In this document: positions 1 through 64,000 of the stretch, piece after piece
How positions within the stretch are numbered: position 1 is the first letter of the stretch
Layout of the letters: every line of letters starts with the position of its first letter
Assembly: GCF_000255115.2 (NCBI RefSeq)
Contig: NC_018068.1
Span: 930,001-994,000 of the forward strand
Direction: 5' to 3'
DNA: 64,000 nucleotides
DNA from: Desulfosporosinus acidiphilus SJ4
Lineage (GTDB): Bacteria; Bacillota; Desulfitobacteriia; Desulfitobacteriales; Desulfitobacteriaceae
The notes under the pieces: model-generated
What the model was told of the DNA's origin: nothing
Database searches by the model: none
The model's input: the letters and a program-made list of their open reading frames with translations, nothing else
Made by a program: the position numbers and the translations under genes

Positions 1-178
1 CGGGCGCATACTTCCATATTAGGCCCTAATTCAGTAAGAACCAATTGAGCCGCGGCTTTGTCAATGCCTGGATGCGAATCAATGATGTCAACAAGTTCCC
101 GGTAAGGTAAGCATTTCTCATCAATCATTTGTTCTAACTTGGCAATTTGTGAATGAAGAAGCTCAGAACAATCTCCAT
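1..178 (-). pseudogene. IS110-family transposase, degenerate C-terminal fragment (runs off left edge)
   Basis: Read on the minus strand, this stretch encodes a helix ending in QIAKLEQMIDEK followed by VDIIDSHPGIDKAAAQLVL. That matches the helix-hairpin-helix-like 'IDSIPGIG..TAA..LAEIG' segment of the C-terminal Transposase_20 domain of IS110-type transposases. Upstream (towards 180) the frame meets a stop and the homology ends, so no complete gene lies in the window. The remainder may continue past base 1. Whether the element is a dead remnant or only interrupted at this end cannot be told. Confidence 0.55.
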
Positions 179-447
179 TGAATCTTCAAGGATATTGTGC
201 ACGGGAATACAATATTTACAGTGTTCTCCATAACTACTTTGTTGTAGTTCTCTTCCAATAGCAAGTTTTCAATTTTTCAAGGTCAGAGGTTATTGAAGTA
301 TAGGTTCTGATTGTTGTGTGCCGCAAAGCGGCATGAGAATTTCCCTGAAATACTGGCCGATATTTTTCCAGAATCGCCATAATAAAAGAAATCCCAAAGG
401 GTTTGGTAGGAATTCAGAAGCGACTAGCAACAAAATTTCAGTACCCT
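179..447. other. non-coding or decayed spacer
   Basis: No frame with recognisable protein similarity was found. A short GC-rich palindrome, TGCCGCAAAGCGGCA, lies near 319-333. The region separates two gene fragments and is probably decayed sequence. Confidence 0.4.
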
Positions 448-678
448 CTATAAAGAATTCCTACTATTAGATTCTCCAAGAGGATTGACCTTTTCTCGAT
501 AAAGCAGATACTTCAGAGTTAGTGTTTTTCCGAGCTGTTTGCGCAGATAATCCCGAAAGAGATGATGATGTCTGAACCATGTGCCCTGATCATCCAAAGG
601 GATCAGAAAGCTGTTCTGTTCGTACAGTTCCTGGAGCAGCCGGGTGCCGTCCCGCCGCCAAGGCCCTACCTGGTACAT
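448..678 (-). pseudogene. MalT/LuxR-type ATP-dependent regulator, internal fragment
   Basis: The 76-residue frame contains LLQELYEQNSFLIPLDDQG followed by WFRHHHLFRDYLRKQL. This is the hallmark stretch after the ATPase module of large MalT/LuxR-type (STAND) transcription activators ('..ANLFLVPLDDE..WYRYHHLFADLLR..'). Complete proteins have about 850-900 residues, with an N-terminal NTPase and a C-terminal LuxR helix-turn-helix; neither is present. The frame runs into unrelated sequence after KQLGKTLTLKYLLYREK. It is a relic of a larger gene, not a functional small protein. Confidence 0.6.
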
Positions 679-1007
679 TCGGCATCTTTATTGACCGTTC
701 AAGGCACGTTGATATTACTTCATTGAGAATCAATATTTAGTTTTTCTGGAGGTAAGACAAAAGAAGTTTACCGAATTAAACATTAATGCTTTAATAATAT
801 ATTCAAGGTGCTGCCCCATAAAACACTATTTTCTTGGCCTTTGCCTAAACGGCGGGGGCCTTTTCGCGTAAGCAGATATTTAGATGGAACGCTGCGTGAC
901 GAAAACTGTCATAAACGGTGTGGAGCAGAGGAAAAGGTGGAGATAACATCAAATCCTTACCTATCGTTATTGTTTAGGGGAAAACGAGCTAAAAAGGCTA
1001 AATAATG

Positions 1008-1132
1008 AGTCACAGTGTCGTGGGTGACTTGAGACTGTTAAATTAGGCTTCTGTAATTACTGGAAATATTGTGGGGTATGAGGAAGTGCTACATCAGCAC
1101 TTTAAATAAGTTACGTTGCCGGGCGCTGTGAC
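1008..1132 (+). ncRNA. possible structured RNA ending in an intrinsic terminator
   Basis: Several perfect helices lie close together. AGTCAC 1008-1013 pairs with GTGACT 1024-1029. AAGTGCT 1084-1090 pairs with AGCACTT 1096-1102 around a 5-nt loop. GTCACAG 1009-1015 can alternatively pair long-range with CTGTGAC 1126-1132, enclosing the second hairpin. A strong terminator follows ten bases later. Mutually exclusive local and long-range helices before a terminator suggest a small RNA or attenuator, but no known RNA family was recognised and no promoter was identified. Confidence 0.3.
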
Positions 1133-1141
1133 ATGACGAAA

Positions 1142-1174
1142 GGCTCTCTCCTTAGTTTGGAGGGAGCCTTTTTA
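1142..1174 (+). terminator. intrinsic terminator
   Basis: A perfect 10-bp stem, GGCTCTCTCC (1142-1151) with GGAGGGAGCC (1159-1168, one G-U pair), has a 7-nt loop and is followed by a T-rich tract. It points along the plus strand and ends the possible structured RNA just upstream. Confidence 0.75.
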
Positions 1175-1253
1175 TTTAAGAAAATAATATCTTATAACGA
1201 AGAGGAATTATTGGCACTCAGTTGCTTAATCTAGATTGTATATTGGACTTTTG

Positions 1254-2480
1254 CTAATTGTTGTAATATGGGTATGTGTATGGGGAGTAATCGCGGTAGG
1301 GATAAGATCTTTGATGGAATTTTTGGTTGTATTGGTCTTCGTTGTTATTTGAAGAATCATTGTCATATTGGTCCTCATTGTCATTTGAAGAATCAGTAGT
1401 TAGATCGGTTGTTGGGACAGTAATAGCACTAGGAGTCGTTGTAGTATTTGTGTTCCCACCTCCCAGAATTTCATTTACACGATTAACGACCCAATCTGGT
1501 AAACCAACAGATCCTCCAAGGACGTTAACTTGTGGCGTAACACCAGTCGTTCGGAGAGTAATGAGATAATCGCGAATTGCAGGGGGCAGCGCTCTTGCTT
1601 TAGGATCAACTAATAAGATAGGTGAATTGTTTTGTGCAGCTAATGTACTTCCAGAAAGAGCGTCGGCAAAATCAAAACCATTAGCTAGATAAATTTGCGT
1701 TGGATTGGGGTAAAACTTATACAAGATCTGAGATAGGGTATCGAATCTATCCTGACCGCCAAACCGCTGAATTTGAGCGTTAGGTGCAGCGGTTTGAAGT
1801 TCCGTTTGAATGGAATCGTGTAAAATGAACTTTCCGCCGACAATATAAATATCCGATGGTTGATCCGAGGTAACGAAATCCTTCACAGTTTGAGGCAGTT
1901 GATTAGGTCCGCTTAAAAGAATCGGCCATCCTTTGCTAGCAGCTATAGAAGCAACCCCTAACGCATCTGGGAAATCATAACCGCTGGCAACGACAATTGC
2001 CGTCCCGGTGGTTACAGAAAGATTTTTAACAATAAGCGCATCTGTTGCAAAACGGTCGTTCCCTCCCAAACGGGTTACTGTATAACCAGCATTCAACAAC
2101 CAGTCTTCAACTTTTCGAGGAACAACGGCTGCTCCACCAACAATAGTGACGGTTCCTCCAGATGCCAAATGGTTTCTAATAAAGTCCAAACTGACTTGTG
2201 AATCGTGCATGTTAGTACCTACCAAGATAATCGGGGCTTGAAGCTTTGTCGACAGAGAACTGGCTGCTAAAGCATCTGGGAAACTATATGCGGAAGCAAG
2301 AATAACATTTGAAACTTGTTGCCCTTGGAATTCTTGTCCGGCTATGGAAATGGACGTTTGGAAACGATCTTGACCAGCGAATCGATTATATCTGGGAGCG
2401 GCTTGAACACTTCCGACTAATGTAAAGAGGAGTAGGATACTTATCATGACTAAAGTAGAAAATTTAAAATGTTTATTCAT
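1254..2480 (-). CDS. secreted cell-wall-binding repeat 2 (CWB2) protein
   Basis: A 408-residue exported protein. Residues 1-27 are a signal peptide (basic start, hydrophobic core, cleavage after VQA). Three CWB2 repeats of about 100 residues follow, each opening with a basic-aromatic-Gly-x-DRF-x-T motif: RFAGQDRFQTS, RLGGNDRFATD and RFGGQDRFDTL. CWB2 modules anchor proteins non-covalently to the Gram-positive wall. The last 60 residues are a low-complexity Thr/Asn/Asp/Tyr tail with no known domain, so the protein is an anchor without an obvious enzymatic module. It is transcribed alone. The start ATG at 2480 is preceded by a purine-rich GGGAGGG. A damaged paralogue lies near 10315-10500. Confidence 0.88.
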   Translation of the reverse strand: MNKHFKFSTLVMISILLLFTLVGSVQAAPRYNRFAGQDRFQTSISIAGQEFQGQQVSNVILASAYSFPDALAASSLSTKLQAPIILVGTNMHDSQVSLDFIRNHLASGGTVTIVGGAAVVPRKVEDWLLNAGYTVTRLGGNDRFATDALIVKNLSVTTGTAIVVASGYDFPDALGVASIAASKGWPILLSGPNQLPQTVKDFVTSDQPSDIYIVGGKFILHDSIQTELQTAAPNAQIQRFGGQDRFDTLSQILYKFYPNPTQIYLANGFDFADALSGSTLAAQNNSPILLVDPKARALPPAIRDYLITLRTTGVTPQVNVLGGSVGLPDWVVNRVNEILGGGNTNTTTTPSAITVPTTDLTTDSSNDNEDQYDNDSSNNNEDQYNQKFHQRSYPYRDYSPYTYPYYNN

Positions 2481-2650
2481 GTTTTCCCTCCCGAATCTTT
2501 TCTTATTATTAAATATAGCGGTTAGAAATTTATTATTGTATAAGCCATTCCTCCCATAATATATAGGTCATTTCTCCTAGTTATTAAGATAAAATTCAGA
2601 GTTGAAAGTTATCCCATAGAAATACATCCAGGTAAGGAATACCTAGGAGT

Positions 2651-3459
2651 CGATTTATTAATCGCTAAGAATGCCGCCGATGTGATCGTCGCTTCAGGCT
2701 ATTTCGAAGACGGTTTTGCCCTGCAAACAGGCTCAGGTGGAGCTTCGTTTGCTGCGACTAGATTTTTATGGGAAAAGATGATTGAGAGAAATATCAAAGC
2801 TAGTTTTGCGTTAGGCGGGATTACCGGACAGATGGTTGAGCTCCATGAGGAAGGACTTATTAAAAAGTTACTGGATGTCCAAGGCTTTGACCTCAAAGCG
2901 GTTGCCTCACTTAAGAATAATAGGTTCCACCAACAGATTGCTGCTGGGTATTATGCGAGCCCTGATAATCCGGGAAGCGCTGTCAACCAATTGGATGTCA
3001 CTGTGTTGAGTGCTTTGGAAATAGATTTGGATTTTAATGTGAATGTCATTACCGGATCTGACGGAGTGATTCGCGGTGCTTCAGGAGGGGCGGAGGAATT
3101 AGGACCTATGGAATTGATCGCTGCGGCCATTACCAAATTAGGCGGACCGCCGCTTACGTGCGTGAATTCTCAAGGTGCTCCGTGGGTTTCAACGTATATT
3201 GATCAAAGCACTGATTATCTCACTATGCTGCAGGTAGATATTCAAGCGGAAACTCGGGCGGCTCTCCTTTTTCAACAACATTTAGAGTCAACCACAGATC
3301 CTCATATGAAAAAAATGATCAACTTTCTCATTACCAGAGAAGAGTACATAAACGTTTGCTCCAAAAGGCACTAGTGCTAATTCGAGAAAACGGGTCGCCT
3401 GAGGAATTCAATGAATTGATTTATGACTATAAGATGAGTTTGCGGGTTTTGGAATGAAA
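2651..3459 (+). pseudogene. chimeric remnant: citrate lyase alpha C-terminus joined to Mn-catalase/CotJC-like C-terminus
   Basis: From VDLLIAKNAADVIVASGYF to VITGSDGVIRGASGG (about 2651-3087) the frame matches the C-terminal part of CitF, the citrate lyase alpha (CoA-transferase) subunit. Without a stop it then continues as EELGPMELIAAAITKL, GAPWVSTYI and VDIQAETRAALLFQQHLE. This is the four-helix bundle end of the manganese catalase/CotJC family (compare 'EELGHLEII.A..Y.L', 'DIAAE.RAR..YE'). Near 3349 a one-base frameshift occurs: the family-like tail HKRLLQKALVLIRENG continues in another frame to TGA at 3457-3459. The CitF N-terminus and the catalase N-terminus are both missing. It is best explained as a deletion fusion of two dead genes. 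Confidence 0.72.
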
Positions 3460-3744
3460 GAGAGAAAAATAGGCTTAGGCACTTTCTAAAAGAATTGCCT
3501 AGGCCTAAGAATTTAATCTTATTACCTTTGTGGGCGGTACAGACGTCATTTTTGTGGCCCTGGTTCATGCTGAATTGCGGGTTGACATAATACAAAACAT
3601 ATAAAAAACATAAACATCCTAAAGTTAAAATCATAATTAACTATGTCGATGAGGGGATAAAAAATGTTGTTATCTCAGGAACCCTAATAGCATTTCTGCA
3701 AGGAGATATATCATCCTCCTCTGTGTCGAAAAAATCGAAATGGA
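3460..3744. other. intergenic spacer
   Basis: AT-rich, with no supported gene. It lies between the decayed chimera and the 3' end of the sensor kinase. The first 40 bases (to about 3490) are repeated in diverged form near 32840-32880. Confidence 0.4.
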
Positions 3745-5502
3745 TTAATCTTCTTGATAAACCGGAAAACTTACGGAAAATGTAGAGCCTTTGCCAAGCT
3801 CGCTGTTTAACCCTACTTCTCCTTCATATGCTTCGACAAGGTTTTTCGCAATGGCCAATCCTAAACCACTACCATTTGCATACTCCTGAACATACCTGCC
3901 CTGTTTGAACCTATCCCAAATTATTACCTGCTCTTCAGCCGGAATGCCTGGTCCCTGATCGGTCACCGATATTTTTACTTTATTACCCTTTTCTTTAGCA
4001 GCGATCAGAATCTCTCCTCCCTCCGGGGAGTAACGCAAGGCATTATCAATCAAATTGAGCATGATTTGTTTTAAGCGATCCGTGCCGCCATTTATCGGTT
4101 TAATATTTGCTTCATATTCAAAATTGATTCTTACGTTTTTCATTTCGGAAACAGGTTCAATCTGGTGTTTAATATCCTCTAAAACATTGTGGATATAAAC
4201 TCTTTCATGCGGGAGTTCTAGAGCGCCGCCATACTGAATACGGTTCAACTCCAGCAAATCATTTACCAAGCGGCGCATACGCAAAGTTTCATTATGAATT
4301 GTTTCCAAGTAAGAACGTTTTTTTTCTTCATCAGTTATTACATTGTCAAGGAGAGCCTCGGAATAGCCCTGCAAATACGACAAAGGCGTACGCAATTCAT
4401 GGGATACGTTTGCAACAAAATCCCTGCGTAAATCCTCTAATTGTTTTTCTTTAGTAATATTATGCCATACGGCTACCAGGCCACCGCATTCCTGATCCGT
4501 AATCAGCGGTGATGTTTCTACACTGTAAACCTGATCCTTAAACCTAAATTCCCCCTGGTGAGGAATAGGTTCCAGCATTGAATTAAGCAAAAAGGTTCTC
4601 AAGGATTGCGGTAGATTGTCAAGAGTCAGTGAAGCGCCGCCAATAACCGGTTCCAACAACCGCTTGGTCATTCGGTTGGCAAGAATAACCTGTCCGGTTG
4701 GGGATATGGTTAATACCCCATCCTCAATGCTGCCGAGAATATTGGCTAATTGCTGGCGTTCTCGCTCGTTTTCATGGATCTTCTGCTTTATTTCATCAGA
4801 TAAAGTATTAAAGGAATGGCCCAGAGATGCCAGTTCATCAGTAGAATTCGCAGGTAACGGGCGGGAATAATTTCCGGTTGCGATATCTTTAATCGCGCGA
4901 TCCATCTCCACTACCGGACTGGCTACTCTTTTTGCAAGGAGCAGACCTAAAGGAACCGCTAAAAGAAAGGAAAGTGTCAAGCCCCAGCCAATCGAGTTGG
5001 TTACCGATATGCTCACTGCATTTAAATAAGTCATGGGCTCAATCACAAAGATCCCGCCCATAAACTGATTGTCTTTAATGATGGGCGCGGCGACCTTCAA
5101 AATATGCCCGCTTGCATAATCGGCCTTGCCTTCATAGGAAATGTCTTGTCCTTTTCTGAGTTGAGCAATATCTTCAACTGGCATATCAAAATTAAGCCAA
5201 TTCCGGATTTGATGTGTGCCGAGGATAACCTTTCCGTCGGCATTCGTAGCCAGTAGATCATATTTTAAAAGGTTTCCCAGAAAAGCAAAATGGTCATCGG
5301 CGCTTTGAATATTTTGCAAAGAAGAAACGTAAAATGCTAAGCTGTTAGCAGTATCCGTTAATTCTTCATTTTCTTCTGCTGCATAGCCATAATAAAAATC
5401 ATGAGTGGATTTGGCCAGTATTCCGCCGAAAATAAGCAGCACCAAGAACACCCAGGCGACAATGACTATCCAGATCTTGCCGGCAAAACTTCGAAAGATC
5501 AT
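3745..5502 (-). CDS. membrane sensor histidine kinase (HAMP-PAS-HisKA-HATPase)
   Basis: A 585-residue PhoR/ResE-type kinase. TM1 is at about 9-31, followed by a 140-residue extracytoplasmic sensor loop. TM2 is at about 172-194, then HAMP (about 195-247) and a PAS-like domain (about 250-345). The HisKA dimerisation domain carries the phospho-acceptor His in [13 protein letters not shown]. The ATPase has an N box ([11 protein letters not shown]) and G boxes ([15 protein letters not shown]). It overlaps the upstream response regulator by 4 bp, so the pair is co-translated. Its signal is unknown. The divergent gene encodes a cupredoxin lipoprotein, so a redox, metal or envelope cue is possible, but that is inference. 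Confidence 0.9.
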
Positions 5503-6197
5503 CTCGGCACCTCAAATTTATACCCTATACCCCAAACCGTCTGCAAATAGTTAAACGGCGCAATGCTATTGAATTTTTCACGCAGGTTTTTCACGTGTAC
5601 ATCAACGATACGCAATTCCGCCAGATAATCTTCACCCCAGGCCAGAGACATGATCTGCTCACGCGAATAAACCTGCAGGGGTTTTTTAGCAAGCAAGATT
5701 AAAAGACTAAATTCTTTGGGAGTCAAGATGATTTCTTGATTGAACCATTCAACCCAGTGGCGCGCATTATCAATAAGTAAATTAGGATAGCGCAAAAGGG
5801 CCTCATTAGTCTGCTGAAATTTCACTGAGCGCCGCAAAAGCGCTTTGGCTCTCGCGGTCAGTTCTCTGGGACTAAACGGTTTTACTACATAATCATCAGC
5901 CCCATATTCAAAGCCGAGTAAACGGTCTGCTTCTTCCCCTTTGGCAGTGAGGAGCAAAATCGGCAAGTCCACTTGACTGGAGCGAATCATGCGGCACAAA
6001 GTCAAACCATCCAGTTGAGGCATCATGACATCAAGGATAACCAAATCAAATGCTTCATTTTTAAGTTCTGCTTCGGCTTTTAAACCGTCTGCCGCTTCAA
6101 TCACTTCAAATCCCGAATTTTCCAGGTATACCTGTACCAATTCTCTTAAACCGGCCTCATCGTCAACCAAAAGTACTCTTGGTTTTAACAAATCCAT
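5499..6197 (-). CDS. OmpR/PhoB-family response regulator
   Basis: 232 residues. The receiver domain (1-120) has the acidic pair VDDE, phospho-acceptor Asp in VILDVMMP, Thr in LLLTAKG and Lys in VVKPFSP. A winged-helix DNA-binding domain (about 135-230) ends in TVWGIGYKF, typical of the OmpR family. It precedes the kinase in one transcript with a 4-bp overlap. ATG at 6197 follows a GAGGTG ribosome site. Three 11-bp direct repeats in the divergent promoter region (6259-6291) have the spacing expected for binding sites of this family, so autoregulation and control of the lipoprotein gene are plausible. Confidence 0.92.
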   Translation of the reverse strand: MDLLKPRVLLVDDEAGLRELVQVYLENSGFEVIEAADGLKAEAELKNEAFDLVILDVMMPQLDGLTLCRMIRSSQVDLPILLLTAKGEEADRLLGFEYGADDYVVKPFSPRELTARAKALLRRSVKFQQTNEALLRYPNLLIDNARHWVEWFNQEIILTPKEFSLLILLAKKPLQVYSREQIMSLAWGEDYLAELRIVDVHVKNLREKFNSIAPFNYLQTVWGIGYKFEVPR

Positions 6198-6258
6198 AAC
6201 TAATACACCTCGGCTTTATTATAAACAAAATCCCGGTATAACGACATATTGCATTTAA

Positions 6259-6313
6259 TTCTTCATATATTCTTCATATATTCTTTATTAAAACTATATT
6301 TAATTCCTATATT
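6259..6313 (+). promoter_or_regulatory. triple 11-bp direct repeat (candidate response-regulator operator) and -10 element
   Basis: TTCTTCATATA at 6259-6269 and 6270-6280 is followed by the imperfect TTCTTTATTAA at 6281-6291, all in exact 11-bp register. OmpR/PhoB-family dimers typically bind such tandem repeats. A TATATT -10 candidate sits at 6308-6313, placing the third repeat over a poor -35 region, the layout of an activated promoter for the cupredoxin gene. That the neighbouring regulator binds here is inferred from family and position. Confidence 0.5.
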
Positions 6314-6371
6314 ATCACCTAGTGAGTGTTTTCACAGCTTAATTTATTAATCAAGGAGGAATTTGAATACC

Positions 6372-7247
6372 ATGAAAAAGTCACTGCTTTTGCCCCCCAT
6401 GGCCCTGCTAATTTCCCTCGTTCTGACCGCCTGCGGAACCACTTCAACCACTTCTTCTGCTGCTCCGGCAGCGACAACTCAGGCTCCGGCTCAAACTCCC
6501 CAAATTACCAAAGTGGATGATCAAGTCATGACCGTCGTACCTGATTTAAAGCTTGGTTCTGATGGCAAAATTCACGATTCTTTCTCTCCCGCTGATTTAA
6601 CAATCATGCAAGGTGTTCCGACAAAAGTTACGGTATTAAATTATGACGACGGCGCCCATGACATTGTCGCTAAAGACCTTAAGTTAAATGTCAAAATTCC
6701 TGGTTCAACTAAAAAAGGAGTTCCTTCTACTACCACTTTTACAGTTACGGCTGACAAAACCGGAGATTTCCATTGGCTCTGTGATGTTCCTTGTGATGGT
6801 GCCGGCAACCCCAACAAACCCGGTTCTAATAAAGGCTGGGCTATGGCCAACGACGGCTACATGGCCGGAACGATTCATGTTGTTGCTCCTTCTACCAAGG
6901 ATAACGTTGCCATGACCATTCTTCCCGGAACCAAACTTGGTCCGGATGGCAAAATGCATGATATCTACTCTCCAGCTGATTTAACTCTTGTCAAAGGTCA
7001 AACCACAACCGTAACTGTTTACAACTACGATGATGGGGCACACGATTTTGTCGTCAAAGATCTCAACCTGAATGTCAAAATCCCTGGATCCAAGAAGAAA
7101 GGCGATCCGTCTGTAACCACCTTTACAATCACTGCGGACAAAGCCGGTGACTTCCACTGGGTTTGCGATGTTCCGTGCGACAGTGACGCTAATGGCTGGG
7201 CTATGAGTCATGACGGTTACATGGCCGGTGTCGTTCATGTTCAATAA
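6372..7247 (+). CDS. lipoprotein with two tandem cupredoxin-like domains
   Basis: 291 residues from ATG 6372, which sits 11 nt after AAGGAGG (an upstream TTG at 6363 is too close). The signal peptide ends in a lipobox, LTAC, with the lipidated Cys followed by a Thr/Ala/Pro linker. Two copies of a domain of about 115 residues follow. Each has the order LGSDGKIHD-type start, YDDGAHD, K-DL-LNVKIPGS, DFHW-CDVPCD, WAM and DGYMAG-x-x-HV. Fold and conserved His, Cys and Met suggest copper-binding cupredoxins. The CDVPC spacing (C-x3-C) recalls CuA sites, but the usual His/Met that follow are not in canonical position, so site type is uncertain. Likely an outer-face electron carrier or copper protein. 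Confidence 0.75.
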   Translation: MKKSLLLPPMALLISLVLTACGTTSTTSSAAPAATTQAPAQTPQITKVDDQVMTVVPDLKLGSDGKIHDSFSPADLTIMQGVPTKVTVLNYDDGAHDIVAKDLKLNVKIPGSTKKGVPSTTTFTVTADKTGDFHWLCDVPCDGAGNPNKPGSNKGWAMANDGYMAGTIHVVAPSTKDNVAMTILPGTKLGPDGKMHDIYSPADLTLVKGQTTTVTVYNYDDGAHDFVVKDLNLNVKIPGSKKKGDPSVTTFTITADKAGDFHWVCDVPCDSDANGWAMSHDGYMAGVVHVQ

Positions 7248-7562
7248 TAGTCTGCAATAGCGAAATATCAGTGTTGAACAAACTTACTTTTAATAAGCAA
7301 CACATTTCATACCTGAATATTTTTCTATGTTGTATGTCGGCTTGAGGGACTCTTAACCGGATATAGATAGACCCGCCACCTGGCGGGTCTATCTATATAG
7401 GATTGAGGAAGAAGGCTATTTATGAGGTCTTCCCGAAAGGTTTGGGTGACACACTCACCTCCCCGTGCTCTGTAGTGTACTTGCACGACAAATTTAAGAA
7501 TAGCGCATAGGCAAAATTTTTATAACGTTTTGTGCCTGAGCGTGCGAAAGGAATGGCTATAT
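7248..7562. other. intergenic region with a long hairpin
   Basis: No gene was found. The main feature is the inverted repeat at 7362-7397. The stretch between the hairpin and the Rieske gene presumably holds that gene's promoter, but no convincing -35/-10 pair stands out. Confidence 0.4.
7362..7397. terminator. perfect 17-bp inverted repeat after the cupredoxin gene
   Basis: TATAGATAGACCCGCCA (7362-7378) is exactly mirrored by 7381-7397 with only CC between. As RNA it forms a very stable hairpin. There is no clear T-run, so it may act as a 3' stabiliser or a weak bidirectional terminator. Confidence 0.5.
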
Positions 7563-8021
7563 ATGAATAATGAGCAGGGCAAAGGAATACCCAGAAGGAG
7601 ATTTCTCGCCTGGGGTGCCGGCTCGGTCGGCGCGGTTATCGGTTTAAGTTATGTTGGACTATTGGGGGATTTCTTAAATCCTCCGGCGGCAAATGCCGAA
7701 CCTTTGCAAGAAGTGGGCCGGGTATCGGATTTTGAGGAAGGGACTCCTAAGTTTGTCACTTACAAAGGCAGTACAACCGCTGAAGGGGTTTATGTGGTTA
7801 ATTTAGGCAGTGAAGGTTGGCTGGCTTTGGATTTTCACTGCACCCACCTGCAATGCGGCGTAAACTATGTCGACGCGGTCAAAAAATATATATGTCCTTG
7901 CCATGGCGGTGTTTATGATCTTAAAGGCCAGGTTCTTAGTGGCCCTCCACCCAAGAACTTGCCCAGACGGGTTATTCAGATTCAAGGTGATTCTGTCATG
8001 GTTGGAGGGATAATCGGATGA
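7563..8021 (+). CDS. qcrA: Rieske [2Fe-2S] subunit of menaquinol:cytochrome c-type oxidoreductase
   Basis: 152 residues from ATG 7563, which follows GAAAGGA. The N-terminus has a twin-arginine-like signal (PRRRFLAWG) and one membrane anchor, as usual for Rieske proteins. The cluster-binding motifs are CTHLQC and CPCHGGVYD (C-x-H-x15-17-C-x2-H pattern), followed by the GPPPKNLPR 'Pro loop'. It passes electrons from menaquinol oxidised at the partner cytochrome b to a c-type haem. The stop overlaps the start of the cytochrome b gene by 4 bp (ATGA), so the two are co-translated. Confidence 0.92.
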   Translation: MNNEQGKGIPRRRFLAWGAGSVGAVIGLSYVGLLGDFLNPPAANAEPLQEVGRVSDFEEGTPKFVTYKGSTTAEGVYVVNLGSEGWLALDFHCTHLQCGVNYVDAVKKYICPCHGGVYDLKGQVLSGPPPKNLPRRVIQIQGDSVMVGGIIG

Positions 8022-9352
8022 AAAAATGGCTCGATGACCGGTTGAGAACAAATAGCCTGATGGCTTCTTTATTCGAACATCCTGTTCCTAAAAAGAGCAA
8101 TTTTCTGGATTACCTTGGCTTTGCAACCTTGTTTGCCTTCATAAACCAGGTTGTCACCGGCATTCTATTGGCTACGGTTTACAAGCCTTCGGCCCAGGAA
8201 GCCTACGACAGTATTAAAGCCCTGGACAGTTCTGCGATTGGCCACTTTGTCCGCTCCCTGCATTCCTGGGGCGCCAATTTTATGGTTGTGCTTATCGTCC
8301 TGCATTTATTGAGAGTCTTCTTTGTCGGTGCCTATAAGCGTCCGCGCGAACTCACCTGGGTCTTGGGAGTAATTCTGCTGATTGGTACCTTGGGACTTGC
8401 CTTTACCGGTTACCTTCTTCCCTGGGATCAGGAAGGATACTGGGCGACGACGGTGGGAACTGCCATGGCCGGTTATGTGCCCCTTATAGGGGATTTCCTG
8501 CTTCGCTTAATGCGGGAAGGCGTTCAAGTTACCGGTGCAACCCTGACTCGATTTTACTCCATTCATATGCTGGTTTTACCTGCCATTATCCTCCTGGCCT
8601 TCGCTCCCCATTTCTTTTTTGTCCTGCGGCAAGGAATGGAGTCGACAGATGAACTGACTGAACTTAAGAACAAAGGAGAGGATATCAGTAAAAGGTCACT
8701 TCCTTTCTGGCCCAACGTTGCTTTTCGCATGGCTGTTACTGTATTAATTGTCGCCATTGCTCTCTGGGCTTTAGCAGCCATTTATCCCAAAGGACTTGGA
8801 GACGCCGCCGATCCTCTCAATAAAGCGCACTACATTCCAGAACCCGCCTGGTACTTTTTTGGAGTTTACCAACTCCTCAAATACTTCCCCGGCAAACTGG
8901 ATATTATCGCTATGGTCGGTCTTCCTTTGGCAGCTTTCATCGTACTTTTCGGCCTTCCCTGGCTTGACCGTAATCCAAATAAACAACCTAAAAAGAGGCC
9001 TGTCGCCTTGAGTATTGCCACAGTCTTAGTCATTGGCATCGTGTTCCTGACTTATCAGGGTATGGATTCGGTTCCTAAGACCCTAGCCTCGACGGGTGTA
9101 GTGACTCATCCCAGTTATGTCAAAGATATCAAACCTATTCTAGGCAATAGTTGTATTCAGTGTCATTCGGGATTCGATTCTTATTCAAATGCTGTGGCTA
9201 AAGTAAGTCCCGGTAATCCGGAAACCAGCTTGCTCTTCGAACATATAACCGGAAAATTACAACCTCAAATGCCCCTTGGCCAAAATCCGCTTAGTAATGA
9301 TCAAATTCAAATTATTAAGAACTGGATTAAGGACGGAGCCAAGAATGATTAG
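8018..9352 (+). CDS. cytochrome b fused to a C-terminal cytochrome c domain
   Basis: 444 residues. The N-terminal part (about 1-215) is cytochrome b6-like with four membrane helices; haem-ligating His pairs are in HFVRSLHSWGAN, IVLHLLRVF, YSIHMLV and FAPHFFF. The middle (about 225-345) is subunit IV-like, with three helices and the quinol-site motif PEPAWYF. The C-terminus (about 365-444) is a small c-type cytochrome with a single haem motif CIQCH and a distal Met in QPQMPLG. In many Firmicutes these are two or three polypeptides. Here b6, IV and c are one chain following the Rieske gene, giving a compact two-gene bc complex. Confidence 0.9.
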   Translation: MKKWLDDRLRTNSLMASLFEHPVPKKSNFLDYLGFATLFAFINQVVTGILLATVYKPSAQEAYDSIKALDSSAIGHFVRSLHSWGANFMVVLIVLHLLRVFFVGAYKRPRELTWVLGVILLIGTLGLAFTGYLLPWDQEGYWATTVGTAMAGYVPLIGDFLLRLMREGVQVTGATLTRFYSIHMLVLPAIILLAFAPHFFFVLRQGMESTDELTELKNKGEDISKRSLPFWPNVAFRMAVTVLIVAIALWALAAIYPKGLGDAADPLNKAHYIPEPAWYFFGVYQLLKYFPGKLDIIAMVGLPLAAFIVLFGLPWLDRNPNKQPKKRPVALSIATVLVIGIVFLTYQGMDSVPKTLASTGVVTHPSYVKDIKPILGNSCIQCHSGFDSYSNAVAKVSPGNPETSLLFEHITGKLQPQMPLGQNPLSNDQIQIIKNWIKDGAKND

Positions 9353-9432
9353 GGACTGCTGAACAGTGAATAAATCCCTCTGAGATTCTAATCTAGCCGT
9401 CCTAAAGTACGCTTTGCTTAAAATTCTTTAAA

Positions 9433-10164
9433 TCATCGCATATTCGTCTTATCAAATGTATTGATTTGTGTAAAGGAATAACTAAACCTTATACTGGTAG
9501 TACTATGAGATTCCTCGTACCAGCCACATTTATTGTAGAAGGCAATAGCCCTGGAGTTGTGCGGCAGTACTGTTAAGGAGACTTTTTGCACCTCTTGTAT
9601 GTAAAGTTGTGCACAATATTCAATGAGCAATTTCTCTGCTACACCTAGCCCCCTGTACTCTTGCTTAACACCTAAAGATAATATTGAAAAAGGCTGACAA
9701 GAATTAATCTTGCCAGAGCTTATTGAGGTTATCTTAGGTCGCCAAAATGATTGCCAAGCGTATCGAAAATGAGTAGTTCTTTTTCTAATGCTACGACGTA
9801 CAACTTTATCAGTTAACAATCCTTTTAGTATTAGAAAAGCTACTCGCGCAAAATTACGTCCATAAAATTGTTGAAAAAATTGTACGGACTGTTTCGTACC
9901 TGCTACCAAACCAATTAATTTATCGTTATACTCAGCAACATACCCGCAATTCTGATTAGAATGAAGGAATTCTCTATAAAACAACGATAAAAACGATACT
10001 CCTAGGTGGCTAAGAAAATATTCTGGGAAAATTTCACGATGCATCGTTGCTATCTTTACAATATCATCTTCATGGAAAGGTCTGACTTCAACCTTTGAAA
10101 GATTTACCAATGCCTGATTGGAATTGCTTTCAATTTTTAAATTATGATATTCGCATTCAAACAT
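9433..10164 (-). CDS. GNAT-family N-acetyltransferase
   Basis: 243 residues. The GNAT core starts at about residue 27 (VEVRPFHEDDIVKIATMH) and contains the acetyl-CoA pyrophosphate-binding loop QEYRGLGVAEKLL. The C-terminal NSRAIAFYNKCGW motif is typical of the fold. The first 25 residues are extra relative to many family members, and an internal start is possible. The substrate is not predictable. It is transcribed alone, convergent with the cytochrome gene and without an operon partner. AT content is higher than in the respiratory genes next door, which may mean it was acquired separately. Confidence 0.8.
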   Translation of the reverse strand: MFECEYHNLKIESNSNQALVNLSKVEVRPFHEDDIVKIATMHREIFPEYFLSHLGVSFLSLFYREFLHSNQNCGYVAEYNDKLIGLVAGTKQSVQFFQQFYGRNFARVAFLILKGLLTDKVVRRSIRKRTTHFRYAWQSFWRPKITSISSGKINSCQPFSILSLGVKQEYRGLGVAEKLLIEYCAQLYIQEVQKVSLTVLPHNSRAIAFYNKCGWYEESHSTTSIRFSYSFTQINTFDKTNMR

Positions 10165-10314
10165 ATCGATTTACCTCATTAGCATCCTTTTTAGTGTTAC
10201 TGTAACTTTCATCTTTACCTCTAGAGTCCATGAGGTCTACTTAGATATAAACTAAAGAAAAGCAATTAACAGAGTAATGAAACAGCCTTAGTCACTGAAC
10301 CAAGGCTGTTTTTT
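10165..10314. terminator. spacer with hairpin terminator at 10281-10314
   Basis: AACAGCCTT (10281-10289) pairs with AAGGCTGTT (10302-10310), followed by TTTTTT on the plus strand. It lies between the 5' end of the GNAT gene and the decayed CWB2 copy, and may have served that copy's 3' end as a bidirectional terminator. Confidence 0.55.
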
Positions 10315-10500
10315 CTCTTCAACTTTTCGAGGAACAACGGCAGTTCCCCCGACAATCGTAACAGTTCCACCAGATGTCATATGGTTCTTAATAAAGTTCA
10401 AGCTGGCCAGTGAGTCCTGCATGGTCGTGCCTACCAGGATAATGGGGGCTTGTTGCTCTGTCGCCAAGCAAATTTTATTATTCTATAAGCGATCCCTCCT
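10315..10500 (-). pseudogene. decayed CWB2 cell-wall-binding protein copy
   Basis: Bases 10315-10465 align closely with the part of the intact CWB2 gene around 2105-2255 (shared TCTTCAACTTTTCGAGGAAC, then matching codons for the VTIVGG region). Immediately after, 10470-10500 matches the upstream leader of that gene (2526-2555, TATTATT-TATAAGC-x-TCCCTCC). The signal peptide and first repeat are gone and only part of one repeat is left. This is an internally deleted paralogue, not a gene. Confidence 0.7.
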
Positions 10501-11166
10501 GTTTTCGTTTGTGAAGGATTCGTGTATTTAATAGAATAAGTAGTATTAATAACATGTATAGTCTAGTAAACGAAGCTGAGAGTTTCCTGAGAATGCACAT
10601 AGGACTTAAGTCATATTTTGAATTTCAGAATGATTACTAAGAATAGACTAGACCCCGGTATAAATAATAAGATAATGAGTTTATCATTAAGAAACTCCGA
10701 AAAATATCTGCAAGATCTTCTAATACTGTATACTTATAAAATAGGAATTGATTTCTGATTTTAAAAGAACTATAATCTATTTAAGATGTTTGACATCAAT
10801 ACAAAAAGCAATGGCGCTTTAGATTAATAATCTAAAGCGCCTTCTGTTTTTATAAGGGAGGGATTCTTATGGTTAATATAACATAATGAAAGGGAAAAAA
10901 ATATGAACTATTTTGATTAAGGTACTTGGCCGGTAACCGTCAAAGTTAGTTCGCTATTTTCTTCCCATGTGTTACATCTATAGTATACCAGTTTCAAAGG
11001 TCGTAGGAAAGTATTACGTACAATATGTAAAATTATTGAAAACATGGACTATTTCACCAAAATTGTTGGTTTTGCTTGTTGACGCATCGTTCGCTTTGTT
11101 TACGGGTTGATGTGGTCTCTGAGCATTAGAGAGAGATTTAGTCTACTGAGGGAAGGAGTTAAGATT
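10501..11166. other. long AT-rich intergenic region with one terminator
   Basis: No convincing coding frame was found. It contains the strong hairpin terminator at 10813-10851. Downstream of it is AT-rich sequence that must include the promoter of the APC permease, but no clear -35/-10 pair was recognised. Confidence 0.4.
10813..10851 (+). terminator. strong intrinsic terminator with no gene upstream
   Basis: GGCGCTTTAGATT (10813-10825) pairs perfectly with AATCTAAAGCGCC (10829-10841) around a 3-nt loop, followed by TTCTGTTTTT. No plus-strand gene precedes it for more than 600 bases, so it either ended a lost gene or ends an unrecognised small RNA. Confidence 0.75.
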
Positions 11167-12690
11167 ATGCCCGAGACAGAAATGAAGAAGACTTTGGGTC
11201 TAACTGGTGTAACCGTTAATGCAATGGCTTTAATAGCCCCAGGTGCATTTTTATGGTTAACTTATCAAATACAATCTGCACAGGTCGATACATCGGGAAA
11301 TACAACAGGAGGAGATATGTTTGCAGGTCTGGTATTTGCTCTAATTTTAGCTTTTCTTACGGCAATCTCCTATTCAAAATTGGCAGAGTTATATCCTGAA
11401 GCAGGGACAGGAAGTTCATATTATTTTGCTGAACAGGCTTTTCTTAATAGGGAATTAAAAGTATCTGGTTTCTCTAGAATAGCTAAGTTTTTAACAGGGT
11501 GGTTTTCGCATCTTTATTACTGGGTATATCCTGGAGTCATGGTTGCAATGTTTGCCACCATGGTTACCTATATTGCTGGTCAATTAAATGTCACCTTATC
11601 AATTCCTGTTCAAATTATCATCGCGGTTGCGTTTGCTTTTATTGTTGGTGCAGTGGCATATCGGGGGATAAATGGTTCTACTCTCTTCGCTATATTGATT
11701 AATGTTATCCAAATTGTAACCTTGGTATTTATTACCGTCCTTGCTTTAATATATCGGCTAAATAATCCTCAGCATGTTCAATTTGTTCACAAAAGCTTAC
11801 TTGATATCATAATGCCCCATAATTTCTCAGCGGTGTTGTTCCAGGCTACTATTTCTATTCTTTTATTAGTGGGCTTCGAATCGACTACAGCCTTAGCGGC
11901 AGAAGCTAAGTCACCAAAGCATGTAAGCCGTGGAGTAATTCTTTCCCTTATTTTACAAGGGCTGATATTTTATCTTTTTGAATATTTTGGTGCTAATGCA
12001 TGGATCAATACTTCTTATACACAAACGATTGGTAATAAAACATTTACAGGGTTAGATGCAGCTGCACAATCTGGGGCACCTATCGGCGATATGGTACAGA
12101 ATCTTGGAAATGTGCTGTTGAACAATTCTGGCTTTGCCCTCATGATCATTGTTTCGATTTCTGTGGCTATTGCAATCTTTGGTTCTACGCTATCTTGTAT
12201 GAATTCTGGAGTCAGAGTAACCTATGCAATGTCCAAAGATAAAGAAGTTCCAAGTATCCTTGGAATGTTACATCCAAAACATGCTACCCCTCATGCCGGA
12301 GTCTGGATACTAACAATTGCGTCGGCACTTATAGGTGGATTTGGAGTAATTTCGGTCCGAAACTTAACTGCCATAACTCTATTCTCAAATGTCGGGACCT
12401 TTATAATTTACGGGATGACTAACATAATAAGCTTGATAGCCTTTATGCGGCATCCAGCCCAGAACAAAGTGCTCCATTTGATTGTGCCAATACTTGGCTT
12501 CATTGCGAATTTAGGGATGCTGATAGCTGTATTCTACCTAGGAATTTTGGGAGGTGGCGATACAAAGATTGCTGCTTTGGAAGCTATTGCTGCTACAGGA
12601 ATTTGGACAGTTATAGGAATATTTTACTTGATTTCTAACAGCCGTTCATTGGGCCGAAAAATTATCACTTCTCATAATGCTGCAAGATAG
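11167..12690 (+). CDS. APC-superfamily amino acid permease
   Basis: 507 residues from ATG 11167, which follows GGGAAGGAG. About 12 hydrophobic segments are present. The N-terminal helix-1 region GLTGVTVNAMALIAPGAF matches the substrate-binding 'GxG(I/A)..PG' unwound segment of APC transporters, and YPEAGTGSSYYF is the helix-2/3 signature. The stretch FESTTALAAEAKSPKHVSRG is also typical of amino acid permeases. It probably imports an amino acid or related amine by proton coupling; the substrate cannot be assigned. It stands alone between a non-coding region and the phosphatase-kinase pair. No terminator was seen directly after it. Confidence 0.85.
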   Translation: MPETEMKKTLGLTGVTVNAMALIAPGAFLWLTYQIQSAQVDTSGNTTGGDMFAGLVFALILAFLTAISYSKLAELYPEAGTGSSYYFAEQAFLNRELKVSGFSRIAKFLTGWFSHLYYWVYPGVMVAMFATMVTYIAGQLNVTLSIPVQIIIAVAFAFIVGAVAYRGINGSTLFAILINVIQIVTLVFITVLALIYRLNNPQHVQFVHKSLLDIIMPHNFSAVLFQATISILLLVGFESTTALAAEAKSPKHVSRGVILSLILQGLIFYLFEYFGANAWINTSYTQTIGNKTFTGLDAAAQSGAPIGDMVQNLGNVLLNNSGFALMIIVSISVAIAIFGSTLSCMNSGVRVTYAMSKDKEVPSILGMLHPKHATPHAGVWILTIASALIGGFGVISVRNLTAITLFSNVGTFIIYGMTNIISLIAFMRHPAQNKVLHLIVPILGFIANLGMLIAVFYLGILGGGDTKIAALEAIAATGIWTVIGIFYLISNSRSLGRKIITSHNAAR

Positions 12691-12837
12691 ATGTATTACA
12701 TGGTGCCGGAAATGGCAGAACACATTTTGTAAAATACTCAAGATTAGCTGATTAAAAAGAAAGTTCATGAAATGCAAAATAGTAACTAAAGTATTAGAAA
12801 TTTAACATGTTTGAAAGGTATTAATAAACTTGCGTCA

Positions 12838-12873
12838 GGGCGCTTAGCAAGCGCCCCCTTGCTAGTTTGGGGG
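12838..12873 (+). promoter_or_regulatory. GC-rich double hairpin in the leader of the phosphatase gene
   Basis: GGGCGCTT (12838-12845) pairs with AAGCGCCC (12849-12856). An alternative stem uses CCCCC (12854-12858) with GGGGG (12869-12873). The two compete for the same C-run and end nine bases before the start codon, so the structure could affect translation initiation. There is no U-run, so it is not an ordinary terminator. Confidence 0.4.
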
Positions 12874-12881
12874 CCGATGCA

Positions 12882-13688
12882 ATGTCAATAAAAAGTAATA
12901 TACAGAAATTTCATTTTAGTGTGGAAGGAAATACGAATAAGGGTCAGGTCCGTCCACGAAACGAGGATTACTTTAACTATTTTATTCCTCCTCATATAAA
13001 TATAAGAGAAACTTTCGGAAGTCTTTTCGTAATTTCGGATGGTGTAGGAGGGCATCTAGCCGGGGAGGTTGCTAGTGCTGAGGCGGTAAATGTTCTTCTG
13101 CAAGAATATTATTTCGGAAATTACTCTAAAAAACCACCTAATCGTTTAAAAGAGGCCTTTGCTCATGCAGCTACGCACATTTTTGACTTATCTAAACAAC
13201 ATAAAGGATTCTCGAATATGCAGTGTACTCTTACTGCATTATTGCTCAGGCAAGATCAATATATTATTGCTCACGCTGGAGACTCAAAAGCCTTTTTACT
13301 GAGATCTAAGACCTTAACCCAATTAACGAAGGATCATAGCTTAGTTGCGAAGCTAGTTCGTATGGGTTTAGTTTCTAAAGAACAAGCTAAAACTCATCCT
13401 TATAAACATATGCTTATCAGGGCATTGGGAGAAAGTCCGCTATTACCCATTGATTTGTCGACAGGAACTATACAAACGGGTGATGTATTTTGTCTAATAA
13501 CCGACGGAATTTTAGAGCATCTAAATGAAAACGAATTAAGAGAATTTCTTTTAGAAAATGAAGAAAATGATAATTTTGGTAAAATTCATAAAAGATTAAT
13601 ACGAGAAGTGAATTCACGTGGTGGTTGTGATAATATGACTATACTAACAGTTAAAGTTATGGAGGATAGTCAAATTGTTAGTTCCTGA
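12882..13688 (+). CDS. PP2C-family protein phosphatase (PrpC-like)
   Basis: 268 residues from ATG 12882 (an in-frame TTG at 12867 lies inside the hairpin and is unlikely). PP2C motifs are in order: KGQVRPRNEDYF (motif 1, metal Asp), FVISDGVGGHLAGEVAS (motif 2, DGxGG), HAGDSKAFLL (motif 8 region), LTKDHS, and late CLITDGILEHL and CDNMTILTVKV with metal-binding Asp. Such Mn/Mg-dependent phosphatases reverse Hanks-type Ser/Thr kinase phosphorylation. The kinase gene follows with a 14-bp overlap, so the two are co-translated as a reversible phosphorylation module, like prpC-prkC. Confidence 0.9.
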   Translation: MSIKSNIQKFHFSVEGNTNKGQVRPRNEDYFNYFIPPHINIRETFGSLFVISDGVGGHLAGEVASAEAVNVLLQEYYFGNYSKKPPNRLKEAFAHAATHIFDLSKQHKGFSNMQCTLTALLLRQDQYIIAHAGDSKAFLLRSKTLTQLTKDHSLVAKLVRMGLVSKEQAKTHPYKHMLIRALGESPLLPIDLSTGTIQTGDVFCLITDGILEHLNENELREFLLENEENDNFGKIHKRLIREVNSRGGCDNMTILTVKVMEDSQIVSS

Positions 13689-14643
13689 AATTGGCGATAT
13701 CTTTGAGAACCGTTATAAACTCCTTAAACAGATAGGGAGAGGCGGATTTGCTTGTGTTTTCTTGGCAGATGATCAATTAACCGGCGAAAAAATTGTTCTA
13801 AAATTCCCAGACGTTACCCAATTGGGGGATCCTGCCACTTATGAGCGTTTTAGAAGGGAATCATCAATTGGAAAGTTGCTGGATCATCCAGATCTACCGA
13901 TAGCCTTAGCATGCTCTGAAGGCAGCCCTCCTTACTTAGTATTAAAATATGTGGAAGGTAAAAATCTTGCTAATATATTAAATGAGAACGGAAGTTTTCC
14001 TGTTGAGCAGGCGGTTACATTAGTAATTAGCTTATTAGAGGCTATACATCATTGCCACGAAAAAGGAGTTTTTCATCGAGATTTAAAACCAGAAAATTTA
14101 TTATTGGCTTCGGATGGGCACCTCAAAATTCTAGACTTTGGAATAGCTCTCATGGAAGGTGGTCCGAGAGTCACTTGGCGAGGCTTCTCCGGCTTAATGG
14201 GAACTCCTGAATACATGGCCCCTGAACAAATTAGGGGAGAACGGGGTGGTGCCCAAAGTGATATATATTCGATCGGATGCCTTCTGTACCATTTAATAGC
14301 TGGAAGCCCACCTTTTACAGGTGATAATCCACTCTCAATAATGCATCAGCACTTAACGAGCGATCCGCGAGAACTTTGCAGATTCCTTCCTACAATAGAT
14401 CCTAGAATTGAAACTGTTATTAAAAGAGCATTACGGCGTAGAAAAGAAGAACGTTATATAAGTGCTCTTGAAATGGCCAATGACCTTCGGAATCCTGACC
14501 ATGTTGATCTTCAATGGTTAAAAAAACCCAATCCACCCCTTATTGCAGTGATGACAAATGAACGTTCGCCCTGGTTATTTATTGGCGGTGCGATTATTGT
14601 GGGGATTGTTCTGGCTTTGTTGTCCTTCCTACTTTTTCACTGA
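13675..14643 (+). CDS. membrane-anchored Hanks-type Ser/Thr protein kinase without PASTA domains
   Basis: 322 residues from TTG 13675, placed by GGAGG at 13661-13665 inside the phosphatase gene. Kinase motifs: Gly-loop GRGGFACVF, catalytic Lys in KIVLKFP, HRDLKPENLL catalytic loop, DFG in KILDFGIAL, and activation-segment GTPEYMAPEQ. The kinase domain spans about 10-270. A single membrane helix is at 298-320 (LFIGGAIIVGIVLALLSFLLF) with only two residues beyond. PrkC-type kinases carry extracellular PASTA repeats here. This one has no external sensor, so its input must be cytoplasmic, in-membrane or through a partner. Confidence 0.92.
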   Translation: MLVPEIGDIFENRYKLLKQIGRGGFACVFLADDQLTGEKIVLKFPDVTQLGDPATYERFRRESSIGKLLDHPDLPIALACSEGSPPYLVLKYVEGKNLANILNENGSFPVEQAVTLVISLLEAIHHCHEKGVFHRDLKPENLLLASDGHLKILDFGIALMEGGPRVTWRGFSGLMGTPEYMAPEQIRGERGGAQSDIYSIGCLLYHLIAGSPPFTGDNPLSIMHQHLTSDPRELCRFLPTIDPRIETVIKRALRRRKEERYISALEMANDLRNPDHVDLQWLKKPNPPLIAVMTNERSPWLFIGGAIIVGIVLALLSFLLFH

Positions 14644-14728
14644 TATTAGGACTTGGATTTAGCATTTCACGATCATTATTTAGTATTGAAGAAATCTTAT
14701 AAATAAGTAAATAAGGAGGGTGATTACT

Positions 14729-15067
14729 TTGACAAAAATTGAAGCGTACCTTCGCCCCAATAAATTGGATGTCGTTAAGAGCGCATTGGGCAAATTCGGA
14801 ATACATGGTATGACCGCTTTAGAGGTAATAGGATGTGGGCTTCAAAACGGATATACCGAAGTTATTGATGGTTATGAGTATGACATTAATCTTTTACCGA
14901 AAATTAAAATTGAAGTTATCGTCGCAGATAATATTGTCGATGATGTGGTTAAATTAATTGCCGATAGTGCACGAACCAATAAAATCGGAGATGGAAAAAT
15001 ATTTACCTATCCAGTGGGGAGCGCTATGAGAATCCGAACAGGAGAAACTGGAGATGACGTCATATAA
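14729..15067 (+). CDS. glnB: P-II family signal transduction protein
   Basis: 112 residues from TTG 14729, eight bases after AAGGAGGG (the GTG at 14720 lies inside the ribosome site). The order is KIEAYLRPNKL (strand 1), GLQNGYTE with the 2-oxoglutarate/ATP-contact Gln, T-loop DGYEYDINLLPKIKIE with Tyr at the usual uridylylation position, B-loop TNKIGDGKIF, and C-terminal RIRTGETGDD. P-II trimers sense ATP/ADP and 2-oxoglutarate and bind transporters or enzymes through the T-loop. Most P-II genes sit beside amtB or nitrogen genes. Here the next gene is a BASS-type transporter, which may be its partner. That is inference. Confidence 0.88.
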   Translation: MTKIEAYLRPNKLDVVKSALGKFGIHGMTALEVIGCGLQNGYTEVIDGYEYDINLLPKIKIEVIVADNIVDDVVKLIADSARTNKIGDGKIFTYPVGSAMRIRTGETGDDVI

Positions 15068-15142
15068 TTACTAAAAATTACAATTACAACATTAACCTTT
15101 TGAAATGCGCGATTTAATTCTATGAAAAATATTTGGGCAAAG

Positions 15143-15184
15143 ACGCCTATAGCTACATAGTAAGTAGTTGTGGGCGTTTTCCTT
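15143..15184 (+). terminator. intrinsic terminator after the P-II gene
   Basis: ACGCC (15143-15147) and TAGCTAC pair with GTAGTTG and GGCGT (15173-15177), followed by TTTTCCTTTT. It separates the P-II gene from the transporter, although read-through is possible. Confidence 0.6.
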
Positions 15185-15203
15185 TTGGGTGGGGTGTTTA
15201 AAA

Positions 15204-16136
15204 ATGAAAGCATTAAAATGGATCTCAGATCACTTATTACTCTTTGTTTTTATCATCGGAATATTTTCGCTTTTTTACCCTGGACTTGGTTCTTCTCTAG
15301 AATGGATAGTTTCTCCGGTCTTAGCAATTATGGTTCTAAATGTGAGTATGACCATTAATACTGAGGATTTAAAAAGGATTAAGAAATATCCGTTATTAAT
15401 TGTTTGGGGGGTATTTCTTCAGTTTGTTCCTATGGCTATATTCGCAGCATTGATAGGAAAGCTATTTTCGCAGTGGGGAGATATAAGTACGGGACAATTG
15501 CTGTTGGGTAGTCTTCCCGCTGATGTTTCGGCACCACTAATGGTTTATTTGGCAGGAGGCAGTACAGCTATTGGAACTGCGATGTTGGTCATTGCTATGG
15601 CTCTCACTCCGTTCGTTTTGCCGAATGTTCTCGCCTGGTTCGGTGGAGTCAATTTTAAAATACCGGTCTCTTATCTAATTATTGAATTAGCCTTAATCAT
15701 TATTCTACCTGTTGTATTAGGAATCTTTATAAATTATAAATCTGTAAAAGTTAAAGAGAAGGAACAAATATGGTCGGGGATAGCTTCGCTCTGTTATATA
15801 ATTCTTTTATTTGTAGTGGTGTCATCTAATGCAAAGTCAATAATATCATTAAAACAATTTGCCTTGTTAATACTGTTAGCTGAAATAGCACTTAATTTAT
15901 TCGGATTTAGCCTGGCATATCTAACAAAAACTTTTACTAAACAGAACGATGTATTTCTTCCACTGTTATCTCTTGTAAGTACTAAAGAATTCGGTATTGC
16001 ATCTGCGGCAGTGGAAACCATGAAATTAAATACAACACTGGTTATACCCTCTGCATTCTATGCTGTCGTACAAATGATATCATCACCGATTATGGCCAAA
16101 ATCGCAAAGAAGCATTTTAGTCATACAGAGAATTGA
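15204..16136 (+). CDS. BASS-family (bile acid:sodium symporter-like) membrane transporter
   Basis: 310 residues from ATG 15204, preceded by a GGGTGGGG purine run. It has nine to ten hydrophobic helices. The central signature LLGSLPADVSAPLMVYLAGGSTAIGTAML matches the crossover region of the bile acid:Na+ symporter (SBF) fold, and the late STKEFGIASAAVETM matches its second crossover. Bacterial members carry organic anions such as pantoate, pyruvate or sulfur compounds with Na+; the substrate here is unknown. Cyanobacterial bicarbonate transporter SbtA is paired with the P-II-like SbtB, so the adjacent P-II gene raises the idea of P-II gating, though SbtA is a different family. Confidence 0.8.
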   Translation: MKALKWISDHLLLFVFIIGIFSLFYPGLGSSLEWIVSPVLAIMVLNVSMTINTEDLKRIKKYPLLIVWGVFLQFVPMAIFAALIGKLFSQWGDISTGQLLLGSLPADVSAPLMVYLAGGSTAIGTAMLVIAMALTPFVLPNVLAWFGGVNFKIPVSYLIIELALIIILPVVLGIFINYKSVKVKEKEQIWSGIASLCYIILLFVVVSSNAKSIISLKQFALLILLAEIALNLFGFSLAYLTKTFTKQNDVFLPLLSLVSTKEFGIASAAVETMKLNTTLVIPSAFYAVVQMISSPIMAKIAKKHFSHTEN

Positions 16137-16579
16137 ACCGAGCTAAGCAAAAATCAGGATTAGTTTAGATTGACTTAGACCTTAATTTACAAATTACTGT
16201 TATATAAGATGCAAAACGTGCAATGTGCAGTTTAAAAATGTGTCATTGCTGATTTTGACGGAATCCATGATATTAATTCCATGAGTTCAAACAACTTTAT
16301 TGTGATCAGAGAAGAATTGGGAAAAGAGCTTACTCTCTGGTGTTGTAATAGCTATTATGGGATTAATGACCTTATGAAAATATTAAATTCTTATGCCGAA
16401 TCAGTTGTAATCATTTACAACCCTTTGTAACTGTTTTGCATAATCTTTAACGTATTCGTGATCGTCAGATATATTCTATCAACCTTTTTCAGAAGTTTTT
16501 CTGTTAATTTTATCACAATGTAAAAAAGTAGTTAAAGATTTCGGCTGACAAAGTACTAAAATCTCATAACCTTACGCCT
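16137..16579. other. intergenic region with a possible decayed small frame
   Basis: One plus-strand frame from ATG 16279 reads MSSNNFIVIREELGKELTLW and ends 49 codons later at TAA 16426-16428. The frame is open for several codons upstream of the ATG. No family was recognised and no ribosome site precedes the ATG, so it is listed as a possible remnant only. The remainder is AT-rich spacer. Confidence 0.25.
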
Positions 16580-16641
16580 AAAATATATCCAAACAAAAAA
16601 GAACTTATCGTTTCGAGTTCTTTTTTGTTTGGATATATTTT
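16580..16641. terminator. perfect 26-bp inverted repeat, bidirectional terminator
   Basis: Bases 16580-16605 are exactly complementary to 16616-16641 with a 10-nt loop. The arms contain A6 and T6 runs beside AGTTC/GAACT, so U-rich tracts follow in either direction. It insulates the kdp promoter from upstream transcription. Such perfection over 26 bp is unusual for a terminator and could also mark a small mobile repeat. Confidence 0.65.
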
Positions 16642-16718
16642 TACGAAATTTTTACATCATATTTACCCTATTATGATGCTGTTAAATCTTACAATTTTAC
16701 AGGTATTAGAACTATAAT
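16640..16718 (+). promoter_or_regulatory. kdp promoter with 11-bp-phased TTTAC operator array
   Basis: TTTAC occurs at 16640, 16651 and 16662, exactly 11 bp apart, within the stretch TTTTACATCATATTTACC. A further TTTAC at 16696 lies 12 bases before a perfect TATAAT at 16713-16718. There is no good -35 box, as expected for an activated promoter. The same array and the same TTTAC-N12-TATAAT arrangement precede kimA at 25645-25689. Assignment to KdpE is inference from family spacing rules and gene context. Confidence 0.6.
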
Positions 16719-16792
16719 GACGTTAAATTCAAAAAGATTCTGAGTGAGAATTAATGAATAAGAGCTATTAACGTGGATTGAAGGGAATACGA

Positions 16793-17035
16793 ATGATAAA
16801 AAGTGCAGTAGAATTTCTTCTTTTGGGATTAACCTCGGTTCTCTTGTTTATTGTTTATGAAAGATTAAGGTTTAATACAGGTAAAGAAATGCTGACAGAA
16901 AAAATGATAAGGTTTCTGGAGAGGATTCATCAAAAAACGGCGCCTAACTACAATGATCCGGAGATGAGGAATTACAAGTTGTCAGAAAAGGTTATCGTGA
17001 AAGAAGTTTATTTCCAGCGTGAAATCGATAGTTAA
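16793..17035 (+). CDS. small single-pass membrane protein at the head of the kdp operon
   Basis: 80 residues from ATG 16793, ten bases after TGAAGGGA. A membrane helix at about 5-24 (VEFLLLGLTSVLLFIVYERL) is followed by a basic, soluble tail of 55 residues with no known motif. It is the first gene after the kdp promoter, about 100 bp before kdpF, so it is probably co-transcribed. No family was recognised. Possible roles are a Kdp assembly or regulatory peptide, but nothing in the sequence proves this. Confidence 0.6.
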   Translation: MIKSAVEFLLLGLTSVLLFIVYERLRFNTGKEMLTEKMIRFLERIHQKTAPNYNDPEMRNYKLSEKVIVKEVYFQREIDS

Positions 17036-17134
17036 TTCTATGTAAAAAGGGGAAATATAAACAAATTAAAGGCAGTTTTAATTAAGTTTTTATGTATCTG
17101 GTGTAACAGACATCAATTATAGGGGGGAATATAT

Positions 17135-17221
17135 ATGTTGGACCTAGTATTAGGAGGGATAGTTACGGTGGGTCTTTTGGTTTATTTAAGTTACTCACTT
17201 GTAAATGCTGAAAAAATATAA
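17135..17221 (+). CDS. kdpF: KdpF, small subunit of the K+-transporting ATPase
   Basis: 28 residues, MLDLVLGGIVTVGLLVYL followed by SYSLVNAEKI. This is a single hydrophobic helix ending in the typical LVNAE(K/R) tail of KdpF. ATG 17135 follows AGGGGGGAAT. KdpF stabilises the KdpABC complex in the membrane. It lies directly before kdpA, in the standard kdpFABC order. It is easily missed because of its length. Confidence 0.9.
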   Translation: MLDLVLGGIVTVGLLVYLSYSLVNAEKI

Positions 17222-17295
17222 GAGAGCTTAAATGACTTTCTATTAATCCCCGTTGAAGATTACAACGCATTGCTTTTTAAAATGGAGGACAACTG

Positions 17296-18993
17296 ATGAG
17301 AACGATGGATATAGTACAAATACTATTTTATGTTTTAATTCTTACAGTTTTAGCTATTCCTTTGGGTCGATATATGGCTAAAGTTTTTAGCCAGGAAAAT
17401 ACTTGGGTTGACCCGCTGTTTCGACCTCTTGAAAAACTGATCTATCGTCTAACGGGAACTGATGAACAAAGCGAGATGGACTGGAAAAGCTATGCCGGGG
17501 CACTCCTGATTTTCAACTTCTGTGGTTTTTTCGTTCTTTTTTTACTTCAGTTGCTACAAAAATACCTTCCCCTTAATCCTCAAGGGTTCGGTGCAGTGTC
17601 CCCGGATTTAGCGTTTAATACTGCCGCTAGTTTTGTAACGAATACGAACTGGCAAGCGTACTCCGGTGAATCCACCATGAGTTATATGGTACAGATGGCA
17701 GGGTTTACTGTCCAAAATTTTGTCTCTGCCGCAACTGGTATCGTTGTGGTGATTGCCCTTACAAGAGGTTTGGCGCGAAAAACCGCATCTACAATCGGAA
17801 ACTTCTGGGTAGATCTGACTCGTTCCATCTTATGGATATTACTTCCTTTATCAGTGATTGGAGCGCTTGTTCTGACGCAACAAGGTGTTATACAAAATTT
17901 TAGTTCGTATTTACATTTGGCAACTCTTGACGGCGGTAAGCAAACTCTTGCTATGGGGCCGGTGGCTTCCCAAGAGGCCATTAAAATGTTTGGAACCAAT
18001 GGAGGGGGCTTTTTCAATGCCAATTCGGCCCATCCTTTCGAGAATCCTACGCCGTTATCCAACTTTTTAGAAATGCTCTTTATCTTGCTTATTCCGGCTG
18101 CTTTACCTTTTACCTTCGGACACATGGTTGGCAATCCCAAACAAGGAAGGGTAATCTTTGTCACGATGCTCGTACTGTTCTTAATATTTGTAGGAGCTAC
18201 TTATTCCAGTGAAATGTACGGAAATCCAAATGTGACAGCCTTGGGAATCAGTGGTCCTTCGGCCATGGAAGGCAAAGAAGTACGTTTTGGCGTTGCGAAT
18301 TCTGCGCTCTTTGCCACTATCACTACTGCAGCCTCCTGTGGAGCGGTAAACGCGATGCACGATAGTCTTACCCCCCTCGGTGGTATGATTCCGATGCTGC
18401 AAATGATGTTAGGGGAAGTCGTTTTTGGCGGTGTCGGTGCCGGACTCTACGGTATGCTGATCTTTGTAATCTTAACCGTCTTTATAGTGGGTTTAATGGT
18501 TGGGCGAACTCCTGAGTATTTGGGCAAAAAAATCGAATCTTGGGAAATAAAAATGGCCACTATTGCGATTCTTGTGCCGGCCGTTACAATTTTGGTGGGA
18601 AGTGCTCTGGCGAGTGTTACAAAAGCAGGGACCTCGTCAATCTTAAATCCGGGACCTCATGGTTTAAGTGAGATTCTCTATGCTTTTACTTCTGCTGGAG
18701 CGAACAATGGAAGCGCCTTTGCAGGCCTAAATGCTAATACGCCCTTTTATAACATCGCCATTGGGATAGCGATTCTTCTTGGACGATTTGGAATTATTCT
18801 TCCAGTCTTAGCAATTGCCGGTGGCATGGTCAAGAAGAAAGCAATTCCTGAAGGCCCCGGTACGTTTCAGACGACAGGCCTGCTTTTTGGAGGTTTACTT
18901 GCGGGGATTGTGATTATAGTCAGTGCCTTAACCTTCTTCCCGGCACTTGCCTTGGGTCCAATTGTTGAACATTTAATCATGATTGGGAAATAA
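17296..18993 (+). CDS. kdpA: KdpA, K+-binding channel-like subunit of the Kdp ATPase
   Basis: 565 residues, the normal family length, with about ten membrane helices. Selectivity-filter-like loops are visible: NTNWQAYSGE, TNGGGFFNANSAHP, and the later SCGAVNAMHDSLTPLGG and SAGANNGSAFAG. They are the four pore loops of this superfamily-of-K+-transporters subunit. KdpA binds K+ from outside with micromolar affinity and passes it through an internal tunnel to KdpB. ATG 17296 is eight bases after GGAGG. Confidence 0.97.
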   Translation: MRTMDIVQILFYVLILTVLAIPLGRYMAKVFSQENTWVDPLFRPLEKLIYRLTGTDEQSEMDWKSYAGALLIFNFCGFFVLFLLQLLQKYLPLNPQGFGAVSPDLAFNTAASFVTNTNWQAYSGESTMSYMVQMAGFTVQNFVSAATGIVVVIALTRGLARKTASTIGNFWVDLTRSILWILLPLSVIGALVLTQQGVIQNFSSYLHLATLDGGKQTLAMGPVASQEAIKMFGTNGGGFFNANSAHPFENPTPLSNFLEMLFILLIPAALPFTFGHMVGNPKQGRVIFVTMLVLFLIFVGATYSSEMYGNPNVTALGISGPSAMEGKEVRFGVANSALFATITTAASCGAVNAMHDSLTPLGGMIPMLQMMLGEVVFGGVGAGLYGMLIFVILTVFIVGLMVGRTPEYLGKKIESWEIKMATIAILVPAVTILVGSALASVTKAGTSSILNPGPHGLSEILYAFTSAGANNGSAFAGLNANTPFYNIAIGIAILLGRFGIILPVLAIAGGMVKKKAIPEGPGTFQTTGLLFGGLLAGIVIIVSALTFFPALALGPIVEHLIMIGK

Positions 18994-19027
18994 CTTTTAC
19001 TATTAATTGTAACTTGGAGGCAACAAC

Positions 19028-21085
19028 ATGCAAGAAAATGTGAGCCATGAAGGTAAAAAAACCCCTTCGGGGAGTTTTAACTCAGCAATGATCTTGGAAG
19101 CCAGCAAAGATGCTTTCAAGAAATTAAACCCTTCGATTATGTGGCGTAATCCGGTTATGTTTGTGGTAGAGATCGTGGCAGTATTAAGCATCTATTTTGT
19201 GCTTAGGGATTTGTTTATCCATGCTGAAACATTGAGTTTTAATGCTCAAATTGCAGTTTGGTTATGGATAACGGTTTTATTCGCGAATTTTTCCGAAGCT
19301 ATCGCCGAGGGGCGAGGAAAAGCACAGGCCTCGGCCCTGCGCAAAACGAGGAGTGAAACATTAGCTAAAAAGCTTGACGGTGAAAAACACGTGAATGTAC
19401 CCGCCCCCGATCTGCGTAAAGGGGACATTGTTTTAGTAGAAGCAGGGGATGTTATTCCCGGTGACGGGGAAGTCATTGAAGGCATTGCGTCGGTTGATGA
19501 AAGTGCAGTCACGGGAGAATCGGCACCCGTTATTCGTGAATCTGGCGGTGACCGCAGTTCCGTTACGGGCGGAACTAAAGTTTTATCAGACTGGATTAAA
19601 GTTAAAATTACTGCTAACCCTGGGGAAACCTTTCTGGACCGCATGATTCATTTGGTTGAAGGAGCCAAACGACAAAAAACACCGAACGAAATTGCCTTAA
19701 CCATTTTGCTTTTAGGGTTAACAATTATTTTCCTGCTGGCAGTTGCTACTCTTGAACCTTATGCTATTTATTCGGGAACCATCGTCGCTGTTCCGGTTCT
19801 AGCCGCTCTGTTAGTTTGCCTTATTCCCACAACTATTGGTGGTTTGCTCAGCGCCATTGGGATTGCCGGAATGGATCGTTTGTTAAAACGAAATGTCCTG
19901 GCCATGTCCGGTCGGGCTGTAGAGGCTGCCGGCGATGTCAATGTTTTGTTGCTGGATAAGACAGGTACAATTACTCTTGGTAACAGAATGGCGACGGAAT
20001 TTATCCCGGCACCGGATGTACCGGTGGAAAAACTGGCAGACGCAGCTCAAATTTCCTCACTCGCCGATGAAACTCCGGAAGGACGCAGCATTGTTATCTT
20101 AGCAAAAGAAAAATACAATTTGAGAGAGCGTGATATCAATAGTTTAGGCGCCACATTTATACCCTTTAGTGCCCAAACGAGAATGAGCGGTGTTAATTTC
20201 GAAGGACGAGAAATTCGCAAAGGGGCAACAGATGCCATTGAAAACTATGTTCGAGAGCAAGGCGGGATTATGCATCCCGATGTTATTGCTGCAGTAGAAG
20301 AGATCGCCAAAAAAGGGGGTACCCCTTTAGTTGTGGCAGAAGGAACTCAGGCATTAGGAGTCATCTATCTTAAGGACGTTGTCAAAGGCGGTATTAAAGA
20401 ACGGTTTGCCCAACTTAGAAAAATGGGCATAAAAACAGTCATGATTACAGGCGATAATCCGCTTACAGCGGCTGCCATAGCAGCAGAGGCAGGAGTTGAT
20501 GATTTCTTAGCTGAAGCAACTCCGGAAGCAAAATTGAAGCTGATTAGAGATTACCAAAATAAAGGGCATCTCGTGGCCATGACAGGGGACGGAACAAATG
20601 ATGCCCCGGCACTGGCTCAGGCAGACGTAGGAGTAGCCATGAACAGCGGGACTCAGGCAGCTAAAGAAGCGGGCAATATGGTTGATTTAGACAGTAACCC
20701 TACAAAACTGATTGAAGTTGTGGAAATTGGTAAACAGCTTTTAATGACGAGAGGTTCACTGACTACATTCAGTATCGCCAATGATGTAGCAAAATACTTT
20801 GCCATCATTCCGGCCTTATTCTTTGCCACTTATCCTCAATTAAAGATCTTAAATATTATGCACTTAGCTACTCCCCAAAGTGCCATCCTGTCAGCAGTGA
20901 TTTTTAACGCTTTGATTATCATCGCGCTAGTACCTCTTGCTTTACGCGGGGTGAAATACGAACCCCTTGGAGCGAATATTATTCTGAGAAAAAATCTCTT
21001 GTTCTATGGTTTAGGTGGTTTGATTGTCCCATTCATCGGAATTAAAATCATTGATTTGATTATCTCAGCTTTAGGCTGGGCGTAA
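19028..21085 (+). CDS. kdpB: KdpB, P-type ATPase catalytic subunit
   Basis: 685 residues. P-type ATPase landmarks in order: actuator-domain TGES (dephosphorylation loop, in [10 protein letters not shown]), membrane motif [17 protein letters not shown], phosphorylated Asp in DKTGTIT, nucleotide-domain region around [22 protein letters not shown], and hinge [10 protein letters not shown]. In some species a Ser in the TGES motif is phosphorylated to switch Kdp off, and that Ser is present. It hydrolyses ATP to drive K+ uptake with KdpA, KdpC and KdpF. It follows kdpA after 34 bp with its own AACTTGGAGG site. Confidence 0.97.
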
Positions 21086-21098
21086 GAAGGGAGTGTTA

Positions 21099-21680
21099 AT
21101 GATGCTAAAGCAATTTATCAAGGGTGTTGCCATGCTGCTTGTAATGATTGTTCTGACAGGAATTGCTTATCCCTTAGTCGTGACGGGTCTTGCACAGCTG
21201 TTTTTTCCACATCAAGCGAACGGATCTTTGGTATATAAGAATGGTAAAGCGGTGGGATCACAGTTAATCGGACAGAATTTATCTGATCCTAAGTACTTCC
21301 AACCAAGACCTTCGGCTGCCGGAACAAATGGTTATGATGCGACAGCATCGGGGGGATCTAATTTAGGTCCTACGAATAAGGATCTCCTCAAGGCAGTGGC
21401 AGATCGGGCAAATACTATCCGCAGGCAAAACGGATTAAGCTCGAGCCAGGAGATTCCTTCGGATTTGGTGACTGCTTCGGCAAGCGGCTTAGATCCTGAT
21501 ATAACTCCGGAAGGAGCTATGCTTCAAGTTCCCAGGATAGCAAAATTAAGAAATCTGCCTGCTGCAACAATCAGAAATCTTGTCCAACAAGATACAACCC
21601 CACGGCAATTAGGGATTTTCGGAGAGCCGAGAGTAAATGTTCTTCGACTAAACCTTGATCTTGACGGCTTGACGAAATGA
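21099..21680 (+). CDS. kdpC: KdpC, accessory subunit of the Kdp ATPase
   Basis: 193 residues from ATG 21099, six bases after AAGGGAG (a GTG at 21093 overlaps the ribosome site). One N-terminal membrane helix (about 10-32) is followed by a periplasm-side domain with the family motifs SDPKYFQPRPSA, DATASGGSNLGPTN, DLVTASASGLDPDI and RNLVQQDT. KdpC sits beside KdpA and is thought to help load K+ or stabilise the complex. It completes kdpFABC. Confidence 0.95.
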   Translation: MMLKQFIKGVAMLLVMIVLTGIAYPLVVTGLAQLFFPHQANGSLVYKNGKAVGSQLIGQNLSDPKYFQPRPSAAGTNGYDATASGGSNLGPTNKDLLKAVADRANTIRRQNGLSSSQEIPSDLVTASASGLDPDITPEGAMLQVPRIAKLRNLPAATIRNLVQQDTTPRQLGIFGEPRVNVLRLNLDLDGLTK

Positions 21681-21730
21681 ATTATAGCTAAGCGGTTAGT
21701 GTTTATACTTTTAACTGCTTAGCTTTACTT

Positions 21731-21785
21731 GCACTTATGCATAGAAAGTATAAACTAGCGTTATATACTTTCTGTGCATAAGTGC
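21731..21785. promoter_or_regulatory. 22-bp near-perfect hairpin between kdpC and kdpD
   Basis: 21731-21752 (starting GCACTTATGCATAGAAAG) pairs with 21764-21785 around an 11-nt loop; one T-G wobble is the only imperfection. No U-run follows, so it is not a classic terminator. It probably sets an mRNA processing or stability boundary between the transporter subunits and the sensor genes. Confidence 0.55.
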
Positions 21786-21838
21786 AGATAGGTTTCTGCC
21801 CACGCCAGCCAAGTTTTCTTTATTCAAAGGAGGATATC

Positions 21839-24544
21839 ATGAGCGAGAAAAAACGAGTTAGTCCTGATGAACTTTTAGCTGATATAGAAGATGAGGCTAA
21901 GGGTAAACTAACGGTTTTCTTAGGCGCGGCTGCCGGTGTCGGCAAAACCTATGCCATGCTGGAAGTTGCCAGGGAAAGGCTCTCCGAAGGAATTAAACTG
22001 TCGGCTGGATGGGTTGAACCGCATGCGCGGCCAGAAACAATGGCTTTAATGGAGGGGATTCCTCAGATTGCCCCCAAAGAGATTGAGTATCACGGTAAAG
22101 TCTTAAAAGAGATGGACCTTGACGAAATCTTATCAATCCATCCTCAGATCGTCTTGGTGGATGAGCTTGCTCATACAAATGTCCCTAGTTCCCGGCATCT
22201 AAAACGTTACCAAGACGTCGAGGAACTTTTGGCAGCGGGAATCGACGTTTATACGACAGTAAATATTCAACATGTGGAAAGTTTTAATGACATTGTTGCT
22301 AAAATAACGGGAGTTACCGTGCGGGAAACGGTTCCTGATTCTATCCTTGAACATGCTAGAATACAGCTCATTGATATATCGACCGAAGCTCTAATTCAGC
22401 GTTTAGAAGAAGGTAAAATATACGTTCCTAACCAGGCGAAGCATGCGTTAGATAAATTTTTTCGCCCCGGGAATATCAATGCCCTGAGAGAACTATCCAT
22501 GCGCTTTGCTGCTCAGAGGGTGGACCGGCAGTTGGAATCCTACATGCGGGTCCACGGCATAGAAGGGCCTTGGCCAGCCAGTGAACGGGTTATGGTTTGT
22601 ATCAGCTCCAGCCCATTTGGTGAACGATTGATTAGAATGGGGAAACGAATTGCCGTAGGAATGAAGGCCGAACTGCTTGTCGTCTACATTGATACGCCTT
22701 CGAACCCTCTGAAAAATGAAAACCAAAAGGACCAATTGTCCAAAAGCTTGCATTTAGCTCAAGAGTTAGATGCAGAAACGATATCCTTGAGCGGCAACGA
22801 TGTTGTCGAGGAACTGCTTGAGGTTGCACAGAAACGTAACGTAACCCAGATAATCATAGGGAAACCTGGTCAGCTTAAAATTCGGGAACGCTTTTCTAGC
22901 TCAATTGTCGAAAAGGTTCTGCGACAAAGTCAAAATATCAGCGTCCATGTTATACCGGGGGATGGACCTAAAACTAAGGAAGAACGGGAAAATAAGAAAA
23001 CTGGTGTTAAAAAAACCAACGATCTTGTTCCATACTTGACTACTTTTGTATCCCTTGCAGTCATAACAGTCGTTGCTTGGTTAGGAAGTTCCGAATTGGG
23101 CCTCGTTAATACCGCGATGCTCTATTTACTTCCCGTACTTTTAAGTGCTGGGCGTTACGGAAAAAGGGTAGGTATTTTCACCTCTATTGTATCCGTCATT
23201 ACCTATGACTTTTTTACCATTCCTCCAGTTCTAACATTTACAGTTGCTGATTTAAGGTACCTTGTTAGTTTTGCCATTATGATTCTCATTGGTTATTATT
23301 TGGGTAATTTGTCAACCCGCTTAAGAATACAGCTTATTAATTCCCGGCAGCGTGAGTCGCAAACGGCAGCTCTCTATTCCTTAAGCCGTGAGATTGCGGC
23401 AGTCTCTGATTTGGATTTTGTACTCGAAAGTGTTGTAAAAAAAGTATCGGATATAATTCGAGGTGAGGTTGTAATCTTAGTACCGGAAACGAACGGACAG
23501 TTATCTTTGCGGTCTTGCTCAAACCTGGAAACGGCGTTTGAAGAAAATGAAAGGGCAGTAGCCACATGGGTTTTTGAAAACAATCAGACAGCAGGAAAAG
23601 GTACCGATACCCTCGGGGGTGCCAAAGGATTTTACCTGCCGTTGGTCTCCGAACAGGGAATTTGCGGTGTTCTTGGAGTGCAGCAATCAAGTTCGGAAAG
23701 GTATCTGTCGGCGGAAAAAAGACGTTTATTGGATGCCTTTGCCAGCTTGACGGCGTTGGCCATAGCGAGAATATCATTGGTCGAAAAGGCAAGAGAGGCG
23801 CAATTGTTAAACGAATCAGAAAAACTGCGAACAGCATTGCTCAACTCTATCTCTCATGATTTACGAACACCTCTGGCTTCGATGATAGGTGCTGTAACAA
23901 GTCTCATTGAGAATGATAAACTTTTCGATGTAACCTCAAGGCAGGATCTTCTCGAGACCATTAAAATTGGCGCTATGCGCATGAATAAGCTGGTTAATAA
24001 TTTACTTGATATGGCGCGGTTAGAAAGTGATATGCTTAAGTTAAATAAAGAATGGTGTGAGATTGATGAAATTATTAAAGAGGCAATCAAACATATTGAT
24101 GAAGGCTTAGAAAATAAACGAGAAATAATATGTGAGATTTCTAATAAAGAGTTGTTGGTCAATGTGGACTTCATCTTGATTAAGCAAGTTCTTACAAATC
24201 TTTTGGATAATGCCATGAAATATTCCAAACCTGATAGCCGAATTTGTATCATCGTTAGAAATAATGAAAAACAAGTTGAGGTATCGGTACGTGACTGGGG
24301 CTTACCGATTCCACCAGAGGATTTAGAACATATTTTTGATAAGTTTTACAGAGTCCGTTCTCCGCGCCAGATTAGCGGTACAGGTTTAGGTTTGGCTATC
24401 TCAAAAGGAATTGTGGAGCTTCATGGCGGAAAAATACAGGCAGAAAATAATAGTGAGATCGGGGGAGTTACGATTTCTTTTACAATTCCACTTAGCAAAA
24501 TACCCCCAAGAATTCCTGTGGAAGTAGGCGATGACAATGAATGA
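21839..24544 (+). CDS. kdpD: KdpD, K+/turgor-sensing histidine kinase
   Basis: 901 residues from ATG 21839, placed by AAAGGAGG. The KdpD N-terminal domain (about 10-220) has a Walker-A-like GAAAGVGKTYAML and LVDELAHTNVP. A USP-like domain (about 230-355) is followed by four membrane helices (about 380-480, DUF4118), a GAF-like domain (about 505-640), HisKA with His in NSISHDLRTPLAS, and an ATPase with DNAMKYSKPD and GTGLGLAI. It controls kdp through KdpE. The USP domain has CISSS followed 20 residues later by LLVVY. The first half fits the proposed C/A/G-x-S-x-S c-di-AMP motif, but FTAxY is replaced, so c-di-AMP binding is doubtful. Confidence 0.96.
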   Translation: MSEKKRVSPDELLADIEDEAKGKLTVFLGAAAGVGKTYAMLEVARERLSEGIKLSAGWVEPHARPETMALMEGIPQIAPKEIEYHGKVLKEMDLDEILSIHPQIVLVDELAHTNVPSSRHLKRYQDVEELLAAGIDVYTTVNIQHVESFNDIVAKITGVTVRETVPDSILEHARIQLIDISTEALIQRLEEGKIYVPNQAKHALDKFFRPGNINALRELSMRFAAQRVDRQLESYMRVHGIEGPWPASERVMVCISSSPFGERLIRMGKRIAVGMKAELLVVYIDTPSNPLKNENQKDQLSKSLHLAQELDAETISLSGNDVVEELLEVAQKRNVTQIIIGKPGQLKIRERFSSSIVEKVLRQSQNISVHVIPGDGPKTKEERENKKTGVKKTNDLVPYLTTFVSLAVITVVAWLGSSELGLVNTAMLYLLPVLLSAGRYGKRVGIFTSIVSVITYDFFTIPPVLTFTVADLRYLVSFAIMILIGYYLGNLSTRLRIQLINSRQRESQTAALYSLSREIAAVSDLDFVLESVVKKVSDIIRGEVVILVPETNGQLSLRSCSNLETAFEENERAVATWVFENNQTAGKGTDTLGGAKGFYLPLVSEQGICGVLGVQQSSSERYLSAEKRRLLDAFASLTALAIARISLVEKAREAQLLNESEKLRTALLNSISHDLRTPLASMIGAVTSLIENDKLFDVTSRQDLLETIKIGAMRMNKLVNNLLDMARLESDMLKLNKEWCEIDEIIKEAIKHIDEGLENKREIICEISNKELLVNVDFILIKQVLTNLLDNAMKYSKPDSRICIIVRNNEKQVEVSVRDWGLPIPPEDLEHIFDKFYRVRSPRQISGTGLGLAISKGIVELHGGKIQAENNSEIGGVTISFTIPLSKIPPRIPVEVGDDNE

Positions 24545-25220
24545 AAAAGGGAAACGAATTCTGGTTATTGATGATGAGCCTCAAATTCAGAGGCTTCTGA
24601 AGGTTTCCTTATCTGTACATGGTTATGAGGTATCTGAGGCAATTGATGCCAATGAAGGTTTGAGTAAGATTAAGCAGATGAAGCCGGATTTAATTGTTCT
24701 GGATTTAGGGCTTCCTGATTTAGACGGTATCGATGTTCTGACAAAGGTGCGAGAAACCTCGAAGGTCCCTGTAGTTGTTCTGACTGCTCGTGAACATGAA
24801 AATGATAAAATATTAGCCTTTGATTTGGGAGCAGATGATTATGTTACTAAGCCCTTTGGTATGGGGGAACTTCTGGCGCGGATTCGTAATGCACTAAGAC
24901 ACAGCAGCGATGTTAATGATGAAGAGATTTTGAAATTTGGGAATATTACCATCGATCAAGAGAATAGAGAAGTAAGAGTCAATGACAATCAGATTAAACT
25001 TACGCCAACAGAGTATCAATTAATAACCATGTTAGCCCAAAATAAAGGAAAAATAGTGACACATCACCAGCTCTTAAGCAAGATTTGGGGAGTTGATAAG
25101 GATGCAAATAGTCATTATTTAAGAATCTATATAGGGCAGTTAAGAAAAAAGTTAGAACAAGATCCTTCGGAACCAATCCACATTATCAATGAACCGGGAG
25201 TTGGATATAAGATCGTGTAG
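24531..25220 (+). CDS. kdpE: KdpE, OmpR-family response regulator for potassium uptake
   Basis: 229 residues. ATG 24531 (or 24537) overlaps the end of kdpD by 14 bp, so translation is coupled. The receiver has VIDDEPQ, phospho-acceptor Asp in VLDLGLPDLDG, Thr in VVLTARE and Lys in VTKPFGM. The DNA-binding domain ends in IINEPGVGYKI, the usual KdpE C-terminus. It should activate kdpFABC at low K+. The 11-bp-phased TTTAC arrays before kdp and kimA are candidate binding sites. Confidence 0.95.
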   Translation: MTMNEKGKRILVIDDEPQIQRLLKVSLSVHGYEVSEAIDANEGLSKIKQMKPDLIVLDLGLPDLDGIDVLTKVRETSKVPVVVLTAREHENDKILAFDLGADDYVTKPFGMGELLARIRNALRHSSDVNDEEILKFGNITIDQENREVRVNDNQIKLTPTEYQLITMLAQNKGKIVTHHQLLSKIWGVDKDANSHYLRIYIGQLRKKLEQDPSEPIHIINEPGVGYKIV

Positions 25221-25263
25221 GACTCATTTGCAAAGATAATGATCTATAACTGGGTTGCGATTT

Positions 25264-25322
25264 GCTCCCCTTTTAAGTACAGGTTGAATATAAACCTGGT
25301 ACTTGAAGGGGAGCGTTTTTAT
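25264..25322 (+). terminator. terminator of the kdp operon
   Basis: GCTCCCC with TTTAAGTAC-AGGTT (25264-25285) pairs with AACCTGGTACTTGAAGGGGAGC (25293-25314), followed by G and TTTTT. It is a long, strong stem immediately after kdpE. Confidence 0.85.
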
Positions 25323-25644
25323 GTATTAACGAACTAATACCCATTACGAAACTTGACTATATCGCATGAACTTAAAGCAGGTTAAACATTTAAGGCAAAA
25401 TTCTATTGAAATACAATATTATTGAAGTGCATATGACACTGGAGTTACTTTCCAGAGGGATAATGAATTAAGATTTAAAGAACATTAAGAAAATGATTGT
25501 TTAATTCATGATTAGCAATAAATATTCTTAAAAATTAAAAAAAATATAATTAATTAAAATTTAATTTACACTATTTTTAATTTACATTCAAATATTTAAT
25601 CTTTATTTTTTATTTATGTCTATGAGAGCTATTTTTATTACAAT
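25323..25644. other. very AT-rich region upstream of kimA
   Basis: No gene. From about 25500 to 25640 the sequence is almost entirely A and T, with TTAATT and AAATTTAATTT runs. It probably forms a curved or easily melted upstream region of the kimA promoter. It holds no recognisable c-di-AMP (ydaO-type) riboswitch. Confidence 0.45.
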
Positions 25645-25689
25645 TTTACATCATTTTTATATAATTTTTACGCACCTTTGCTCTATAAT
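25645..25689 (+). promoter_or_regulatory. kimA promoter with 11-bp-phased TTTAC array
   Basis: TTTAC at 25645, TTTAT at 25656 and TTTAC at 25667 stand exactly 11 bp apart, and TTTTACATCATTTTTA closely matches the kdp element. TATAAT at 25684-25689 follows the last TTTAC by 12 bases, the same spacing as at kdp. The predicted transcript has an approximately 125-nt leader. Confidence 0.6.
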
Positions 25690-25821
25690 AGGGCTATATT
25701 ATTGGGGGAAGTGAACTGGAAGTAATGTTCTTAAAATTGGAAGGATTGGTCCATAGAAGATAGGAAAGATAAGTGGATTAATTTTTAAAGTTTAAAGGTT
25801 TTATTTGAGAAGGAGATTGAT

Positions 25822-27672
25822 ATGTTTAGCGTTAAGAATTTAATTATTGGTAAGCCTCTTGAAAATTCATCACTAGCCCATGAGAAATTGACTAAAATTA
25901 AAGCATTAGCGGTGTATTCTTCCGATGCATTATCCTCGGTTGCTTATGCCACAGAAGAAATACTGTGGGTACTTGCCCCTATTGGCGCTTTTGCTCTGTC
26001 CTATGCACTTCCAGTCTCGGGAGTTATTGTGTTGCTTTTAGCAACTTTAATTATGTCCTATCGCAAAACAATTTTTGCCTATCCATCGGGTGGTGGGGCC
26101 TATATTGTTGCCAAGGACAATTTGGGCCAGCATGCCGGCTTAATTGCAGGAGCTTCATTGGTTATAGATTATATATTAACAGTTTCGGTAAGTATAGCAT
26201 CCGGTGTAGCAGCCATTACCTCAGCATTTCCAAGCCTGCTGCCTCATACTGTAGCACTTTGTTTATTTTTTGTTTTATTCTTAATGGTCGTTAATCTTCG
26301 CGGGATTAAAGAGGCAGCTACTGTTTTTACGTTACCAACTTATATTTTCATTTTCTCGCTGTTAACGTTGATTGGTGTTGGCGTCTATAAACATTTCATG
26401 GGTTTGCCAATTTCCCCGGCTCCAGTGAATCCGGTCTTAGGCTCAACGCCTCAAAACTATATTACCTTGTGGATATTAGCAAAGGCTTTTTCTTCAGGTT
26501 GTACGGCTCTCACGGGGGTTGAGGCCATAAGTAACGGTGTCCCTAATTTTAAAGAACCTCGTTCACGAAATGCTGCGATAACTCTTGTCGCTATGGGAAT
26601 TATTATTGTTTTTCTTTTTGGGGGAACTACGTTTTTAGCTCAAATTCTCCATGTAACACCGAACGCTGATGAAACGGTCATTTCGCAGATTGCCCGCGTA
26701 TTAACTGGCAGAGGCTGGTTCTACTATTTACTACAAGCCAGCACCGCTGCGATTCTAATTCTGGCTGCTAACACGAGTTATAACGATTTTCCTTTAGTCT
26801 TTAGTCTAATAGCGAAAGATGGATATTTACCGCGGCAATTTTCCGCCCGTGGCGATAAGTTAGTCTTTTCGAATGGAATTGTAACTTTATCAATATTGGC
26901 GGCTTTATTGCTTTTTATATTTGGAGGAGATACCCATAACCTTCTTCCGCTCTATGCCATTGGAGTTTTTCTATCGTTTACCTTATCGCAAGTTGGGATG
27001 GTCGTTCATTGGCGTAAAATAAAGGAGGTTGGTTGGAAAACCAATATCATGGTTAATGGATTCGGAGCTACTTTAAGTGGGATTGTGCTTTTGATCCTGG
27101 CAACAGAAAAATTCATGAATGGTGCTTGGATCGTTATTGTCTTAATACCGTTATTGGTCTTGGCTTTCTTAAAAATCCATAAACACTATGTTGAAATTGC
27201 CAAAGAGTTGAGTGTTGATGGTCAAGTTTGTGAACATCCTGAACACATTAAAGTAATTGTCCCAGTTGCCACGTTTACGAGAGTTGTAGTTAATACTATT
27301 GAATATGCGACCTCCATCAGCAGCGACGTTACAGCTGTGCATATTGTACTTGATGAGGAGAAATCTGAGAAATTAAAATCAAGATGGGGTGAACGTTATC
27401 CCCATATTCCACTGGTTACGCTTCCTAGTCCTTATAGAGCCTTTTTATCACCTCTTCTTCAGTATTTAGAAGGCGTTGAAAAAACGATACAACCCCATGA
27501 GCTGATTATGGTGCTGATTCCGGAATTTATAACACATAAATGGTGGCAATATTTCTTGCATAATCAAACTGGGTGGGTATTAAAATCCGTACTATTTTTC
27601 AATAAAAATTATGTCATTGCCAGTGTGCCTTATCACATCAGTGAGCGGCAGAAGAAAATTGTTCCTCAATGA
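25822..27672 (+). CDS. kimA: KimA-type high-affinity K+ importer (APC superfamily)
   Basis: 616 residues, close to Bacillus KimA (about 607). The N-terminus MFSVKNLIIGKPL, then KALAVYSSDALSSVAYATEEIL, is diagnostic, as is SYRKTIFAYPSGGGAYIVAKDNLG. Twelve membrane helices (to about residue 450) are followed by a cytoplasmic C-terminal domain of about 150 residues, which in the Bacillus protein forms the dimer interface and binds c-di-AMP. K+/H+ symport is the known function. In Bacillus the gene has a ydaO riboswitch; here a Kdp-like operator replaces it. ATG 25822 is preceded by GAGAAGGAG. Confidence 0.88.
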   Translation: MFSVKNLIIGKPLENSSLAHEKLTKIKALAVYSSDALSSVAYATEEILWVLAPIGAFALSYALPVSGVIVLLLATLIMSYRKTIFAYPSGGGAYIVAKDNLGQHAGLIAGASLVIDYILTVSVSIASGVAAITSAFPSLLPHTVALCLFFVLFLMVVNLRGIKEAATVFTLPTYIFIFSLLTLIGVGVYKHFMGLPISPAPVNPVLGSTPQNYITLWILAKAFSSGCTALTGVEAISNGVPNFKEPRSRNAAITLVAMGIIIVFLFGGTTFLAQILHVTPNADETVISQIARVLTGRGWFYYLLQASTAAILILAANTSYNDFPLVFSLIAKDGYLPRQFSARGDKLVFSNGIVTLSILAALLLFIFGGDTHNLLPLYAIGVFLSFTLSQVGMVVHWRKIKEVGWKTNIMVNGFGATLSGIVLLILATEKFMNGAWIVIVLIPLLVLAFLKIHKHYVEIAKELSVDGQVCEHPEHIKVIVPVATFTRVVVNTIEYATSISSDVTAVHIVLDEEKSEKLKSRWGERYPHIPLVTLPSPYRAFLSPLLQYLEGVEKTIQPHELIMVLIPEFITHKWWQYFLHNQTGWVLKSVLFFNKNYVIASVPYHISERQKKIVPQ

Positions 27673-27788
27673 AAACTTTCGAATGCACATTAGAAATGAT
27701 TACTATAAATTGAATTACAACAGGAATGTAAAAATTTCCCGAATTAACGCACAGTCAAAATCCCAATTATGAATCAGGGAGTAATGAT

Positions 27789-28469
27789 ATGAAAAAGGAA
27801 GGAAGACGAATCCTTGTTATTGATGAAGAAACACAAATTCGAAGGCTCTTGCGGGCAAATCTAACTGGCCAAGGATATGTTGTTAAAGATGTCGATACAG
27901 GAAAAGACGGACTTGATGCAGTGGCAAAGTTCGACCCCGATTTAGTCCTTTTGGATATAGAGTTGCCTGATATAAATGGATTTGATATGCTTCGCAAATT
28001 ACGGGAATGGTCTCGAGTACCTGTGATCATAGTGTCTGTAAAAAAGCAGGAAAAAGATAAGATAACAGCCTTAGATATAGGAGCTCATGATTATTTGACC
28101 AAACCGTTTGGTATAGGTGAATTATTAGCACGTATACGAAAAACGTTGCGTCAGAAATCAGAGTCCGAAGAACATCATTTAAAATTTGATGATTTAATGA
28201 TTGATCTGGCTCATCAACGAATATTTGTTGACGATAAGGAAATTATGCTCACCCCTATAGAATATAAAGTTCTGAGGAGTTTGGCTATTGACACTGGGAT
28301 GGTTGTTACCTATAAATCTTTAATGCGTACTGTGTGGGGACCTTCATTTGAAAAGAAGATACCTTATCTACGAGTTATCATCGGGCAGATTAGACGTAAG
28401 TTAGAGCAGGAGCCATCCAGTCCACGTCATATTATAACTGAACCCGGGGTAGGTTACCGATTAGTATAA
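27789..28469 (+). CDS. orphan KdpE-like response regulator
   Basis: 226 residues, clearly paralogous to the KdpE at 24531. It has receiver phospho-acceptor Asp in LLDIELPDING, Lys in LTKPFGI, and a DNA-binding domain ending in IITEPGVGYRL. The acidic pair is DE instead of DD and the conserved Thr position holds Ser (IIVSVKK); both changes are tolerated in working receivers. No kinase gene is adjacent, so KdpD is the likely phosphodonor. Its position right after kimA, about 117 bp downstream with no terminator between, suggests co-expression and a role in potassium control. Confidence 0.88.
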   Translation: MKKEGRRILVIDEETQIRRLLRANLTGQGYVVKDVDTGKDGLDAVAKFDPDLVLLDIELPDINGFDMLRKLREWSRVPVIIVSVKKQEKDKITALDIGAHDYLTKPFGIGELLARIRKTLRQKSESEEHHLKFDDLMIDLAHQRIFVDDKEIMLTPIEYKVLRSLAIDTGMVVTYKSLMRTVWGPSFEKKIPYLRVIIGQIRRKLEQEPSSPRHIITEPGVGYRLV

Positions 28470-28511
28470 AGAATCCAATTTTATTGTGCACTAATGTATG
28501 TTAATGTTTAA

Positions 28512-28592
28512 CAGAGGACAAATATTTATCTGATCGCCCCAACAATGACAATAAAAATTGGGGGGTTATCGAAAAATTATAATTGTCCTCTG
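28512..28592. other. nested inverted repeats downstream of the orphan regulator
   Basis: CAGAGGACAA (28512-28521) is perfectly complementary to TTGTCCTCTG (28583-28592). Inside it, CCCCAA (28537-28542) faces TTGGGG (28558-28563). The whole 81-nt segment could fold as one long hairpin with an inner stem. No U-run follows. It may be the 3' end structure of the kimA-regulator transcript. Confidence 0.4.
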
Positions 28593-28725
28593 GCCATTTA
28601 TATCTTCATCAATTGCTTTAAACATCCTGTAATTATCGAAAATTCTCAGAACGTTATGTAAAATGCTAGGTCCGGTTATTCGTAGGGAAAGGGTTTTGGG
28701 ACCGAGATACCAATTTTAAATTGAT

Positions 28726-29040
28726 CAGGTACTGTATGTACCGGCCTTAGAGGCAGCCGGTTTCACGCTGAGAATCAGAGAGCCAGAGTGGTTTGAGCAC
28801 CGTATGTTTAAAGGGTCTGACATAAACATCAACCTACACGTGTTCAGTGCGGGTGCTTCAGAGATCGAAAGAATGCTGCGATTCCGCGATTGGTTACGGG
28901 CCAACAAAATTGACAGTGACAAATACGCGCGGGTCAAACGGGACTTGGCTCAGCATGTGTGGCGGCACGTGGAGAACTACGCAAACGCTAAAACTTCTAT
29001 AATCCAGGAAATTATGGAGCGAGCTAACGCAACAGAGTAG
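28726..29040 (+). pseudogene. GrpB/UPF0157 nucleotidyltransferase-like protein, C-terminal half
   Basis: The open frame VPALEAAGFTLRIREPEWFEH, then NLHVFSAGASEIERMLRFRDWLR and YANAKTSIIQEIMERA, matches the C-terminal half of the GrpB (UPF0157) family. The N-terminal nucleotidyltransferase half (with its VGSTSVPGL motif) is absent upstream, where the frame has no start or ribosome site. An internal ATG at 28804 would give only 78 residues without the conserved core. It is a 5'-truncated remnant. Confidence 0.72.
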
Positions 29041-29205
29041 CCTGCTTGATATCGCTGTGCCTGCCGTTCTTACGTCCGTCCCACGCCCACCTCGCGCCCC
29101 GCTAAGCTCAAGAAGAAATAGCCACTTCGTTGTAAAGGCTAGCTAGCACAGTATTAGGGCTAGAGTGGACATTGACCCGGTATTTAGTTCTGGTTGTAGA
29201 TAGAG

Positions 29206-30198
29206 TTATCTATTAATTGATTGTGGAGGTCTTTCAAGCCACCCTTCTTTAATAGATAATTTCACACTATCCAAATAATAGAACTTTAAGTCACTAGAAA
29301 TTTTAGAAATCTTCAATATCAAATCATTTCTAAGGCATGAGGTTAATGCTTGCGTTATCATAGTAAAACAAAACATACCTAAACACATATTTACAAAGAA
29401 TAACATTAACTTATCGGAAAATGGAGACGTTTCTATATCGGATATCTGATATTCACTCGATGATGACATTGGAATATTTTCTTCGTCAAGAATATGAGTT
29501 AATACATCTAGAACTCTTTGAATCTCGTCTCTACCTTTATTAAAATGTTGAGAGATGTGGTGTGTCTTAGATATTTTACTAAAAGCAACAAAAACCATTT
29601 TTGAAAACTGTGCTCGATCTATTATTTTAGACAAATTAGCAATCTCGCCAACATTAATAGGCCTACTATCACCGAAAATTCCCTTTAAAAAGTTCATTTT
29701 ATCTACTAAATCAATTTCGTTATCTATGGCCACTTTCGGAAAGCTTAAATGAACGCCCTTCGATATCTTAACTTCTAAAATTATATATTGCATCTCAATA
29801 TTATGTTCTAAGCTAGTCTGAAAATACTTTCTAACATCATTTCTTACACAATCAATTAACGCGTTTGAAAAAACGCTTATTGAGAATAAAACTAAATCGT
29901 AACAGAAAAACAATATAAAATTATCAGAAAAGATTTTGGGGGCTTCTGTGCATACATCATCATCTGTAAGGCCTAAGGGAACAGTAATGTTTTCCTGAAC
30001 TAGAATATTAGCAATGTATTCAATACCCTTCCTTCGATGATTCAACATTTTTTGAATGATTTTTCTTATGTAAAGATCTTCTGTTGTCTCCAAAAAATAT
30101 TCAAGAAATCTAATTTCCATGCTATTTTTCATAAATGCGGACCAAATAGCATAAATTTCATTGGCTGTTAAGGCTTCTTTACTTATTTCAGCATGCAT
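29206..30198 (-). CDS. DUF3231 family protein with two tandem domains
   Basis: 330 residues. Two homologous halves (about 5-170 and 180-330) each have the order N-terminal helix, 'FSDN/DK-L-LFF' block, small hydrophobic stretch, 'RND' and a C-terminal 'KG/EGWLERPP' segment. Examples are TEAPKIFSDNFILFF and ETSPFSDKLMLFF, LIDCVRNDVRKYF and LTSCLRNDLILKI. This is the repeat architecture of DUF3231 proteins, common in Bacilli and Clostridia and of unknown function; the fold is probably a helical bundle like ferritin relatives. The start ATG at 30198 follows AAAGGAGTGA. It is transcribed alone. Confidence 0.8.
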   Translation of the reverse strand: MHAEISKEALTANEIYAIWSAFMKNSMEIRFLEYFLETTEDLYIRKIIQKMLNHRRKGIEYIANILVQENITVPLGLTDDDVCTEAPKIFSDNFILFFCYDLVLFSISVFSNALIDCVRNDVRKYFQTSLEHNIEMQYIILEVKISKGVHLSFPKVAIDNEIDLVDKMNFLKGIFGDSRPINVGEIANLSKIIDRAQFSKMVFVAFSKISKTHHISQHFNKGRDEIQRVLDVLTHILDEENIPMSSSSEYQISDIETSPFSDKLMLFFVNMCLGMFCFTMITQALTSCLRNDLILKISKISSDLKFYYLDSVKLSIKEGWLERPPQSINR

Positions 30199-30374
30199 AA
30201 TCTCACTCCTTTGAACCTATTATTTCTCAAAGGGCAGATTTTATTTAGGAAATTTGTTTAAATAACTAGCAAACAGTCAAAAAGTTTCACGGGAAGAAGT
30301 ACGTAAGATTGAAAAGCGGGTATTAACTGATGTGAAGTGTCATAACTAATAGAAAATGATTGGGAGGTTCAAAA

Positions 30375-30641
30375 GTGAAAGTTTCTATATATCCAATATC
30401 CGAGGAACGAAAAGGAGATTTTCTGCAGTTTTTTGATAATGTAGCTTTTACGGATAACAAAGAGTGGTCTGGATGCTATTGCCAGTTTTATCATTTTGAT
30501 GATGAGCAATGGCAACAGCAGACAGAGGAAAAGAATCGACTATCCGCTATAAAACTAATCCAAGAGGATAGAATGAAAGGGTTTAATGGAAAAGGAATTT
30601 TGGCCGAATTCAATATTACTAACCCTCAGACCAACAACTAA
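30375..30641 (+). pseudogene. GNAT acetyltransferase, N-terminal fragment
   Basis: From GTG 30375 (after GGGAGGT) the frame reads KVSIYPISEERKGDFLQFF, then NKEWSGCYCQFYHFDDEQW and RLSAIKLIQEDRMKGF. This matches the N-terminal third of a GNAT group with the 'WAGCYC.FYH' motif. After GF the similarity stops and a short unrelated tail leads to TAA. The acetyl-CoA-binding core is missing, so no enzyme can be made. The ribosome site is still intact, suggesting recent loss. Confidence 0.65.
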
Positions 30642-30949
30642 AGAGGAATTTGAACAGTTTATTAATGATTGCACACCGGTGATACCGACAGACATTCAGG
30701 CAAGTTTACCATTAGAAATTTAGTCTAGGAATGTATCAGCTAATATAACAGAGATTGATGGCCACTCTAAAATTTGGGCTATTGCTGGGATCTTGAGCCA
30801 AAAGTATGGATTAAACGAGAATTGGCTCCAGAGAATCTTTGCATCATATATGCTTTACGAGGAACGTTTGCAACGGCCCGTTGAACCAACGGGATTTTTG
30901 AAGTCTGTCCCTATCTGAGTTTAATGTTGATGAAGAGAAGTGTTTTATT
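30642..30949. other. decayed coding remnants
   Basis: Two broken plus-strand frames are visible. One reads RPTTKEEFEQFINDC to a TAG at 30721-30723. The other follows as SSRNVSANITEIDGH and KIWAIAGILSQKYGL to TGA near 30918. Neither has a start with a ribosome site, and the families were not recognised. They look like ends of lost genes. Confidence 0.35.
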
Positions 30950-31918
30950 GTGAAAAAATTAAATAGAAGAATTAAAAAGAAAAGTATTTGGGCACTGGTA
31001 TTTGTTTTGGCGCTATCAGGTTTTGCCAGTGCAATAGTAGGTTGTAGCAATATTCAGGAAAGCTCCGACAATCAACAAAAAAACTCCAACCGGGGGCTTG
31101 AACGTACCTCGGACCAGCTGGGCGGCTATGCCGAAAAATTATATCAATATCATGGAACTTATACCGGTAATAACTCTAATGTAGGGGCAATAGTTCATGC
31201 ACTTAATTATACGGATCTGCCTATAAAATCCTTTGAACTGAAAACGGACAGTGAGCCATATGGGATTACGGTCAACTATCAGGTTGACAGCCGGGCTAAT
31301 TATCGGTTTAGGGAGGATATTGAGACCGCCTGGAATAAAAATGCAGCCGTGATGTTCAGCTTGATTCCCAACGCTGGCGAAATTTCATTAAGGCTAAATG
31401 ATCAATACGGGGAATTTTACGGGGCTTATTACAACCGGGAAAATTTAAGCGAACGGTACGGTATGGAGTATTTTACAGCCGATACGGTGAAACAGGCTAC
31501 GGCCAGCCCAGATTCTTTCGCGAATTTCCTGAACAAGGTTTCAGTTATCAAAAATATCGAGGATTCTTACAGCGAATTACAAAAACAAAGTATGGAGAGG
31601 GATAAGCAGATCTATTCTGTGATTGGAGATGACCGTGAAATCACTCCAAATAGCAGCGTTAACTTCCCGGTAATTATTACGAATGATTTTGCTGTGAGTC
31701 CTCCCATCAGAGAACTAACGGACCAAAAAGAACTTTTCGGTCAATACAAAGGCAAAAAAATCGATTTTACTATTTATAATATCAACAACTTTAAGTCAAA
31801 CAACACGACATTTTATCTGTTTGCTTTTGATGGAACAAAAATGATCGCTTATATCGACTTAAAAACAGCAGCATCCGAGCAAAATGCCATTAGAACGTTC
31901 ACTGCGTTACAGAAATAA
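30950..31918 (+). CDS. DUF4825-containing putative lipoprotein
   Basis: 322 residues from GTG 30950, with GAAGAGAAG upstream. The N-terminus has a basic start (KKLNRRIKKK), a hydrophobic segment and a possible lipobox ending AIVGC. The segment LYQYHGTYTGNNSNVGAIVHAL through PYGITVNYQV matches the DUF4825 motif ('Y...YVGDNSKVG.L...LP.......I.L.T...PYG..V.Y'). The C-terminal half has no assigned fold. Proteins with DUF4825 often accompany BlaR/MecR-type regulators or sit alone; the function is unknown. It probably faces the outside of the membrane. Confidence 0.7.
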   Translation: MKKLNRRIKKKSIWALVFVLALSGFASAIVGCSNIQESSDNQQKNSNRGLERTSDQLGGYAEKLYQYHGTYTGNNSNVGAIVHALNYTDLPIKSFELKTDSEPYGITVNYQVDSRANYRFREDIETAWNKNAAVMFSLIPNAGEISLRLNDQYGEFYGAYYNRENLSERYGMEYFTADTVKQATASPDSFANFLNKVSVIKNIEDSYSELQKQSMERDKQIYSVIGDDREITPNSSVNFPVIITNDFAVSPPIRELTDQKELFGQYKGKKIDFTIYNINNFKSNNTTFYLFAFDGTKMIAYIDLKTAASEQNAIRTFTALQK

Positions 31919-32333
31919 CCTGACTACAAAACTATGCGGTGGGACCGTTAAAGTAAATAATTCCAAGGTAGTTAAAAACGGAACTTTGTATTTCACTGAA
32001 TATCGTTTTTGAATGTTTTTTGATGGAGAATTAAAGTATGAAAAATAAAATAGTACTATCTATTTTTATTTCCGTAAGTATTTTAAAACTCCAAAAAGCG
32101 GTTGGAGGATTGAAAGTGAAGGAACAGGACCATAAGTAATAAGCAATGTTATCTATGCTTCTTAAACCATGACGCTTACGTAGGAAAATGTGCACAAAAA
32201 TTGGCGTTACTGCATTGTAATTCAATATAATTAGGTAGTAAGACCTCGAAATTATTAACTGCCTTTCGACTGATGAGCCTCGGAGAACATAACATATAGA
32301 TACTATATTCTGGAGTATTAAGTATAAGTATAT
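31919..32333. other. intergenic region without recognisable gene
   Basis: AT-rich. Short frames on either strand lack ribosome sites and protein-like composition. Nothing supported was found here before the terminator at 32334. Confidence 0.4.
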
Positions 32334-32366
32334 ACCATCCCCGGTTCATTACCGGGGATGGTTAAT
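32334..32366. terminator. bidirectional terminator
   Basis: ACCATCCCCGGT (32334-32345) pairs perfectly with ACCGGGGATGGT (32351-32362) around TCATT. Its position just after the minus-strand gene at 32368-32634 makes it that gene's terminator. TTAATTTT follows on the plus strand as well. Confidence 0.7.
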
Positions 32367-32367
32367 T

Positions 32368-32634
32368 TTAATAACTCACATAGGTTATTCTTCTGACAGG
32401 GATTCTTACTACCGACTGAATTCCATCGATCGGGTTTCCGATATTGGAGAATAATCGAGCATTAGTTACAAATACTACACCGTCAATAACGCCGCCGTAA
32501 TTTCCAACCCATGTGCTTGAATCAGTACCAATTACAACCCTGGCTCCGATCGGTAGAGTGTCAAATAGTATAGCATTAAATGGTGGTGCTCCGAAAGGGG
32601 GGACGCCAAAAGGGGGAAATCCCAAACCTGCCAT
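32368..32634 (-). CDS. small protein with PPFG repeats and a beta-barrel-like C-terminal domain
   Basis: 88 residues from ATG 32634, which follows AAAGGAGATAATGTT. The N-terminus has three near repeats, FPPFG, VPPFG and APPFN. The rest (ARVVIGTDSSTWVGNYGGVI, VVFVTNARLF and RIPVRRITYVSY) reads as five short beta strands, like small Sm/SH3-type barrels or spore-coat-associated proteins. No family was confidently recognised. It is a single gene with a clean ribosome site and terminator, so it is probably real and expressed. A role in the spore surface is a guess based on the Pro/Phe/Gly-rich start. Confidence 0.6.
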   Translation of the reverse strand: MAGLGFPPFGVPPFGAPPFNAILFDTLPIGARVVIGTDSSTWVGNYGGVIDGVVFVTNARLFSNIGNPIDGIQSVVRIPVRRITYVSY

Positions 32635-32787
32635 AACATTATCTCCTTTTATTTTAATTTTGGCTTTTCGAGCCAATATAAGATGAGAAAGGAGATGCTT
32701 ATGTGGGATTTCTAATACATACTATGTAACTTGTCTCTTGAATGTGAAAGTGAATTGATACGTACCTTTATTGCTTAATGAATTAAT
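32635..32787. other. spacer
   Basis: Contains the ribosome site of the minus-strand small gene. No other feature was recognised. Confidence 0.4.
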
Positions 32788-32885
32788 CGCTGCGGGTAGA
32801 TATTCAAGCGGAAACTCGGGCGGCTCTTTGCAGGTTTTGGAGTGAAAAGGAGAAAAACGGACTGGGCACTTTATACGTTAAGTGG
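32788..32885 (+). pseudogene. second remnant of the Mn-catalase-like gene
   Basis: 32790-32827 repeats 3228-3266 with one or two differences (shared GTAGATATTCAAGCGGAAAC). It then jumps directly to a copy of 3436-3485 (GGTTTTGGAGTGAAAAGGAG, then GGGCACTTT). About 165 bases present in the first copy are deleted. Both are dead copies of the same gene. Confidence 0.7.
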
Positions 32886-33025
32886 CAAAGGAGTGATTAA
32901 AGAGCTCTGGTTTTAAATAGCTAAGCCCTAATAATCTACAAATTCCTGTCGTTGCTATAATTAGCGGGCAGGGATTTTATATGACAGATTCTTTATGTAA
33001 CTTTCCTCCTCCATTTTTGCTCCTG

Positions 33026-33058
33026 AAGTCTACAGCTAAGCATGTAGGCTTTATTTTT
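33026..33058 (+). terminator. intrinsic terminator
   Basis: AAGTCTACA (33026-33034) pairs with TGTAGGCTT (33043-33051, one G-U), followed by TATTTTTTG. No intact gene precedes it; it probably once ended the lost catalase-like gene or its neighbour. Confidence 0.65.
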
Positions 33059-33201
33059 TGTGAGAGGAAAACATGAAGTTTCAGAAAATTGACTTGGAAA
33101 ATTGCCCGATAGTTGCTTGATTTAGTTTAACAGAAATTTTAAAAAACTATCACAATATGTTAAAACTTTGATCAAATATCTTGGTTATCTTAAATGGTAA
33201 C

Positions 33202-33221
33202 CACTTGGTTATAACCAAGTG
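33202..33221. promoter_or_regulatory. perfect 20-bp palindrome upstream of htrA
   Basis: CACTTGGTTATAACCAAGTG is self-complementary over all 20 bases and lies 29 bases before the htrA start codon. A palindrome without spacer suits a dimeric repressor better than an RNA hairpin. The binding protein is unknown. Confidence 0.5.
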
Positions 33222-33250
33222 AAAAAAGTTTTATGCAGGAGGTTTTTGTC

Positions 33251-34459
33251 ATGGAAAGTGAAAAGTATTCAACTGAAAATGGCAATGTTATTCAATCAGT
33301 AAGCAATCAATTAAACAGGACTAAAAAATTCTCCAAAAAATCAATTGTAATAGGAATTACCGGACTTTGCTTTGTCAGTGCGGTAGGAGGCGGAATGGCG
33401 ACAATTGCCTTTGCTCCTTCTTATTATCACAATCTGAAAACTCCAACCTCAATGGTAGCCACAACCACAATGTCTCGCTCGTCAATACCGTCAGCCATTA
33501 AATTAGGTACAGATCAAACCGGAAATTATCCCACAGAACAAATCGCTCAGCAAGTTGGTCCCGCAGTTGTGGGTATTGCGAACTATCAATCCCCGCAAAA
33601 TTCTTTTGGAGATTCAAATCCTCAGGAAGTAGACAGCGGATCGGGCTTTATCATTGATGCTCATAAAGGGTATATAGTGACAAATAATCATGTAATTGAC
33701 GGAGCCCAAAAAATAATGGTCAATTTAAGTGACGGACGAAACGTTCAAGCTAAGCTTATCGGAGCGGATCCCCACACAGATCTGGCTGTCTTGCAGATCT
33801 CTGCCGATAAACTAACGCAAGTCAATCTGGGAGATTCCACCAAAATCCAGGTGGGAGAACCAGTGGTAGCTATTGGAAATCCTGGAGGGATACAATTTGC
33901 TCGTTCAGAGACTGCCGGTATTATCTCTGCCACAAATCGTCAACTGGATATAACAGGAGAAGACAGTTTTAACCTAATTCAAACAGATGCGGCGATTAAT
34001 CCGGGAAACAGTGGCGGGCCACTCGTAGATTATAGTGGTAATGTAATAGGAATTAATTCTGCAAAATTTGCTCAATCCGGATTCGAAGGAATGGGCTTTG
34101 CGATTCCTATTTCCGATGCCTTACCTACAATTGAACAGCTAATTAAAACTGGTGCAGCCCAACATCCGGCGCTGATGGTATCAATTAATGACCAATATGA
34201 TAATTATGCTCAATATAATAACCTACCTCAAGGAGCCTACATCTCATCTGTTTCACCTGGCGGTCCGGCGGCTAAAGCTGGTTTGCAAACAGGGGACATT
34301 ATTACCAAAATTAATAACCAAGAAGTACAAAATTCCGCTGATCTTGTTCACGATCTTTATCAGTATCAGGTTGGGGACGCTGTTACAGTGACATATATCC
34401 GCAATGGCCAGACAAATCAAGTTCAAGTAACCCTTGGTGAGATTAGCTCAAATCAATAA
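33251..34459 (+). CDS. htrA: HtrA/DegP-type membrane-anchored serine protease with PDZ domain
   Basis: 402 residues from ATG 33251, after GCAGGAGG. A membrane anchor at about 33-55 leaves the protease outside. The trypsin-like domain (about 90-285) has the catalytic triad His in VTNNHVIDG, Asp in HTDLAVLQ and Ser in NPGNSGGPLV. One PDZ domain (about 295-395) carries APPF-type substrate loop elements and SPGGPAAKAGLQTGDIIT. It degrades or refolds damaged exported proteins under envelope stress. It is single, with its own terminator; the palindrome 29 bases upstream suggests dedicated control. Confidence 0.95.
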   Translation: MESEKYSTENGNVIQSVSNQLNRTKKFSKKSIVIGITGLCFVSAVGGGMATIAFAPSYYHNLKTPTSMVATTTMSRSSIPSAIKLGTDQTGNYPTEQIAQQVGPAVVGIANYQSPQNSFGDSNPQEVDSGSGFIIDAHKGYIVTNNHVIDGAQKIMVNLSDGRNVQAKLIGADPHTDLAVLQISADKLTQVNLGDSTKIQVGEPVVAIGNPGGIQFARSETAGIISATNRQLDITGEDSFNLIQTDAAINPGNSGGPLVDYSGNVIGINSAKFAQSGFEGMGFAIPISDALPTIEQLIKTGAAQHPALMVSINDQYDNYAQYNNLPQGAYISSVSPGGPAAKAGLQTGDIITKINNQEVQNSADLVHDLYQYQVGDAVTVTYIRNGQTNQVQVTLGEISSNQ

Positions 34460-34480
34460 CTTCTATAAATAAAGTTTTTT

Positions 34481-34510
34481 TGCCCTCACTTCTAAGTGGG
34501 GGCATTTTGC
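34481..34510 (+). terminator. terminator of htrA
   Basis: TGCCCTCACTT (34481-34491) pairs with AAGTGGGGGCA (34494-34504) with a G-U pair, followed by TTTTGC. Confidence 0.7.
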
Positions 34511-34812
34511 ACTTTGAATAATTATTCAAAGCGAATGATTAGATTTTTGATTTTGCTGGTCTGCATATGCAACATTACGATGACCTTCAGGCTCAGAACT
34601 ATCACCTATATTATAGTTATTTAATATTATCACTATGACAGATGATGACATATATTGTCGGATTCATTGATTCCAATTAACGCCAAGAATATAATAGAAA
34701 TTGAGATAGAGTAATGTCTGAAAACTATCATTTGGAATAAGAGAATGAATGATCTTTCCATTAGAGCTATTTATACATACTAAATAAAATCATGTAACAG
34801 GAGGGAAGACTT
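34511..34812. other. intergenic region
   Basis: No coding or structural element was recognised. The last bases hold the AGGAGGG ribosome site of the small gene at 34813. Confidence 0.4.
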
Positions 34813-34953
34813 ATGGATGCACCTATAAGAATAGTACTACTTCGTGATGCCGATAAATGTGAAATTAATTCCGAATTAATGGACGCCAGAAATAAATTTA
34901 CTGTAGGACAGTTGGAAAATGAATATTATCGGTGGTTAGATCAGTTAGCATAA
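34813..34953 (+). CDS. small uncharacterised protein (46 residues)
   Basis: ATG 34813 lies eight bases after AGGAGGG. The frame reads MDAPIRIVLLRDADKCEINS through VGQLENEYYRWLDQLA, then TAA. It has an acidic, mixed alpha/beta composition with no membrane helix. A perfect-looking terminator starts nine bases after the stop, so this is a complete one-gene unit. No family was recognised. Confidence 0.6.
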   Translation: MDAPIRIVLLRDADKCEINSELMDARNKFTVGQLENEYYRWLDQLA

Positions 34954-34961
34954 TCATACTG

Positions 34962-35006
34962 AAGCGACTCCAGCTAATAAATTACTGAGGTCGCTTTTGT
35001 TTTTTG
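34962..35006 (+). terminator. terminator of the 46-residue gene
   Basis: AAGCGAC-CAG (34962-34973) pairs with CTG-GTCGCTT (34985-34996), followed by TTGTTTTTT. Confidence 0.7.
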
Positions 35007-35090
35007 CGGAAAGAAGACTCGCGTCCTCTGTTAATTAACGTTTTACAGATTGGAGCAGCTAAAGGAACATTATGTTTATTTTTAAGTAAG

Positions 35091-36656
35091 TGAGTTAGTT
35101 TCATAATTCATACCCCTTGATATAAGCGGGCTTTTTACCCGTAAAAAAAGGAGTACCTCCCCAAAATCTCGAAAGTGTAAGTGACCAAACAAACACCGAG
35201 AGGTTGAAAGGAGAACTCCCAATGTTTAGTATTCGCCAAGAACGTCTATTTTCCTTGGAAGAAATCTTAGAAATGTCACCGAAAGAATCGTATCCGCTTC
35301 TATTGGATCCGCTGAATATTACTCCTTTGTTGAGAGTGGTTTCAAAAAAGGCATTTTTGGGAGCTCCAACCACGCTTAACTATTCAGCCATGATCTATTC
35401 TTTATTCATTCGAGTGATCGAACGAATTCCTACGATCAAAGATTTACGAAAACGATTAAAAAACAGCTTGGAATTCCGTTTCGACTGCGGCTTTACGATG
35501 GCTGATGCAGTTCCTAGCGAGTCCTCTTATACTCGAATGATTCAAAAAATCAAGGGTTCTTCTGCTTTGGAAAAAATTCAAAATGAACTAGTCTCTCAGG
35601 CGTTTCAAGAAGGCTTCATCGATGGGGATGTTATAGCCATCGATGCTACTCATATTGAAGCGAGAGACCGTAAACCTGAGAAAAAGAAAGACGAAGAGGT
35701 TCCAGTCAAGCAAACCTCCAAAAAACGCGGACGAAAACCCAAATCGGAACGGGAGAAATGGCTCAAAGAACAACAGGAACTGGAAGAGAATCGACCCCTC
35801 TTTGAGAAGAAAATTGAAGCTCAACTTCCTCTTGATTTCAAGACGATCGAACAGCAAATCCCGCAAGATCCTCACTGGGGAATTAAGAAAAACTCCGAGG
35901 GCAAAAACGTCTTTTGGTTCGGGTTCAAAGGTCATCTTCTCGTGGACTGTAAAAGCCAATACATTTTAAAGTCCTTACTTTCCTCGGGAAATGTCAATGA
36001 TGGCAAAATGGCGATTCCTCTACTCAAGGCTCTTCATGAACTTCACCCCCAGCTGAAGCCTTCCTATTCGCTTTTGGATGCTGGTTACGATTACAGCCCA
36101 ATTTACCAACAAGCAAAAGCCATGGGGTCAAGGGCCCTGATTGATTACAATCCACGCAATGAACAACTACCCGAAGACAAGGACAAATACTTTTGCCCTA
36201 AGTGTCAAGAAGGTCATTCCTACCGATATGATAGCTATGATTCCCGATACGACACGTTGAAATATACTCAACCCAAGAAGTGCAAAGAGTGTCCTCTGAA
36301 AGAAAACAACCAGTGTCAAAAGGTATTCAAGGTTAAGGTTTCCTCAGACCCCAGAAAATACACCGTTCCAGCCAGAGGAAGTGGGCGCTACTTTGAACTC
36401 TATAAACAGAGAACAGCCGTAGAACGTGTTAATGCTTATCTCAAAGAGTACTTTCAGTTAAACAACATTCGACATCGAGGAAACGTAGCCAAAATCGACT
36501 TCGAGTTTTCTATCCTGACCTATACCCTCTGCAAATTAGCCGTAGACCGATTGAACAAGTTCAAACGTATAGCTGCAGCATAAATCTTCAAAAAATGTTA
36601 CTAACGAAATTCTGAAGGTCTGAGCTTTAACAATTAAACATTATGAAATTGACTCA
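35091..36656 (+). mobile_element. insertion sequence, copy 1 (identical to copy 2)
   Basis: The 1,566-bp unit has imperfect terminal inverted repeats: TGAGTTAGTTTCATAAT at the left, and TGAGTCAATTTCATAAT on the complementary strand at the right (two mismatches). It carries one transposase gene. Flanks are AG on both sides (35089-35090 and 36657-36658), compatible with a 2-bp target duplication. It is base-for-base the same as 57016-58581 in every stretch compared, so transposition was recent. The transposase resembles IS1182/IS5-type DDE enzymes. Confidence 0.9.
35222..36583 (+). CDS. DDE transposase (IS1182-like), copy 1
   Basis: 453 residues from ATG 35222, nine bases after AAAGGAG. The N-terminal domain (about 1-110) resembles DUF772, with FDCGFTMADAVPSESSYTR. 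The catalytic DDE domain shows the first Asp in DVIAIDATHIEA, the second in SLLDAGYDYSPI, and the Glu in RTAVERVNAYLKEYF, the Y-x2-R-x3-E-x6-K-like C1 motif region. A Cys pair pattern at about 330-365 (CPKCQEGH, CKECPLK) is a zinc-ribbon-like insert common in this group. A basic linker lies at 160-185. It is intact, so probably active. Confidence 0.92.
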   Translation: MFSIRQERLFSLEEILEMSPKESYPLLLDPLNITPLLRVVSKKAFLGAPTTLNYSAMIYSLFIRVIERIPTIKDLRKRLKNSLEFRFDCGFTMADAVPSESSYTRMIQKIKGSSALEKIQNELVSQAFQEGFIDGDVIAIDATHIEARDRKPEKKKDEEVPVKQTSKKRGRKPKSEREKWLKEQQELEENRPLFEKKIEAQLPLDFKTIEQQIPQDPHWGIKKNSEGKNVFWFGFKGHLLVDCKSQYILKSLLSSGNVNDGKMAIPLLKALHELHPQLKPSYSLLDAGYDYSPIYQQAKAMGSRALIDYNPRNEQLPEDKDKYFCPKCQEGHSYRYDSYDSRYDTLKYTQPKKCKECPLKENNQCQKVFKVKVSSDPRKYTVPARGSGRYFELYKQRTAVERVNAYLKEYFQLNNIRHRGNVAKIDFEFSILTYTLCKLAVDRLNKFKRIAAA

Positions 36657-36657
36657 A

Positions 36658-36767
36658 GTATATTTAGTTGTCATATTGAAGGGGAAGAAAACAGAAATTC
36701 AGACATAGAAGGTGTGATTGAAAACGTTAATGTTCACTTGAGTTATGCCTACTGGATTTATAGGTGA
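36658..36767 (+). pseudogene. 3' end of a gene cut by insertion sequence copy 1
   Basis: Directly after the element a frame is open: IFSCHIEGEENRNSDIEGV, then NVNVHLSYAYWIYR, ending at TGA 36765-36767. It has protein-like composition and ends right at the ribosome site of the next gene, so it is likely the tail of the first gene of a two-gene operon. The corresponding 5' part was not recognised left of the element. Confidence 0.4.
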
Positions 36768-36780
36768 GGGGGGAGTTTAA

Positions 36781-37443
36781 ATTAATAAGTATCATTCAAT
36801 TTATCGAGTTGTTGAACGGATTGCCATAGTAACTATGGTAATAATAATCCTGGTATTTGGCGGTTTAAAGGATTCGCGGAGCAGTGTTGTTGTCAGGTAT
36901 GATAATATGGAGTCAGCCAAACAATATCTTGACGGCAATCCATTTGAAGATATCTCAATGATGCATATTTACAAACAAATATTTGGCCTTAGTTCTTTTA
37001 GTAAAGACCAGAAAATAAAGCTGACAGAATTTCAGCTTGGACTTAATAGAGCTCATGAAATTAGAGTGATGACCATGGAGGTTATTGATACATCAAATTC
37101 CACTCCGAAAAAATACTTGATGCTTTACAACAGAGATACCAATTACTTTAATGTCGGAGAAATTTCCGGAGATCAGAGGGATTCTGGGTACTCTGCTGTC
37201 GAAATCTTATCAAAGTTCGATAAGGATAAGAATCAGATAATGTTTCCCCAGGGGAATTACAGGTATTATACACTTCGCTTTTATTCGATAGGATCTATGG
37301 GAGTCGCCAACAATGTGTATCTCATTAAGCAGGAAGGTGCTATTAAGACACGGAATCCGAATGCAGAAGGGTTTATTTACATGGTTTATGGAGAGCCTAT
37401 AGAAAAAATGGATTCTCCGAGTTTTTATATTATGTCATATTAA
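36781..37443 (+). CDS. membrane-anchored hypothetical protein, probable ATT start
   Basis: 220 codons if translation begins at ATT 36781, five bases after GAGGGGGGAG. The first ATG (36835) has no ribosome site and would cut the N-terminal helix short. From ATT the protein has a basic N-terminus (NKYHSIYRVVERI), one membrane helix (about 14-26, AIVTMVIIILVFGG), and a soluble domain of about 190 residues with no recognised family (KIKLTEFQLGLNRAHEIRVM, YRYYTLRFYSIGSMGV). ATT starts are rare but known (infC). An alternative is a mutated or silent gene following the adjacent insertion. Confidence 0.5.
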   Translation: MNKYHSIYRVVERIAIVTMVIIILVFGGLKDSRSSVVVRYDNMESAKQYLDGNPFEDISMMHIYKQIFGLSSFSKDQKIKLTEFQLGLNRAHEIRVMTMEVIDTSNSTPKKYLMLYNRDTNYFNVGEISGDQRDSGYSAVEILSKFDKDKNQIMFPQGNYRYYTLRFYSIGSMGVANNVYLIKQEGAIKTRNPNAEGFIYMVYGEPIEKMDSPSFYIMSY

Positions 37444-37746
37444 GTTGCTCAATATTTTTTTAGAGGCTGTCCCCGGTGTGAGTATGGAAACTCTATCGAG
37501 GGGGCCTCTTTGTATTTAATGTGCACTCTTTAATGGCAAGTTGCTCAAAGAGGCATTGCTTATTCTAAAGTATTTAGAAGGAATTTTGCTGTCTTTTGTA
37601 TAATTCTATTAGTTTCTGATTGGAGTGATTCCTCACCAAATTAAAGTTGTTAATCTTAATTTCTTATTGTTTTCTTATATTTTCTTAAACTATTAGGTGT
37701 TAAGTGTTCAAGAAATATATGATTCAAGGGACAGGGGGAATATTGT
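37444..37746 (+). terminator. spacer with terminator at 37462-37513
   Basis: AGAGGC-CCCC (37462-37474) pairs with GGGGGCCTCT (37500-37509), followed by TTTGTATTT. The remaining 230 bases are AT-rich and should contain the promoter of the WYL regulator pair. Confidence 0.65.
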
Positions 37747-38943
37747 TTGGATAAGTTAACCCGGCAGCGCGATATTGTTAAACATATAGCCAAAGAACCC
37801 TGGGTTTTTACGAGCTCGAGTTTGTCGGAGAAACTGGGAGTAAATCTGGTGACAGTTCAACGAGATTTGCAGGACTTAAAAGATAACGGCTATAACTTTA
37901 GGCAGGATCAAACGGGGGCTCTTTATTTAGAGGAAGGAGGTTGGAACGGAGTACCTCCTGTAAATAAAACAACGCTTCGTCAAATGGAAATCTTACGACT
38001 TTTGACAGCGAACTCCCAAGGGCTACAACTCAGCGATCTTTATCTGAGATTCAACCGGCATGATGAAGAAGAAGTCAGCTATAAAACGTTGGAACGTGCT
38101 GTTAAAGATCTCCAGAAAAAGAAATTCATTAAACGTGACGGTGAAGCGTATGTAGTCTACTCAGACTATATGCTTCTTCCACTCCAACTTTCGGAGCAGG
38201 AGAAGATCCTTCTTTTTCGAGCCTTAGAACTTGGATGTGCCTTGGCTCCGATTCCCGAAGATATGAAATCACTGGAAGCAAAACTTAGACTTCGGATAGG
38301 AGATACTGCGAAGACTCGGGAAACACTATTTGTGCATGGCAGAACACCCAGCCAAGATATCCACCGAAGCAAATATTGTATGGAACTTGAAGATGCTGCA
38401 CGCTGTAAGAATAAAGTCGCTATTCTTTATCGCAAAGACGATGAACCAGCTCGGGAACTTCAGTTAAACCCTTTAGGGATTGTTTATTATTGGGTATTGG
38501 ACAATTGGTATCTTGTGGCGCAAGATGAATTTGGTCAAAAGATAAAAACCTATCAAATAAACCGTATTTTGGATGTAGAGAGGTTGGAAGAAGCATTTAC
38601 GCCGGTGGCAGGATTTGACCTGCGAAATTGGTTTCGGAATGCTTGGGGAGTTTATCGGGATGAGAAACCCAGACCCGTAAAGATTCGATTTTATGATCAT
38701 TTTTCCACATTGAACCGGGTAAGAATGGAACTCGCTCAGCGAAAGTCTTGTCAATTGATAGAGGAAGAAGGAAGCCTTTTAATGATCGATCAGGTTGAGG
38801 GGCTGGATGAATTGGCAGTTTGGCTGCGCGGGTTTGGTTCAACTGCGGAGGTTCTTGAACCCATAGAGCTTCGGGAAAAAATGAAGGATCAATTATTACA
38901 GCTCTTGCATCTATATGGAGGTAATTCGGATGGACATGATTGA
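37747..38943 (+). CDS. HTH-WYL transcriptional regulator 1
   Basis: 398 residues from TTG 37747, eight bases after CAGGGGGA. An N-terminal DeoR-like helix-turn-helix (DIVKHIAKEPWVFTSSSLSE, TVQRDLQDLKDNGY) is followed by a second winged-helix-like segment at about 80-135 (QMEILRLLTANSQGLQL). The WYL domain (about 215-300) has the motif as VYYWVLDNWYLVAQD, and a WCX C-terminal domain ends with WLRGFGSTAEVLEP. WYL proteins bind nucleic acids or nucleotides and often control DNA-damage, phage-defence or metabolic genes. The second WYL gene overlaps by 14 bp. Confidence 0.88.
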   Translation: MDKLTRQRDIVKHIAKEPWVFTSSSLSEKLGVNLVTVQRDLQDLKDNGYNFRQDQTGALYLEEGGWNGVPPVNKTTLRQMEILRLLTANSQGLQLSDLYLRFNRHDEEEVSYKTLERAVKDLQKKKFIKRDGEAYVVYSDYMLLPLQLSEQEKILLFRALELGCALAPIPEDMKSLEAKLRLRIGDTAKTRETLFVHGRTPSQDIHRSKYCMELEDAARCKNKVAILYRKDDEPARELQLNPLGIVYYWVLDNWYLVAQDEFGQKIKTYQINRILDVERLEEAFTPVAGFDLRNWFRNAWGVYRDEKPRPVKIRFYDHFSTLNRVRMELAQRKSCQLIEEEGSLLMIDQVEGLDELAVWLRGFGSTAEVLEPIELREKMKDQLLQLLHLYGGNSDGHD

Positions 38944-39889
38944 ACGTCTTGAAAAGATTATGGCTTTAATTGAAACCCATCCGGAGGGATTAACAGGAAA
39001 GGCTTTATCGGAAGCCTGCGGTGTTCCTTGGGGGACAATGAAGCAAGATTTAAGGGTGATGGCTTTTTCTCCTGAGAATTTCCCTTTGTATACGGATCAC
39101 GATGAGAGCGCTGATGAGAGTGGAGAGGATCTGCTGAACCCTGAAGTTAAGTGGTTTTTGGGGACAGCAGGAAAACAGTATACTCCGGTACACCTTAACA
39201 TTAGAGAAGCCCTCGAGGTGTTAGGCGCCTTAGAGTTTCTTCAAGAAGAAACCTCCCTAAAAGAACGTTTGAAACAAAAAATACTCTCCGGTTTTGATCT
39301 GGGCAATGAGGAGACTTATCGCTGCATCAAAGGGGACTTTACTCCTCTAGAGCCCATTAAAGGCGAAATCTTTGCCTGCATCGAGAAAGCAATTCAGACG
39401 AGCCAGCAACTGCTGATTACATTTAATGGCCGAGTCGTGACGGTAGATCCCTTAGGAATTGTCTACTATTCGCGTTTGCGAAAATGGTATCTTGTTGCAA
39501 GACAAGGAGACGTAATTAAGAATTATAATCTAAATAATATCAACAAAGTCAGTAAGAGTAATTCGCTCTTTGTCTATCCTGAGGGATTTTCGTTGAAGAC
39601 GTGGTTCGGACCTCGTTGGGGAGTAGAGTACGGTGAACTTATTAAGGTTAAAGTGCGTTTTCTTAATCGTTCGCAAACTTTAGCTAAGGTGCGTAAAGAC
39701 GTTGCCCATCGCACCAGTAAACTGACTCTCCAGGAAGATGGATCTCTTATTTTTGAAGACGATATAATCGGGGTCAATGAATTTGTAAACTGGATTCTTG
39801 GTTTTGGCTCAGCCGCAGAGATCTTGGAACCTGTTGAATTGCGAAAGCTTGTTCTTAAACATATCTGCAAGACGTTGGAGAATTACTGA
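38930..39889 (+). CDS. HTH-WYL transcriptional regulator 2
   Basis: 319 residues from ATG 38930, placed by GGAGGT at 38917-38922 (the ATG at 38915 lies in the site). The N-terminal helix-turn-helix (EACGVPWGTMKQDLRVM) is followed by the WYL domain with IVYYSRLRKWYLVARQ, and the C-terminal WCX region ends WILGFGSAAEILEPVELR. It is a shorter paralogue of the preceding protein, and the two probably form a heteromer like PafB/PafC. It overlaps the first gene by 14 bp, so stoichiometric expression is likely. Targets are unknown. Confidence 0.87.
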   Translation: MDMIERLEKIMALIETHPEGLTGKALSEACGVPWGTMKQDLRVMAFSPENFPLYTDHDESADESGEDLLNPEVKWFLGTAGKQYTPVHLNIREALEVLGALEFLQEETSLKERLKQKILSGFDLGNEETYRCIKGDFTPLEPIKGEIFACIEKAIQTSQQLLITFNGRVVTVDPLGIVYYSRLRKWYLVARQGDVIKNYNLNNINKVSKSNSLFVYPEGFSLKTWFGPRWGVEYGELIKVKVRFLNRSQTLAKVRKDVAHRTSKLTLQEDGSLIFEDDIIGVNEFVNWILGFGSAAEILEPVELRKLVLKHICKTLENY

Positions 39890-39960
39890 TTAACAATCCC
39901 CTGTCCAAATCAGATGATACAATTGAAGCAGCAAGGACCGTATTAGAGAGGATGAACTAA

Positions 39961-40893
39961 ATGCTGAAAGAATGTAAGAATGGGGAGCGGTTTGAAGGAA
40001 CTGTCCTTGTCAATGAGTGGAAAGAGGTTCCTTTTCGCCAAAAACCCGGTGCCTTCTTAACTTTGACCTGCCAAGACCGCTCGGGCGTCATGCAGGGGAA
40101 GATGTGGGAGTTTCCTCCGCAAGTCCTTAATTGGTTAAAGGAAGAGTATGATATATTTTATATACGAGGCGCGGTTTCTGAATACCGAGGAACTTTGGAC
40201 CTCACAATTGAGGAGATATGCTTAATACCTAAAGAAGAGATAGATTTAACGGCATTGCTGCCGAGTTCTCCAATTTCCGAGAACGAGTTAGAAAACAGAT
40301 TGCAGACCCTTCTGGACAAGGTCAGCAATCCTGAACTAAAGAGTTTGCTCAAACAGTTTTTGGATCATCCCCAATGGGGCAGGGCTTATCGACAGGCCCC
40401 CGCTGCTGTAAAAGTTCATCAAGCCTATCTTCGGGGCCTTTGGGAGCATAGTGTCAGAGTAGCGGAACTTGCCCAGGGGATTGCCGGACATTTTCCGAGC
40501 ATAGATCAAGATTTGATTATAACCGGGGCCCTCTTGCATGATGTAGGAAAAATGGGGGAATATTCCTACGACCGGGGAATTAAATTTACAACGGAAGGAA
40601 GGCTCTTGGGTCATATTATCCTGGGATTGGAACTTATTGTCGGAGAGATCTCAAAGATTTTGGAGTTTCCTCAAGAGCTGCGTTATAAACTTCTTCATAT
40701 CATTTCCAGTCATCATGGTAAATACGAATGGCAATCCCCTAAGCGCCCCAAGATAATGGAAGCTTTGGTCATTCACCATGCTGATGTCATGGATGCAGAA
40801 CTTTATCAGTTTGAACAGGCAAGGAATGACTATCCCGATAATGAATGGTCTCCCTATATTCCCAGCATGGAACGTTTCTTGTTTTTAAAATAA
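39961..40893 (+). CDS. OB-fold/HD-domain 3'-5' exoribonuclease-like protein (YhaM type)
   Basis: 310 residues. The N-terminal OB-fold nucleic-acid-binding domain (about 1-95) contains PGAFLTLTCQDRSGVMQGKM. The HD phosphohydrolase domain (about 150-290) has metal-binding LWEHSVRVAELA, the HD doublet in ITGALLHDVGKM, and later HIISSHHGKYEW and VIHHADVMDAEL. Order and length (about 310) agree with Bacillus YhaM, a 3'-5' exoribonuclease/DNase. It follows the WYL pair after 71 bp with a GAGAGGATG site and may be co-transcribed. Confidence 0.85.
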   Translation: MLKECKNGERFEGTVLVNEWKEVPFRQKPGAFLTLTCQDRSGVMQGKMWEFPPQVLNWLKEEYDIFYIRGAVSEYRGTLDLTIEEICLIPKEEIDLTALLPSSPISENELENRLQTLLDKVSNPELKSLLKQFLDHPQWGRAYRQAPAAVKVHQAYLRGLWEHSVRVAELAQGIAGHFPSIDQDLIITGALLHDVGKMGEYSYDRGIKFTTEGRLLGHIILGLELIVGEISKILEFPQELRYKLLHIISSHHGKYEWQSPKRPKIMEALVIHHADVMDAELYQFEQARNDYPDNEWSPYIPSMERFLFLK

Positions 40894-40903
40894 TAAGCCT
40901 AAG

Positions 40904-41608
40904 TCAACATTCGATTGCTTGATGATCCCAGAAACGATTGGCTATAAGACGCAGACAAAAGGGATGGTTTCCCCAGGTATCAAAATCATCGAGGGAAAGC
41001 ATTAGGGCATAGGCTTGTTGGGCTATGCGAAGCAGTGGGTAATTTTTGGCGATATAAGCCAGAACAGAGAGGATGGCCTCGCAGCGCTCCGGATAGAATA
41101 AATTCTGAATATAACGGTGGCTATGAGGACTTAGGCAAAACTTCGCTAAATCAGAGGACAAGGGCTGAAGTTCATTCAGCGAAAATGAGATTACTTCAAA
41201 TTGAGGTAAATCAGCTAAGACATCAGCTGTCAGCAAAAATTTAAGTAAATGTTCTTGGACTTCAGCCGAAGGAAACGAGATAATTCCAGGTGTTTCAGAT
41301 AGAATACGAATACGCAGAACATTGGATTTCAAAAATTTATTGTCTATGAATAGATTTGGGAAATGCTTGGCTAGACAGCAAATTAGTGTTGCTATTAACT
41401 GGTTGCCCTGGCAAGCCTGCTGTTCCCAATAGGGTAATAGGCGAATAATCTCTTCGGCTTGAGATTGTTCAGGGCGTTCAAAGATTTTGTCTAAGACTTG
41501 GCAGTCGAAGATAGTACGCAGGGATTCAGAGGTTGGGTTCGAAAGCAGAGTCCGTCGGAATTCCGGGTGGACCGCAACCTGTATTCCTTTGTTTTCTGGG
41601 CGATTCAT
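40904..41608 (-). CDS. uncharacterised helical protein
   Basis: 234 residues, convergent with the OB/HD gene, only 10 bp between stops. The sequence is rich in Leu and aromatic residues in amphipathic helices (EIIRLLPYWEQQACQGNQLI, EHLLKFLLTADVLADLPQFE, CEAILSVLAYIAKNYPLLRI) with no membrane segment. The pattern suggests a HEAT-like or other alpha-helical scaffold, but no family was recognised. ATG 41608 is preceded by GGGGGG. It is transcribed alone. Confidence 0.65.
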   Translation of the reverse strand: MNRPENKGIQVAVHPEFRRTLLSNPTSESLRTIFDCQVLDKIFERPEQSQAEEIIRLLPYWEQQACQGNQLIATLICCLAKHFPNLFIDNKFLKSNVLRIRILSETPGIISFPSAEVQEHLLKFLLTADVLADLPQFEVISFSLNELQPLSSDLAKFCLSPHSHRYIQNLFYPERCEAILSVLAYIAKNYPLLRIAQQAYALMLSLDDFDTWGNHPFCLRLIANRFWDHQAIEC

Positions 41609-41760
41609 GGAAGAGCCCCCCCTGTTGTTAGTATCGAAAAGCTAAAGGATTCTATGGTATAGTTTATGTGGTTGGCGAGGTTCTATCCTGGGTTTCAAGG
41701 TATTAAATAGAATATTGTCAAAGCAGTGTCCTAAAATAAAGTTGAAAAGAGGAAACCACA

Positions 41761-42225
41761 ATGCGTAGAGAAGACAAGGAAATTACTGATCAATTAGTGA
41801 TGAATGAAATCATGAGAAAGGCTCAGGTTTGCCGTTTAGGTGTGTCCTATAACGATATGCCTTATATTATTCCCATGAGCTTCGGCTACGATCATGAGAA
41901 TCGTGTCTTGTATTTTCATTCCGCTCCTGCGGGACTGAAATTATTAATGCTTAAAGAAAATCCCCAAGCTTGTTTTGAAGTGGACGTTGAGAGTCAGGTT
42001 GTTCCAGGAGAACTGGCCTGTGATTGGACGATGCGATATCAGAGTGTTATCGGTTTCGGCGAAGTGCAATTTATTGAGGAAATTGAAGAAAAGCAAAAAG
42101 CCTTAAGAATAATCCTACAACAGTATACTGACCGGGAACTGTCGTTTAAAGAAGAAGGTTTAGCGAAGATAACAATTTTTAAACTAAATGTGTTTACAAT
42201 GACAGGAAAAAAATCCGGGTATTGA
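41761..42225 (+). CDS. pyridoxamine 5'-phosphate oxidase-like (NimA-type) flavin-binding protein
   Basis: 154 residues, the usual length of this split-barrel family. Motifs: ILMKKAQVCRLG-type start (IMRKAQVCRLGVS), MPYIIPMSFGYDHENRVLYFHSA (strands 2-3, FMN phosphate region), GLKLLMLKENPQACFEV, and YQSVIGFGEVQFIEEIEEK. Relatives bind FMN, haem or F420 and include nitroimidazole reductases. ATG 41761 follows AAAGAGGAAAC. It is single, between two unrelated genes. The substrate cannot be told. Confidence 0.85.
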   Translation: MRREDKEITDQLVMNEIMRKAQVCRLGVSYNDMPYIIPMSFGYDHENRVLYFHSAPAGLKLLMLKENPQACFEVDVESQVVPGELACDWTMRYQSVIGFGEVQFIEEIEEKQKALRIILQQYTDRELSFKEEGLAKITIFKLNVFTMTGKKSGY

Positions 42226-42513
42226 GCTAAACCTAACTCTAAGTAAAATCGTTAAATTTAATGTTATAGAAATTTCCTAAGCGATTGAAATGATATTTTA
42301 TTGTTTAAAATGACAATTGTTATCGAATAAGAATTTAATGAGCTGATTAATAGCAAAAATTACTCTATTTTGTTTGTACGTGCATTATTTTAGAAGGATT
42401 CTTTTAAAGGGATAATACACTTGAACATAGAATACATTCTGAGATTTTTAGATTTATTTTATTTATAAGTGCTGACTTAACTATAGTATTCTTTGAGAAG
42501 AGTGATTTGAATA
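42226..42513. other. AT-rich intergenic region
   Basis: No gene. It should contain the promoter for the PAS kinase; TATAGTATTCTTTGAGAAG near 42481 is a weak candidate. Confidence 0.35.
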
Positions 42514-44472
42514 ATGCCGAGTGACAAAAAGATTATTGAACTGGAACAAAAGGTTGTTGATCTCAAAGCCTCTTTAGCGACGATTCAGAAGGACAATGGA
42601 ATCTGGGATAGAGTATTTACTGAAAGTTATTGGGGTATGGTGGTTTGTGACGCCGAAAGTTTAGAGATTCTCAAGGTTAATCCAACCTATGCAAAAATGC
42701 ATGGTTATGGTCTTACAGAGTTGCTTGGCAGAACGGTCCATGAAGTATACTCTCCGGAGTCACTAAAAGAACTGCCGGATATTTTGGCAAGAATCCATTT
42801 ATACGGGCATAGTGCTTATAATACCGTTCATCTTCGCAAAGATGGGAGCCGATTCCCTGTTCATACAGACAGTTATGAAGTTGAGATCGAGGGGAGACGT
42901 TTAATCTCTGTCTCGATTTGGGATGTTACTGAGCTTGAACAGAACCAAAAGGAATTAGCCTTATACCGGGAGAGTTTAGAAGAACTAGTTAAATCGCGCA
43001 CCGAGGACCTTGAACGGACCAATGAAAAATTACAAATTGAGATGATTGGCAAAGAAACAGCCGAAAAGGATTTAGCTAAAGCGAATCAAGAGATGATAAA
43101 CACCTTGGAAAGTATAAGTGACGGTTTTATTGCGGTAAATCATCAATGGGTAATAACTTATGCCAATGAAGCCATTGCTAAAGCGCTTACCGGGCGCGGC
43201 CTGGATGGAAAGCTAGTAGGTACTGTTTTCGGCTTTGCGGATTGGCAAAGGAATCATCAAATGTTTTGGGACTCATGTCAAGAGGTTATGGTAGAGGGAG
43301 TACGTAAACGTTTTGAGTTTTATTCGAATTTGATGGAACATTGGCTTGAATGCAGCATTTATCCCACTGCGAACGGTATTTCGATTTTCTTTCGCTATAT
43401 AGATGAGAGGAAAAAGTTGGGGAAGGTTGTAGAAGAAGAACATCTCCGGCTTTATACACTTTTTAATGCTTTTCCCGGTTTGATTTATATTATTGAAGAA
43501 AATAATAAGATACGTTTTGCGAATCATAACTTTAAGAAGATCTTTGGGGATTGTGAAGGGCAATTTTGTCATACAGTTGTTGCAGGCTCATCTTCTCCAT
43601 GCCAGGACTGTGCTAAAGAAACAAGGGCAAGGGATTCAGTCTTGTCTCGAAGTGAATATTTGTATAATCATAGGTTATATGAAGTTTATACTCAGCCCTA
43701 CACCGATGTCGATGGAACGAGATTGTATTTTGCTGTGCTTATTGATATAACTGAACGTAAAAATGCTGACCGAGAATATTTACGTTTGGAACGCTTGAAC
43801 ATGGTTGGAGAAATGGCTGCCGGTATCGCTCATGAAGTAAGGAACCCATTGACGACTGTACGGGGATTTCTGCAGCTTCTTTCCACTAAGGATATCCCCC
43901 AACAGTATAGTGATTATTATAAAATAATGATTGAGGAATTAGATCGAGCAAATCTAATTATCACAGATTTTTTGAGCTTAGCCAGAGAAAAATCTCTGGA
44001 TTTCACGCTGGTCAATTTAGCTAAAATCGTCAATTCTCTTATGCCTCTTCTAAGTGCAGACGCCCTTAATCATGATAAAGAAATCACCTTGGAGCTGGAG
44101 CCTGTCTCTGACATTGAGGGGGACGAAAATGAACTTCGACAATTGCTTTTAAACTTAGCAAGAAATGGGTTTGAGGCCATGGGGCGGGGCGGAGTATTAA
44201 CGATAATAACCTTGGAAACTGATAATTATGTAATCCTGAAAATTTCCGATCAGGGCGGGGGCCTCGATCCCTACGTTCTGGAAAGGCTTGGGACCCCGTT
44301 TCTGACTACCAAAGAGGGAGGCACGGGTTTAGGGTTGGCGATATGTCAAAACATTGCAGTTCGGCATAATGCCCTTATGGAATTTGCTTCAGATACTTTG
44401 GGAACGACTGTAAGCATCAAATTTCCTTCAAGTAAAAAGGTTAAAAACCACGAGGACGAAATTCCAAGGTAG
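42514..44472 (+). CDS. soluble multi-PAS histidine kinase, sporulation-kinase type
   Basis: 652 residues, no membrane helix. An N-terminal coiled coil (about 5-30) is followed by PAS 1 (about 30-145), a second coiled coil (about 150-200), PAS 2 (about 200-310) and PAS 3 (about 315-425). HisKA has the phospho-acceptor His in GIAHEVRNPLTTVRG, the signature of Spo0-pathway kinases. The ATPase is at the end (LNLARNGFEAM, GGTGLGLAIC). PAS 3 holds four Cys and a His in FCHTVVAGSSSPCQDCA, a possible metal or redox site. It is an orphan kinase, so it probably feeds a phosphorelay such as Spo0A. The start follows GAGAAGAGTG. Confidence 0.9.
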   Translation: MPSDKKIIELEQKVVDLKASLATIQKDNGIWDRVFTESYWGMVVCDAESLEILKVNPTYAKMHGYGLTELLGRTVHEVYSPESLKELPDILARIHLYGHSAYNTVHLRKDGSRFPVHTDSYEVEIEGRRLISVSIWDVTELEQNQKELALYRESLEELVKSRTEDLERTNEKLQIEMIGKETAEKDLAKANQEMINTLESISDGFIAVNHQWVITYANEAIAKALTGRGLDGKLVGTVFGFADWQRNHQMFWDSCQEVMVEGVRKRFEFYSNLMEHWLECSIYPTANGISIFFRYIDERKKLGKVVEEEHLRLYTLFNAFPGLIYIIEENNKIRFANHNFKKIFGDCEGQFCHTVVAGSSSPCQDCAKETRARDSVLSRSEYLYNHRLYEVYTQPYTDVDGTRLYFAVLIDITERKNADREYLRLERLNMVGEMAAGIAHEVRNPLTTVRGFLQLLSTKDIPQQYSDYYKIMIEELDRANLIITDFLSLAREKSLDFTLVNLAKIVNSLMPLLSADALNHDKEITLELEPVSDIEGDENELRQLLLNLARNGFEAMGRGGVLTIITLETDNYVILKISDQGGGLDPYVLERLGTPFLTTKEGGTGLGLAICQNIAVRHNALMEFASDTLGTTVSIKFPSSKKVKNHEDEIPR

Positions 44473-44492
44473 GGATTCGTCCTCGAAGTTTT
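44451..44492 (+). terminator. terminator overlapping the end of the kinase gene
   Basis: CGAGGACGAA (44451-44460) lies in the last codons of the kinase gene, and its perfect partner TTCGTCCTCG (44476-44485) lies after the stop, followed by AAGTTTT. Confidence 0.65.
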
Positions 44493-44514
44493 ACAAGGCA
44501 AAATCAAAAGATGC

Positions 44515-44543
44515 TTGACAACGTGCCATTGCTTTAATAAATT
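44515..44543 (+). promoter_or_regulatory. promoter of the TrpR-family regulator
   Basis: A perfect TTGACA at 44515-44520 has a TAAATT -10 candidate 17 bases later (44538-44543). The start codon lies 33 bases further on. Confidence 0.5.
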
Positions 44544-44575
44544 AAAGGAAGAAAGTAACGGAGGTGGGTATATTA

Positions 44576-44878
44576 ATGTCAAGCGATGAGCGTTTGCGAA
44601 ATCCTTTAACCGACGCCTTGTTCGAGGCAATACTCTTGTTAAGAACAAAAGAAGAGTGTTACCGCTTTTTTGAAGATATTGCAACGATCGCTGAAATTAA
44701 AGCCCTGGCACAGCGTTTGGAAGTAGCTAAGATGTTAAACCGAAATGAGACATATACAGTCATTGAGAAAGAGACCGGAGTAAGCACAGCTACGATCAGC
44801 AGAGTTAAGCGCTGTTTGAATTTTGGAGCGGACGGATATCAGTTAATTTTGAGCCGTTTACAAGAACAAAAGGACTAA
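44576..44878 (+). CDS. yerC: TrpR-family regulator (YerC/YecD type, HisR-like)
   Basis: 100 residues from ATG 44576, after GGAGGTGGG. The all-helical fold has AEIKALAQRLEVAKMLNRNE and a helix-turn-helix TYTVIEKETGVSTATISRVK, typical of the YerC/YecD branch of the TrpR family. Members next to histidine genes in Gram-positives have been proposed as HisR, a histidine-responsive repressor. Here hisZ starts 81 bases downstream. The palindrome TTAGCGCTTTA-N6-TAAAGCGCTAA before hisG is a candidate operator. The role in histidine control is inference. Confidence 0.85.
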   Translation: MSSDERLRNPLTDALFEAILLLRTKEECYRFFEDIATIAEIKALAQRLEVAKMLNRNETYTVIEKETGVSTATISRVKRCLNFGADGYQLILSRLQEQKD

Positions 44879-44959
44879 GGTTTGAAATAAAGGAATTAGC
44901 GATTTTAAGCCTGAGCAAAATTGCCTATAATTAGCGCCATAATAAAGGAGACTACTACA

Positions 44960-46132
44960 ATGCTTAGAACGAATTTAGGACAACGTATTCCTGAGGGGAT
45001 GAGAGACCTGCTGCCTGAGGAAATTGCTTTGCAAGATCGTCTTGAGAGTGAAGTTCTCGCCCTTTTCCGGCAGTGGTCATACCAGAAAGTGTTAACTCCA
45101 ACGCTGGAATTCACAGCTTGTGTTCAGCCGGATGCTGAACAGGCTGATTCGCTCTACAAGTTTTTTGATCGTGAAGGACGAACGTTGGCTTTACGCCCGG
45201 AGTTGACGATTCCTATTGCCCGTCTGGTCAATACGCGTATGCGTGGGGCGAATTTTCCTCTTCGTTTGTGCTACGGTGCTGATGTTTTTCGCAATTCTTT
45301 GGTTAGGTTTCGGGAGTTCCGTCAAGTGGGAGTTGAACTGATAGGAGCAGACCAGGAACTGGCTGATGCAGAAGTGATCGCCTTGGCTGTTGAGTCCATA
45401 GCCGGCTTAGGTCTCAAGAATTACCAATTTAATCTCGGCCATATGGGCATCTTCTCGGGACTCTTATTAGAAGCGGGAGTGGATGAAAGTTTCCGGCAGA
45501 AATTAGAAGAGGCTTTGGCTCGAAAAGATATGGTGGGCGTAGAACGGTTAGTTCAACAAAGTGCTTTGCCTGAACGTGTTCAAGACTTATTGCTTCGCTT
45601 GCCCCATTTTCGGGGAGGCGAAGAAATTTTGGACGAAGTTCTGGACTGGAGTTCGCGTTCGACTATTCGGGAGGCTGTGGAGAGTTTAAGGCGTATTTAT
45701 CGTTATTTGAATGATTTTGGCGTTCAGGAGTATGTTTCTCTTGATTTAGGAATCCTAAGAGGCTTCTCTTATTATACGGGAGCAGTATTTGAAGGGTATG
45801 TGGCTGGGATTGGTTTTCCTGTGCTTGAGGGCGGACGCTATGATTCTTTATATTCTGATTTTGGAGTTTCTCATCCTGCAACAGGATTTGCTATACACTT
45901 AGGCAGTATGCTGGAACTCTTCCCTCTGCCTTCCGTTGCAGGAGCGGATATTTTAGTGTATGGATCTGATCCCAAACAAATAATCCGCGACTCTCGAGAA
46001 CTGAGAGCAAAGGGCAAAAAGGTAGAGATGGTTCTGGAAACGATGGATCGAGAGGCGGCTGAAAAAATCGCCAGGTTGAAAAATATTTTCCAAATTCAAC
46101 GGGCGGGAGAGGACGTGATAGAGAATGAATAA
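44960..46132 (+). CDS. hisZ: HisZ, regulatory subunit of ATP phosphoribosyltransferase
   Basis: 390 residues from ATG 44960, after AAAGGAG. It is a class II aminoacyl-tRNA synthetase-like fold resembling HisRS: motif 2 region FFDREGRTLALRPELTIPIAR, RLCYGADVFR, FREFRQVGVELIG and LGILRGFSYYTGAVFEGY. It lacks the C-terminal tRNA-binding domain, as HisZ does. It pairs with the short-form HisG at 47503 to form the HisGZ octamer that starts histidine synthesis and is inhibited by histidine. TATAAT at 44926-44931 is the likely -10. Its stop overlaps the next gene by 8 bp. Confidence 0.92.
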   Translation: MLRTNLGQRIPEGMRDLLPEEIALQDRLESEVLALFRQWSYQKVLTPTLEFTACVQPDAEQADSLYKFFDREGRTLALRPELTIPIARLVNTRMRGANFPLRLCYGADVFRNSLVRFREFRQVGVELIGADQELADAEVIALAVESIAGLGLKNYQFNLGHMGIFSGLLLEAGVDESFRQKLEEALARKDMVGVERLVQQSALPERVQDLLLRLPHFRGGEEILDEVLDWSSRSTIREAVESLRRIYRYLNDFGVQEYVSLDLGILRGFSYYTGAVFEGYVAGIGFPVLEGGRYDSLYSDFGVSHPATGFAIHLGSMLELFPLPSVAGADILVYGSDPKQIIRDSRELRAKGKKVEMVLETMDREAAEKIARLKNIFQIQRAGEDVIENE

Positions 46133-47204
46133 ACTTGCAGTTCTCACAGGCGGAGGGGATTGCCCGGGGTTAAACGCGGTAATTCGTGCCGTTGTCAGAA
46201 GCGCAAACCAGTATGGCCTTGAAGTTTTGGGAATTAGAGACGGCTTTCACGGAGCAGTGGAAGGTGATTTTGTTCCCTTGAGTTTGGCCGATGTTTCAGG
46301 AATTCTGCCGCGGGGAGGCACGATTCTTGGCACGACGAACCGGGATAATCCCTTTCAGTATATGACTAAAGTCAATGGGGTAAGTCAGCCCCTTGATCGT
46401 TCCGAGGATGTTCTCAGAAATCTCAAGGGTGCCGGTGTCGATGCCTTATTAGCCATCGGTGGAGATGGAAGTTTGAATATCTCCTTGAAATTTGCGGACA
46501 AGGGGTTTCCCGTTATTGGAATCCCTAAAACCATTGATAATGATCTCATGGCTACAGATCAAACCTTCGGCTTTCAGACGGCTGTAGAAACGGCTCAGGA
46601 AGCCTTAGACCGCCTTCATACCACTGCAGAATCCCATCATAGGGTTATGATTCTTGAAGTTATGGGACGTTACGCCGGATGGATTGCCCTTTACGCAGGA
46701 GTTGCAGGAGGTGCTGATGTCATTTTGATTCCGGAGATTCCCTATAATCTTGCCAGAATCGCCTATTCTGTTCAGCAGCGGGCCAAACAAGGAAAGAAAT
46801 TTAGTATTATTGTTGTGGCTGAAGGGGCAAAACCATCCGGCGGTGAAATGGTCGTTGAACGATTGTTTCCAGGACGTACTGATCCGGTTAAATTAGGGGG
46901 AATTGGCGTTAAAATAGGTGAGGATTTGGAAAAGCATTTTGGTTTAGAAACCCGAGTAACGGTGCTTGGGCATCTTCAGCGGGGAGGTTCCCCCAATTCT
47001 TATGACAGGGTATTAGCTACACGCTATGGTGTAGCCGCGGTGGATGCTGCCCTGGAGGGTAAATTCGGGATAATGGTTGCTCTTCAGGGAAGGGAAATTG
47101 TACACGTGCCGCTGCATCAAGCGGTAGACCAATTAAAGCTTGTACCTCTTAATGATCCTATCCTGATAGCAGCGCGCGCTATGGGAATTGAAATGGGAGA
47201 CTAA
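46125..47204 (+). CDS. pfkA: 6-phosphofructokinase, mixed ATP/PPi-type signature
   Basis: 359 residues, longer than E. coli PfkA (320). N-terminal GGGDCPGLNAVIRAVV, phosphate-donor site GGDGS (Gly at the position where strict PPi enzymes have Asp), catalytic PKTIDNDL with Lys where ATP enzymes have Gly, fructose-6-P site EVMGRYAGW, and LGHLQRGGSPNSYDR. Gly in the first and Lys in the second determinant correspond to the mixed-substrate group III, so the phosphoryl donor cannot be decided by sequence alone. The start overlaps hisZ by 8 bp, so a glycolytic enzyme is translationally coupled to a histidine gene. Confidence 0.92.
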   Translation: MNKLAVLTGGGDCPGLNAVIRAVVRSANQYGLEVLGIRDGFHGAVEGDFVPLSLADVSGILPRGGTILGTTNRDNPFQYMTKVNGVSQPLDRSEDVLRNLKGAGVDALLAIGGDGSLNISLKFADKGFPVIGIPKTIDNDLMATDQTFGFQTAVETAQEALDRLHTTAESHHRVMILEVMGRYAGWIALYAGVAGGADVILIPEIPYNLARIAYSVQQRAKQGKKFSIIVVAEGAKPSGGEMVVERLFPGRTDPVKLGGIGVKIGEDLEKHFGLETRVTVLGHLQRGGSPNSYDRVLATRYGVAAVDAALEGKFGIMVALQGREIVHVPLHQAVDQLKLVPLNDPILIAARAMGIEMGD

Positions 47205-47226
47205 AATAGATGTTGGATAAGCCAAG

Positions 47227-47274
47227 GGGTGCTGCCAAAAGAACTTCAGTGTTCGTTTAGCAGTACCCTTTTTC
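47227..47274 (+). terminator. terminator after hisZ-pfkA
   Basis: 47227-47244 pairs with 47251-47268 (GGGTGCTGCC with GGCAGTACCC-type wobble pairs), followed by TTTTTCTG. It separates hisZ-pfkA from the hisG operon. Confidence 0.75.
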
Positions 47275-47403
47275 TGCTCTTTACTAACCAAATAGAAGCT
47301 GCTACTAACTTCCACATCTAAGCATGGTAGAGGTGGGAAAAACATTTACAATCGAGGTCAACTTAGGTCAACATAATGTTTTCCTTAACTTTTATAAAAG
47401 GTG

Positions 47404-47471
47404 TTGCCAGGAAGTAGGATGATTGGTATAATACTATTATATTTTAGCGCTTTACCAAACTAAAGCGCTAA
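47404..47471 (+). promoter_or_regulatory. hisG operon promoter with operator-like inverted repeat
   Basis: TTGCCA (47404-47409), a 17-base spacer and TATAAT (47427-47432) make a strong promoter. The predicted start near 47439 is followed at once by TTAGCGCTTTA (47444-47454), CCAAAC and TAAAGCGCTAA (47461-47471), a perfect 11-bp inverted repeat. The position right after the start site fits a repressor operator. TTAGCG also occurs at 44896 and 44931 around the hisZ promoter. Confidence 0.65.
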
Positions 47472-47502
47472 AGAATGAAGAGCCGGAGAAAGGGGAAGCC
47501 CA

Positions 47503-48195
47503 GTGGAAAATGATTTTTTAACAATTGCCTTACCCAAAGGAAAACTGCTTATCGACTCGATCCAACGATTGAGCCGTATCGGAATAGATTGTGATCATGT
47601 TAACGAAGACTCTAGAAAGCTTTTCTATGATCTTCCCCAGAGTAAAGTGAAGATTATTATTTGCCGGGCGACCGATATACCGACCTACGTTGAATATGGG
47701 GCTGCCGATCTGGGAATCGCCGGTAAAGATACGCTTTTAGAGGAAAATAAAGATGTCATTGAATTACTGGATTTAAAATTTGGCTATTGCCGCTTCGTTG
47801 TAGCTATGCCGGAAGGGAGTGTTCCGCCGAAACTTCCTAACGGGGAGTACGATTTGAGCGGATTGAACCATCAAAGAGTCGCAACGAAATTCCCGAGAGT
47901 GGCGGAAACATTTTTCAGCGAGATAGGCATGCAAGTAAATCCCATTAAACTTCATGGCAACATTGAACTTGCTCCCTGTGTCGGTCTGGCAGAAATGATT
48001 GTTGATATTGTATCAACGGGTAAAACCTTGCGAGAGAACCATCTGGTGGAGGTTGCGCCGATACTTGATGCCACCTCGCGTTTGATCGCTAATAGAGTAG
48101 CTTATCGTATGAAGTATGAAAGAATTATGGATATTGCGGGAAAGCTGCGCAATGATATGAATGAAGTAGCTAATGAGGGAGGGAGCAGTACGTGA
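47503..48195 (+). CDS. hisG: HisG, ATP phosphoribosyltransferase catalytic subunit (short form)
   Basis: 230 residues from GTG 47503, after GAGAAAGGGG. Motifs: IALPKGKLL at the N-terminus, [31 protein letters not shown] and PRPP-loop [19 protein letters not shown]-type ([20 protein letters not shown]). It lacks the about 80-residue C-terminal ACT-like regulatory domain of long HisG, consistent with its need for HisZ. It condenses ATP and PRPP, the first step of histidine synthesis. It overlaps hisD by 4 bp. Confidence 0.95.
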
Positions 48196-49484
48196 AAGTA
48201 GAGAATTTAAAAGACATTAATTTAAAACGTCTCACACGAAAATCTTATGGAGATGATAAAGCCCTTGAACTGCGTGTTGCTGAGATTTTAGAGAGCGTTT
48301 GTGAAAAGGGAGATGAGGCACTTTATGAGATGACAGAGAAATTTGATCATGTCAACCTGCGCCATGAGGGGTTAAAGGTTACCGCTGAGGAACTTCAAGG
48401 GGCTTACCGTGACGTTGGTGACAATTTTTTGCAGGCTTTACGCAGGGCAAAGGGGAACATCCTGCGCTACCATGAGAAACAAAAGCGCATCTCTTGGTTA
48501 GAACCGGATTCTGATGGAAGCATTTTGGGACAGCTTTTATTGCCGCTCCAGCGGGTTGGGATTTATGTGCCCGGCGGCACAGCTTCCTATCCATCGTCGG
48601 TACTGATGAATGCGTTGCCGGCAGTTGTTGCGGGTGTTAAAGAAATTGTAATGGTCAGTCCGCCCCGTCCGGACGGTACGCTGCTGCCTGAAGTATTAGT
48701 AGCTGCCGCAGAGGCAGGAGTGACTGAGATCTATAAAGTTGGAGGAGCTCAGGGGATTGCGGCTTTGGCCTACGGGACTGAGAGCATCTTCCGGGTTGAT
48801 AAAATTACCGGACCGGGTAATATTTACGTGACCTTAGCTAAAAAGCAGGTTTTTGGCACCGTGGATATTGATATGCTGGCGGGACCCAGTGAAATACTGA
48901 TCTTAGCCGATGAAAGCGGGAAAGCTGAAGAGTTAGCCGCTGATCTGTTGTCTCAGGCCGAGCATGATCGTCTTGCCTCCGCGATTTTAGTATCACCATC
49001 CCGTGATCTTCTGGAGGAAACCGTGAAAGAGGTAGAGAGGCAGCTGGAAGATTTGCCGCGGGGGGAAATCGCCCGTGCATCTTGGGAAACCTATGGTGCA
49101 GCTATTTGGGTTAACGATGTGAGTGAAGGTCTGGCTTTAGCGAACGAAATTGCCCCTGAGCATTTTGAACTGGTGGTCAAAGATCCTTACTCTTGGTTAG
49201 GACAGGTGAAAAACGTCGGGGCAGTGTTTTTAGGCAGGTATTCCCCAGAACCGGTGGGTGATTACTTTGCCGGACCTAATCATGTGTTACCTACCGGCGG
49301 AACAGCCAGATTTTATTCTCCCCTCAATGTTGATACCTTTATGAAGAAGGTGAGTGTTATTTCGTATTCCGAAGAAGCTCTCAAGCGAGATGCTCAACAG
49401 ATAGCTCTGCTTGCCCGCCGCGAAGGTCTGGAAGCTCATGCCCGTGCTGTTGAAGTGCGAGTTAAGCGCAACCTTTCCTTGTAA
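48192..49484 (+). CDS. hisD: HisD, histidinol dehydrogenase
   Basis: 430 residues, the normal length. Motifs: [59 protein letters not shown] (zinc and catalytic residues), [12 protein letters not shown] with catalytic Glu/His, and [12 protein letters not shown]. It catalyses the last two NAD-dependent oxidations from L-histidinol to L-histidine, using zinc. GTG 48192 overlaps the hisG stop, so the two are coupled. Confidence 0.96.
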
Positions 49485-49554
49485 TTGCATAAATGGAACA
49501 AGTATCAATTGAGAAGAGTTCATAAAGACGGATTAAGGAAGGAGCCATACTCCT

Positions 49555-50628
49555 ATGGGAATGATGGTAAACCAAATTGAGGAACTTGTGCGTCCGGAGG
49601 TGCGGAAGTTCGTTCCTTATAAAGCAAATCATATGCCCCAGTGCATTACTCTTGATGCTAATGAAAACCCTTTTCCTTGGCCGGAGGGTATGCGGGAAAA
49701 ATTATATGCCGCCAACATACCTTTTAACCGTTATCCCGACGGAATGGCACAAGAGCTGAAACAGGCAATTGCGGGGTACGTACGGCTATCTCCTGAAGGA
49801 ATCTTGGTTGGCAACGGTTCTGATGAATTAATTCAGCTCCTCCTTCTCACCTTTGGCGGAGGCGGAAAATCAATGGTTATCCATCCGCCGACCTTCAGTA
49901 TGTATCAAATTGCTGCTCGTTTGACAAGTACGGCGGTTTTAGAAGTTCCTTTGCTGGAGGGCCTTTATTTGGACGTGGAGAAAATGTTAAAAGCGGCACA
50001 GTCTCCGGATGTTCATGTGCTGATTATTTGTAATCCTAATAATCCAACAGGTTCTCTGTTTCCACGGGAAGATATTTTAAAGCTTGTGAGGGAAAGCGGC
50101 AAAATTGTGGTGGTTGATGAAGCTTACGCAGAATTTTCCGGGGAAACTCTAATTCCTGAGCTGGCGAATTACCCTAACTTAGTAATCCTGAGGACTTTTT
50201 CCAAGGCTTTTGGTATGGCAGGCCTTCGTTTGGGGTACTTGCTCGGTCAACCCGGAACGATCGACTTAGTGAATCGTACCCGGGCCCCCTTTAATGTAAA
50301 CTCTCTGAGTCAGAAGGCCGGGATTCTTGCCTTAGAATATCTGCCGGAATATCATAAGCAAATTGAGATTGTTACGTTGGAAATTCAAAAACTCTATCAA
50401 GGGTTATCCCTGGTTCCTGGGCTTAAGGTATTTCCGACAAAGGCTAATTTTATTCTCTTTCAACCGAAGGATGCGGATCGTTGGGTTAAGGAACTTTTGC
50501 AGAGAGGTTTTCTTGTCCGCAATATGGGCAATCTGCCGGTCCTTGGCAGTTGTTTGCGTATCAGTGCCGGTTTGCCGGAAGAAAATGAGAAGTTTTTAAA
50601 GGCTGTTGCAGAAATTAATCGGCTCTAG
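49555..50628 (+). CDS. hisC: HisC, histidinol-phosphate aminotransferase
   Basis: 357 residues, fold type I PLP enzyme. Visible motifs: LDANENPFPWP near the start, GNGSDELIQLL, CNPNNPTGSLF, VVDEAYAEFSG with PLP-contacting Asp and Tyr, TFSKAFGMAGLRLGY with the Schiff-base Lys, and CLRISAGLPEEN with the substrate-carboxylate Arg. It converts imidazole acetol phosphate and glutamate to histidinol phosphate and 2-oxoglutarate. The start follows AAGGAAGGAG. It lies 70 bp after hisD. Confidence 0.95.
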   Translation: MGMMVNQIEELVRPEVRKFVPYKANHMPQCITLDANENPFPWPEGMREKLYAANIPFNRYPDGMAQELKQAIAGYVRLSPEGILVGNGSDELIQLLLLTFGGGGKSMVIHPPTFSMYQIAARLTSTAVLEVPLLEGLYLDVEKMLKAAQSPDVHVLIICNPNNPTGSLFPREDILKLVRESGKIVVVDEAYAEFSGETLIPELANYPNLVILRTFSKAFGMAGLRLGYLLGQPGTIDLVNRTRAPFNVNSLSQKAGILALEYLPEYHKQIEIVTLEIQKLYQGLSLVPGLKVFPTKANFILFQPKDADRWVKELLQRGFLVRNMGNLPVLGSCLRISAGLPEENEKFLKAVAEINRL

Positions 50629-50723
50629 GTTTTAGGGTTAAGAAGTTGAGAAATGAAATAACAGGTGTTAATGAAATTATTCGTATCCGTCTTGTTTAAC
50701 ATGGGTTTCGAGAGGAGAACATT

Positions 50724-51308
50724 ATGCGGGAAGCGTTTATTGAACGAAAAACAAAAGAAACTGAGATTCGTGTCCGACTGAACCTTGATGGGGCGGGAGA
50801 CGCTCAGGCAGAGACAGGGATTGGTTTTTTTAATCATATGCTGACAGCCTTTGCCCGATTTGCTTATTTCGATCTTGAGTTAAAAGCCAGCGGCGATTTG
50901 GAAGTCGATGCCCACCACACCATTGAAGATTGTGGAATTGTATTGGGGCAGGCCTTGAAGGAAGCCTGCGGCAACAAGGCGGGAATTGAACGGATTGGCG
51001 AGACGCTGCTCCCCATGGACGAGGCCTTGGTTCAAGTTGCCCTTGATTTCTCCAACAGACCCTATTTAGTATGGGATATAAAGCCTTCTGAAGGAATGGT
51101 CGGCCAGTTTCCCTTTGAAATGGCAGAGGAATTCTTTCGGGCCTTCGCTGTACATAGCGGATTAACGCTGCATATTCGGCAAATTTCCGGAAAAAATCTT
51201 CATCATATCCTTGAAGCAGTATTTAAAGGTGTGGGGAGAGCCCTAGGTTTGGCTCTGCGTGAAAATCCACGCTTTAGCGGTATTCTTTCAACAAAAGGGG
51301 TTCTCTAA
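50724..51308 (+). CDS. hisB: HisB, imidazoleglycerol-phosphate dehydratase
   Basis: 194 residues, single-function form without the phosphatase domain of enteric HisB. Metal-binding motifs GFFNHMLTAFARF, DAHHTIEDCGIVLGQAL and HHILEAVFKGVGRAL provide the His/Glu ligands of the di-manganese centre. ATG 50724 follows GAGAGGAG. It dehydrates imidazoleglycerol phosphate to imidazole acetol phosphate. No histidinol-phosphatase gene lies in this cluster, so that step is encoded elsewhere. Confidence 0.95.
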   Translation: MREAFIERKTKETEIRVRLNLDGAGDAQAETGIGFFNHMLTAFARFAYFDLELKASGDLEVDAHHTIEDCGIVLGQALKEACGNKAGIERIGETLLPMDEALVQVALDFSNRPYLVWDIKPSEGMVGQFPFEMAEEFFRAFAVHSGLTLHIRQISGKNLHHILEAVFKGVGRALGLALRENPRFSGILSTKGVL

Positions 51309-51340
51309 AAGACTCAATTGCGTTCCGGGAGGTATGGAAA

Positions 51341-51970
51341 GTGATAGGAATTGTGGATTATGGGCGTGGAAACTTGAGAAGTGTCGAAAAAGCTTTGGAA
51401 AAAGTGGGCTTTGAAGCTAAGATTATGACTGCTCCGCGAGACTTGCAAACTGTTGATGGTGTTATCCTGCCGGGAGTAGGGGCTTTTGCTGATGCTATGG
51501 AAGGCTTGAAGCAGGGGGAATGGATTGAGCCAATCGTTGAATTTGCCCGTTCCGGCCGCCCCTTTTTGGGAATTTGTCTCGGGATGCAGGTGCTCTATGA
51601 GGTTGGAGAAGAACATGGCGAACACGCCGGCTTAGGACTCCTCGCCGGACGGGTGGTTAAATTTCCGCCGGGCAGAAAAGTTCCTCACATGGGGTGGAAC
51701 AGTGTTTCTTTGCTTCAACCTTCGCGCTTGTTAGAAGAGATTCCCAGCGAATCCTACTTTTATTTTGTGCATTCCTTTTATGTTCTGCCTGAGGATTCGC
51801 AGGATATCCTTGGTACCAGCGATTATGGAATTGTTTTTCCGGCCGTTGTCGGCAAAGATAATGTTTGGGGAGCTCAGTTCCACCCGGAAAAGTCAAGTCC
51901 TTGGGGGCTTCAGTTACTGTCTAATTTCGGAAAGTTGGTGAACGAGTATGCTGCTCTTTCCAGCAATTGA
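51341..51970 (+). CDS. hisH: HisH, glutamine amidotransferase subunit of IGP synthase
   Basis: 209 residues from GTG 51341, after CGGGAGG. Class I amidotransferase with catalytic Cys in FLGICLGMQVLYE and His/Glu in QFHPEKSS. N-terminal IGIVDYGRGNLRSVEKAL is the family signature. It makes ammonia from glutamine and channels it to HisF. Its last 23 bp overlap the start of hisA. Confidence 0.95.
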   Translation: MIGIVDYGRGNLRSVEKALEKVGFEAKIMTAPRDLQTVDGVILPGVGAFADAMEGLKQGEWIEPIVEFARSGRPFLGICLGMQVLYEVGEEHGEHAGLGLLAGRVVKFPPGRKVPHMGWNSVSLLQPSRLLEEIPSESYFYFVHSFYVLPEDSQDILGTSDYGIVFPAVVGKDNVWGAQFHPEKSSPWGLQLLSNFGKLVNEYAALSSN

Positions 51971-52709
51971 TCTCAAAGAGGGAAAAGCTGTGCGTTTATT
52001 GCAGGGGCGCATGGAAGACTCCACGGTTTACGCTGATGACCCTGTTGAGGTGGCTGAGAACTTTAAAAAGCAAGGGGCTTCCCACTTGCATGTTGTTGAT
52101 TTAAATGGGGCCTTTACCGGGCAGCCGGTCAATGATGAGGTAATTCGCAAAATCGTGGGGAGTGTTTCCCTGAAGGTCCAAGTGGGAGGCGGCATTCGAA
52201 CGATGGAACGAATTACCGAACTATTGGAATTAGGAGTGGAACGGGTTATCTTAGGAACTATTGCAGTCAAAGACCCGCAATTAGTTGCTGAGGCTGCCCG
52301 CCGCTATGGTGAACGGATCATTGTTGGAATTGATGCCTTAGGGGGGCGGGTTGCCGTCCAGGGCTGGGCCGAAGCCACAGAGATGCAGGCTGTTGATCTG
52401 GCACAAGCCATGAAGAATGTGGGGGTTAAACACATCGTTTTCACCGATATAGCCCGGGATGGAATGCTTAGCGGGCCTAACATTGAAAGTACGGTTCAGT
52501 TGGCCCAAGAGACGGGCATCAATGTTATTACTTCTGGGGGAATTTCGACCTTAGAAGACATAAGGCGGCTGCAGACGGAACACTTAAAAGGGATTCCCAT
52601 TGAGGGTGCCATAACGGGAAAGGCCCTCTATAGCGGTGCCTTTACGCTGAAAGAAGCTTTAGAAGCGGCAAATTATAAGCCGCAGTTAACAGAAAAAAGG
52701 GGGGAATGA
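51948..52709 (+). CDS. hisA: HisA, phosphoribosylformimino-AICAR-phosphate isomerase
   Basis: 253 residues, a (beta/alpha)8 barrel. The first catalytic Asp is in [17 protein letters not shown] and the second in [14 protein letters not shown]. Phosphate-binding loops are VGGGIRT and TSGGIST. It performs the Amadori rearrangement of ProFAR. ATG 51948 is inside hisH (23-bp overlap), so the two are tightly coupled. hisF begins one base after the stop codon. Confidence 0.95.
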
Positions 52710-52710
52710 G

Positions 52711-53475
52711 ATGTTAAGCAAACGAATTATTCCCTGTTTAGATGTTCATGACGGACGTGTCGTCAAAGGCACTAACTTTGTGCAATTAAGGGATGCCGGT
52801 GATCCGGTGGAGCTTGCCGCCCTCTATGATCGAGAAGGTGCAGATGAGCTGGTGTTTTTAGATATTACTGCTTCTTCCGATAAAAGAGAGACCATGGTGG
52901 ATGTGGTACGGCGAACGGCGGAACAAGTTTTTATTCCCTTTACTATCGGAGGAGGATTGCGTACCATTGAGGATATCCGCAAGATGCTGCGGGCCGGGGC
53001 GGACAAAGTATCTTTGAATACTTCTGCAGTGCAGAATCCCAGATTGATCCAAGAAGGTGCTTATGCCTTTGGAAGCCAGTGTATTGTTGTTGCTATTGAC
53101 GCGCGCAGTACAGCTCCGGGAAAATGGGAAGTTTATATTCACGGGGGAAGAACACCAACAGGCAAGGATGTTTTAGAATGGGCCGAGGAAGCCGAAAGGC
53201 TCGGGGGCGGGGAAATTCTCTTAACTTCCATGGATCGGGATGGAACGAAAGCTGGTTATGAATTAGAATTGACAAGAGCTGTAAGCAGAGCGGTTTCTCT
53301 TCCCGTGATTGCCAGCGGCGGTGTGGGTACTCTGGAACATTTGGCGGAGGGACTTACTTTAGGAGAGGCTGATGCTGTTTTAGCGGCTTCGATTTTTCAT
53401 TATAAGGAATACAGCATAAAAGAGGCAAAAAGGTATTTGGCGGATCGGGGAATCTTAGTAAGGGGACTTGGGTAG
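52711..53475 (+). CDS. hisF: HisF, cyclase subunit of IGP synthase
   Basis: 254 residues, a barrel paralogous to HisA. Catalytic Asp in [15 protein letters not shown] and in [14 protein letters not shown]; phosphate loops [11 protein letters not shown] and [12 protein letters not shown]. It uses HisH-derived ammonia to form imidazoleglycerol phosphate and AICAR. It starts one base after hisA with its ribosome site (GGGGGGAATGAG) inside hisA. Confidence 0.96.
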
Positions 53476-53521
53476 GGGACTTGTGTGACATGCCCATAAA
53501 ATTGGAAGGTAGCGATGTAAC

Positions 53522-54193
53522 ATGGAAGAAAATCAAATGGAACTTCTCGATTTATCAGGAATCCGCTGGGATGCTCATGGGCTTGTCCCTGCGATTGCCC
53601 AGGATGTGGAGACTAAAGAAGTTCTTATGCTTGCCTATATGAATGAGGAATCCTTGAGAAGGACGATGAAGGAACGAAAAGCTTGCTATTATAGCAGGAG
53701 CAGGCAAGCTCTTTGGCTGAAAGGCGAAACCTCGGGGCATTTTCAAGAGGTTGTGGATATTAAATTTGATTGCGATCAAGATGCTCTGCTTTTGACGGTA
53801 AGACAGACAGGGATGGCGTGTCATGAAAATCATTTTTCATGCTTTCACTATGATTTGGAAAAGAATGGTTTTAAGAAGGTTGGAGAACCTGACGTGAAAC
53901 CCGACGTGCCTTTAGGAAGAACTTTGGAATTATTGACTGAGGTGATTCACTCGCGAAATCTTGAGCGGCCGGAAGGTGCTTATACCACGTACCTCTTTGA
54001 AAAAGGGATTGATAAAATTCTCAAGAAGGTCGGGGAAGAATGTGCTGAGGTAATTATTGCGGCTAAAAACTCAGATCCGGATGAGATTCGCTATGAGGTC
54101 TCGGATTTGTTCTATCATGTTTTAGTGATGTTGGAAGAGCGCGGGGTTAAGGTTGAAGAGATCAGTAAGGAGCTTTACAAGAGGCGAAAGTAA
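53522..54193 (+). CDS. hisIE: HisIE, fused PR-AMP cyclohydrolase and PR-ATP pyrophosphohydrolase
   Basis: 223 residues. The HisI domain (about 1-115) has YYSRSRQALWLKGETSGH, zinc-binding DCDQDALLL and GMACHENHFSCF. The HisE domain (about 125-223) has LTEVIHSRN, TYLFEKGIDKILKKVGEECA, EVIIAAKN and EVSDLFYHVLVML. It performs steps 2 and 3 of the pathway, after HisG. It closes the operon. The start follows a TGGAAGGTAG site. Confidence 0.95.
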   Translation: MEENQMELLDLSGIRWDAHGLVPAIAQDVETKEVLMLAYMNEESLRRTMKERKACYYSRSRQALWLKGETSGHFQEVVDIKFDCDQDALLLTVRQTGMACHENHFSCFHYDLEKNGFKKVGEPDVKPDVPLGRTLELLTEVIHSRNLERPEGAYTTYLFEKGIDKILKKVGEECAEVIIAAKNSDPDEIRYEVSDLFYHVLVMLEERGVKVEEISKELYKRRK

Positions 54194-54431
54194 CAATAAT
54201 TAGACCCCATGGCATTAAAACGGTGCCAAGTTTTGAGGGAAATGAGCTGTTTTTGGGGTGTTAACTTTAAGAAACTCTGTCCTAAAAAGTCTTTGGAAAT
54301 CTATGAAGGATTTTAAGGGATTGGGATTTAGAGAATAATGTAGTATTATATAATCAGATCAGCACAAGAGAACTTATCAATAGAAACATGAAGTCTGTCC
54401 TGATACTTGAAGATAAGCGTAGGTGGCTGTT
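54194..54431. other. spacer after the his operon
   Basis: Contains an imperfect ACCCCATGGCA ... TTTTTGGGGTG pairing (about 54203-54259) that may end the his transcript. No gene. Confidence 0.4.
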
Positions 54432-54719
54432 GTGTTTAAGATTACAGAAGATTGTGTTGAAAACAAACAATTTGTTGAGTATTTTAGTTCTGATGCTAAA
54501 AAGGGTACGGAAGAGTTTGAACAATTGATTAAGGAATTTGAAGCGGGACCTCAGTATAAATTTCGGATGCGGGATGTTGATGAAGTAGTTTATTTTATTG
54601 GGTATTCAGACGATAATACCAAAAAAAGAGGCTTTGATCCGTTTGATATGTATGGAGAGTACTATGGTTGCTTTGATATCCAGTATCTTAATGATCAGGG
54701 TGAATATGTGCGATTGTAG
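54432..54719 (+). CDS. small acidic uncharacterised protein
   Basis: 95 residues if started at GTG 54432 (AGGTGG upstream at 54420-54425); a GTG at 54423 is also possible. The sequence is acidic and aromatic (FKITEDCVENKQFVEYF, EFEAGPQYKFRMRDVDEVVY, FDPFDMYGEYYGCFDIQYL) and has no membrane segment. No family was recognised. It has its own terminator just downstream. It is a plausible small soluble protein of unknown function. Confidence 0.55.
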   Translation: MFKITEDCVENKQFVEYFSSDAKKGTEEFEQLIKEFEAGPQYKFRMRDVDEVVYFIGYSDDNTKKRGFDPFDMYGEYYGCFDIQYLNDQGEYVRL

Positions 54720-54752
54720 TTTGGTTTGAACGAAGTTTGTAAGAGTTAGGAA

Positions 54753-54788
54753 AAAGGGCTAGAGGCAATGCTTCTGGCCTTATTCTTA
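54753..54788 (+). terminator. intrinsic terminator
   Basis: AAGGGCTAGAGG pairs with CTTCTGGCCTT around AATG, followed by ATTCTTATAAT. It ends the small acidic protein gene. Confidence 0.5.
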
Positions 54789-54848
54789 TAATATGTTATT
54801 TTTTGACTTTGTTTGTATAATCCCCAAGGACTAATCTGAAAGTGAACT

Positions 54849-54868
54849 TGTTCAGCTAAAGCTGAACA
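54849..54868 (+). promoter_or_regulatory. hairpin in the leader of the Nudix gene
   Basis: TGTTCAGCT and AGCTGAACA pair perfectly around AA. It lies about 100 bases before the Nudix start and may be a leader hairpin or an operator. Confidence 0.35.
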
Positions 54869-54969
54869 TCAGGGCTTCGATGGCGATAGTTTCCAATGGA
54901 GAGTTCCTATATTATATAAGTTGGACGGGGGTTATATAGTTTTTTTATATTGGAAAAGGAGTGGGAAAC

Positions 54970-55635
54970 ATGGATGAAGTTAATCTGGAAGGGGTAACGA
55001 AAAAGTTACCTTTGGTTCCGGGAATTAATGGGAAAGATGAATATTTCAATTCTGCCGTCTTAGTACTATTGATGTTAATAGATGGTCAGTACCATTTTGT
55101 CTTTGAGAAAAGAGCGGCCTTAATTAGACAGGCAGGTGAGATTTGTTTCCCGGGGGGGAAGTTTGATCCGAAGAAGGATAAAAACTATCAGGAAACAGCC
55201 GTTCGAGAAACCGAAGAGGAACTGGGCATAACGGCTGACCGGATAAAAATTATCGGGCCTTTGGATACCGTGATTTCCACCATTGGAACAACAGTGGATG
55301 CCTTTTTGGGTATTCTTGATGTAGAAAGCTTAGAGAACTTAAGTATAAACATCCCGGAAGTTGAGCGGATTTTTACAGTACCTGTTTCGCATTTCGAAGC
55401 TAATGAACCTGATGTATATCAAGTAATCCTTGAAGTTCATCCTTCTCACCTCAATCAAGCAGGCGAAGAAGTGGTAACATTTCCTGCCAAGGAATTGGGC
55501 CTCCCCGAACGCTATCATAAACAGTGGGGAAATGTGAAAAGCAATATTTATGTTTATAAGGTCAATGACGTTACAATTTGGGGGATTACGGCTCGGCTGA
55601 TCAGGGATGTTGTAAGAAAGATTAAGGAAATTTAA
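54970..55635 (+). CDS. Nudix hydrolase, CoA-pyrophosphatase-like
   Basis: 221 residues from ATG 54970, ten bases after AAAGGAG. The Nudix box is extended as GGKFDPKKDKNYQE with TAVRETEEELGI, giving the G-x5-E-x7-REUxEExGU pattern. Before it, VFEKRAALIRQAGEICFPG matches the NuCoA motif (LL-T-R-SxxxRxHxGExxFPGG) of coenzyme A pyrophosphatases. Expected activity is cleavage of CoA or related nucleoside diphosphate derivatives. It is at least 60 residues longer than the catalytic core needs; the C-terminus (VKSNIYVYKVNDVTIWGITA) is typical of this subfamily. Confidence 0.85.
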   Translation: MDEVNLEGVTKKLPLVPGINGKDEYFNSAVLVLLMLIDGQYHFVFEKRAALIRQAGEICFPGGKFDPKKDKNYQETAVRETEEELGITADRIKIIGPLDTVISTIGTTVDAFLGILDVESLENLSINIPEVERIFTVPVSHFEANEPDVYQVILEVHPSHLNQAGEEVVTFPAKELGLPERYHKQWGNVKSNIYVYKVNDVTIWGITARLIRDVVRKIKEI

Positions 55636-55754
55636 TCCTCAGGAAGGCAAAATTAGTGAACAAAGCAGGAATCGTGTGTATTTTTAGAGAATTTTAAGTG
55701 TATTGAAGTAACTGGATTATTGAAGCTAACTATTATTTGGAGGTGTTTCAAAAA

Positions 55755-56189
55755 ATGGAGCAATTATCAGATTTCCCTGTTCAGGTAACCATACCAATCG
55801 CTTGGGGCGAGATGGATTCCTATGGCCATATTAATAACATCTATTATTTAAGATATTTCGAAATAGCCCGGATTCAGTATTTTCGTGAAATGGGCTTAAT
55901 GGATATGAAACTAGAGACAGGACTTGGTCCAATCTTGGCTCAGACGACATGTAAGTATCTTAAACCATTACAATATCCGGATCAAATCGTCGTAGGGGCG
56001 AAGATAAAATCAATGAGTAAGTCAAGTTTTGTGATGGAACACCTGATCGTCAGCGAAAAGATTGGAGTTGCCGCTTCTGGAGAAGGGGTAATTGTCATGT
56101 ATGATTACAATGCGGCACAGAAGGCAGAAATACCCGCCACCATTAGAAGTCAAATTGAGGAATTTGAGAAAAAAACGTTCACAAATTAA
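55755..56189 (+). CDS. acyl-CoA thioesterase, hot-dog fold (4-hydroxybenzoyl-CoA thioesterase/YbgC type)
   Basis: 144 residues from ATG 55755, ten bases after GGAGGTG. Hot-dog motif AWGEMDSYGHINNIYYLRYFE contains the catalytic Asp and the His-Ile-Asn-Asn loop of this family. LAQTTCKYLKPLQYPDQIVV and SFVMEHLIVSEK follow. It hydrolyses short or aromatic acyl-CoAs. The preceding Nudix enzyme acts on CoA species, which hints at shared CoA turnover; they are 120 bp apart. Confidence 0.85.
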   Translation: MEQLSDFPVQVTIPIAWGEMDSYGHINNIYYLRYFEIARIQYFREMGLMDMKLETGLGPILAQTTCKYLKPLQYPDQIVVGAKIKSMSKSSFVMEHLIVSEKIGVAASGEGVIVMYDYNAAQKAEIPATIRSQIEEFEKKTFTN

Positions 56190-56353
56190 AGTGTCAAAGT
56201 GTCATAAATGATCTCTGTAATATCCGTAAGATCCGTAAACTACAGACTTGTACGGTTTAAAAACTGTTTTAAAGATCATGTGAAACTAAGAGGGCTCATC
56301 GCATCATGCTGTTGCGAACTTACGATCGATTGAAAATAGATTGGGGATAAGGT

Positions 56354-56890
56354 ATGTCGCAAATAATAAATACGACATTAAATGACTTTACTTTAAGATT
56401 TGCCGAAATTGACGATGTTCCGCTAATTTTAAGTTTCATCAGAGAGCTGGCCGAGTATGAAAAAATGCTCTCCGCAGTAGTAGCAACAGAGGAAGATCTA
56501 AAGGAATCGTTGTTCCAACGCAAGATGGCTGAGGTTATTATTGGGGAATATAAAAATCAGCCAGTAGGTTTTGCTTTATTCTTTCATAACTTTTCTACAT
56601 TTCTTGGGAAGCCTGGAATATATCTTGAGGATCTTTATATAAAACCGGAAATGCGCGGCAAGGGATTGGGCAAAATAATACTTTCTTTCCTTGCCCAATT
56701 GGTTATTGAGCGTAAATGTGGACGCTTAGAATGGTGGTGTTTAGACTGGAACAAGCCTTCCATAGAATTTTATAAACAGTTAGGTGCAGTTCCAATGGAT
56801 GACTGGACAGTCTATAGAGTTTGTGACGAAGCACTGCATAAATTGCGAGAAACTTTTCGGAGTCATGAGGAAGAGACAATGAAAGAATGA
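56354..56890 (+). CDS. GNAT-family N-acetyltransferase (diamine acetyltransferase-like)
   Basis: 178 residues from ATG 56354, after GGGGATAAGG. N-terminal LRFAEIDDVPLILSFIRELAEYEKM is typical of spermidine/spermine-type and related N-acetyltransferases. LYIKPEMRGKGLGKIILSFLA is the acetyl-CoA-binding motif, and WWCLDWNKPSIEFYKQLGAVPMDDWTVYR completes the core. The target amine is unknown. A clean terminator follows. Confidence 0.88.
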   Translation: MSQIINTTLNDFTLRFAEIDDVPLILSFIRELAEYEKMLSAVVATEEDLKESLFQRKMAEVIIGEYKNQPVGFALFFHNFSTFLGKPGIYLEDLYIKPEMRGKGLGKIILSFLAQLVIERKCGRLEWWCLDWNKPSIEFYKQLGAVPMDDWTVYRVCDEALHKLRETFRSHEEETMKE

Positions 56891-56913
56891 AGAGTTTATG
56901 TAATACTGATCTA

Positions 56914-56950
56914 AAAAGGCTATGACGAATATGACATAGCCTTTTGGTTT
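56914..56950 (+). terminator. terminator of the GNAT gene
   Basis: AAAAGGCTATG (56914-56924) pairs with CATAGCCTTTT (56935-56945) around a 10-nt loop, followed by GGTTT. Confidence 0.75.
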
Positions 56951-57015
56951 ACGTAAAGAAATATATTTTTAGGAGTGGAAGGTCTAGGCTTGATTTTGCC
57001 GAATGACTAGTTAAT

Positions 57016-58581
57016 TGAGTTAGTTTCATAATTCATACCCCTTGATATAAGCGGGCTTTTTACCCGTAAAAAAAGGAGTACCTCCCCAAAATCTCGAAAG
57101 TGTAAGTGACCAAACAAACACCGAGAGGTTGAAAGGAGAACTCCCAATGTTTAGTATTCGCCAAGAACGTCTATTTTCCTTGGAAGAAATCTTAGAAATG
57201 TCACCGAAAGAATCGTATCCGCTTCTATTGGATCCGCTGAATATTACTCCTTTGTTGAGAGTGGTTTCAAAAAAGGCATTTTTGGGAGCTCCAACCACGC
57301 TTAACTATTCAGCCATGATCTATTCTTTATTCATTCGAGTGATCGAACGAATTCCTACGATCAAAGATTTACGAAAACGATTAAAAAACAGCTTGGAATT
57401 CCGTTTCGACTGCGGCTTTACGATGGCTGATGCAGTTCCTAGCGAGTCCTCTTATACTCGAATGATTCAAAAAATCAAGGGTTCTTCTGCTTTGGAAAAA
57501 ATTCAAAATGAACTAGTCTCTCAGGCGTTTCAAGAAGGCTTCATCGATGGGGATGTTATAGCCATCGATGCTACTCATATTGAAGCGAGAGACCGTAAAC
57601 CTGAGAAAAAGAAAGACGAAGAGGTTCCAGTCAAGCAAACCTCCAAAAAACGCGGACGAAAACCCAAATCGGAACGGGAGAAATGGCTCAAAGAACAACA
57701 GGAACTGGAAGAGAATCGACCCCTCTTTGAGAAGAAAATTGAAGCTCAACTTCCTCTTGATTTCAAGACGATCGAACAGCAAATCCCGCAAGATCCTCAC
57801 TGGGGAATTAAGAAAAACTCCGAGGGCAAAAACGTCTTTTGGTTCGGGTTCAAAGGTCATCTTCTCGTGGACTGTAAAAGCCAATACATTTTAAAGTCCT
57901 TACTTTCCTCGGGAAATGTCAATGATGGCAAAATGGCGATTCCTCTACTCAAGGCTCTTCATGAACTTCACCCCCAGCTGAAGCCTTCCTATTCGCTTTT
58001 GGATGCTGGTTACGATTACAGCCCAATTTACCAACAAGCAAAAGCCATGGGGTCAAGGGCCCTGATTGATTACAATCCACGCAATGAACAACTACCCGAA
58101 GACAAGGACAAATACTTTTGCCCTAAGTGTCAAGAAGGTCATTCCTACCGATATGATAGCTATGATTCCCGATACGACACGTTGAAATATACTCAACCCA
58201 AGAAGTGCAAAGAGTGTCCTCTGAAAGAAAACAACCAGTGTCAAAAGGTATTCAAGGTTAAGGTTTCCTCAGACCCCAGAAAATACACCGTTCCAGCCAG
58301 AGGAAGTGGGCGCTACTTTGAACTCTATAAACAGAGAACAGCCGTAGAACGTGTTAATGCTTATCTCAAAGAGTACTTTCAGTTAAACAACATTCGACAT
58401 CGAGGAAACGTAGCCAAAATCGACTTCGAGTTTTCTATCCTGACCTATACCCTCTGCAAATTAGCCGTAGACCGATTGAACAAGTTCAAACGTATAGCTG
58501 CAGCATAAATCTTCAAAAAATGTTACTAACGAAATTCTGAAGGTCTGAGCTTTAACAATTAAACATTATGAAATTGACTCA
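57016..58581 (+). mobile_element. insertion sequence, copy 2
   Basis: Same 1,566-bp unit as 35091-36656, same orientation, no difference seen. Termini TGAGTTAGTTTCATAAT and the complement TGAGTCAATTTCATAAT. AT lies on both sides (57014-57015 and 58582-58583), again compatible with a 2-bp target duplication. It inserted between the GNAT terminator and the pepF promoter, breaking no gene. Confidence 0.9.
57147..58508 (+). CDS. DDE transposase (IS1182-like), copy 2
   Basis: 453 residues, identical in sequence to the transposase at 35222-36583, with the same ribosome site and ATG. The full set of catalytic residues is present (Asp in AIDATHIEA, Asp in LLDAGYDYS, Glu in RTAVERVNAY). Two intact identical copies indicate that either could supply transposase and that the pair can recombine. 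Direct orientation would delete, or duplicate, the 22 kb between them, including the whole histidine operon. Confidence 0.92.
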   Translation: MFSIRQERLFSLEEILEMSPKESYPLLLDPLNITPLLRVVSKKAFLGAPTTLNYSAMIYSLFIRVIERIPTIKDLRKRLKNSLEFRFDCGFTMADAVPSESSYTRMIQKIKGSSALEKIQNELVSQAFQEGFIDGDVIAIDATHIEARDRKPEKKKDEEVPVKQTSKKRGRKPKSEREKWLKEQQELEENRPLFEKKIEAQLPLDFKTIEQQIPQDPHWGIKKNSEGKNVFWFGFKGHLLVDCKSQYILKSLLSSGNVNDGKMAIPLLKALHELHPQLKPSYSLLDAGYDYSPIYQQAKAMGSRALIDYNPRNEQLPEDKDKYFCPKCQEGHSYRYDSYDSRYDTLKYTQPKKCKECPLKENNQCQKVFKVKVSSDPRKYTVPARGSGRYFELYKQRTAVERVNAYLKEYFQLNNIRHRGNVAKIDFEFSILTYTLCKLAVDRLNKFKRIAAA

Positions 58582-58667
58582 ATTGTTTTATATTTTGACT
58601 AGAGAATTAAAATATTTCTTTTTGAGCCAAAATAAATAATCATACTTGAGGGAAGGTGTTATTAGTC

Positions 58668-60362
58668 ATGAAATTTCAAGATTATAAATACCATCGGCCT
58701 GACTTAGAGGTTATAAAATCTAAGTTCTCTTCTCTGTTGGAGAAATTTGAGCAAGCTGAGAGTTTGGACGAGCAAGATGCAGCGATGGTTGAAATTAACG
58801 CATTACGCAGGGAATTCGAGTCAATGTCACAGCTGGCCTCAATCCGACATACCATTGACACGATGGATACATATTATGAACAGGAACAAGAGTATTTTGA
58901 TGAAACGATGCCCATATACGAAGGGTTAATTTCTGAATTCTATCAGGCTTTAGTGAACTCTTCATTTCGCAGTTCTTTAGTGAAAAAGTGGGGCAAACAG
59001 CTATTTACGATTGCCGAGTTAATGTTGAAAACGTTTAAGCCGGAGATTATTGAAGAATTACAGCTTGAGAATAGGTTAATCACTGAATACACAAAACTCA
59101 TCGCTTCAGCCAGTATTATGTTTGAGGGCGAAGAACGCAACTTGCCCGGTCTCGGTCCCTTCCAACAGTCGGAAGACCGGTTGATGAGGAAAAGGGCCCA
59201 CGAAGCCCGTTACACTTTTTTTGCCGAAAATGAAGATACATTAGATAGAATCTATGATGATCTGGTTAAAATTCGTACTCAGATTGCCCGAAAACTTGGC
59301 TATGAGAATTATATTGAACTTGGCTATGCTCGAATGTTACGTTCGGATTATAACCCGGAAATGGTGGCTAATTTCCGCCGGCAGGTTGCAGAGGAAATTG
59401 TTCCCGTTGCAACAAAGCTGCGTGAACGGCAGCGGAAGCGGCTTGGCTTAGATAATCTTATGTATTATGACGAAAAGATTAATTTTCCGAAGGGAAACGC
59501 CAAACCTCAGGGCGATCCGGAATGGATTCTGGACAACGGGCGAAGGATGTATAAAGAACTGTCTCCCGAGACTGATGAATTCTTTACCTTTATGACAGAT
59601 CATGAGCTTATGGATTTGGTAAGCAAAAAGGGCAAAGCCGGAGGCGGCTACTGCACTTTTATTAGCGAATATCGTTCGCCTTTTATTTTTTCTAATTTCA
59701 ATGGGACCTCAGGAGACGTTGATGTTTTGACCCATGAGGCGGGGCACGCCTTCCAGGTTTATAGCAGTCAAAATTTTTCCTTGCCTGAATATCAATGGCC
59801 AACCTATGAATCATGTGAAATTCATTCCATGAGCATGGAGTTTTTCGCCTGGCCCTGGATGGACTTGTTCTTTAAAGAAGGGGCAGACAAATATCGCTTT
59901 ACTCATTTAAGTGAGGCCCTTTTATTTATACCCTATGGAGTAACTGTCGATGAGTTTCAGCATTTCATTTATTCAAAACCTGAAGCAACTCCCCAAGAGA
60001 GAAAAGAAGCTTGGAGAAAAATCGAAAGCAAATATCTTCCCCATCGTAATTATGCAGGCAATGAATATCTGGAGCAAGGCAGTTACTGGCATCAACAAAG
60101 CCATATCTTTAGTGCTCCCTTCTACTATATCGATTATACTCTTGCTCAAATATGCGCTTTTCAGTTCTGGAAAAAATCCGGGGAAAGCCGGGAGTCTGCT
60201 TGGCAAGATTATTTAAAATTGTGTCGCATAGGCGGCAGCCAATCCTTTTTAGGTTTAGTCAAAGAAGCAAATTTAACCTCACCATTTGAAAATGGATGTG
60301 TTCGGAGTGTCATCCAAGCCATTGAGGAATGGCTTGATAAAGTTGATGACAGCCGGTTATAA
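58668..60362 (+). CDS. pepF: oligoendopeptidase F-type metallopeptidase (M3 family)
   Basis: 564 residues from ATG 58668, after GAGGGAAGG. The zinc motif HEAGH is in VLTHEAGHAFQVY (about residues 355-365), with the third ligand Glu in YESCEIHSMSMEFF. YCTFISEYRSPFIFSNFNGT precedes it, and the substrate-gating Tyr/His region is SYWHQQSHIFSAPFYYIDYT. It cleaves oligopeptides of 7-17 residues in the cytoplasm. It has no signal peptide. It is likely co-transcribed with the following hydrolase gene (55 bp gap). Confidence 0.93.
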   Translation: MKFQDYKYHRPDLEVIKSKFSSLLEKFEQAESLDEQDAAMVEINALRREFESMSQLASIRHTIDTMDTYYEQEQEYFDETMPIYEGLISEFYQALVNSSFRSSLVKKWGKQLFTIAELMLKTFKPEIIEELQLENRLITEYTKLIASASIMFEGEERNLPGLGPFQQSEDRLMRKRAHEARYTFFAENEDTLDRIYDDLVKIRTQIARKLGYENYIELGYARMLRSDYNPEMVANFRRQVAEEIVPVATKLRERQRKRLGLDNLMYYDEKINFPKGNAKPQGDPEWILDNGRRMYKELSPETDEFFTFMTDHELMDLVSKKGKAGGGYCTFISEYRSPFIFSNFNGTSGDVDVLTHEAGHAFQVYSSQNFSLPEYQWPTYESCEIHSMSMEFFAWPWMDLFFKEGADKYRFTHLSEALLFIPYGVTVDEFQHFIYSKPEATPQERKEAWRKIESKYLPHRNYAGNEYLEQGSYWHQQSHIFSAPFYYIDYTLAQICAFQFWKKSGESRESAWQDYLKLCRIGGSQSFLGLVKEANLTSPFENGCVRSVIQAIEEWLDKVDDSRL

Positions 60363-60417
60363 GAATAATTCCCTAGAGTTGAAAAATAAGATACTTTATT
60401 AATTGGAGGCTTTTATT

Positions 60418-61383
60418 TTGATTACGGAAGTTTATCCCGGGATTTATAAAAACGAAATCCCATTACCTAAAAATCCCTTAAGAGCTATAAATAGTTATAT
60501 CCTGCTTTCTGATACAAGAAATTTAGTCATAGATACGGGCTTTAACACCCAAGAATGCCAGGCCGCCTTGCTGGAAGGTCTCCAAGAATTGAATGTTGAT
60601 CTGAGCAAGACGGAGCTATTAATCACGCATATGCATACCGATCATTCAGGTTTAGCCCCGGTCCTCAAAAAGCTTGGAGTAAAAACTGTCTATTTTAGTG
60701 AGATCGATGGAGGCCTTTTTAACCAAACATCAAAGCGAGACGCTTTCTTTCATACACTAAACAAAATATTCGGGCTTACAAATGATACTGCTTCAGGTTT
60801 TGGCAAAGAGTTTGGCACAAGGCTTGTTGAGCCTCTGGAATTTACACCTTTATCAGAGGGGGATGAACTGGTAATAGGAGACTATAAGCTGGAAGTGGTG
60901 GATATACCAGGACACACCCCAGGCCATATAGGCCTTTATGATCGTAGGCATAGGCTCTTTTTCAGCGGCGATCATATTCTTGATGAAATCACCCCGAATA
61001 TAACCTTCTGGGGATTTGAACAGGATATTTTAGCAACTTATTTTGAGAGTCTACATAAGGTTAGCCAGTATCCAATCGATTATCTTTTTACAGCTCATCG
61101 GAAGATTATCAGAAATCACCAAACAAGAATTAAAGAGCTCATCAACCATCATGATGAACGGCTCCGGGAAATCCTTGATATTCTCCGCAGCGGAAGAAAG
61201 ACTACCAGTGAGATGGCGGCTTCTATGCATTGGGATTTGAGTTATAATAGATGGGAGGATTTCCCTGTCCCGCAGAAGTGGTTTGCCTCAGGAGAAGCAT
61301 TGTCACATTTGGAACATCTTGTTCATACTGGGAAAGTTGAGCGAATTGAGGAAGATGGAGTGTTCTTTTACCAATTAAAATAA
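60418..61383 (+). CDS. metallo-beta-lactamase-fold hydrolase
   Basis: 321 residues from TTG 60418, eight bases after TTGGAGG (the TTG at 60403 overlaps that site). MBL motifs: THMHTDHSG (zinc site HxHxDH), later DIPGHTPGHIGLYD (third His), FFSGDHIL (bridging Asp) and TAHRKII (last His). A C-terminal winged-helix-like part (about 245-320) has GRKTTSEMAASMHW and HLEHLVHTGKVERIEEDGV. This resembles the LACTB2/glyoxalase II-like group. The substrate is unknown. Confidence 0.88.
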   Translation: MITEVYPGIYKNEIPLPKNPLRAINSYILLSDTRNLVIDTGFNTQECQAALLEGLQELNVDLSKTELLITHMHTDHSGLAPVLKKLGVKTVYFSEIDGGLFNQTSKRDAFFHTLNKIFGLTNDTASGFGKEFGTRLVEPLEFTPLSEGDELVIGDYKLEVVDIPGHTPGHIGLYDRRHRLFFSGDHILDEITPNITFWGFEQDILATYFESLHKVSQYPIDYLFTAHRKIIRNHQTRIKELINHHDERLREILDILRSGRKTTSEMAASMHWDLSYNRWEDFPVPQKWFASGEALSHLEHLVHTGKVERIEEDGVFFYQLK

Positions 61384-61411
61384 CTTTTGTATGAAATTTT
61401 AAGAGATTATT

Positions 61412-61558
61412 AGGCAGTCACCTCCGCCAGATGCTAACAAGTGCGAAGAAAGTCTTCGGGTGCCTGCCTGGATTTGTTTATACTTGATCACAATATTCAT
61501 GTGAATTGTTGGGGAGCGTCATAAAACCATTCAACTGGTTTTGAGACGCTCTCTTTTT
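61412..61558 (+). terminator. two hairpins after the MBL gene; the second is a terminator
   Basis: First: AGGCAG...CACC (61412-61422) pairs with GGTG-CTGCCT (about 61459-61469) around an inner GAAG-AAAGT-CTTC hairpin. Second: GAGCGTC...AAACCA (61514-61529) pairs with TGGTTT...GACGCTC (61536-61551), followed by TCTTTTTG. The second ends the pepF-MBL transcript. No gene lies in the 260-base gap. Confidence 0.65.
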
Positions 61559-61644
61559 GTTGAATGAATTGGGCCCTAAAACAAAAGAATGTCTAAAGGT
61601 AGGAGTATAGTAAAGTTATTAAACAATTAAAAGGAGATGAAACA

Positions 61645-61965
61645 ATGTCAATTTTAAAAGTAAGCTCATCAAATATAAATTCGCCTATTGCACTTAGGGC
61701 TAAGCCGACCGTCCTTATAAATGTCTTTTTAATGACTATGTTCATATTAGCAGCTTTGGATTTATTGGTTGCTTCACTTAGAGGTGATTCTTTAGCGATA
61801 TACACGATGTTTTTGTTTTTGGACTTGATTTTAACAATTATAGGTATAGTCTTCTGTTCGGATTTGTTAATTCGGCGGAGCCAAAAGTTAATAAGTTGTT
61901 TTTTATGTTACATGCTTTTTCTATGGACCTGCTTAACGATTATCAAGCTAATATATTTGGCATAA
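61645..61965 (+). CDS. small membrane protein (three helices)
   Basis: 106 residues from ATG 61645, after AAAAGGAGATG. Three membrane helices are at about 25-45 (VLINVFLMTMFILAALDLLV), 52-72 (AIYTMFLFLDLILTIIGIVF) and 84-104 (LISCFLCYMLFLWTCLTIIK). The short N-terminus is Ser/Asn-rich. No family was recognised. It has its own ribosome site and terminator, so it is probably a real gene. A transport or signalling role cannot be inferred. Confidence 0.6.
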   Translation: MSILKVSSSNINSPIALRAKPTVLINVFLMTMFILAALDLLVASLRGDSLAIYTMFLFLDLILTIIGIVFCSDLLIRRSQKLISCFLCYMLFLWTCLTIIKLIYLA

Positions 61966-62343
61966 GTAAGGACTCTTTATACTGACTAAGAAAACTGTTC
62001 CTGCCAAGCATATACAGGAACATTTTTGGATTAATGGTTCTCGTCATTAAAAGAGAGCAATTCTGGTTTTAATTTTTTTCGAATGATATTTTCTATGATG
62101 TCCTTATGACGGGGAATATGGTCAATTCATCATATTTACTTATTTTAACGTTGATATTTAAAATCATGGAGGGAGGAGTATGTCAAGTAATTAGCGAATT
62201 GTATTACCAATGTACCTTTGTGCCGCAAAAAATCTTAATCTAAGGTTGCTGGCGTATGTTGCCGGTAAGATTAGTGCCTAGGAAAACGTTATGAAAACGT
62301 ATGGTCTGACAGGTATGAGGCAAGTATTCAAAGGGGTGAGAAG
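61966..62343. other. intergenic region with terminator
   Basis: Holds the terminator at 61996-62028. Further on, GGAGGGAGGAG precedes an ATG (62180) whose frame meets TAG after four codons, then continues open for about 30 codons to a second TAG. This looks like decay rather than a gene. Confidence 0.4.
61996..62028 (+). terminator. terminator of the small membrane protein gene
   Basis: TGTTCCTG (61996-62003) pairs with CAGGAACA (62015-62022), followed by TTTTTGG. Confidence 0.7.
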
Positions 62344-62664
62344 ATGGTCAAAGTTGATATTGAGGCCCTTCAGTATCTTGAGGAAAGAACGACATCTATC
62401 GTTATCGACTTGGATTTCAATCCATCTCTGGGTGGATGAGCTTGTTCCGTAGAGCACGTAACAGGTAGTTACGTTCCTACCATTTATTTAAGAGAACCTG
62501 AAGCCAGTGAAATTTTCAAATATAACGTTCAAAAAGTAGGTAACTTAAAAATATATTGTTCGCCGAGGATCGGAGTTGCTAACGGATATTCGGAAATTGA
62601 AATTAAACTCAGTAAACTGTTGTTTTTTAAGCGGCTGAAGTTAGCAGGGGCTAGGGCGCTATAA
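62344..62664 (+). CDS. candidate selenoprotein of the CC/Se (HesB-like) motif family, TGA codon 32 read as selenocysteine
   Basis: 106 codons from ATG 62344 (after AAAGGGGTGAG) to TAA 62662-62664, with one in-frame TGA at 62437-62439. The first part reads MVKVDIEALQYLEERTTSIV then IDLDFNPSLGG, then TGA, then ACSVEHVTGSYVPTIYLREP, and later GNLKIYCSPRIGV and SEIEIKLSKL. This overall layout (beta-strand IDL, Gly-Gly-Sec/Cys, Cys nearby, P-x-I/V-L, a late 'LKIY') agrees with small HesB/IscA-like 'CC/Se motif' proteins, in which the first Cys is often Sec. A hairpin with an AGGTA loop follows at the right distance. The alternative is a nonsense mutation in a Cys-type gene. Confidence 0.7.
62456..62474 (+). 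promoter_or_regulatory. candidate bacterial SECIS hairpin
   Basis: ACGTAAC (62456-62462) pairs perfectly with GTTACGT (62468-62474) around the loop AGGTA. The stem begins 17 nt after the TGA codon, and the loop GGU lies at +28 to +30 counting the U of UGA as 1. Bacterial SECIS elements are short hairpins downstream of UGA with G (often GGU) at the start of the apical loop, recognised by SelB. It lies inside the coding sequence, as bacterial SECIS must. Confidence 0.6.
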
Positions 62665-62819
62665 CGCTAACGGTGTCTCCTGACAACTTTTTCACAAAGT
62701 TCCCATACTTTATTCATAGGAACCACATACCTCTGACGTAAAAAAGTAGTAAATTATAGGCAGGCAATAACTCCGGTTTCCCTGGAAGCATTGAGTTATT
62801 GTAAAACATAAGGAGGTGT
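62665..62819 (+). promoter_or_regulatory. leader of the repeat-protein gene with a hairpin at 62764-62801
   Basis: CAATAACTC (62764-62772) pairs perfectly with GAGTTATTG (62793-62801), with an inner CCGG-TTTCC-CTGG-like loop. AAGGAGGT follows at 62810-62817. The hairpin may protect the 5' end of the mRNA. Confidence 0.4.
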
Positions 62820-62831
62820 TTGGTTCCTGTT

Positions 62832-63719
62832 ATGTTGAAAGGGAGCAAAACGAAAACTATTGTTGTAGCTACTGCTATTACTACCCTTCTATCGGCAACG
62901 GCTGTATATGCAGCTTCGACCAACAGCAGTCCCGTACATCAAAAAGGTGGTTTTAAAAGCCATCTGGATAGCTTAGTTTCCTCAGGTACTTTGACTCAGT
63001 CTCAAGAAGATGCAATTCAAAACGCAGTTTCAACAGCCATGAAGACAAAGGCGTCTAAGGGCGAGTTTAAGAAAGGCCCGGCCCACGGATTTAAAACTGT
63101 TTTGGATGGTCTAGTAACAGCCGGGACTATCACCTCAGATCAAGAAACAGCCCTTGTAAACGCAGTTCAAGCTGCCATCAAGACCGGCGCAGCCAACGGC
63201 GAATTTAGGAAAGACCTTTCCGACAGATTTAAAACCGTTCTGGATGGTCTCGTAACCTCGGAGACTATCACTTCAGATCAAGAAACAGCCATCGAAAACG
63301 CAGTTACAACCGCTGTGAAGACGAACGCAGCTAAAGGTGAGTTTAAGAGAGGTCCTGGGAATGGAGTTAAAACTGCCCTGGATGGGCTAGTAACAGCCGG
63401 GACCATCACCTCAGACCAAGAAACAGCCCTTGTAAACGCAGTCCAAGCTGCCATGAAGACCGGCGCAGCCAACGGCGAATTTAAGAAGGACCTTTCCGAC
63501 GGATTTAAAACCGTTCTGGATGGTCTCGTAACCTCGGGGACTATCACTTCAGATCAAGAAACTGCTGTTGAAAATGCGGTAACATCTGCCGTGAAGACAA
63601 GTAAATCTCGTGGTGAATTTAAACAAGGGGTTTCCAACGGAATTAAGACTGCTGTCGATGCTCTCGTAGCAAACGGTACAATTACTCAAGCCCAAGAGAA
63701 TTCTGTCTTTAACAAGTAG
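62832..63719 (+). CDS. secreted protein with five and a half 46-residue repeats
   Basis: 295 residues from ATG 62832 (AAGGAGGT lies 15 bases upstream; a TTG at 62820 is an alternative start). A signal peptide (residues 1-28, cleaved after VYAA) precedes tandem 46-residue repeats of the form FKTVLDGLVTAGTITSDQET, then A-NAV--A-KT-A--GEFK. Each looks like two helices with the 'LV..GTIT..QE..I..A' pattern of short helical export-associated repeats (DUF2680-like). Repeats 2+3 and 4+5 are near-identical pairs, showing a 276-bp duplication. Function is unknown. It probably stays in the wall space; no anchor was seen. Confidence 0.75.
   Translation: MLKGSKTKTIVVATAITTLLSATAVYAASTNSSPVHQKGGFKSHLDSLVSSGTLTQSQEDAIQNAVSTAMKTKASKGEFKKGPAHGFKTVLDGLVTAGTITSDQETALVNAVQAAIKTGAANGEFRKDLSDRFKTVLDGLVTSETITSDQETAIENAVTTAVKTNAAKGEFKRGPGNGVKTALDGLVTAGTITSDQETALVNAVQAAMKTGAANGEFKKDLSDGFKTVLDGLVTSGTITSDQETAVENAVTSAVKTSKSRGEFKQGVSNGIKTAVDALVANGTITQAQENSVFNK
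63064..63617 (+). repeat. tandem 138-bp coding repeats with A-B-A-B order
   Basis: Four central units of 138 bp alternate between a type with VTAGTITSDQETALVNAVQ (units 2 and 4) and a type with VTS-TITSDQETA-ENAV (units 3 and 5). Units 2 and 4 share long identical stretches such as GACCTTTCCGACAGATTTAA/GACCTTTCCGACGGATTTAA. The pattern indicates duplication of a dimer rather than of single units. Confidence 0.85.
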
Positions 63720-63756
63720 AGTGCAATAAGTATGTTAAAGTAGTCTCCATTATAGA

Positions 63757-63795
63757 AGAGAGAACCCAATAAAGGCGGGTTCTCTCTTTCTTCTT
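63757..63795 (+). terminator. terminator of the repeat-protein gene
   Basis: AGAGAGAACCC (63757-63767) pairs perfectly with GGGTTCTCTCT (63777-63787), followed by TTCTTCTTG. Confidence 0.8.
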
Positions 63796-63817
63796 GTGCT
63801 ATCAGAGGTTGTTCTCG

Positions 63818-64000
63818 TCAATCGCGATAATTAATAATCAGAACGGGACAATGGGAATGAGCTAATACTCGCTGAGTAACGCTCCCAATGATAGTTCCCG
63901 TGAGAACCCCATGCCCTCGAGTACCCATAACGACTAAGTCAAACTCTCGTTTCATTTCATCTAAGATAGCCTTGGCAGGGGAACCAGATGTTTGTTTCTT
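63818..64000 (-). CDS. universal stress protein, C-terminal part (continues past right edge)
   Basis: The minus-strand frame from the right edge reads KKQTSGSPAKAILDEMKREF, then DLVVMGTRGHGVLTGTIIGS, VTQRVLAHSHCPVLIINYRD and TGA at 63818-63820. MGTRGHG-x9-GS is the ATP-binding G-x2-G-x9-G(S/T) motif of UspA-family proteins, and VTQRVLAHSHCPVLI is the closing strand. It is convergent with the repeat-protein gene. The N-terminal half lies outside the window. Confidence 0.9.
   Translation of the reverse strand, partial: KKQTSGSPAKAILDEMKREFDLVVMGTRGHGVLTGTIIGSVTQRVLAHSHCPVLIINYRD

Follow-up and report, generated by a model that had tools for sequence, protein, structure and literature searches.

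The arrays of TTTAC and TTTAT half-sites in front of kdp and kimA are very probably operators of the response regulator KdpE, and the KdpE regulon would thereby take in, besides kdp, other K+ importers and kdpDE. A sequence-only reading of this DNA had already placed kdp and kimA in one regulon. The proposal is supported by the likeness of the half-sites to those of E. coli KdpE and by a search of 45 genomes of the family, in which 49 of 57 matches lie upstream of kimA, kdp or kdpD-type genes. This distribution is best read as one KdpE-type regulon. Since the same operator stands at the K+ importers, they would respond jointly, and a single two-component sensor probably turns them on together. 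We found no report of KdpE control of kimA in the open-access literature.

From the sequences we infer binding by KdpE, a need for its phosphorylation, activation at low K+, replacement of the -35 element and the KdpE paralogue that serves each promoter. K+ shortage would be sensed by KdpD and lead to phosphorylated KdpE, which would bind TTTAY half-sites in head-to-tail order, each one helical turn from the next. In the general form of the array, the upstream pair would lie at about -72/-61 from the transcription start, where E. coli KdpE binds, and the second pair would straddle the -35 position, at about -40/-29. KdpE would thus substitute for the missing -35 and bring RNA polymerase to TATAAT. 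This common operator would drive kdpFABC, kimA and also kdpDE in this genome and its relatives, and the ktr genes in two genomes of other families.

If this reading is true, it offers a testable regulon with a predicted operator of exact geometry and four promoters in one genome, and with comparable promoters in 28 related genomes (G029 being excluded as a chance match). It would also mean that KdpE can serve as an activator in place of a -35 element, and that different Bacillota can put the same importers under either a response regulator or an RNA switch.

Arrays and genes in the window

The window (the whole 64-kb stretch of DNA analysed) comes from a genome of 4.99 Mb in three contigs. Between 16 and 28 kb the gene order is small ORF, kdpF, kdpABC, kdpD, kdpE, kimA and an orphan kdpE-like gene. 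The name KimA was taken over from the sequence-only reading. The features are as follows.

16640-16666, + strand: kdp promoter, predicted KdpE-type half-sites TTTAC at 16640, 16651 and 16662, in 11-bp register
16696-16718, + strand: kdp promoter core read from the sequence, TTTAC box at 16696-16700, N12, -10 TATAAT at 16713-16718
16778-17035, + strand: small ORF, first gene of the kdp transcript, 85 codons from TTG at 16778 or 80 from ATG at 16793
17135-17221, + strand: kdpF, 28 aa, with tblastn matches beside kdpA in relatives
17296-21680, + strand: ORFs with orthologues in relatives, which we take from homology and gene order to be kdpA (17296-18993), kdpB (19028-21085) and kdpC (21093-21680)
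21839-24544, + strand: kdpD, 901 aa from ATG, Pfam KdpD sensor domain, Usp, DUF4118, GAF, HisKA and HATPase
24531-25220, + strand: kdpE1, best solved relative E. coli KdpE (4kny), E 7.3e-67
25634-25671, + strand: kimA promoter, predicted half-sites TTTAT 25634, TTTAC 25645, TTTAT 25656 and TTTAC 25667, in 11-bp steps
25684-25689, + strand: kimA -10 TATAAT, with box starts 50, 39, 28 and 17 bp upstream
25822-27672, + strand: kimA, 616 aa, Pfam AA_permease_2 and K_trans, with orthologues in relatives
27789-28469, + strand: kdpE2, orphan KdpE-like regulator, 4kny at E 2.8e-62, grouping with the KdpE of kimA-kdp clusters

The small ORF, translated from 16790, matched no Pfam family; its relatives lie upstream of kdpF, or of kimA, in related genomes.

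Re-read base for base, the sequence holds the three boxes 11 bp apart that had been described at each promoter (TTTAC at 16640, 16651 and 16662; TTTAC at 25645, TTTAT at 25656 and TTTAC at 25667). The element TTTTACATCAT-N-TTTA, said to be common to both arrays, was found in both, and TTTAC-N12-TATAAT is present at kdp (16696-16718) and at kimA (25667-25689). Direct reading also agrees that neither promoter has a good -35. A further TTTAT at 25634, beyond the three kimA boxes noted before, is in register, so the kimA array consists of four consecutive boxes. The kdp boxes start 73, 62, 51 and 17 bp ahead of the -10. When the -10 is assumed to span -12 to -7, the half-sites would fall at -62/-51 in kimA, at -85/-74/-63 in kdp and at -72/-61 in the general form.

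These arrays are beyond chance in the window. With up to one mismatch, TTTAC-N6-TTTAC-N6-TTTAC has exactly two matches in the 64 kb, the kdp and kimA arrays, against 0.03 expected, and none of 100 shuffles reached two. The looser TTTAY-N6-TTTAY has eight matches against 2.03 expected, a number likewise reached by none of 100 shuffles. In a genome scan of the kind that had been suggested as a check, the TTTAY triple gave seven matches at four places in 4.99 Mb (three for the reversed pattern), and the random spread over AT-rich DNA that would have spoken against an operator was not borne out. The two places other than kdp and kimA (C3:4264750 and C3:4341497) are TTTAT-only repeats, the latter upstream of an FtsX/MacB-type permease gene.

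An alternative kdp -10, TACAAT at 16690, lies 28 bp past the third box, gives a kimA-like geometry and was the one chosen by the array score. It was rejected and the -10 kept at 16713, because TACAAT has no counterpart in the related promoters L028 and L029, whereas TTTAY followed by N12 and a TATAAT-like element has one.

Distribution of the array in the family and the phylum

The general form, drawn from related kdp and kimA promoters, is TTTAY-N6-TTTAY-N16-TTTAY-N6-TTTAY-N12-TATAAT, without a TTGACA-like -35. It was scored in 73 fetched upstream regions (54 of kimA and 19 of kdp, a part of all KimA and KdpA matches); only distances of 21, 22, 31, 32 and 33 between box pairs, and of 27 to 29 to the -10, were allowed. 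At least 22 of 26 was scored by 36 of the 73 regions and by none of 40 shuffles. The array passed in 14 of 19 kdp regions, in 9 of 10 of the window's own kimA group (at least 60% identity), in 4 of 10 of a second kimA group (44-49%) and in 9 of 34 of a third (about 40-43%). This more distant third group accounts for 25 of the 37 regions below the score, and at four of those 25 loci the array stands instead ahead of an upstream kdpD. The geometry is identical in 24 of the 36 passing regions, where the boxes start 60, 49, 28 and 17 bp ahead of a TATAAT-like -10, and ten others depart from it by a single base in one or two of the spacers. The remaining two are the window's own variants, a compact one in kimA (50, 39, 28, 17) and one in kdp with 73, 62, 51 and 17.

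Over the 73 regions, the general form is two box pairs 32 bp apart. The triple array was rejected for this role, its unbroken TTTAY form being confined to the window and to L028, L029 and L030; with one mismatch it is also present in two more regions, L011 and L035. In L028, L029 and L030 the triple lies at orthologous kdp promoters and is followed by TTTAY-N12-TATGAT or TATACT. The kdp loci of G008, G024 and G016 have the triple and the box before the -10 and, in addition, a general-form array upstream of kdpF. We also compared 30 related arrays, hand-chosen from K+ promoters only (26 of the 57 family matches and 4 of the 18 phylum matches described below, with the window's two excluded), so that the conservation of their box columns comes partly from selection. 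In these arrays the -35 place reads approximately RCYATT instead of TTGACA, the spacers are often T-rich and the sixth base A of the half-site TTTAYA is variable.

A search of the 45 family genomes with the general form, allowing up to three mismatches in 26 fixed positions, gave 57 matches in 30 genomes (9 for the reversed control). By comparison of coordinates, 44 of these lie on the same strand within 1.1 kb upstream of a KimA (17), KdpA (14) or KdpD (13) match. Five more stand before kdp remnants (G011 C445:5552, G026 C79 and G020 C113) or KdpD-like kinases (G035 and G043), which brings the total at kimA, kdp or kdpD-type genes to 49. Those at kdp and kimA follow in part from the origin of the pattern, since it was derived from such promoters of the same genomes. 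The 15 matches at kdpD-type genes (13 and 2) are new and had not been sought; neither they nor the matches outside the family carry this bias. No nameable K+ gene was found downstream of the other eight. Two of these precede an uncharacterised 164-aa ORF (G010 C68 and G013 C1:3101567), one is followed by no ORF of 90 aa that begins in the next 1.4 kb (G016 C82), one is G022 C123, and one, the sole match of its genome (G029 C370, three mismatches), lies within a gene and was taken as a chance match. The last three, in G032 and G033, are arrays pointing away from kdp. For all such arrays (G011, G032 twice and G033) no convincing downstream gene was found.

Four boxes without the -10 had 25 matches and none in the reversed control: 16 at kdp or kimA, four pointing away from kdp and five in TTTAT-only arrays or repeats. 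Two boxes with the -10 had 17 matches, ten of them at kdp or kimA, against six in the control. The KdpD sensor domain (PF02702 above cut-off) and the array occur together in 27 of the 45 genomes, the array alone in three, KdpD alone in three and neither in 12 (Fisher p 5.5e-6), a co-occurrence that is partly built in because many arrays lie at kdpD. G029 was scored as array-positive despite its in-gene match; G015 (boxes and no good -10 before kdpD) and G003 (a kimA array one base shorter) were scored as negative. These choices weaken the association.

In a sample of 398 genomes of the phylum, searched with up to two mismatches, there were 18 matches in 14 genomes and two in the control. Five belong to the family and lie at kimA or kdpD. 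Eight of the 13 outside it are at kdpF/A (five), a KdpD-like kinase (one) or ktr genes (two). In G123 the array is followed by a small ORF and then ktrB and ktrA (TrkH and TrkA_N by Pfam), and in G159 by a small ORF and a ktrA-like gene recognised by eye; a KdpE-like gene lies just upstream of both arrays. One further match is followed by a kinase-regulator operon and, 3.3 kb on, by a TrkA-N gene, and at four (L165, L173, L174 and L178) no K+ gene was apparent.

In the genome of the window, array promoters were found at four places: kdp (C3:946640), kimA (C3:955634), a second kimA (C3:1582766, two mismatches) and kdpD3-kdpE3-kimA3 (C3:2018189, one mismatch). The last two lie beyond the window and would add to the regulon as first proposed. 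The genome encodes three KdpEs (KdpE1, KdpE2 and KdpE3), and the array at kdpD3-kdpE3-kimA3 suggests autoregulation of kdpDE.

Four family genomes that are 90-100% complete (G021, G022, G028 and G041) have no KdpA match and carry the array at kimA, which lies within about 4 kb of an unbroken kdpD with a frame of 885-931 aa. Most simply, KdpDE would serve kimA in these genomes. We lean somewhat towards the wider view that in bacteria of this kind that carry KdpDE it has ceased to be the private switch of one pump and serves kimA even where no kdpA was found. D. metallidurans (G014) was set aside as a further case; its kdpD consists of two overlapping ORFs in different frames and is possibly broken, so the case rests on the other four.

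Known operators, rival readings and the orphan regulator

The E. coli KdpE half-sites are given as TTTATA-N5-TTTACA, with an 11-bp step and a footprint from -72 to -50, in the portion of the source used (PMC3264566), and the window arrays agree with them in core and in 11-bp spacing. The C. acetobutylicum KdpE motif is said in extracts of another report to resemble that of E. coli (PMC5401905). Common to these operators and the present ones are TTTAYA direct repeats 11 bp apart ahead of kdp. A difference is that a second pair of half-sites occupies the -35 place here, and that the operator is found at kimA, at kdpD-type genes and, outside the family, at ktr genes, and not at kdp alone. In Sinorhizobium fredii, according to extracts of the source, KdpE binds kdp and does not bind trkA or kup (PMC9239096). 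A wide KdpE regulon is therefore not general, and its extension to kimA and ktr would be a genuine enlargement. The variant geometry of the window's own promoters, the 37 of 73 upstream regions below the array score, the eight family matches with no nameable K+ gene and an exchanged DNA-contacting residue in KdpE1 (N for T215) also weigh against the KdpE reading. The kdp array of the window lies upstream of kdpFABC in a genome that also holds kdpDE, as expected of a KdpE operator.

Direct repeats about 11 bp, or one helical turn, apart are a common mark of OmpR/PhoB-family regulators, and the Bacillus PhoP box resembles TTTAC repeats. Activators of the PhoB/PhoP type replace the -35, and Pho box repeats 11 bp apart overlap the -35 region. 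It would thus be conceivable that another regulator of this family, for example PhoP in the phosphate response, binds the TTTAC repeats in place of KdpE. TTTAT-only arrays are also found upstream of a permease gene (this genome, G008) and upstream of a membrane protein gene beside another OmpR-type regulator (G008). However, the present arrays are like the Pho box in spacing and -35 overlap and differ in their targets, which are mostly K+ genes: 49 of 57 matches are at K+ uptake or KdpD-type genes, the other eight are partly identified, and a KdpE gene adjoins several arrays, including both ktr cases. We regard a different regulator as very improbable. Even less credit is given to the idea that the repeats are phased T-tracts acting only in DNA bending or as UP elements of AT-rich promoters. 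T-tracts phased at 11 bp do bend DNA, and T-rich spacers are frequent, but in a GC-richer genus (G001 and G002) most boxes are still TTTAC or TTTAT with several spacers GC-rich, and the triple occurs at no more than the four places given above.

A more serious rival to the single KdpE-type regulon, still an unlikely one in our estimate, is that KdpE2 alone governs kimA and KdpE1 alone governs kdp, as separate regulons with similar operators. The kdpE2 gene lies directly downstream of kimA, and its product, a receiver with an OmpR-type winged-helix domain whose nearest solved relative is KdpE, falls in the tree with the KdpE of kimA-kdp clusters. Its receiver Asp is conserved, as are two DNA-contacting Arg and the residue corresponding to the DNA-contacting T215 of E. 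coli KdpE, where KdpE1 has N. Against a separate kimA regulon, KdpE2 has no adjoining KdpD (in this genome PF02702 exceeds its cut-off at C3:951899 and C3:2018384 alone), and its branch in the tree is long (0.53). In addition, the kimA array of the window shares TTTTACATCAT-N-TTTA with the kdp array, whereas most other kimA promoters differ, with TTTAT-rich boxes and different spacers. An adjoining cognate KdpD is not obligatory for every KdpE.

KdpE2 is probably the relic of a lost kimA-kdpFABCD-kdpE cluster. At L049 the same kimA stands directly ahead of a small ORF, kdpFABC, kdpD (split into two overlapping parts) and kdpE; L048 has a kimA-kdp cluster without kdpFA, and in L012 and L013 kimA is upstream of kdpFABC. 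For the KdpE of L048 and L049, identity is 66-67% with the orphan and 54% with KdpE1 of the window. In a tree of KdpE sequences adjoining the fetched loci (at least 200 residues, with rows containing stops and duplicates removed), the orphan joins the KdpE of L048 and L051 with support of 98/99, on the long branch, which the tree tool flagged as unsure. The tree omits L049, L050, L052 and L053, and hence the KdpE of the whole L049 cluster. L051, from D. metallidurans, has kimA, a split kdpD and an orphan-type kdpE, with no KdpA match. Cluster order, identity and tree together make the orphan most simply the end piece of a cluster that lost its middle. It may be active or decaying.

The c-di-AMP riboswitch and KdpD

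In Bacillus, the c-di-AMP riboswitch governs kimA and ktrAB, as stated in the extract of PMC5573677, and at kdp the riboswitch and KdpDE are mutually exclusive, according to the part of PMC6488665 used. The window has no Rfam match to this riboswitch (RF00379) at gathering score. The riboswitch is present in 44 of the 45 family genomes, and the genome of the window has four strong copies, upstream of three NlpC/P60 genes and a citrate synthase gene. By comparison of coordinates by eye, it was never found nearer than 2 kb to any kimA or kdpA match in the 45 genomes, in a search whose stricter filters may lose weak matches; the nearest copy lies 2.3 kb downstream of such a match on the other strand (G016:C77). 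The exclusion between KdpDE and the riboswitch thus extends to kimA in the present genomes.

The sequence-only reading had held that KdpE, or the orphan KdpE-like protein, replaces the ydaO riboswitch (RF00379) of Bacillus. The riboswitches are indeed elsewhere in the genome and absent at kimA and kdp, and what is established is a difference in wiring rather than a succession in time. Both systems would couple the same importers to K+ status, judging from the extracts of the Bacillus reports (PMC5573677 and PMC6488665). The Bacillus system, which covers kimA, ktrAB and kdp, is an RNA switch, whereas here a predicted KdpE operator is found and no RF00379 near kimA or kdpA.

KdpD of S. aureus binds c-di-AMP through a motif SXS-X20-FTAXY in its Usp domain, in the extract of PMC4686210. 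The Usp domain of the window KdpD has SSS-X20-LLVVY at residue 256, in which the S and Y positions are conserved and FTA is absent. c-di-AMP could still act through this domain of KdpD.

Sequences flanking the kdp array of the window

The kdp array, a predicted KdpE operator of TTTAY boxes phased at 11 bp, is preceded in the window by a 27-bp hairpin (16580-16641; -33.3 kcal/mol, z -10.5), whose end lies in the T tract of the array's first box. Inverted repeats that by eye resemble terminators likewise lie upstream of the array at L028 and L029, two relatives' loci with the orthologous kdp promoter. The hairpin in the window perhaps insulates kdp against the genes upstream.

In several array-type transcripts the first gene, ahead of kdpF or kimA, is a small ORF (window 16778-17035 and loci L142, L153 and L160) that looks membrane-like on inspection by eye. 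The window copy had no Pfam match, and it is possible that the ORF encodes a K+-related small protein.

Arrays outside the kdp and kimA promoters

At L033 (6505-6570), L037 (5958-6023), L069 and L075 the kdp array has a second array upstream of it, at a distance of 163-174 bp and oriented away from kdp; these outward arrays span three genomes (G011, G032, which has two, and G033), and none has an obvious downstream gene. The kdpD gene has an array in G012, G017 and G019, where the searches returned neither a match to KdpA nor a close one to KimA.

At L185 (537-1058) and L186, loci from two families other than that of the window, uncharacterised proteins of 174 and 184 aa are encoded downstream of a KdpE-type array and ahead of ktr genes; the one scanned had no Pfam match. 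An array of the general form, TTTAY-N6-TTTAY-N16-TTTAY-N6-TTTAY-N12-TATAAT, also precedes an uncharacterised 164-aa ORF in two genomes (G010:C68 and G013:C1:3101567; L180 and L182).

Arrays composed of TTTAT only

Arrays phased at 11 bp and made of TTTAT only were present in the window's own genome (G000:C3:4341497-4341545, L131) and in G008 (L054 and L067). The genes behind them encode an FtsX/MacB-type permease and a membrane protein adjoining another OmpR-type regulator, and these arrays are perhaps a similar operator for a different regulator.
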